Positions 1 to 22,045 of a DNA stretch of 22,045 bases are shown here, in pieces; position 1 is the stretch's first letter; every line of letters begins with the position of its first letter. The position numbers and the translations under genes are program-made. The notes under the pieces were generated by a model, which was not told the origin of the DNA, ran no database searches, and worked only from the letters and a program-made list of their open reading frames with translations. The DNA is taken from IMG/VR virus record IMGVR_UViG_3300046674_000258, positions 1-22,045 of that record, one strand, 5' to 3'. This DNA is from a virus.

Positions 1-1
1 T

Positions 2-328
2 CCGGAGATTTTCTCACACCTTTCGGCAAGGAACTACGAGCAGATCAACGAGCTCATCAATGCTAAATCCTCTGCTACTTGGTTTGCCGAGATGCCCAAT
101 GCCCCTCGGCACCAAGAGACAATTACTGCCGAACTCATCTACTACTGGATGTTCAGCTACAAGATTCCTAAAGACTGTGAAACTTGGAACTTGAACCGTC
201 TATTCACTCAGATCAAGGTCTTCAGTGAAAAGAATGCTCCGGCGAAGAAGATGGACAAGCAAACTCTAATGCAACGCACTCGTGAACTTAATGCCCGCCG
301 CAGAGCCGAGCTGGGCACCTCAGGCTAA
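2..328 (+). CDS. Tail-assembly-like protein, 5' end cut off by the window
   Basis: The reading frame is open from base 2, so the gene starts outside the window and 108 codons are visible. An internal ATG at 92 has no good ribosome binding site and is not the likely start. The visible part is soluble and helical, with an aromatic stretch (LIYYWMF), a segment containing NLNRLFTQIKVF and a basic end (RELNARRRAELGTSG). It lies 20 bases upstream of the tail tube gene. Similar small proteins sit beside the tail tube gene in other siphoviruses, where tail assembly chaperones are often found, so a role in tail or connector assembly is inferred from position and a remembered resemblance. No slippery site or overlapping second frame is seen at its 3' end, so the classic lambda G/GT frameshift pair is not shown here. 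Confidence 0.55.
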   Translation, partial: PEIFSHLSARNYEQINELINAKSSATWFAEMPNAPRHQETITAELIYYWMFSYKIPKDCETWNLNRLFTQIKVFSEKNAPAKKMDKQTLMQRTRELNARRRAELGTSG

Positions 329-348
329 CCCATCGGAAGGAGGGACGA

Positions 349-1158
349 ATGACGCAACTTATTTGGAATGACTCTGGTAAACGCCTATTCGAAGTCGGTG
401 TTGACCATGGAGTATTCTACAAAACCAATGGCGATGGGGTTGTATGGAATGGCTTGACTTCCGTTACAGAATCCCTCAGCGGTGGAGAAGCCCGACCCTA
501 TTACCTTGACGGTGTAAAATACCTGAACAAAGCCGCCCCAGAGGAATTCGGTGGAACAATTAATGCTTATACCTTTCCGGAAGAATTTGCTGAGTATGAT
601 GGAACTGTAGAACTCTATGATGGATTCTCAGTAAACCAGCAGAACCGTAAGCCGTTTGGCTTATGCTACCGAACGATGTTGGGTAATGACATCAAGGGTG
701 TTAACTATGGATACAAAATCCATATCATCTACAATGTTCTGGCTGCACCTTCCACAAAGGCCTTTAACTCGTTGGGTAGCAACATTGATCCACTCGTATT
801 CTCTTGGGCATTCAGCACCACGCCCATTACTATTCCCGGACTCATGCCATCTGCACATATTATTCTGGACTCAACCAAAGTCAGCATAGCGCTGATGCGG
901 GCCGTTGAAGGATATCTCTACGGATCACCTAGTCGAAGCTCTAAGCTGATACCACTGGACAAACTTATTTACTGGTTTGAAAGCGGTGGTGAACCATTCG
1001 AAATCGTTCCACATTACTCAACCGGTGCTAACCAGCTCGTTCAAGATGGTCTACGTGACATCATATCTACGGATGTTGAAGGGGTGTACCGTAGGCTGCC
1101 TACTGGTTCCCGTCTTACCCCAACATCCACATCCGGCGTATACACTTTGGAGACTTAA
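349..1158 (+). CDS. Major tail protein (tail tube)
   Basis: This 269-residue soluble protein is the likely subunit of the tail tube through which DNA passes. Its N-terminus (MTQLIWNDSGKRLFEVGVD, then GVVWNGLTSVTES, YYLDGVKYL, GGTINAYTFPEEFAEYDG) and its middle (FGLCYRTMLGNDIKGVNYGYK, FSWAFSTTPI) match the pattern I know from major tail proteins of actinobacterial and Firmicutes siphophages, and the length is typical. The start has a very strong ribosome binding site, GGAAGGAGGG, just upstream, as expected for a highly made structural protein. The stop codon overlaps the next start (TAATG). Recognition is by remembered pattern, not by search. Confidence 0.82.
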   Translation: MTQLIWNDSGKRLFEVGVDHGVFYKTNGDGVVWNGLTSVTESLSGGEARPYYLDGVKYLNKAAPEEFGGTINAYTFPEEFAEYDGTVELYDGFSVNQQNRKPFGLCYRTMLGNDIKGVNYGYKIHIIYNVLAAPSTKAFNSLGSNIDPLVFSWAFSTTPITIPGLMPSAHIILDSTKVSIALMRAVEGYLYGSPSRSSKLIPLDKLIYWFESGGEPFEIVPHYSTGANQLVQDGLRDIISTDVEGVYRRLPTGSRLTPTSTSGVYTLET

Positions 1159-4100
1159 TGACCGTATATGATCAGATTCCATCTATGGATTCTACCTACC
1201 ACTTCCCGCCAGAGATCATCACTGCACTTGGTGATGCCTTCGGTCCAGCATGGGCACTTCAGCGAAATGTTCCTGCTAATCAGGATCTGAATGTTTTTAC
1301 AGTTCCCGGTAATCACCGTATCACTACACCTGATACAGCTACTATCACCAATCTTCCCGCTGGTATGTATCAGGCAGGTATGCTTGAGAACCTTCAGTCT
1401 GGCAGTGGCCTAACCTCTTCTTGGTGGTTCCAGAGGATCACACAGTATGGCGATACGCCTCGACTGTGGTGGCGATCATCTCGAAACACGTCCGGTGGTT
1501 GGAATGACTGGCAGGAAATCCAGCAGGCCACCGGCAAGATTACTGAATTGCATGTTTTCTTGGCGGTCGGTCAGTCAAATATGTCAGGTCGAGGTCTTCC
1601 AATTTCTGGTAGCACCGATCCTAACAATCCGCGAATCTTCCAGTATGGTGCAACGCGTAAGCAGCTTGAGCTGGCGACAACTCCACTGGATATGCATGAC
1701 ACAGCATCTGGATTATCTCCGGCAACAGTGGCTGCCCGTACATATTTGAAGTATCAGCCTGCCCATGTTGGTGTGTTGCTAATTCCTGCTGCGCATGGTT
1801 CGACCGGTTTTACCTCAGCGACTACCACATACACATGGACGCCCAATGTCGCCACAGATCCGAATTATAACCTGCCAGCACTAGCTGTAGCGCAAACTAA
1901 TGCCGCAATTATAGCAGCAAATACCGCGGGTTATGCAGTAAGTCTGCAGGGTATTCTATGGCATCAGGGCGAAAGCAATTCTACCCAGTCACAGGCGGTA
2001 TATGCTGCTAATCTGGATTCACTGATCACATATTTCAGAACTCAGTTTAGTAACACTAAACTCCCGTTCTTGGTAGGTCAGATGACGCCAGAAGGCATCG
2101 CTAGCACATCTGGGCGACCAAACATTGACGCAGCCCATCAAGACACGCCTAACAGGGTGGCTTACACAGGATTTGCCGCTGCTATGGTGAATGGTTATAA
2201 TACCGGGGACACCACTCATATGTCTCGACGCGGCGTGGAATTTCTCGGTCGCAACTATGCTGCTGCTCTACTATCAACACAGGCCAGTGCTGATTTGAAG
2301 CCTCGTATGTTGAGTGCCGAAACCAGCATTGCATCGATTCCTTCACAGGTTAGCTCGGCAGTTACTGACTACATTTCCAATGATCCTTCTGTTGTAACAT
2401 CTGCCGCTGCGATGGCGGCCAGTAATGCAGGATTGCTTCCTAAGTGGGCGCCAAACACTGCATATTTGGCTGGCGAACAGGTAGCAGCACCGACTGGCGA
2501 TATTCTTACTCGTACAGCCAATGGCACAACGGGGGCGACATTCAGCATTACTGGTTGGACTCCTTCGGCCAATGCAGATAAACTCAGTACGCTGGATACA
2601 GTACCCACATTGGTAGTCCCAGCACCCTCGGGTGGTGATGACACTTTGATGCTCAAGAACTTCTTCATTGCTGCTAATAGTGCCGGTAATGCTAAAGTTG
2701 TATTCCGGTGCCTTGAGTATCAAGTATCAGATGTTGTTGATACTTTTGGATGTTGGATTGATGGTAATGGCGCAACCATTAATGGTACCTCCATGCCTAA
2801 TGCCACTGCGCTGGATCAGCGTTATGCATTCCGAGCCTCAGGATCTATGGCTGCTGGTGTAACCTTGACTACTGCTCGAATGGCAGGGGATAAGGTTGTC
2901 ACCGGTATTGCCGATACTTCTGGTTTGGCGATCGATGATGTTGTGTTGATTTCCAATACTGAAGTACCCGTATTGGGTCTTTCACGGGCTAACCGGTATA
3001 AGGGTGAACTCGGTGTTATTGAGTCTATCGTACCTAATACCTCAGTCACACTAAGTAGCGGACTTAAGTTCTCTTATGGAACTACCGGACTTAAACTGGC
3101 AAAGATCACTCCTGTGAAGAATGTTCTCATCAAGGATCTGAACTTCAAGTTGAAGGGTGTTGGTTCTGCGCATAATGGTATTCAGGTTAAGTATGGCCAG
3201 AATATTTCACTGCGACGAATCACAACCGATGGTGCTGAAGACGTAGGTATTACATTCAGTACCGTTCTTGGTGGACGAATCACTGACTGCTTCGCTAGCA
3301 AATCAACCTCCAGTGCAACTCTTGGGTCTACTGGATATGGTGTAGCTATTGTTGATGGTTCGCGGGATATTGTCGTATCTAAGAGTGAATTCTTCAATAA
3401 CCGTCACCATATTGCTGGTGGTGGTATTTGGCCTGCAATTCACGTTATGATTTCGAATAACCAAGGCCGCGATTCCATTAGTGCTAGCTGGGATTGTCAT
3501 GAATCCACCTTCTGGTGGACATTTGATAATAACACTGCGGATACAGGTTCTCATGGCATGTATATTCGAGGTCAGTATATCACTGCTTCGAATAACAAGT
3601 TCTTCAACATGTCGGCAGAAATGATCGGCGTGAAAATGTGGGACGATGTTCAGGAACAGCGGGGCATTCGACTGCTGTTCAATGAAGGTACCAACTGCGG
3701 GTGGGGTATTGCTGGCGGCATGGCCACGGGTACCGGTGCATATGACTTCCGTTCATACAATGCTGAAGTTATAGGTAACAAGTTCTATAACTGTGGTGCT
3801 GATCCGATTCACTACCGGAACTTTGATGGCCTCAAGGTTATGCAGAACTCGATTCCAAATAGTACGGGTAGAGGCATCTTCCTCGAGGGTGTTAGTGCTG
3901 GCGTCCCATCAAATAACCTGATTCTTGGGTCCAATGATGTGACGAATACCACTACATCGGCAATTCAGGTCCAGTATGTGGATGATGTGCTTTCTACAGG
4001 TGACATGGCTATTAACGGGTCCCTGTACGGCATGTACTTCCTAACCTGCAATCGAATCTCACTGGGCACAGCTAAGGTTCGTGGTTGTGCACAGTATGGC

Positions 4101-4640
4101 ATCTTTATCGATGGTGGTTCAGGCCATGTACTCAATACACCACATGTTAGTGGCGGTACAGGCGCGACCTATGATGCACTCCGGGTCGCTAATGTCGGCA
4201 GCATAACGGTTAATGGTGGATATCTAGCCTCGCTACGTTATGCAGTATTCACCACGACCACGAATATGGTTACCATCACAGGAACTAATGTTCGTGACAC
4301 CGGTCATGCAACAAAGATCAACTGTGACGCAGCAATTGCGTGTATTGATGTGAATATGGGTGCCACTACGGCTCCTACAATCACAGCAGCAGCTACCATC
4401 ACCCCATCGATCTACGCTATTCAGCCAATTACGGGTAGCACAACCATTACAAGTATTTCTGTTAATGGATCTACTCCGGGTCGTCGAATCACCCTTGTAT
4501 TTTTGGATGCTTCACCCGGACAGATTACTGATGGTGGAAACCTCAAAATGGTTGGTAACTACACGCCGGGACAGTTCTCAACCCTGTCGTTCATCACCGA
4601 TGGTACCAACTGGTATGAAACATCTCGGGCTACTACCTAA
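1158..4640 (+). CDS. Tailspike: pyocin-knob-like region, SGNH (sialate O-acetylesterase-type) domain and beta-helix
   Basis: This 1160-residue modular receptor-binding protein is predicted to bind and de-acetylate a host surface polysaccharide. Residues about 30-125 look like a pyocin-knob or tail-fibre attachment region (LPAGMYQAGM, then GGWNDWQEI). Residues about 130-375 form an SGNH esterase of the SASA type: GQSNMSG holds the nucleophile Ser140, WHQGESN lies at 268-274, and DTTHMS at 351-356 supplies the Asp and His. Residues about 428-472 resemble a small carbohydrate-binding module (WAPNTAYLAGEQV). From about 490 to 1060 there are repeated short beta-strand turns rich in G, N, T and V, typical of a right-handed parallel beta-helix. 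The C-terminal 90 residues look like a separate trimerisation or cap domain. The start overlaps the tail tube stop and has GGAGA upstream. Its place before the tape measure gene is unusual for a receptor-binding protein. Confidence 0.85.
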   Translation: MTVYDQIPSMDSTYHFPPEIITALGDAFGPAWALQRNVPANQDLNVFTVPGNHRITTPDTATITNLPAGMYQAGMLENLQSGSGLTSSWWFQRITQYGDTPRLWWRSSRNTSGGWNDWQEIQQATGKITELHVFLAVGQSNMSGRGLPISGSTDPNNPRIFQYGATRKQLELATTPLDMHDTASGLSPATVAARTYLKYQPAHVGVLLIPAAHGSTGFTSATTTYTWTPNVATDPNYNLPALAVAQTNAAIIAANTAGYAVSLQGILWHQGESNSTQSQAVYAANLDSLITYFRTQFSNTKLPFLVGQMTPEGIASTSGRPNIDAAHQDTPNRVAYTGFAAAMVNGYNTGDTTHMSRRGVEFLGRNYAAALLSTQASADLKPRMLSAETSIASIPSQVSSAVTDYISNDPSVVTSAAAMAASNAGLLPKWAPNTAYLAGEQVAAPTGDILTRTANGTTGATFSITGWTPSANADKLSTLDTVPTLVVPAPSGGDDTLMLKNFFIAANSAGNAKVVFRCLEYQVSDVVDTFGCWIDGNGATINGTSMPNATALDQRYAFRASGSMAAGVTLTTARMAGDKVVTGIADTSGLAIDDVVLISNTEVPVLGLSRANRYKGELGVIESIVPNTSVTLSSGLKFSYGTTGLKLAKITPVKNVLIKDLNFKLKGVGSAHNGIQVKYGQNISLRRITTDGAEDVGITFSTVLGGRITDCFASKSTSSATLGSTGYGVAIVDGSRDIVVSKSEFFNNRHHIAGGGIWPAIHVMISNNQGRDSISASWDCHESTFWWTFDNNTADTGSHGMYIRGQYITASNNKFFNMSAEMIGVKMWDDVQEQRGIRLLFNEGTNCGWGIAGGMATGTGAYDFRSYNAEVIGNKFYNCGADPIHYRNFDGLKVMQNSIPNSTGRGIFLEGVSAGVPSNNLILGSNDVTNTTTSAIQVQYVDDVLSTGDMAINGSLYGMYFLTCNRISLGTAKVRGCAQYGIFIDGGSGHVLNTPHVSGGTGATYDALRVANVGSITVNGGYLASLRYAVFTTTTNMVTITGTNVRDTGHATKINCDAAIACIDVNMGATTAPTITAAATITPSIYAIQPITGSTTITSISVNGSTPGRRITLVFLDASPGQITDGGNLKMVGNYTPGQFSTLSFITDGTNWYETSRATT

Positions 4641-4689
4641 TAGTTCGATATACCTAGAAGTATTTAGGTCCAATTAACAAGGAGTCAAC

Positions 4690-5073
4690 ATGCCTAAAAT
4701 TTCGTTCGATGTGCAAGGATCATTTAAGCGAACGGAAGATTTCTTTCTGAAGGTAAAACACCGCGATATTTATAAAGCGCTGGATACCTTCGCGAAGCAG
4801 GGTGTAGCTGCACTTGCCTCAGCTACACCAGTTGACACCGGTGAGACTGCGACCCTCTGGGATTATGAAATTCATAGTTCCAGAGGGTCGTATTCCATCA
4901 CATGGACTAATTCTAACGTAGTTAATGGAACGCCTGTGGCTATCATGCTGCAGTATGGACATGGCACTGGAACCGGTGGCTATGTCGTCGGAAGAGATTA
5001 CATCAATCCCGCCCTAGAACCTATCTTTGACAAAATTGCAGACAACGTATGGAAGGCGGTGACTACTGCATGA
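4690..5073 (+). CDS. HK97-gp10-like tail completion/terminator protein
   Basis: This 127-residue protein has the HK97 gp10-like layout: an N-terminal helix with an aromatic patch, the segment ASATPVDTGETATLWDYEI, a beta strand SITWTNSN, then MLQYGHGTGTGGYVVGRDYINPALEP. The PVDTG and YGHGTGTGG blocks are characteristic of the family. Such proteins cap the tail or join it to the head. Its start has AAGGAG upstream, and its stop overlaps the tape measure start (ATGA), so the two are likely translationally coupled. In many siphophages this gene lies upstream of the tail tube gene; here it follows the tailspike. Confidence 0.8.
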   Translation: MPKISFDVQGSFKRTEDFFLKVKHRDIYKALDTFAKQGVAALASATPVDTGETATLWDYEIHSSRGSYSITWTNSNVVNGTPVAIMLQYGHGTGTGGYVVGRDYINPALEPIFDKIADNVWKAVTTA

Positions 5074-8000
5074 GCAGCATTGACGAGCGCGTCGTCCAAA
5101 TGAAGTTTGATAACGCACAGTTCGAATCCAAAATTGCACAGACGCAATCAACTCTTGAGAAATTCAAGAGTGCCCTAAACCTAAGTTCGGCAACCAAGAG
5201 TGTTGAGGAACTTGATACTGCGGGTAAGAATTTCTCTCTTGCAGGAATGGCTGATGGAATCGAGAAAATAGGTTCCAAGTTTACAGCTCTTGGGGTCATT
5301 GGTGTCACCGCCCTTGCATCCATCACAACCAAAGCCTTGGACACGGGTCTACAGCTTGCCAAGTCGCTAACTATCGCGCCTATTGCTGATGGTTATGCTG
5401 ACTATGAGCGTAAGCTTTCATCGGTCCAGACCATCATGAATGCCACTGGTGAATCTCTCACCACGGTCAATGGATATTTTGGTCAGCTGGATACCTATGC
5501 TGATAAAACCATCTATAACCTAGATGACATGACTGGGGCATTTGCGAAGTTCACAAATGCTGGCGTTGGCATGGATAAGTCGGTCCCCGCAATTAAGGGT
5601 ATCGCAAATATGACAGCACTGGCGGGTCAGGATGCTGGCGCAGCGTCTATTGCCATGTATAACCTGTCACAGAGTATCGCTGGTGGCTTCCTTACCACCA
5701 CAGACTACAAATCGCTTAACCTTGCTAACATCGCCACCAAAGAGTGGAAAGACCAGATGATTCAGGGTGCCGTTGCTGCTGGTACCTTGAAGAAATCGGC
5801 CGATGGTAACTTCCAAATCAAGGGTATGAAGAAGGCTTCCACTGAAGCTGAGTTGTTCAATGACAACCTCGCCGAAGGTTGGGCAACCACCGAAGTCATG
5901 ATGAAGGTGCTTGGTGACTATGGTGATGTAAACACCGCCATTGGTAAGAAAGCACAGTCTGCCGCTCAGGATGTTAAGAGTTGGGGCATGATGATGGAGA
6001 CCCTGTCCGCTGGTGTTGGTACTGGCTGGACAGATACCTTCGAGCTGTTGGTTGGTAACGTCGAGCAGGCTAAGAAGCTCTTCACGCCACTTACCGAAAC
6101 CATCGGTGGGTTCCTTGACGAGATGTCCGCATCCAGAAATGATCCACTGAAAGAGTGGAATAAGCTTGGTGGACGCGAAGTAGCAATCCAAGCAGTTGTT
6201 AATGCTTTCCATGCTTTGATGGATATCTTGAAGCCCATCAAGGATGCATTCACCGAGATATTCCCACCCACTACGGGTAAGCAAATATTCGAGATAACCA
6301 CGGCAATCCGGGATTTCACAGCTGGACTCAAACCCAGTGCTGAAGTAATGGATGCCATAAAGCGAACATTCAAGGGCGTATTTGCAGTTCTCGATATTGG
6401 TCGAATGATCATTGTCGGCGTTGCTGGCGTATTCGGTAAACTCTTCGGTTCCGTAGCTGGTGGTGGCGCAGGATTTCTGTCTATCACGGCCAAAATCGGA
6501 GACTTCCTTGTGCGTGTCCGAGATGCTATCAAGAATGGCGAAGGACTCACGAAGTTCTTTGATGGTCTTGGGGATGTGCTCAAAACTGTAGTCGAGGCTA
6601 TCCGTAATGCGGCTACTTGGATCGGCAATCTGTTCAAGGGCGCAGAGAATATCGACACTAGTGGTATCACGAATGCTGTTACCACAGTTCAGACCAAACT
6701 TGAGCCGCTCAAGCGTCTGGGTGAGATGATCTCCAATGTGTGGAAGAATATGGGGAAGATCTTCAATCAAGTTGTTGACTTCTTCAAGCCGATGGCTAAG
6801 GCTATAGGTGATTTCTTTGGCGACTTCGGTCGAACGATCGGTGAAGCATTCAAGACGCTTGACTTTAGTGACGTTCTTGCTCTGGTCAATACGGGTCTTC
6901 TCGGTGGACTGGTTCTCCTGTTCAAGAAATTCCTTGGTGGAGGTCTCATTGACCAAATCAAGGAAGCCATCTTTGGTAAAAAGGATGAGGCCAAGGGTCC
7001 GGGCATGTTTGCCACCATCAAGGAAACTCTTGGTGGATTGACTGACAGCCTAAAAACGATGCAGACGACGCTTAAAGCAGCTACTCTGATCATCATTGCC
7101 GGTGCAATTGCCCTTCTTACTGCCTCTATTGTTGTGCTTTCCAAGATTGACTCGGCTGGGTTGACCAAAGCACTCGGTGCAATGGCAGCTATGTTCTCGC
7201 AACTCATGATCTCCATGGCGATCTTGGACAAGATGAATATTCGCACTGGAGTCTTCAAAATGGGAGCGATTGGTGGGGCACTGGTTCTATTGGCAATTGC
7301 CATCCGAATCCTTGCTGGTGCCGTGGAGAAACTTTCCGGTCTATCTTGGCAGGAACTGCTTAAGGGACTCCTCGGAGTTACTGCATTGCTCGCTGGTCTT
7401 GCCGGAGCTATGAACCTCTTGCCTGCTAACCCAAGTAAGATGATCTCTACCGGTATCGGAATGATTGCAATTGCCTTTGCCATCAAGATTCTGGCAAGCG
7501 CGGTCAAGGATATGGCTGCACTAAACCTGAAGGAGCTGGCTAAGGGTCTCGGCTCAGTCGGCACCCTTCTTGGTGCACTGGCCTTGTTTACTCGGGTAGC
7601 TAAGGTCAACAAGGGGGCAATGGGATCTGCTATTGGTCTAATCCTTCTTGGCGCAGCACTCAAGATTATCGCCAGTGTGGTCAAGGACCTCAGCACCATG
7701 AGTGGAAAGGAACTGGGCAAGGGTCTAGGTAGCATTACAGCTATTCTGGGAGTCTTGGCTCAGTTCTCAAGGGTGGTTAATCCCGCACAGATGGTGTCAA
7801 TGGGTGTATCCATGGTCATTATCGGTGCGGCACTCAAGATCATCGCCAGCGCCGTTAAGGACATGGGCGCCATGAGTGTGAAGGAGCTAGTCAAGGGTCT
7901 TGGTGCACTGACGCTCATTCTGGGTGGAATTGCTGTCTTCTCGAGGGTAGTCAATCCGGCACAGATGATTACTATGGGTATCGCTATGGTGCTTATTGGT

Positions 8001-9524
8001 GGGGCACTCAAGATTCTTTCCGGTGTCCTGAAGGACCTTGGTGGGATGTCTTGGGAGGAAATTGCTAAGGGTATGGTCGCTCTAGGCGGGTCGCTTGCGA
8101 TTCTGGCTGGGGCAATGTACCTCATGGGGCTGGTTCTTCCGGGAGCAGCAGCACTCATTATCGCGGCAGGGGCATTGGCTCTACTTGCTCCGGCTCTAGC
8201 AACCCTCGGTAAGATGTCTTGGGATGAAATTGGGCGTGGGCTAACTATGCTTGCCGCATCTCTGGTTATTCTGTCACTGGGCGGGGTTCTGCTTCTGGCA
8301 GCAATTCCGGGCTTCTTGGGTCTTGGTGTAGCAGCATTGTTGCTTGGTACTGGCCTGATGCTTGCTGGAATTGGTATGACTGCCTTTGCCGCAGCCCTTG
8401 GTGTTCTGGCAGTAACTGGTGCCGCGGCAACAGCAGTTCTGGTTGGTACGGTAACGGCCCTTCTGGGTCTTATCCCATATGCCATGACACAGTTTGGTCT
8501 GGGCCTCGTAGCCTTGGCTGGGGTCATCACCATGAATGCTCCAGCCTTCGGTGCGGCATTTATGGCAGTCTTGGGCACGATTCTGAACGTCATCAATGTC
8601 ATGTCGCCTCAGATCGTCGCAACCATGTGGGGCCTTATTCAGCTGTTGGTAACAACGGTCGTAAATGGTGTTCCATGGCTAGTTGATGCTGGTATGAAAT
8701 TGTTGGTTGGTATCCTTAATGGTATCGCAGCTAATATTGGTAGTGTTGTTGACGCAGCTACCAATGTTATTGTGAACTTCCTCAACGGTCTGGCCAATAA
8801 TATGCCTAGGATCACGCAGGCAGGTGCTGATCTAATCATCACCTTTGTCGAATCATTGGCGACTACCGTTCGGAATAACTCTGAGCGCATGGGTGCTGCC
8901 GGTGGAGACCTTGCCGCAGCCATCATCGAAGGCATGGCTAATGGTATTGGTGCTGGTGTCGGCAAGGTAGTTGAGGCTGCTAAACGGATGGCATCAAATG
9001 CATTCGAAGCAGCCAAAGACTTCTTGGATATCAACTCTCCTTCTAGGAAGTTCCGAGACCTTGGCGAATCCACGGGTGAAGGCTATGTGGTTGGTATGGA
9101 TAACTACCAGACCCCCATTAGGAAGTCAGCAGAGGCTCTTGGCAATACGGCACTTACTTCTCTCCAGAAGACAATGGGTCGGGTTAGCTCGGCCGTAAAC
9201 ACCAACCTGAAAATGAACCCCACAATCAAGCCGGTTATTGACTTGACTGAGGTTCGTAAGGGTGCTCGTGGAATTGGTGGGCTTCTCACGCCACCAACGC
9301 TCAACGTGTCCGGGGCATATGCCAAGGCGTCTTCTCTCGCAGTTCAGACACGAGCCAATGAGGAAGCAACTGTTGAAACCAAGACTGGTGCTAAGCCATC
9401 GTCGGGGGATCACATCACATTCAACCAGTACAACAACTCACCGAAGGCACTGTCTTCAGCTGAGATCTACCGCAAGACAAATAATCAAATGTCACAATTG
9501 AAGAAAAAGGAGGCGGGAGTCTAA
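5070..9524 (+). CDS. Tape measure protein
   Basis: This 1484-residue protein sets tail length and leaves the virion during DNA ejection. Evidence is its size (longest gene here), its position in the tail operon, and its layout. An N-terminal coiled-coil region (about 1-60) comes first. A tape-measure domain follows, with SSVQTIMNATGESL and the GAFAKFTNAGVGMDKSV segment. A long hydrophobic Gly/Ala/Leu-rich middle (about 675-1190) contains tandem 58-60-residue repeats. The C-terminal segment holds DFLDINSPSRKFRDLGESTGEGYVVGM, in pieces typical of the family. I chose the ATG at 5070, which overlaps the upstream stop as ATGA and has AAGGCGG upstream, over an in-frame ATG at 5049 that lies inside the previous gene. 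Long open frames on the opposite strand here are shadows of biased codon use. Confidence 0.95.
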   Translation: MSSIDERVVQMKFDNAQFESKIAQTQSTLEKFKSALNLSSATKSVEELDTAGKNFSLAGMADGIEKIGSKFTALGVIGVTALASITTKALDTGLQLAKSLTIAPIADGYADYERKLSSVQTIMNATGESLTTVNGYFGQLDTYADKTIYNLDDMTGAFAKFTNAGVGMDKSVPAIKGIANMTALAGQDAGAASIAMYNLSQSIAGGFLTTTDYKSLNLANIATKEWKDQMIQGAVAAGTLKKSADGNFQIKGMKKASTEAELFNDNLAEGWATTEVMMKVLGDYGDVNTAIGKKAQSAAQDVKSWGMMMETLSAGVGTGWTDTFELLVGNVEQAKKLFTPLTETIGGFLDEMSASRNDPLKEWNKLGGREVAIQAVVNAFHALMDILKPIKDAFTEIFPPTTGKQIFEITTAIRDFTAGLKPSAEVMDAIKRTFKGVFAVLDIGRMIIVGVAGVFGKLFGSVAGGGAGFLSITAKIGDFLVRVRDAIKNGEGLTKFFDGLGDVLKTVVEAIRNAATWIGNLFKGAENIDTSGITNAVTTVQTKLEPLKRLGEMISNVWKNMGKIFNQVVDFFKPMAKAIGDFFGDFGRTIGEAFKTLDFSDVLALVNTGLLGGLVLLFKKFLGGGLIDQIKEAIFGKKDEAKGPGMFATIKETLGGLTDSLKTMQTTLKAATLIIIAGAIALLTASIVVLSKIDSAGLTKALGAMAAMFSQLMISMAILDKMNIRTGVFKMGAIGGALVLLAIAIRILAGAVEKLSGLSWQELLKGLLGVTALLAGLAGAMNLLPANPSKMISTGIGMIAIAFAIKILASAVKDMAALNLKELAKGLGSVGTLLGALALFTRVAKVNKGAMGSAIGLILLGAALKIIASVVKDLSTMSGKELGKGLGSITAILGVLAQFSRVVNPAQMVSMGVSMVIIGAALKIIASAVKDMGAMSVKELVKGLGALTLILGGIAVFSRVVNPAQMITMGIAMVLIGGALKILSGVLKDLGGMSWEEIAKGMVALGGSLAILAGAMYLMGLVLPGAAALIIAAGALALLAPALATLGKMSWDEIGRGLTMLAASLVILSLGGVLLLAAIPGFLGLGVAALLLGTGLMLAGIGMTAFAAALGVLAVTGAAATAVLVGTVTALLGLIPYAMTQFGLGLVALAGVITMNAPAFGAAFMAVLGTILNVINVMSPQIVATMWGLIQLLVTTVVNGVPWLVDAGMKLLVGILNGIAANIGSVVDAATNVIVNFLNGLANNMPRITQAGADLIITFVESLATTVRNNSERMGAAGGDLAAAIIEGMANGIGAGVGKVVEAAKRMASNAFEAAKDFLDINSPSRKFRDLGESTGEGYVVGMDNYQTPIRKSAEALGNTALTSLQKTMGRVSSAVNTNLKMNPTIKPVIDLTEVRKGARGIGGLLTPPTLNVSGAYAKASSLAVQTRANEEATVETKTGAKPSSGDHITFNQYNNSPKALSSAEIYRKTNNQMSQLKKKEAGV
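7308..8186 (+). repeat. Five tandem 58-60-residue repeats in the tape measure gene
   Basis: Units begin at 7308, 7488, 7665, 7839 and 8013, spaced 180, 177, 174 and 174 bases apart and always in frame. Each starts with a hydrophobic segment like ILASAVKDM or IIASAVKDM, continues with a KELxKGLG turn and a second hydrophobic helix, and in the middle units has FSRVVNPAQM. The last unit loses the pattern after its first half. Repeats of this kind can change tape length in whole steps by unequal recombination. Confidence 0.85.
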
Positions 9525-9527
9525 TCC

Positions 9528-10355
9528 ATGCTAACAGCAGTAGAAATTACCAACGCTCAAGGCGTGACTTTGACTCTACCGATCTATGACACTTCAGATG
9601 GGTATGAGATTAGGGATATTCAGGGACTCGATCCGGTAAATGCCGAGATCACGTCTTCCCCCGTTGCAAATTTGGATGGGGAACAGGAAGAGTCCAGTCG
9701 GAGAGGGAAGAGGAACATCATCTTCAAGTTGGGGTATAGCACTCCAGCTGTCCGGGAACTTCGAAAGCGTCTATACGGATTCTTCATGCCAAAAATGAAG
9801 GTCAATATGCGCTTTTACATGGAGGAAGCGGATATGTTCTATGTCGAGATCGATGGGACAGTGGAATCATGCCTTAGTCCACTATTTGCCAAAGAGCCCG
9901 AAGCGACCATATCCATCATCTGTGTTGACCCGGACTTCTCCGACCCTGAGCCCCTAGTGTGGAATGCCAGCACTACTTCGGCAGATACACAGGGCCTGCT
10001 TACGTATGATGGTGAGATCGAAACTGGCTTTAGAATGACGATGAATGTTGATCGTGCTCTTCCAGCCATTACGATTCACCATCGTACGACGGCAACTGGG
10101 GTAAAGAACTTCCTGATATTTGCAGTAGATACCGGTATACTTGTTGCCGGAGATATTCTGGAAATCAGTACTATCTCTGGCAACAAGTATATCAGGCGAA
10201 CCCGATCTGGCGTCACAACATCACTTCTATTTGGAAATGACCCAGCATCGGTATGGACGAACCTCTATCCCGGATTGAACTACCTTAAGATTCAATCGGG
10301 AGGAGCACCAATCCCATATACGATCGAATACACCAATAAGTATGGAGGTCTGTAA
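9528..10355 (+). CDS. Distal tail protein (Dit, Sipho_tail family)
   Basis: This 275-residue protein lies directly after the tape measure, the standard place for the distal tail hub. The N-terminal half carries typical Sipho_tail features: YEIRDIQGLDPVNAEIT near residue 25, a GKRNIIFKLGY strand, an RELRKRLYGFFMP segment and a VEIDGTVESC strand, followed by ICVDPDFSDPEP. The C-terminal half is beta-rich, with a GDILEIST core, and ends in YTNKYGGL, as in a galectin-like or OB-fold Dit extension. The start is preceded by AAGGAGG inside the end of the tape measure gene. Its stop overlaps the next start as TAATG. Confidence 0.85.
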   Translation: MLTAVEITNAQGVTLTLPIYDTSDGYEIRDIQGLDPVNAEITSSPVANLDGEQEESSRRGKRNIIFKLGYSTPAVRELRKRLYGFFMPKMKVNMRFYMEEADMFYVEIDGTVESCLSPLFAKEPEATISIICVDPDFSDPEPLVWNASTTSADTQGLLTYDGEIETGFRMTMNVDRALPAITIHHRTTATGVKNFLIFAVDTGILVAGDILEISTISGNKYIRRTRSGVTTSLLFGNDPASVWTNLYPGLNYLKIQSGGAPIPYTIEYTNKYGGL

Positions 10356-11446
10356 TGGATCTATTCACGTTGGATAGCCAGCTGAGACGTACTGAGGTAT
10401 TTGATCGTTATGAGTCCCTTATTTGGACTGAGCGGTTTCGGCCCATGGGGGACTTCCAGCTGGATATCCCATCAGAGAAAACTGCTCGGGCACAGTTGAA
10501 AAAGGGTACTCGATTGGCCATCAACGAGTCGAGTCATGTCATGACTATCGAGAGTGTATCTGATACAGATGGGTTACTAACACTCAAGGGTCGAACTCTT
10601 GAGTACATCCTCGAAGATCGCACGGCACGCCATAGCTTCACAGGGTTAACCACATCTCCTCGTTGGGCTCAGGAAGGTGCTCCGGGAACCATCATCCGAA
10701 GCATATTTAATGCGATTTGTGTTGATGGTTTGTTGAATGATCAGGACAAGATACCATTCATTCAATCGGGGACCATTTCTCCACCGGGTACATTTCCAGA
10801 GCCCTCCACTAGTATTCGGGTTGAGCTTGAACCGCAGTCACTTTTCGAGGCAATCAACAACCTGTGCATGCAGTACAATATGGGCTTTCGTATCATTCGG
10901 GGCCCGGATACATCAAAGCTATATTTCGAGGTCTATACCGGCAGCGATCGAACCTCAGGTAACGTTACCGGCCTCAATCCAGTGGTATTCAGTTCCAATC
11001 TAGATAACCTATCTAATGTGTCTGAATTGACCTCTATGGTCGGATTCAAGAACGTTGCTTACGTGTTCTCCAATCAGGGTGGAACGATTGTATATGCCAA
11101 TGGGGCTAGTTCACGGACTGGCTTTGAGCGCAGGATTGTTACGGTGAATGTTGGGGATGCTCGACAGAATGATAATGAGAACTATCTGACAACAGAGCAA
11201 ATCCTACAGCGACGTGGTCTCGAAGAACTGGCTAAGCACCGACAGATCTCGGCATTTGATGGCGAGATCGTCAAAAACTCTGGTTACAAATATGGTGTTG
11301 ACTATAACCTAGGCGATGTCGTAGAGCAACAAAACGCTGAGAATATCGGCAAGGCTATGCGTATCACAGAGCAAATATTTGTGTCCGATGCGGAGGGCGA
11401 TCGGTCATATCCAACCCTAGCGGAGGATGAGCCGCTTGACCCATAA
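10355..11446 (+). CDS. Siphovirus ReqiPepy6 Gp37-like tail protein
   Basis: This 363-residue protein follows Dit with a TAATG overlap. The opening LFTLDSQLRRTEVFDRYESL, then IWTERFRPMGDFQLDIP, and the KGRTLEYILEDRTA block are hallmarks of the ReqiPepy6 Gp37-like family, a tail-hub protein that takes the Tal or baseplate position in many actinobacterial and Firmicutes siphophages. The C-terminal part has GVDYNLGDVVEQQN and a final acidic tail (AEDEPLDP). It probably joins the Dit ring to peripheral fibres. No peptidase or lysozyme motif is visible, so wall cutting is probably done by another protein outside the window. Confidence 0.85.
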   Translation: MDLFTLDSQLRRTEVFDRYESLIWTERFRPMGDFQLDIPSEKTARAQLKKGTRLAINESSHVMTIESVSDTDGLLTLKGRTLEYILEDRTARHSFTGLTTSPRWAQEGAPGTIIRSIFNAICVDGLLNDQDKIPFIQSGTISPPGTFPEPSTSIRVELEPQSLFEAINNLCMQYNMGFRIIRGPDTSKLYFEVYTGSDRTSGNVTGLNPVVFSSNLDNLSNVSELTSMVGFKNVAYVFSNQGGTIVYANGASSRTGFERRIVTVNVGDARQNDNENYLTTEQILQRRGLEELAKHRQISAFDGEIVKNSGYKYGVDYNLGDVVEQQNAENIGKAMRITEQIFVSDAEGDRSYPTLAEDEPLDP

Positions 11447-11459
11447 CAAAGGACTCGGT

Positions 11460-11882
11460 ATGAATAAATGGCAAAGAATCTTCCCTTGGGGCTACAACCT
11501 CTTCATGAAGATTGCTGAACCAAGAACTGTGCGACTTTTGCACTTTGGAATCTACCTTGCTCTGGCAACTGCTGGAGCTCTGTTGCTTCTGCATCCACCA
11601 AGGTCCTTCGAAAATATCTTGGGTGTCGCACTTCTATACATGTTCGGGGTATTCGTGTTTGGTGGAGCAGCTGCTGCAGCCATTGCCGTTCTACCCGGAG
11701 TATGGTGGCTTGAAAGAGTTGGACTCATTGCGCTAGGCACAGGTATGGGGATCTACATAATTATTATCATGTGCTTGGGGACATCGCCAATCGGTCTATC
11801 AATTTCTATTGCATTCATTCTAACCTTCATTCTGCGTTGGCGTGAGATTAGGCGGTACCAGCTTGCGCCCAGAGAGGGGTAA
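11460..11882 (+). CDS. Four-helix membrane protein of unknown function
   Basis: This 140-residue protein has four predicted membrane segments at about 26-45, 53-79, 86-105 and 110-125, with a basic C-terminal tail (RWREIRRYQLAP). I chose the ATG at 11460 (MNKWQRIF) because AAAGGA lies just before it; an in-frame ATG at 11427 lies inside the preceding gene. Position right after the tail genes and just before a holin candidate suggests a lysis-related or virion-associated role, but no family is recognised. It could also be an accessory holin or antiholin. Confidence 0.75.
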   Translation: MNKWQRIFPWGYNLFMKIAEPRTVRLLHFGIYLALATAGALLLLHPPRSFENILGVALLYMFGVFVFGGAAAAAIAVLPGVWWLERVGLIALGTGMGIYIIIIMCLGTSPIGLSISIAFILTFILRWREIRRYQLAPREG

Positions 11883-11884
11883 AT

Positions 11885-12193
11885 ATGAACGACGATACAG
11901 CACGATCGCTTGCGACGATATTGAGCGCGGGGGGCGGAGGAGCTGTGCTGTTGGCTGCAATTAATGGGGTCATTAAATGGCTTTCGGGGGCCTCTCATCG
12001 AGAACGTGTGAAGAATACGGACCTCGCATCACAGAGAGCGAAAGCCATCAAGGAGCGGGACGAGGCCGAGGGAGAACGGGATGTTGCAGATCGGAAAAGG
12101 CGCGAAGCTGAAGAGCATGTGGCCATCCTCAAGCGTCAACTAATTCTTCTCGGTGTCGACCCGTTGGATCGCGAATCAAGTAATTCAAAATAG
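11885..12193 (+). CDS. Membrane-anchored coiled-coil protein in the presumed lysis region
   Basis: This 102-residue protein has one N-terminal hydrophobic segment (about 9-33, with a GGGG turn) followed by a strongly charged helix (about 40-90) rich in E, R and K. The helix has the look of a coiled coil (KERDEAEGERDVADRKRREA). The start follows the previous stop by two bases and sits in GAGAGGGGTAAAT. A membrane anchor plus coiled coil resembles spanin or holin-accessory proteins, yet there is no lipobox and no outer membrane is expected in an actinobacterial host apart from mycolata. Function is not established. Confidence 0.72.
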   Translation: MNDDTARSLATILSAGGGGAVLLAAINGVIKWLSGASHRERVKNTDLASQRAKAIKERDEAEGERDVADRKRREAEEHVAILKRQLILLGVDPLDRESSNSK

Positions 12194-12202
12194 GAGTAAA
12201 AC

Positions 12203-12574
12203 ATGGCAGATCATTCTGCAACTAACTCAGGATTGACTCTGAGTAATCGGTTCTATGACGTCCTCCGGTTCTTCGTAGAGAAGGGCTTTCCAGGATTCGG
12301 CGTAGCTTATGCTACCGTTGCCGCTCTCTGGCACTGGGGATACACCTTCGAGGTTGGTGGAACATTCGCCGCTTTGTCAGTGCTTGGCTCAGTCTTCCTG
12401 ACGATGGCTCGCAAGGGTTATATTCCGGAAGGCTCTGGTACCGATGGGGAAGTCGTACCCAATGCTGACCCGGATGCAGAGCATAGATATCTGCTTCAGC
12501 TGAATGCCCCTATGGATGAGCTTGTTTCGGGGAAATCAGTTATCTCATTCAAAGTCTTGGACCCGAGCGCATAA
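12203..12574 (+). CDS. Putative holin (r1t-type)
   Basis: This 123-residue protein has two close membrane segments at about 31-47 and 52-68, preceded by an amphipathic stretch (NRFYDVLRFFVEKGFPGFG) and followed by a soluble acidic tail. This matches the pattern of r1t-type phage holins, which form membrane lesions that let endolysin reach the cell wall. The start has TAGGAG upstream. No endolysin gene is in the window, so the partner must lie elsewhere. The extended C-terminal domain (about 70-123) is longer than in compact holins and may be regulatory. Confidence 0.68.
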   Translation: MADHSATNSGLTLSNRFYDVLRFFVEKGFPGFGVAYATVAALWHWGYTFEVGGTFAALSVLGSVFLTMARKGYIPEGSGTDGEVVPNADPDAEHRYLLQLNAPMDELVSGKSVISFKVLDPSA

Positions 12575-12582
12575 TTTAGCGT

Positions 12583-12609
12583 TCGCGGCATATACAAGGC
12601 TTATAATGA
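12583..12609 (+). promoter_or_regulatory. Cassette promoter P0
   Basis: TCGC at 12583 lies exactly 19 bases before TATAAT at 12602-12607, with ACAAGG between and GA after it. This is the first of twelve near-identical elements. It sits in the gap before the gene at 12634 and probably gives that gene its own transcript. The leader reads ACACCTCTTGAAAGGAG, a form seen again before the genes at 15356 and 19347. Confidence 0.8.
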
Positions 12610-12633
12610 CACCTCTTGAAAGGAGAAACTGTA

Positions 12634-12936
12634 ATGACAGATAACAAGTCAAAAAACGAAACCAATCCCCTTGATAAGGCGATTGCAAACATACTTACCG
12701 CAATGGAGGCCATCTCTCCGACCGCTGAAGTATACTCCAAAATGGTAGACATGCTCGAAAAGCTGTACAAGATCAAAGCCTCCGAAAGGCCCGATCGAGT
12801 CAGTAAAGACCAGCTAGTCTCCATTGGCGGAAGTGTACTTTCCAGCCTCATCGGAATCGGAATGATTCTCCATCACGAGAAGTTGCATGTAGTCGCCTCC
12901 AAGGCGCTTGGATTCGTTGCAAAGGCACGTATCTAA
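12634..12936 (+). CDS. Small protein with a C-terminal membrane helix, last gene before the main terminator
   Basis: This 100-residue protein has a soluble helical N-terminal half (AIANILTAMEAI, then EVYSKMVDMLEKLYKIKASE) and a hydrophobic segment at about 72-85 (SIGGSVLSSLIGIGMIL) followed by HHEKLHVVASKALGFVAKARI. I chose the ATG at 12634 because GAAAGGAG precedes it; the in-frame ATG at 12616 lies in the leader. It has its own promoter-like element (12583-12609) and ends 35 bases before a strong terminator. The function is unknown. Confidence 0.78.
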   Translation: MTDNKSKNETNPLDKAIANILTAMEAISPTAEVYSKMVDMLEKLYKIKASERPDRVSKDQLVSIGGSVLSSLIGIGMILHHEKLHVVASKALGFVAKARI

Positions 12937-12970
12937 CGTTACCCGATCGAAATAGATCAGGTGAAAATTT

Positions 12971-13019
12971 ATAAGCCGTGTACAAGAACTAATAACTCTT
13001 GTACACGGCTTATTTTTTT
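12971..13019 (+). terminator. Strong intrinsic terminator closing the tail and lysis region
   Basis: A perfect 17-bp stem is formed by ATAAGCCGTGTACAAGA and TCTTGTACACGGCTTAT around the 9-base loop ACTAATAAC, followed by a run of T. It is the longest perfect stem seen in the window and marks the border between the structural genes and the cassette array. Confidence 0.93.
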
Positions 13020-13027
13020 GTCTAAAG

Positions 13028-13054
13028 TCGCATAAATCACAAGGATTATAATGA
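13028..13054 (+). promoter_or_regulatory. Cassette promoter P1
   Basis: TCGC at 13028 is 19 bases before TATAAT at 13047-13052, with CACAAGG between them. The first bases after it are GAGAAGA. This copy has TCGCAT in place of the common TCGCAG or TCGCGG. Confidence 0.82.
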
Positions 13055-13084
13055 GAAGAAATTAAATCTATAAAGGAGAACCTA

Positions 13085-13255
13085 ATGAAAAAAGAATCAG
13101 AGCTTAATGCTGTGGAAACCTTTGTCATGTTTGGATTCGCTTGTGCTGCTGGAGCAGTTGCAAGCGGACTCGTACTGAGAACGCTAACCACAACCAAAGT
13201 TATTAACTATGTATATCAGACAACCCGAGAAGAAATTAAGAACTTCAAGAAGTAG
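13085..13255 (+). CDS. Cassette A: 56-residue single-pass membrane protein
   Basis: The gene starts with ATG after AAAGGAGAACCTA and ends in TAG. The product has a short charged start with ESELNAV, one hydrophobic helix at about 11-31 (small residues A and G throughout), and a polar tail ending EEIKNFKK. The ELNAV start and the IKNFK end are shared with the cassette D protein, which suggests duplication. The gene stands alone between promoter P1 and a stem-loop terminator. The function is unknown. Confidence 0.8.
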   Translation: MKKESELNAVETFVMFGFACAAGAVASGLVLRTLTTTKVINYVYQTTREEIKNFKK

Positions 13256-13288
13256 AGAAGAGTCCCCAACAAGGACTCCTCTTTTTGT
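13256..13288 (+). terminator. Terminator of cassette A
   Basis: GAGTCC pairs with GGACTC across the loop CCAACAA, extended past one mismatch by AGA and TCT, and followed by TTTTT. It starts directly after the stop codon. Confidence 0.85.
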
Positions 13289-13295
13289 CTAAACA

Positions 13296-13322
13296 TCGCA
13301 GCAAACACAAGGGTTATAATGA
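13296..13322 (+). promoter_or_regulatory. Cassette promoter P2
   Basis: TCGCAG at 13296 and TATAAT at 13315-13320 keep the 19-base spacing, with ACACAAGGGT before the -10 hexamer and GAGAAGA after it. Confidence 0.84.
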
Positions 13323-13355
13323 GAAGAAAACCACTTTTAAACAAAGGAACATATC

Positions 13356-13544
13356 ATGAACCCCAACAAAATCATTGGCGTAATTGCTATCGCTGTTGCA
13401 CCCATCATCATCACAACTGAATTCGTACGAGATACGAAAAAGAAAGTTGCGCACAAGATCGATGAGGTACAGTACGAACTGCATAATCCCCGTCATTTTG
13501 CCAAGAAGCGTGAACTAGCCCGCAAAGCTAAAAAGAACAAGTAA
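13356..13544 (+). CDS. Cassette B: 62-residue single-pass membrane protein
   Basis: ATG follows CAAAGGAACATATC. The product has a membrane helix at about 5-21 (IIGVIAIAVAPIIITT) and then a very basic cytoplasmic-type tail rich in K and R, ending KRELARKAKKNK. An N-terminal anchor with a basic tail suggests contact with nucleic acid or acidic lipid, but this is only inference. It is a single-gene cassette between P2 and a terminator. Confidence 0.8.
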   Translation: MNPNKIIGVIAIAVAPIIITTEFVRDTKKKVAHKIDEVQYELHNPRHFAKKRELARKAKKNK

Positions 13545-13549
13545 TCTCC

Positions 13550-13582
13550 AAATAGGAGTCCCCACAAGGACTCTTATTTTTG
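13550..13582 (+). terminator. Terminator of cassette B
   Basis: A 12-bp stem with one G-T pair is formed by AAATAGGAGTCC and GGACTCTTATTT around CCACAA, followed by T residues. The same hairpin is used almost unchanged after cassette D. Confidence 0.9.
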
Positions 13583-13584
13583 TC

Positions 13585-13611
13585 TCGCAGCGCTTACAAG
13601 GACTATTATGA
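13585..13611 (+). promoter_or_regulatory. Cassette promoter P3
   Basis: TCGCAG at 13585 and TATTAT at 13604-13609 keep the 19-base spacing, with TTACAAGG between. It follows the previous terminator within three bases. No convincing gene follows it. Confidence 0.8.
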
Positions 13612-13698
13612 GAACCCCTCCAACCAAACGTAAGCACGTGCAGGATGAAAAGGAATCTCACTAAAATAAAAGACCCATACCAACAGTCTTTTATTTTG
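13612..13698 (+). ncRNA. Cassette C: gene-less transcript (empty cassette or small RNA)
   Basis: Between P3 and the next terminator there are only about 50 bases plus the hairpin, so the transcript would be roughly 85 bases. The frame from ATG at 13645 has no stop before the terminator and runs into cassette D. An 18-codon frame (13608-13664) begins inside the -10 region, ahead of any likely transcript start. The sequence AAAAGGAATCTCAC resembles the ribosome-binding leader of the other cassettes and then goes straight into the terminator, as if the gene had been lost. It is either a decayed cassette or a small RNA gene. Confidence 0.45.
13663..13698 (+). terminator. Terminator of cassette C
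   Basis: A perfect 12-bp stem is formed by AAAATAAAAGAC and GTCTTTTATTTT with an 11-base loop. The 3' arm itself supplies much of the T-rich tail. Its sequence differs from the hairpins of cassettes B and D. Confidence 0.85.
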
Positions 13699-13702
13699 TG
13701 TC

Positions 13703-13729
13703 TCGCAGCGTTCACAAGGGCTATAATGA
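13703..13729 (+). promoter_or_regulatory. Cassette promoter P4
   Basis: TCGCAG at 13703 and TATAAT at 13722-13727, with CACAAGGGC between. The initial transcribed region is of the GAACCCC type. Confidence 0.84.
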
Positions 13730-13752
13730 ACCCCACTATGAAAGGAAAGACC

Positions 13753-14010
13753 ATGTCTGAGAAAGAAGAACTCAACGCCGTAATCGCCGTCACTCTGGGA
13801 GCTATTGGCGCAGTCGCCATCATCACCGCACAAGCAATTCGCATTGTGGAACTGAAAGGTCAAGTCAAGAACAAGGACAAGACCATTAAGAACCTCAGGC
13901 GCCGCTATGAAAAGGCGTTGAACCTGATGACTGTCGAACAGCTCTCGAAGACGCTCGATCACGTGATTGAAGACTTTAAATTCGAAGAAGTAATCAAGAA
14001 CTTCAAGTAA
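13753..14010 (+). CDS. Cassette D: 85-residue membrane protein with a coiled-coil tail
   Basis: I chose the ATG at 13753 because GAAAGGAAAGACC precedes it and it lies just downstream of P4; the longer in-frame opening from 13645 would cross a terminator and a promoter. The product starts MSEKEELNAV, has a membrane helix at about 8-28, and continues as a long charged helix (about 33-85) likely to form a coiled coil, ending FEEVIKNFK. The N- and C-terminal motifs are shared with cassette A, and the membrane helix aligns with that of cassette E. Confidence 0.82.
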   Translation: MSEKEELNAVIAVTLGAIGAVAIITAQAIRIVELKGQVKNKDKTIKNLRRRYEKALNLMTVEQLSKTLDHVIEDFKFEEVIKNFK

Positions 14011-14014
14011 CATC

Positions 14015-14047
14015 AAAATAGGAGTCCCCACAAGGACTCTTATTTTT
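14015..14047 (+). terminator. Terminator of cassette D
   Basis: It has the same stem and loop as the cassette B terminator (ATAGGAGTCC, CCACAA, GGACTCTTAT) followed by TTTTT. The last T is the first base of the TCGC of the next promoter. Confidence 0.9.
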
Positions 14048-14073
14048 CGCGGTAATCACAAGGACTATAATGA
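14047..14073 (+). promoter_or_regulatory. Cassette promoter P5
   Basis: TCGCGG at 14047 and TATAAT at 14066-14071, with TCACAAGGAC between and GAACCCC after. It abuts the previous terminator with no spacer. Confidence 0.84.
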
Positions 14074-14094
14074 ACCCCTATGAAAGGAACTATT

Positions 14095-14331
14095 ATGGAA
14101 GAGTATTCCCCCGAAGAACAGCTGATTGCGCTGGCCACCCTCGGCGTAGTTGCTGTAGTTGCTGTAGTCCAGTCTGTGAAGATTCACCGCAAAGAAGCGA
14201 AGAAGCGTAAGCTAATCCGTTTCCTAGGTGAAGTCTATCAAGACAAGATTCGGTATGCTACGACCACCGCCGAGCTCAACCAGCTCAACAAAGAATTCAA
14301 GGAAAAACTTGCCGCAATAAGAACTGACTAA
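14095..14331 (+). CDS. Cassette E: 78-residue single-pass membrane protein
   Basis: I chose the ATG at 14095 (MEEYSPEEQL), which has GAAAGGAAC just upstream; the ATG at 14080 is part of that leader. The membrane helix spans about 9-28 and contains VVAVVAVV, encoded by a nine-base tandem repeat. A basic segment (HRKEAKKRKL) and a helical tail follow. The helix aligns with that of cassette D. It is a single-gene cassette closed by its own terminator. Confidence 0.8.
   Translation: MEEYSPEEQLIALATLGVVAVVAVVQSVKIHRKEAKKRKLIRFLGEVYQDKIRYATTTAELNQLNKEFKEKLAAIRTD
14146..14168 (+). repeat. Nine-base tandem repeat inside a membrane-helix codon stretch
   Basis: GTAGTTGCT occurs twice in direct succession, followed by GTAGT. 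It encodes alternating Val-Val-Ala inside the membrane helix of cassette E. Replication slippage here would lengthen or shorten the helix by three residues without a frameshift. Confidence 0.85.
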
Positions 14332-14340
14332 AACAACCCG

Positions 14341-14371
14341 ATAAGGGGCCCCAACAAGGCCTCTTATTTTT
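14341..14371 (+). terminator. Terminator of cassette E
   Basis: A 10-bp stem with one G-T pair is formed by ATAAGGGGCC and GGCCTCTTAT around CCAACAA, followed by TTTT. Confidence 0.9.
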
Positions 14372-14378
14372 GTCTGAT

Positions 14379-14403
14379 TCGCGGCAATTACAAGGGGTAT
14401 AAT
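14379..14403 (+). promoter_or_regulatory. Cassette promoter P6
   Basis: TCGCGG at 14379 and TATAAT at 14398-14403, with TTACAAGGGG between. It is the only copy with AG in place of GA directly after the -10 hexamer. Confidence 0.82.
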
Positions 14404-14438
14404 AGAAGAATAATTCCCTTTAACGAAACGAGAAACTA

Positions 14439-14666
14439 ATGTTTAAGAACCGTTCATTTCAGGTTAAGATTGTTAAAGACGCCGCTAACCCGGTCGAAGA
14501 CTCCAAGCCCCTTGTGGACCCTGAAGAACTTTCTCGCATTGCGAAGGAAGTTATGAAGTACACCGCAATTGCTGGAATCGTCGTCATGGGTGCAGCAGCC
14601 GTCCTGAACACTCTTAGCGAAATTGCAGTTATTGCCGCAGAAGCTAACATCAACAAAGAAGACTAA
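14439..14666 (+). CDS. Cassette F: 75-residue protein with a C-terminal membrane helix
   Basis: The ATG follows AACGAGAAACTA, a weaker ribosome binding site than in the other cassettes. Residues 1-38 are polar and possibly structured (KNRSFQVKIVKD, then DPEELSRIAKE). One or two hydrophobic segments follow at about 40-68 (YTAIAGIVVMGAAAVL, then EIAVIAA), ending in a short polar tail. The topology is reversed compared with cassettes A, B, D and E, which carry the anchor at the N-terminus. No family is recognised. Confidence 0.78.
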   Translation: MFKNRSFQVKIVKDAANPVEDSKPLVDPEELSRIAKEVMKYTAIAGIVVMGAAAVLNTLSEIAVIAAEANINKED

Positions 14667-14673
14667 TTCCCCT

Positions 14674-14705
14674 AGAGAGGGCCCTAACACGGCCTTTCTC
14701 TTTGT
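14674..14705 (+). terminator. Terminator of cassette F
   Basis: AGAGAGGGCC pairs with GGCCTTTCTCT across CTAACAC with one bulged T, followed by TT. Confidence 0.78.
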
Positions 14706-14710
14706 CTGAT

Positions 14711-14737
14711 TCGCAGAAAATACAAGGACTATTATGA
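14711..14737 (+). promoter_or_regulatory. Cassette promoter P7
   Basis: TCGCAG at 14711 and TATTAT at 14730-14735, with ATACAAGGAC between and GACCCCC after. Confidence 0.83.
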
Positions 14738-14758
14738 CCCCCTAAGAAAGGAAACATC

Positions 14759-14956
14759 ATGTCCACGAAAGCCACTTTCGCGAACGCAAAGACCCGCCTC
14801 GTCCAGCTCATGGAAGAGAAGCCTTTGGAGACGCTTGCCGTCATTTCCGCAACTGCACTAGCAACTGCGAAACTGATCAGCAGCATCACTGAAGCGCGCA
14901 ACTCTTCCACTTGGAAGCGCGAAGTCCGGCGTCGTGAACGCAATCAGAAGATCTGA
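14759..14956 (+). CDS. Cassette G: 65-residue membrane-associated basic protein
   Basis: The ATG follows AGAAAGGAAACATC. An amphipathic N-terminal helix (KTRLVQLMEE) leads into a moderately hydrophobic segment at about 24-41 (ETLAVISATALATAKLI), and the C-terminal 20 residues are strongly basic (KREVRRRERNQK). The hydrophobic segment is less clear than in the other cassettes, so it may be peripheral. It is a single-gene cassette. Confidence 0.77.
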   Translation: MSTKATFANAKTRLVQLMEEKPLETLAVISATALATAKLISSITEARNSSTWKREVRRRERNQKI

Positions 14957-14973
14957 TCATCCCCACCAGATTC

Positions 14974-15005
14974 AAAATAGGAGCCCTACCAAGGACTTCT
15001 ATTTT
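14974..15005 (+). terminator. Terminator of cassette G
   Basis: AAAATAGGAGCCC and GGACTTCTATTTT pair around TACCAA, with one C-A mismatch and one G-T pair. The 3' arm ends in TTTT. It is a diverged version of the cassette B and D hairpin. Confidence 0.8.
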
Positions 15006-15010
15006 GCCTG

Positions 15011-15037
15011 TCGCGAAAATTACACGGGTTATTATGA
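15011..15037 (+). promoter_or_regulatory. Cassette promoter P8
   Basis: TCGCGA at 15011 and TATTAT at 15030-15035 keep the 19-base spacing, with TTACACGGGT between (CACGGG instead of CAAGGG). It precedes a region with no gene. Confidence 0.76.
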
Positions 15038-15041
15038 GAAG

Positions 15042-15218
15042 ATGCATAAGCACCTTCTCATAGGAAGAGCTCCTTCTGTCGCGAGGCACTGGAGACTGAT
15101 AACGGAATCATTGTCAATGCGATCCCGCTCTTCCACCTGAAAGGTATGGCCGATAGCCAAGCCCCTTAGTATGTTCCACGTAACCAGCCGTGCTTTGAGA
15201 CATACGCCTTTCTTTTTT
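15042..15218 (+). ncRNA. Cassette H: structured non-coding RNA with a tRNA-like fold
   Basis: No frame between P8 and P9 has a ribosome binding site and a start codon together, so this stretch is probably RNA. At 15063-15069 GGAAGAG pairs perfectly with CTCTTCC at 15128-15134, enclosing a unit of exactly 72 bases followed by ACC, as in a tRNA acceptor stem. Inside, CCTT can pair with GAGG, CTGATAA would suit an anticodon loop for Ile, and 15103-15127 folds as a long hairpin. However, no normal T-arm or anticodon stem can be drawn. A second closed unit follows (15140-15211) and ends in a T run. It may be a decayed tRNA, a tRNA mimic or another structured RNA. Confidence 0.45.
15140..15218 (+). 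terminator. Long-loop terminator-like structure of cassette H
   Basis: AAAGGTATG at 15140-15148 pairs with CATACGCCTTT at 15201-15211 with a two-base bulge, followed by TCTTTTTT. The 52-base loop contains two small hairpins, GGC-GCC and CACG-CGTG. The T run and position suggest transcript ending, but the loop is far longer than in the other cassette terminators. Confidence 0.5.
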
Positions 15219-15228
15219 GTCCATGCCC

Positions 15229-15255
15229 TCGCAGAAATTACAAGGGTTATAATGA
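15229..15255 (+). promoter_or_regulatory. Cassette promoter P9
   Basis: TCGCAG at 15229 and TATAAT at 15248-15253, with TTACAAGGGT between. It is a near-consensus copy. It leads into a leader of about 100 bases before the gene at 15356, much longer than in the other cassettes. Confidence 0.84.
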
Positions 15256-15328
15256 GAAGAATACTTGAGCAGCAATGCCAAGTAGCAGAATACGATCTAC
15301 ATAAACGCGATCATATTCTTCTCTTTTT
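15254..15328 (+). promoter_or_regulatory. Inverted repeat with T run in the P9 leader, possible attenuator
   Basis: GAGAAGAATA at 15254-15263 is a perfect inverted repeat of TATTCTTCTC at 15314-15323, followed by TTTTT. The left arm begins right after the -10 hexamer, so the first bases may not be transcribed and the RNA stem may have only five to seven pairs. If it forms, most transcripts would stop before the gene at 15356 and a short RNA would be released. Confidence 0.45.
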
Positions 15329-15355
15329 GTTTGCCTCTCTTGAAAGGAGAATCAC

Positions 15356-15481
15356 ATGCCCAATCCCGAAAACATCTCGCTTTGGTTTGTCATCACCACC
15401 TGCCTCATTCTTGGGGCTATTTATTTCGTTATGGGTTCCAAGGATCGCCGTGAGGCACGAAAGGCTAGGCTCAGGAAATGA
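15356..15481 (+). CDS. 41-residue single-pass membrane protein ahead of a DUF6353-like gene
   Basis: The ATG has a strong ribosome binding site in the leader CTCTTGAAAGGAGAATCAC. The product has one membrane helix at about 9-26 (LWFVITTCLILGAIYFVM) followed by a basic tail (GSKDRREARKARLRK). The stop overlaps the next start as ATGA, so the two are probably co-translated and may work together in the membrane. The leader resembles those before the genes at 12634 and 19347. Confidence 0.78.
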   Translation: MPNPENISLWFVITTCLILGAIYFVMGSKDRREARKARLRK

Positions 15482-16236
15482 CCAGTATTGCAAGTATCGC
15501 TAAGCTCACTACGAAAATCGTCAAGGAGAATTCCCCGATAATTCTCACGGGCATTGGCGTGGCGGGCGTGGCTACCACGGCGTTCTTGGCTGCCACCGCT
15601 GTACCAAAGGCTCTTCAGATTCTCGCTGAGGAGCAGGAAAATCACGAGGAGCCGCTCACACTCAAAGAGCAGTTCCTTCTTACGTGGCATTGCTATATCC
15701 CAGCCGCGGGGGCAGGTATCATGACGATCACCTGCATCATCTTCTCCACGTCCATCAACAACCGTCGGAACGCAACTCTACTGAGTGCTTTCACTTTGAG
15801 TGAGAAGGCCTTCAAGGAGTACCAATCCAAGGTGGCCGAAAACTTGGGCACGAAGGAGGAAGCCAAGGTCCGAACCGATATTGTCAAGGACCGGATTGCT
15901 AATAACCCTCCGCCCGCATCAGTCATCTTCACTGGAGACGGTGATGTGCTGTTCTACGAAGTATCAAACGATCGATATTTCCAGAGCACGGTCCAAAAGG
16001 TCCGTAGTGCTCTGAATGATGTCAATGCGAAGATCATTCGTGACAACTATGCGTCCTTGTCGGACTTCTACTATGCCATTGGTTTGAAGACTACTGGCGA
16101 CAGCGACGACAAGGGCTGGAATGTCGACACTCTTATGGACATCATATTCGATGTCGAGATGGCCGATGGTGACCGACCGTGCATCGCAATCACATATGCA
16201 ACAACGCCGATCTATAACTTCTGGAAGCAAGGATAA
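15478..16236 (+). CDS. DUF6353-like membrane protein, first copy
   Basis: This 252-residue protein resembles the DUF6353 family of phages and mobile elements. An N-terminal membrane segment at about 19-42 carries the typical NSPIILTGIGVAGVATTAF. A second at about 72-93 lies in the block LTWHCYIPAAGAGIMTI. INNRRNATLLSAFTLSEKAF comes next, then a helix with EYQSKV. The C-terminal domain has NPPPASVIFTGDGDVLFYEV, DRYFQSTVQKVRSALND and FYYAIGL. The function of the family is not known to me. It is coupled to the 41-residue gene upstream. A shorter-repeat relative starts at 21247. Confidence 0.8.
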   Translation: MTSIASIAKLTTKIVKENSPIILTGIGVAGVATTAFLAATAVPKALQILAEEQENHEEPLTLKEQFLLTWHCYIPAAGAGIMTITCIIFSTSINNRRNATLLSAFTLSEKAFKEYQSKVAENLGTKEEAKVRTDIVKDRIANNPPPASVIFTGDGDVLFYEVSNDRYFQSTVQKVRSALNDVNAKIIRDNYASLSDFYYAIGLKTTGDSDDKGWNVDTLMDIIFDVEMADGDRPCIAITYATTPIYNFWKQG

Positions 16237-16244
16237 CGTTTAAC

Positions 16245-16706
16245 ATGGTCTCTGAAGTACGCACCACATCATCCACTGGGGGTGAGAAAGGGGTTAAGGC
16301 TGAACGTCACGGCCTTATCCCTGTTGAAGCTCTTTCCATCGTAGCTCAGCTGTACGGTAAGGGTGCTGAGAAATATGAAGCACACAACTGGCGCAGGGGC
16401 TATGAATGGTCCAAATCTTATGACGCATTGCAGAGACACGCCAATGCCTTCTGGAATGGGGAAGATCTCGATCCTGAGATGCAGCTCCCCCACATGGCAT
16501 CCGTGGTATTTCACGCCTTGACACTCATCACCTTCATGCAGGAACAGCCCGGCTTCGATGACCGGTACAAGCCTGAAAGGGCAGAGTCTGAAGAAGCAAT
16601 CGCAAAGCTTCGGGAGGCATTAACTAGCACCGGTGACAGTCCATGGCGTAATGAACAACGATATGCAGAATATATTGAGTCTGATAAGGTTCATTCGCAG
16701 GATTAA
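16245..16706 (+). CDS. DUF5664 / MazZ-like dATP/dGTP diphosphohydrolase
   Basis: This 153-residue protein matches the pattern of DUF5664 enzymes: GGEKGVKAERHGLIPVEAL, then GKGAEKYEAHNWRRGYEWSK, SYDALQRHANAFW, GEDLDPEMQLPHMASVVFHAL. Characterised members are related to MazG and remove pyrophosphate from purine dNTPs; one, MazZ, works in the diaminopurine DNA pathway. Here it more likely tunes nucleotide pools, because no PurZ or DpoZ gene is in the window. The ribosome binding site is weak (AAGGATAAC). The last codons overlap promoter P10, whose TCGC starts at 16695. Confidence 0.8.
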   Translation: MVSEVRTTSSTGGEKGVKAERHGLIPVEALSIVAQLYGKGAEKYEAHNWRRGYEWSKSYDALQRHANAFWNGEDLDPEMQLPHMASVVFHALTLITFMQEQPGFDDRYKPERAESEEAIAKLREALTSTGDSPWRNEQRYAEYIESDKVHSQD

Positions 16707-16721
16707 CAGGGGTTATAATGA
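16695..16721 (+). promoter_or_regulatory. Cassette promoter P10, overlapping the end of the upstream gene
   Basis: TCGCAG at 16695 and TATAAT at 16714-16719 keep the 19-base spacing. The middle reads ATTAACAGGGG, diverged from the usual TTACAAGG, and includes the TAA stop of the DUF5664 gene. GAACCC follows. Confidence 0.78.
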
Positions 16722-16749
16722 ACCCGTAACCCCTAAAAAGGAGCACCAA

Positions 16750-16857
16750 ATGTTTAAGAAGCTTAAGGCCATTTTCATGCTGAACACCACCGACGTCAAG
16801 AACGTCATGGATATCTCAGCTGATCTGGATGAACTTCCCTCATTTAGCACCAACTAA
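16750..16857 (+). CDS. Cassette J: 35-residue peptide
   Basis: The ATG follows AAAAAGGAGCACCAA, one of the best ribosome binding sites in the array, which supports expression despite the tiny size. The product begins with a basic amphipathic stretch (MFKKLKAIFMLN) and ends in a short acidic segment (SADLDELPS). It has no membrane helix and is the only clear non-membrane protein among the single-gene cassettes. It may be a peripheral membrane or regulatory peptide. Confidence 0.68.
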   Translation: MFKKLKAIFMLNTTDVKNVMDISADLDELPSFSTN

Positions 16858-16874
16858 GTATTACCGCCGTAAGA

Positions 16875-16913
16875 AGGAGGATTTGTAGTAAAATACAGAT
16901 CCTCCTCCTTTTG
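16875..16913 (+). terminator. Terminator of cassette J
   Basis: A 13-bp stem with one G-T pair is formed by AGGAGGATTTGTA and TACAGATCCTCCT around a six-base loop, followed by CCTTTTG. Confidence 0.88.
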
Positions 16914-16916
16914 TGC

Positions 16917-16943
16917 TCGCGGAATTTACAAGGGCTATAATGA
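16917..16943 (+). promoter_or_regulatory. Cassette promoter P11
   Basis: TCGCGG at 16917 and TATAAT at 16936-16941, with TTTACAAGGGC between and GACACCCC after. Confidence 0.84.
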
Positions 16944-16974
16944 CACCCCACACTACTTTTAGTAAGGAAACAAA

Positions 16975-17232
16975 ATGGAAACCCCGAACACCATCGAAGG
17001 CGAAGTCATCTCTGAAGAGACGATTGAATCGAAGAAGAAGTTCTCCATTTCCCCCATGGCCAAGAAGGCCCTCATTGTAGGCGGAGCGGTAGTCGGCTTG
17101 ATTGTCGGCCTCGCCCTGCTTACCAAAGAGGACTCTTCGGAATCCACGGAGGAAACGGAAGACGACGTATCTATCGAAACGATCGACAACGGAGACGGCA
17201 CGTCATCGCTGATCATCACCGGTACCAACTAA
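16975..17232 (+). CDS. Cassette K: 85-residue single-pass membrane protein with an acidic tail
   Basis: The ATG follows AGTAAGGAAACAAA. The N-terminal 27 residues are acidic then basic, a membrane helix spans about 31-50 (KALIVGGAVVGLIVGLALL), and an acidic Ser/Glu/Thr-rich linker follows. The last 20 residues (IDNGDGTSSLIITG) look like a small beta hairpin. This central-anchor layout differs from the other cassettes and would place a short domain on each side of the membrane. The function is unknown. Confidence 0.8.
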   Translation: METPNTIEGEVISEETIESKKKFSISPMAKKALIVGGAVVGLIVGLALLTKEDSSESTEETEDDVSIETIDNGDGTSSLIITGTN

Positions 17233-17253
17233 TCCCCAACCAGTACCAAGGTT

Positions 17254-17295
17254 AAGAAGAGAACTATATAGAAATATATGGTTCTTCTTCTTTGT
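17254..17295 (+). terminator. Terminator of cassette K
   Basis: AAGAAGAGAACTATATA pairs with TATATGGTTCTTCTTCTT with one bulged T and one G-T pair, around GAAA, followed by TTTGTC. It is the last terminator of the array; no clear cassette promoter follows before the next gene. Confidence 0.75.
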
Positions 17296-17316
17296 CTTTT
17301 GTCCAATAGGAGAGAA

Positions 17317-17616
17317 ATGCCCCAGCTCGATCAGGATCGCTTCATCCATAAAGCCAAGCGACTTGTCGTACAAGCTCAACAGGCACAGGCCCCCGGTACA
17401 CCAATCACCACAGAAGATGTATATGTCGTCTGGTTCTGTAAGGTTCTTGGAAACTGGAAAGCTCTCGTAAGTACAGATGTTGTCGATGGCGTGTACTACG
17501 AGATTACCTATGACGGCAACAACGATCAGTCCTACATCGATATCTACGGCAAGGTAGCCAACTACACAGTGAGCGATTCTGCACTCATCCCTCCAAGGTA
17601 TCTTCGTAGTCTATAA
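17317..17616 (+). CDS. DUF6275-like protein
   Basis: This 99-residue soluble protein resembles the DUF6275 family: an N-terminal helix DRFIHKAKRLVVQAQ, then ITTEDVYVVWFCKVLGNWKA, LVSTDVVDGVYYEITYDG and YIDIYGK. The central VYVVW-CK-L block with GVYYE-TY is what identifies it. I chose the ATG at 17317 because ATAGGAGAGAA precedes it; the upstream in-frame ATG at 17278 lies inside the terminator hairpin. Family members occur in phages and mobile elements near DUF6353 genes, as here. The biochemical role is unknown. Confidence 0.78.
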   Translation: MPQLDQDRFIHKAKRLVVQAQQAQAPGTPITTEDVYVVWFCKVLGNWKALVSTDVVDGVYYEITYDGNNDQSYIDIYGKVANYTVSDSALIPPRYLRSL

Positions 17617-17647
17617 CCCCCCAACCGACCACAGGAATAATGAAACC

Positions 17648-17935
17648 ATGCAGGTAATTAAATTTGAATTCGCCGACTCCGGAACCATGAACTCTGGAGT
17701 TCTATCCACAATCAATCAGCTGGCCATCGAGTCTCCTGAAAAGGATGTCCGGGTTACTGATGATGGTAACAGTAACATCAAGGTCTATGTAGGCGCGCCA
17801 TACCTCGAAGACCACCGCTATTGGATCTATATTGATGGTCGGATTATTCTGAAAGAGGAAGATGTCCGACTACCAGAGGATGTTTCCAGCGTGTGGCAAG
17901 CCGTAGTAGACCCACCAGCTGAAGTACCTGCATAG
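17648..17935 (+). CDS. Hypothetical 95-residue protein
   Basis: It is a soluble mixed alpha/beta protein with no membrane segment and no recognised family. Visible parts are an N-terminal strand (MQVIKFEFAD), a helix (LSTINQLAIES) and two later strands (IKVYVGAPY, then YWIYIDGRIIL). The C-terminus is acidic and proline-containing (DPPAEVPA). The ribosome binding site is CACAGGAATAA. It probably shares a transcript with the DUF6275-like gene 31 bases upstream. Confidence 0.72.
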   Translation: MQVIKFEFADSGTMNSGVLSTINQLAIESPEKDVRVTDDGNSNIKVYVGAPYLEDHRYWIYIDGRIILKEEDVRLPEDVSSVWQAVVDPPAEVPA

Positions 17936-17966
17936 TCAGCAGTCATTTGGAGAGTAAAGGCTACAT

Positions 17967-18161
17967 ATGAAGAGCATCACTATCGCTGTCATTTTTGCAG
18001 GACTCATATCTTATGGATCAACATACACCCCACAAGCTGAATCCCATAGCCCGATATTCTCCCAACTAGCAACAGATTTCCCACCCTTAACATCAGAACC
18101 CGATGACGATGAAGAAGATCGCATCGCTACCCCTAAAAACAACAGGAGAAAAAGTGTTTAA
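17967..18161 (+). CDS. 64-residue small secreted or membrane-anchored protein
   Basis: The ATG lies after GGAGAGTAAAGGCTACAT. The N-terminus (MKSITIAVIFAGLISYGSTY) has the make-up of a weak signal peptide or short membrane anchor, followed by a polar, proline-rich tail with an acidic patch (SEPDDDEEDR) and a basic end. The last eight bases overlap the GTG start of the next gene, which suggests coupling. The coding assignment is less sure than for its neighbours because the tail is of low complexity. Confidence 0.55.
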   Translation: MKSITIAVIFAGLISYGSTYTPQAESHSPIFSQLATDFPPLTSEPDDDEEDRIATPKNNRRKSV

Positions 18162-18822
18162 GAAAGTAGTCGAGTACAAGGACTTCAATGGAGAAGCACA
18201 GACTGGTACCTACTGGTTCCACTTGTCTGAAGCAGAAGTCACCGCCATCGAGATGGAAGCGGTTACCAGCAAGACTCTTGGACTCGTAGACATGATCGAG
18301 AAGATTGTCGCGGACATGAAGGGCAAGGAGATGATCGCCATCATCCACAACCTCGTCGATAAGTCCTATGGTGTTCGTTCCACCGATGGTGCACGGTTCA
18401 TGAAGTCCCCTGAGCTCCTTGCGGATTTCAAGTCGACTGGTGGATACCACCGGTTCCTCTTTGAGTTGCAGACTAATGCCGACATGCTCGTGGAGTGGTT
18501 CAATGGACTGCTTCCCGAGAACATGGTCGAGTTGGCAGAAGAGGCTCGGAAGAAGGCCGGACTTGCGGAAGTTGCTTCTGCTGAAGAAGCTCGTCGTCGC
18601 TCGGAAGCTCGCATGGAGGGATTCAAGCAGAAGGCTCCTACGGTTCTCGTTACCAAGACTGCTCCTCCTGTGTTGGAAGCGGAGGAACCCAACGAGGTAC
18701 CTACTCCGGCGACTGCACACCTCACCCCGGAGAACCGCCCGGATCTCTGGCCCGATGCTGATCCCGAACTTGAGCAGTTCCGCGCATGGAAGGCCCAGCA
18801 GGCAGCACCCGCTCAGGGCTAA
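18154..18822 (+). CDS. Conserved 222-residue cytosolic phage protein
   Basis: I chose the GTG at 18154, which has AACAGGAGAAAAA directly upstream and gives the opening FKKVVEYKDFNGEAQTGTYWF. An in-frame ATG at 18103 lies deep in the previous gene. Residues about 1-130 are a compact helical domain with LSEAEVTAIEM, then FMKSPELLADFKS and FLFELQTNADMLVEWFNGLLP. From about 140 there is a charged helix and a proline-rich linker, and the end (RPDLWPDADPELEQFRAWKAQ) is a short conserved-looking tail. Similar proteins occur with DUF6353 genes in Firmicutes phages as I recall them. The function is unproven. Confidence 0.75.
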   Translation: MFKKVVEYKDFNGEAQTGTYWFHLSEAEVTAIEMEAVTSKTLGLVDMIEKIVADMKGKEMIAIIHNLVDKSYGVRSTDGARFMKSPELLADFKSTGGYHRFLFELQTNADMLVEWFNGLLPENMVELAEEARKKAGLAEVASAEEARRRSEARMEGFKQKAPTVLVTKTAPPVLEAEEPNEVPTPATAHLTPENRPDLWPDADPELEQFRAWKAQQAAPAQG

Positions 18823-18951
18823 ACCCGTAATATCCTGTGGGGATTTCCTAGTGCATCGATAAGAACGTGACGATTCTTGCCGGAGGGAAATCTTAAACGA
18901 CCGCCAATACCTAAAGGCGCCCACTTCACAAGACTAACAAAGGAAAACATC
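18823..18951 (+). other. 129-base intergenic gap with a nested inverted repeat
   Basis: No cassette promoter is seen. GATTTCC (about 18843-18849) can pair with GGAAATC (about 18886-18892), enclosing AAGAA-TTCTT with an extra C-G pair inside. There is no T run, so it is not a standard terminator. A TTG-started frame could extend the next gene upstream through this gap, but its leader lacks a ribosome binding site. Confidence 0.35.
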
Positions 18952-19248
18952 ATGGCTTTTGCAGGTACAAAACTCATTCTCGGCATCGTCGCCTCAACTG
19001 GCGCAGCATCAATCGTCGGAAACGCAATCAAAATGAGCACCCCGGACAACCTGAAGCTCAGCAAGAAAGTTGTCATGGGAATCGGTGGTCTTGCCATGAG
19101 CGGCATGTTCGGAACCATGGTCTCAAAGTGGGTAGAAGGCGAGATCGATGAAGCCGTAGACGCCTACAAGATCTTCAAGGACGGGATCGACAAGGCCCGG
19201 AATATCGCTAAGCACGCAGCGAAGGACCCCGAAGCAGAATCTGAATGA
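18952..19248 (+). CDS. 98-residue small membrane protein with two hydrophobic segments
   Basis: The ATG follows CAAAGGAAAACATC. Glycine- and alanine-rich hydrophobic segments at about 8-26 (ILGIVASTGAASIVGNAI) and 38-58 (KVVMGIGGLAMSGMFGTMV) are joined by a short polar loop. A charged helix follows (EGEIDEAVDAYKIFKDGID, then KARNIAKHAAK). The hairpin of two short segments is holin-like in outline but is not enough for that call. Its stop lies within an ATGA. Confidence 0.76.
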   Translation: MAFAGTKLILGIVASTGAASIVGNAIKMSTPDNLKLSKKVVMGIGGLAMSGMFGTMVSKWVEGEIDEAVDAYKIFKDGIDKARNIAKHAAKDPEAESE

Positions 19249-19290
19249 TCAAACCCTTGGCCTCAAACGTCAACCTTGATGAAGTTGTCG

Positions 19291-19314
19291 TAGCAGGAAT
19301 ATACCAAGTAAAAT
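19291..19314 (+). promoter_or_regulatory. Decayed copy of the cassette promoter (P12)
   Basis: TAGCAGGAATATACCAAG followed by TAAAAT at 19309-19314 aligns with the cassette element (TCGC, GGAATTTACAAGG, TATAAT) with single-base changes and one-base spacing differences. ACACC and then CTCTTGAAAAGGA follow, the same leader form as at P0 and before the gene at 15356. It may be weak or inactive. Confidence 0.5.
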
Positions 19315-19346
19315 CCACACCGCCTCTCTTGAAAAGGAAAACTAAA

Positions 19347-19565
19347 ATGAACAAGAAAACTATCGCTATCACTGCTGCTGCAATTGCCGTACCGCTCCTC
19401 ACGGTCATGGTATGGATCATCTGGCTCTTTGTGGTACCAGCAATGAAGGAGCGATTCCTCAATTTCACAAGTCGCCACGTCGAGAAAGTTCTGTATGGTG
19501 ACGCAAAGGCTAAGGCAGCCAAGAAACGCCTGAAGAACTCCCGCAAGCCCTATGGTAAGCGGTGA
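19347..19565 (+). CDS. 72-residue single-pass membrane protein (former cassette)
   Basis: I chose the ATG at 19347, preceded by CTCTTGAAAAGGAAAACTAAA, over an in-frame ATG at 19245 that overlaps the previous stop as ATGA; the longer form would translate straight through a promoter-like element. The product has a membrane helix at about 4-29 (AITAAAIAVPLLTVMVWIIW) and a basic tail (KAAKKRLKNSRKPYGKR), the same plan as cassette B. No terminator follows, so it now reads into the downstream genes. Confidence 0.75.
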   Translation: MNKKTIAITAAAIAVPLLTVMVWIIWLFVVPAMKERFLNFTSRHVEKVLYGDAKAKAAKKRLKNSRKPYGKR

Positions 19566-19569
19566 CTCC

Positions 19570-19692
19570 GTGGATCTGACTAAGAAACAACTAGAATAGC
19601 GACTAGAACTCGCAACCAAACTCGGCTTCTGGGGAGACGCACTCCACTGGGAGCAAGAACTTATCGCACTCAAGAAGAAGGAACAATCATGA
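19570..19692 (+). pseudogene. Small ORF interrupted by an in-frame amber codon
   Basis: Reading from GTG at 19570 (or ATG at 19552) gives DLTKKQLE, then TAG at 19597-19599, then RLELATKLGFWGDALHWEQE and LIALKKKEQS, ending in a TGA that overlaps the next start as ATGA. The part after the TAG looks like real protein (amphipathic, with WGDALHWEQEL) and has no start codon of its own. One base change from CAG would restore a 40-codon gene. It may be a recent nonsense mutation, a sequencing error or a programmed or suppressed amber. Confidence 0.6.
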
Positions 19693-19868
19693 AGAACGCA
19701 GCTATTTTCGCAAGTGGTGTAGCAACTGGAGTAGCCGGATTCGCCATACTCTCGGTGAGTGCCATTGGCATTGGCCTGATCTTCCTCGGCATTCAGATTA
19801 ATCGAGATATCAATGACCCAGACAACCCATACCGCGCCACCCCGGAAGGACTGACTATCGTTGAGTAA
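19689..19868 (+). CDS. 59-residue membrane protein
   Basis: The ATG overlaps the stop of the amber-containing ORF as ATGA and has AGAAGGAACAATC upstream. The product has a long hydrophobic segment at about 4-36 (AIFASGVATGVAGFAILSVS, then AIGIGLIFLG), enough for one long or two very short membrane passes, and a polar tail (NRDINDPDNPYRATPEG). Its last eight bases overlap the next gene. The function is unknown. Confidence 0.76.
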   Translation: MKNAAIFASGVATGVAGFAILSVSAIGIGLIFLGIQINRDINDPDNPYRATPEGLTIVE

Positions 19869-20067
19869 ACTGATCGCATTTGGTACAGGAATGGTTGCTG
19901 GGGCAGTAGCACTAACCGCCGCAGTAACTTCGGTGCCACCAGTACGCAGGCAGGCTGCTAAATTGATCGCTTCTTTAATCATGTACGGTATAGAGCACAA
20001 TCCAGAGGCTCGTAAAGAAGCCGTAAAGTATGCCAAACATATCATCGAAGACTACGAGGAGAAATAA
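19861..20067 (+). CDS. 68-residue membrane-anchored protein with a TTG start
   Basis: The frame starts at TTG 19861, inside the stop region of the previous gene, with GGAAGGA about ten bases upstream; the next in-frame ATG (19891) would cut the membrane helix. The N-terminal helix at about 4-24 (LIAFGTGMVAGAVALTAAV) is followed by a hinge (TSVPPVRR) and a soluble helix with EHNPEARKEAVKYAKHIIED. The overlap suggests coupled translation. Confidence 0.74.
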   Translation: MSKLIAFGTGMVAGAVALTAAVTSVPPVRRQAAKLIASLIMYGIEHNPEARKEAVKYAKHIIEDYEEK

Positions 20068-20069
20068 TC

Positions 20070-20186
20070 ATGGCACGCAGAACCAGCAACGGAATGATCT
20101 TGGTCCACGTCATCCTTACCCTTTGTACGGGAGGCCTTTGGTTGATCGTCCCCATCATCAAGTTCCTCACGTCCAACTCTCGATAG
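20070..20186 (+). CDS. 38-residue membrane peptide
   Basis: The ATG at 20070 follows ACGAGGAGAAATAATC. The product is one basic leader (ARRTSNG), one long membrane helix at about 9-33 (MILVHVILTLCTGGLWLIVP) and a short polar end. The TGGLWLIVP core is like that in many short phage and bacterial membrane proteins. The strong ribosome binding site and tight packing (two bases after the previous stop) support that it is real. Confidence 0.76.
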   Translation: MARRTSNGMILVHVILTLCTGGLWLIVPIIKFLTSNSR

Positions 20187-20199
20187 CAGAAAGCATCAA

Positions 20200-20838
20200 G
20201 TGACAAACTACTCAAGCAACAGCCACAAAACCCGTGAGAAGTCCTCGGATGATGCCCCCAAGGAGCGTCGTAAGGTCGAGAAGGTAATCACTGGATCAGT
20301 CGTCCAGAAGAAGAAGACCCTTGGTAGCAAGGTAGCCGAAACTTTCATGGGTGAGAACTTGAAGAGCGTGGCTGTCGGCGTGCTTATGGACGTCGTCATC
20401 CCCAAAGCCAAGGATATGTTCCTCGATGCCCTCAATCAGGGTGCTGAGCGGGCCGTCTATGGCGAAACCCGTGGACGTTCCTCAAGCACTCGTGATGTAC
20501 GACGCCCTACAAGCTACAACGGAATGTACAACGGTGGAGGCAGTAGTCGGGACGAGTCAAGCTCGAGGAGCTTCAGTCAGCAGTCTCGAGCAACCCACAA
20601 CTTCGACGATATTGTGTTGGAGACCCGTGGTGAAGCTGAAAGGGTTCTGACTGAACTCTGCAACCTCATTGATGACTATGAGACTGCCACAGTGGCAGAC
20701 CTGTATGAGCTGGTTGAGATCACGCCTAACTTCCAAGATGACAAGTGGGGTTGGGTAGATCTCGGTCCGGCATCCATTTCCCGACAGCGCAAGGGCTTCC
20801 TTTTGAACCTTCCGCGCCCCATCGACCTCGACAACTAA
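20200..20838 (+). CDS. Conserved 212-residue phage protein with a basic N-terminus and disordered centre
   Basis: The frame starts at GTG 20200 (MTNYSSNSHKTREKSSDDAP); the ribosome binding site is weak (AGAAAGCATCA). Residues 1-45 are basic and polar. About 48-95 form a helical core (ETFMGENLKSVAVGVLMDVV, then IPKAKDMFLDALNQGAERAV). About 95-135 are low-complexity Ser, Gly and Arg, and 140-212 form a C-terminal domain (AERVLTELCNLIDDYETATV, then ADLYEL and KWGWVDL). I recall similar proteins in Firmicutes phages and mobile elements, again near DUF6353 genes. The function is unknown; DNA or membrane scaffolding is possible. Confidence 0.77.
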   Translation: MTNYSSNSHKTREKSSDDAPKERRKVEKVITGSVVQKKKTLGSKVAETFMGENLKSVAVGVLMDVVIPKAKDMFLDALNQGAERAVYGETRGRSSSTRDVRRPTSYNGMYNGGGSSRDESSSRSFSQQSRATHNFDDIVLETRGEAERVLTELCNLIDDYETATVADLYELVEITPNFQDDKWGWVDLGPASISRQRKGFLLNLPRPIDLDN

Positions 20839-20847
20839 GGAGATATT

Positions 20848-21081
20848 GTGGAACTGAAAAATGATCTCGATCCGAAACTCATTGGTACGGTCGTCAGCCT
20901 GCAGACCTTCCGGCGTGTAGCCGATAATTCGGACAAACTGGTCAACGAGAGTCTTGAGAAGTATGTTGGGAAGCTTATCGGATATGCAGTAACTCCGACG
21001 AGTAACACCTTCGTATTCGAGGGGATGGGGCCCTTGACAATCGTCCTCAAGACACACTACTTCGAAATCTTCATGGCATAA
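20848..21081 (+). CDS. Hypothetical 77-residue soluble protein
   Basis: The start is GTG after TAAGGAGATATT, a strong ribosome binding site that decides it. The product is mixed alpha/beta, with a strand (LIGTVVSLQTF), a helix (DKLVNESLEKYVGKLI) and strands GYAVTP, NTFVFEG and LTIVLKTHYFEIFM. No membrane segment or catalytic motif is seen. It lies in the same operon-like run as its neighbours. Confidence 0.75.
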   Translation: MELKNDLDPKLIGTVVSLQTFRRVADNSDKLVNESLEKYVGKLIGYAVTPTSNTFVFEGMGPLTIVLKTHYFEIFMA

Positions 21082-21090
21082 GGACTAAAA

Positions 21091-21231
21091 ATGAGCACCG
21101 AGCAGAAAAGAGCAGCTTTGGCTAAGGCATATCCTGCCGGTGCCAATTGGCAATCCAAAGTCAAGACCATGTCTGACGCACAGGTGCACGTAATCTACAT
21201 GCGCCTCCTCAATTCAAACCAGCTCTCCTAG
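21091..21231 (+). CDS. 46-residue small conserved-looking protein
   Basis: The ATG follows AAGGACTAAAA. The product (STEQKRAALAKAYP, then WQSKVKTMSDAQVHVIYMRL and LNSNQLS) is an all-helical soluble protein with a two-helix look. The AKAYP and MSDAQVHVIYMRL blocks remind me of short proteins in other actinobacterial phages. The function is unknown. Confidence 0.72.
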   Translation: MSTEQKRAALAKAYPAGANWQSKVKTMSDAQVHVIYMRLLNSNQLS

Positions 21232-21246
21232 AAAGAGAAAATAGTA

Positions 21247-22045
21247 ATGGATCTCTCCAACATCAAAGCAGTAGCTACCGTAAGTCAGGTGGCAACCCGT
21301 ACCTTCGGCAAGAGCCTCTTCGTAGTAAAGAAGTACAGCCCCGAGATCCTCATCGGTGTAGGCGTCGTTGGTGTCGTAACTTCCGCAGTCCTCGCATCTA
21401 AGGCAACTCTCAAGCTCGAAGACCTCGTGGACGGAACCAAGGACAACCTCAGCAAGGCACACGACCTCCATGTTCAGGAGCGTGCTGATTACACCGATCA
21501 GGATTACCAGAAGGATGTAATCTCCATCTACACCCGCTCGGTCATCGACATCATCAAGCTCTATGGCCCTCCCGTGACTCTGGGTCTTGGTTCCATTGCC
21601 TGCATCATCGGTGCACACGGTATCATGAAGCAGCGCAACGTTGCTATCATCGGCGCATACAAGGCCATGGAAGCCAGCTTCGCCAAGTACCGCAAGGACG
21701 TTGCTGAGGTCATTGGTGCGGAAAAGGAGCGGGATATCCGTCTCGGCTTCCGTGATGAGGTCGTCGAAGACGAAGATGGCAATGCTAAGACGGTGACTAA
21801 CGTTGACAATGTGGGTCCGCACGGCTACTCCCAGTACGCCCGATTCTTTGATGAGAGCTCACCCAACTGGTCCCGTACGCCTGAGTACAACCTGATGTTC
21901 CTCCGGGCAGCTCAGAACCATGCCAACGACCAGCTGCACTCCCGTGGCTACGTATTCCTCAACGAGATCTACACGCAGCTTGGTATCCCCATGTCGCAGG
22001 AGGGTCAGCTGGTCGGTTGGACTCGAAAGGGTAGCAATGGCGAAG
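21247..22045 (+). CDS. DUF6353-like membrane protein, second copy, 3' end beyond the window
   Basis: The frame is open to the end of the window with 266 codons visible. It has the DUF6353 plan: an N-terminal membrane segment at about 33-50 with YSPEILIGVGVVGVVTSAVL, a long charged connecting region (about 55-105), a second membrane segment at about 107-125 (PPVTLGLGSIACIIGAHGIM), and then KQRNVAIIGAYKAMEASFAK with YRKDV. The soluble domain has YSQYARFFDESSPNW and EYNLMFLRAAQNHANDQL. It is a diverged paralogue of the protein at 15478, with a longer stretch between the membrane segments. The ribosome binding site is AGAAAGAGAAAATA. Confidence 0.82.
   Translation, partial: MDLSNIKAVATVSQVATRTFGKSLFVVKKYSPEILIGVGVVGVVTSAVLASKATLKLEDLVDGTKDNLSKAHDLHVQERADYTDQDYQKDVISIYTRSVIDIIKLYGPPVTLGLGSIACIIGAHGIMKQRNVAIIGAYKAMEASFAKYRKDVAEVIGAEKERDIRLGFRDEVVEDEDGNAKTVTNVDNVGPHGYSQYARFFDESSPNWSRTPEYNLMFLRAAQNHANDQLHSRGYVFLNEIYTQLGIPMSQEGQLVGWTRKGSNGE

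Follow-up and report, generated by a model that had tools for sequence, protein, structure and literature searches.

Background

Thermus phage P23-45 encodes two-barrel RNA polymerases (RNAPs) of both a virion and a non-virion kind, and promoters for them have been described (PMC10770324). YonO of phage SPbeta is likewise a single-chain phage RNAP distantly related to the multi-subunit enzymes; according to its authors, writing in 2017, its promoter was still to be determined (PMC5467207). Arrays of small membrane genes have already been noted in Arthrobacter AM/AU, Rhodococcus CC and Gordonia DJ phages (PMC5513430, PMC13313380). When the literature was searched for a promoter described in such arrays, nothing beyond the membrane-gene arrays as such turned up; the Pepy6/Poco6 paper (Summer et al. 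2011) lay outside this search.

The window analysed here is the whole of a 22,045-nucleotide stretch of viral DNA (IMG/VR record IMGVR_UViG_3300046674_000258). What is new beyond the sequence-only reading of this stretch is, as judged from sequence comparison, that its repeated promoter-like element has no -35 hexamer, occurs in phages whose hosts are Actinobacteria or Firmicutes, and goes together with an RNAP that these phages encode.

The repeated element

A pattern scan of the whole window found 12 copies of TCGCRNNNWTTACAAGGNNTATAATGA, all on the + strand and spanning 12583-16943, which agrees with the earlier count of twelve promoter-like elements in about 4.4 kb. Element 1 (12583..12609) has the form TCGC..ACAAGG..TATAATGA; it is followed by elements 2 (13028..13054), 3 (13296..13322), 4 (13585..13611), 5 (13703..13729), 6 (14047..14073), 7 (14379..14405), 8 (14711..14737), 9 (15011..15037), 10 (15229..15255), 11 (16695..16721) and 12 (16917..16943). 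Beyond these sites the scan found none in the rest of the window and none on the - strand, and the reversed pattern gave 0 matches in the window. When these 12 copies and those of phage Qui were combined into a weight matrix, all 12 scored at least 28.7 bits, compared with a best score of 10.3 in 20 shuffled windows.

The TCGC and ACA blocks are invariant and stand at a fixed spacing, about one helical turn apart. Most members have TATAAT, which matches the sigma-A -10 perfectly; it is absent in FP_oengus. Conservation extends past the -10 through TGAGA. A generic sigma-70 scan of the window returned 8 sites against 9.1 expected by chance, and thus no excess, and on the + strand it paired a -35 with the -10 of only one of the 12 elements. 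The elements lack a TTGACA-like -35 hexamer 16-18 nt from the -10, which is why the generic scan overlooks them.

Units of the array

Nine of the 12 elements each head a single small ORF of 35-100 aa preceded by a ribosome binding site (at least eight had been proposed), and the remaining three (at 13585, 15011 and 15229) head units without a credible ORF. A scan for hairpins followed by T-tracts closes 11 units with a terminator, as had been expected for most of them, and a terminator lies directly upstream of 9 of the 12 elements in the window. All features described below are on the + strand.

Small gene 1 (12634..12936; 100 aa, phrog_5818), whose product carries a predicted transmembrane (TM) segment and has relatives in 71 loci, ends in a terminator at 12971..13013 (hairpin of -25.7 kcal/mol plus T7). 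Small gene 2 (13085..13255; 56 aa, predicted TM) is 74% identical to Qui gp51, and its terminator is at 13255..13283; small gene 3 (13356..13544; 62 aa, predicted TM), with a terminator at 13550..13579, has no relative among the loci compared. The unit of element 4, which is about 90 nt long and is closed by a terminator at 13663..13697, contains only an 18-codon ORF whose start lies inside the element. The genes headed by element 5 (13753..14010; 85 aa; terminator 14019..14042) and element 6 (14095..14331; 78 aa; terminator 14340..14368) both have a predicted TM and are orphans among the loci compared. The gene of element 7 (14439..14666; 75 aa, predicted TM, phrog_6618; terminator 14674..14701) shares 77% identity over 53 aa with an array gene of Qui, and that of element 8 (14759..14956; 65 aa, phrog_13500; terminator 14977..15002) is 69% identical to Qui gp59.

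The ORF-less unit of element 9, about 190 nt long, is strongly folded, with a closing stem GGAAGAGC/GCTCTTCC; despite its tRNA-like look, ARAGORN found no tRNA in the window, and a search of the array against Rfam gave no credible family. Element 10 heads an ORF-less RNA of 70 nt (15254..15323) closed by its own terminator stem, in which the 5' end GAGAAGAATA pairs with the terminator arm TATTCTTCTC-TTTTT. This unit is followed by a packed run without an element of its own (15356..16706), comprising a 41-aa ORF, a DUF6353 protein (15478-16236) and a protein with a dATP/dGTP diphosphohydrolase domain (16245-16706). The plan of one promoter, one gene and one terminator suggested previously describes the array, but breaks down at 15356-16706. 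Two single-gene units complete the array: that of element 11 (16750..16857; 35 aa, no TM predicted; terminator 16871..16910) and that of element 12 (16975..17232; 85 aa, predicted TM), whose terminator at 17254..17292 closes it.

Membrane bias and turnover

A simple hydropathy rule predicts a membrane segment in 8 of the 10 array ORFs to which it was applied (the nine headed by elements and the 41-aa ORF at 15356). In four relatives, predicted membrane genes make up 32 of 55 motif-headed genes, compared with 57 of 245 other small genes (p=1e-6). The bias is therefore significant, but membrane character is not universal, as the sequence-only reading had nearly made it. Its proposal of a membrane-targeted accessory system agrees with the bias but leaves out a recurring minority of units that are ORF-less or tRNA-like RNAs, because of which the array is not solely a membrane-protein system.

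Close relatives differ by whole units, in keeping with the modular gain and loss proposed from the window. Avazak has one extra unit relative to Gravy between flanks that are about 97-99% identical, Secretariat has three units in a different order, and Poco6 is without certain units of Pepy6. The genes between elements are mostly unrelated in sequence, while the elements are constant. Integron gene cassettes are also one-gene units gained and lost singly; an integron-like array was considered and set aside. The repeat here is a promoter-like element, and each unit has its own.

The element in related phages

Conservation in related phages had been set beforehand as a check. The element occurs in at least 119 IMG/VR stretches, compared with 1 for the reversed-pattern control. 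Altogether, 758 sites were found in 126 loci, with 0 loci carrying sites on both strands and 1 control match above 14 bits. Each relative has between 7 and 34 copies, all of them on the same strand; the relatives include Arthrobacter phages Qui and Circum, Gordonia phage Gravy, Rhodococcus phage Pepy6, Streptomyces phages, Lactococcus phage 1706 and Faecalibacterium phage FP_oengus. The element is conserved between the two host phyla, and also where it stands singly outside an array. FP_oengus keeps the arrangement at 15 sites with CTTTATG replacing TATAAT, and other members have TATAGTGA, TATTATGA or TTTAATGA in its place. The SPbeta region examined contains no such motif, and the 'repeated intergenic regions' of CaiB, considered as the same element, were rejected as different in sequence.

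The median distance from element to start codon is 24-28 nt; a gene follows each site and a terminator mostly precedes it. Terminators lie upstream of 53% of later sites by a folding-based definition, compared with 10-13% in controls, and of merely 16% by a strict definition. In 34 units the first RNA bases pair with the terminator arm of the same unit. As an indirect argument on the transcript start this may be overstated in units whose T-tract can pair with the A's in TATAAT. The 5' pairing arm begins within TATAAT or at most 4 bases beyond it, and never at the sixth base or later. A sigma-70 start is expected at the sixth base or beyond (6-8 nt after TATAAT).

A predicted RNA polymerase and its association with the element

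Every complete relative encodes a protein of about 900 residues, annotated mostly as "HTH DNA-binding", which is predicted by structural modelling to be a single-chain two-barrel (DPBB) RNAP. It matches phrog_4291 ('RNA-dependent RNA polymerase'), PF05183 matches 8 of 11 members with scores below the threshold, and the ADFDGD sequence (the DxDGD catalytic motif) is invariant in 11 of 11 named phages and in a 74-sequence alignment. An AlphaFold model from this alignment is good (pLDDT 82, pTM 0.70), whereas a six-sequence version was poor. In Foldseek the model matches QDE-1 (E 1e-8) and the RNAPs of phages P74-26/P23-45 (E 1e-6); the probability is 1.00 for QDE-1, RDR2, 8f72 and 8f5m alike, with E values between 1e-8 and 1e-6. 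TM-scores over the whole model are low (0.23-0.44), and the match is therefore one of a divergent multi-domain fold. When the RNAP profile was run against PDB sequences, the better matches were all to HTH proteins or designed helical repeats. Membership in the YonO family proper was rejected, as hhalign gives a probability of 3% to SPbeta YonO, which belongs to phrog_8308 and not to phrog_4291. The polymerase family occurs in 250 sequenced phages and more than 500 IMG/VR stretches.

The RNAP gene is not within the present 22-kb fragment. Across records, the RNAP is found in 40 of 50 motif records and in 0 of 40 random ones; conversely, of the records selected by their RNAP and 33 kb or longer, all 21 contain the motif (193 matches versus 4 for the control). 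The RNAP operon consists of VRR-Nuc, a Cas4-like exonuclease and the RNAP, often with a diverged copy of the candidate promoter. At the threshold used, a motif copy lies upstream of the RNAP in about half of the loci (36 of 70), the median distance being 928 nt (interquartile range 915-970), with 0 copies on the other strand and 0 in the reversed sequence at the 70 loci. Such association alone could reflect shared ancestry, since the motif and the RNAP are markers of the same phage lineage. Among 11 genomes, motif distance correlates with RNAP distance (Mantel 0.81), also when DNA polymerase distance is controlled for (partial Mantel 0.69, p=2e-4), and the converse partial correlation is absent (-0.34).

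Proposed transcription of the array

We consider it probable that the elements are promoters for the single-chain two-barrel RNAP of this phage group and not host sigma-A promoters, with the units forming a modular array; the RNAP most likely recognizes them itself. From each promoter would come a short transcript, either encoding a single micro-protein, in most cases with one membrane segment, or forming a single small RNA, and each transcript would end at the unit's own intrinsic terminator, which adjoins the promoter of the next unit. Because each unit would be self-contained, units could be gained, lost and reordered singly. Since the polymerase operon often carries a diverged promoter copy, the enzyme would transcribe its own gene too, a loop that could be started by a virion-borne copy of the polymerase or by host transcription. 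The RNAP homologue of phage 1706, orf75, is listed in GenBank as a 'structural protein', which makes virion delivery plausible. Phage 1706 is a distant relative, this one annotation is the sole sign of virion association, and a search for the same in actinophages found nothing. We infer both the timing of expression and the role of the products, which may be takeover or guarding of the host envelope. More tentatively, and as a possibility we would not yet favor, a virion-delivered RNAP, common to hundreds of siphoviruses whose hosts are Actinobacteria or Firmicutes, might enter together with the DNA and immediately fire up to about 30 identical promoters, each for one membrane micro-protein or one structured RNA, the interchangeable single-gene units serving as a host-takeover kit.

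The alternative that survives best, though we think it unlikely, takes the elements for host sigma-A promoters that gain phage specificity from a phage-encoded activator bound at the TCGC and ACA blocks, the RNAP serving other genes. The perfect TATAAT of most copies would suit this, but FP_oengus does without it and other members use the replacements given above. The two blocks, invariant and at fixed spacing, could be activator sites, but the conserved stretch continues past the -10 through TGAGA. Small HTH proteins are present in these genomes, but no single conserved activator was found in them. YonO of SPbeta, in favor of this reading, serves late genes (PMC5467207); against it, the terminator pairing would place the 5' end right behind TATAAT. 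It is improbable that the elements are operator- or stoperator-like sites of a phage regulator in weak promoters, used for silencing or timing the array: they are dispersed, oriented and identical, like actinophage regulatory repeats (PMC7302621), but their median distance to the start codon is 24-28 nt, with a gene after and a terminator mostly before, positions that fit transcription starts. It is very improbable that the array is a passive leftover of tandem duplication, lacking active promoters and crossed by a single long transcript. The sequence that terminators and promoters have in common from unit to unit would suit duplication, but the genes between unchanged elements are mostly unrelated, and the elements are kept in phages of both host phyla and also where they stand singly outside an array.

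If transcription by the phage RNAP is borne out, the elements would form the first promoter family proposed for a large and little-studied polymerase clade, whose members have so far mostly been annotated merely as HTH protein. The candidate is a defined 27-bp sequence of which natural variants exist; it is linked to the polymerase family by two-way co-occurrence and co-divergence, and bears on the question of the promoter of a single-chain phage polymerase left by the 2017 YonO paper (PMC5467207). Anonymous arrays of small membrane genes would become a defined regulon, including small RNAs missed by annotation, and the pair could yield an orthogonal transcription system for Actinobacteria.

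Comparison with known systems

SAS/ESAS and other start-associated actinophage repeats are, like the element here, short, oriented and upstream of many small genes; they differ in sequence and position, SAS overlaps the ribosome binding site, and they have no linked polymerase (PMC7302621). The AM/AU, CC and DJ arrays concern the same phages, genome position and kind of gene as here, and their descriptions, in the parts available, are without a shared promoter, one-terminator units, RNA units or an RNAP (PMC5513430, PMC13313380). YonO serves a late operon (PMC5467207), as opposed to single-gene units, and is without detectable profile similarity to the RNAP here. P23-45 differs in that promoters were assigned by ChIP-seq and Cappable-seq, the motifs are AT-rich or GC-rich, the virion enzyme forms a fusion with the tape measure protein, and, in the available part of the report, a single-gene array is not among the features described (PMC10770324). 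The two systems nevertheless share a single-chain two-barrel phage RNAP, with a fold match of our model to the gp64/gp62 structures, and an oriented promoter motif that co-occurs with the RNAP among relatives (PMC10770324).

A repeated promoter-like element

The window is a linear virus fragment of 22 kb from IMG/VR. The nearest sequenced DNA is that of Arthrobacter phages, and the window's array of small-gene units resembles the gene 51 region of phages Qui and Paella (83.5%). The element that heads these units, TCGC-N7-ACAAGG-NN-TATAATGA, occurs in twelve copies on the + strand from 12583 to 16943; the rest of the window has none. All twelve score at least 28.7 bits against a weight matrix (shuffled sequences reach at most 10.3), and TCG, ACA and TAT keep a constant spacing in all 40 window and Qui copies selected through the ACAAGG..TATAATGA part. 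A sigma-70 scan of the window array found no excess of promoters, because the -35 hexamer is absent.

The exact pattern is present in at least 119 IMG/VR stretches (its mirror image in one), and 94 of the 119 loci hold three or more copies among the matches listed. Scoring of 126 loci gave 758 copies, never on both strands of one locus; the control for this scoring yielded one above-threshold match in 2.8 Mb. Blastn matches to the consensus fall in records of Gordonia (55), Arthrobacter (45), Streptomyces (34) and Rhodococcus (4), plus human-derived siphovirus contigs. In Qui, 22 units follow the tail genes in tandem and further isolated copies lie in ORF-free gaps; there are 9-15 copies per genome in Gravy, Pepy6, Circum, Gordon and IceWarrior.

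Structure and turnover of the units

Each of nine window elements heads a single small ORF that has a Shine-Dalgarno sequence and starts a few tens of bases downstream; no credible ORF follows the other three of the twelve. Eleven units in the window are closed by a hairpin and T-tract. Of the non-first elements in the 126 loci, 53% directly follow a hairpin and T-tract, a share that falls to 11% for first elements, 13% for random positions and 10% for shuffles; a promoter therefore tends to sit right behind the terminator of the preceding unit. Among the small genes of four annotated relatives, a membrane segment is predicted for 32 of 55 headed by the motif and for 57 of 245 not headed by it (p=1e-6). 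Placed between the array units is an ordinary packed run of genes for a DUF6353 protein (15478-16236; relatives in 78 loci) and a protein with a dATP/dGTP diphosphohydrolase N-terminal domain (16245-16706).

The unit at 15229 corresponds to a 70-nt RNA in which the 5'-most bases and the terminator arm form base pairs. Such pairing, between the 5' sequence and the arm that immediately precedes the T-tract, extends to nine or more bases in 34 units (8 with random anchors). The 5' arm starts within TATAAT or at most 4 bases past it; in no case does it start at the sixth base or farther on. RNA from sigma-70 promoters starts 6-8 nt downstream of the hexamer, so the pairing bases would be outside the RNA. 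The pairing suggests, as supportive evidence from a small set whose arms may have been lengthened by T-tract pairing, that RNA starts at or just after TATAAT. Such a layout is known from T7 promoters (TATAGGGAGA).

Qui genes 49, 52, 54, 57 and 63 are annotated with start codons inside the element, mostly the ATG of TATAATGA (38177, 39048, 39822, 40720 and 42568 of L010, the Qui locus), and an RBS-like GAAAGGA lies downstream of these starts. The annotated starts therefore look wrong, unless translation is leaderless.

Units are gained, lost and reordered. The window genes at 13085, 14439 and 14759 are related to Qui array genes (74, 77 and 69% identity) in a different order, and for several of the remaining window units no relative was found in the loci compared. 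Avazak has one whole additional unit relative to Gravy (at 29506, gene 36) between near-identical flanks, Conley has one Gravy unit replaced, Secretariat has three Gravy units in changed order, and Poco6 lacks some Pepy6 units.

RNA units

Two units without an ORF, at 29623 in Gravy (unit 3; 9624-9776 of its locus L132) and at 41294 in Pepy6 (14295-14549 of L133), are 97% conserved in Avazak and Conley and 92.5% conserved in Poco6, respectively. This is above the conservation of many adjacent coding units, which argues that they are candidate functional phage small RNAs.

tRNAs or tRNA-like RNAs also recur in array units: at 15011-15210 in the window, 14185-14290 in Pepy6 (L133), 20000-20110 and 20390-20480 in P092 (L150), 2930-3010 in FP_oengus (L151) and 23028-23100 in Gordon (L135). 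ARAGORN calls just two of the units at these sites. Some are degenerate, lacking the anticodon arm or retaining the T-arm alone, and some are closed by a stem of the 5' end and the terminator.

A two-barrel RNA polymerase

The complete actinophage relatives examined share an end block of VRR-Nuc, a Cas4-like exonuclease and a protein of ~900 residues. Most actinophage records call the latter, which lies at the right genome ends (L136, L132, L134, L135 and L011-L012), a 'helix-turn-helix DNA-binding domain protein' or leave it 'hypothetical'; a few RefSeq records name it 'RNA-dependent RNA polymerase'. It matches phrog_4291, 'RNA-dependent RNA polymerase', with 1294 bits. The Pfam RdRP match is weak (8 of 11 members, Qui scoring under the curated cut-off), and profile comparison detected no similarity to YonO. 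The motif ADFDGD is invariant. There are helix-turn-helix domains close to each terminus, and the one at the C-terminal side is similar to sigma region 4. A structure model from 74 sequences (pLDDT 82, pTM 0.70) matches QDE-1, RDR2 and Thermus phage two-barrel RNA polymerases with a Foldseek probability of 1.00, followed by the largest subunits of cellular RNA polymerases. From the catalytic motif and the modelled fold, we would say that the protein is an RNA polymerase (RNAP).

The RNAP and the motif occur together. The RNAP was found in 40 of 50 IMG/VR records chosen by the motif (37 strong matches, one weak match and two truncated at contig ends) and in none of 40 records, shorter on average, chosen by a random 15-mer. 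Conversely, all 21 records that were selected by the RNAP and are 33 kb or longer contain the motif, with 193 matches versus 4 for the reversed pattern. A copy of the consensus CtCGCannaaAaACAtggnnTATAATAGAAGG lies upstream of the RNAP gene in 36 of 70 RNAP-selected loci (median 928 nt), with none on the other strand or in reversed sequence, and heads the RNAP operon in annotated genomes.

The motif also has dialects: TTTTACATACCCTATAATGA in Lactococcus phage P092, TTTTACAT...CTATAGTAGA in Lactococcus phage 1706, TATAGTGA in Streptomyces phage Scap1 and, without TATAAT, ACGCGAAAA...CA...CTTTATGGA in Faecalibacterium phage FP_oengus. In a comparison of eleven genomes, the distance between motifs rises with that between RNAPs (correlation 0.81), and still does after removal of DNA-polymerase distance (0.69, p=2e-4); the converse partial correlation is not seen (-0.34). 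The partial correlation sets the RNAP apart from one other conserved gene, DNA polymerase, rather than from all.

Proposed mechanism and known systems

We propose that the phage RNAP reads the element, that each unit gives one short RNA and that units act and evolve singly. The RNAP may also be carried in by the virion and transcribe the array before other genes, because its homologue in 1706, orf75 (46483-49572 of L154), is recorded in GenBank as a 'structural protein', a label that hints at a virion-packaged polymerase. We infer the timing, the delivery by virions of actinophages and what the micro-proteins do; for the latter, a natural guess would be host-envelope takeover or superinfection exclusion.

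Phage two-barrel RNA polymerases are already known, and earlier papers had pointed out the small membrane-gene arrays (PMC5513430 and PMC13313380). In the literature searched, neither the common promoter nor the structure of the units, the RNA units or the promoter-RNAP link turned up. For the suggested virion delivery, the parallel is with virion RNA polymerases elsewhere (PMC10770324). A phage RNAP with cognate promoters is a known arrangement; the layout of one gene per promoter is unusual.
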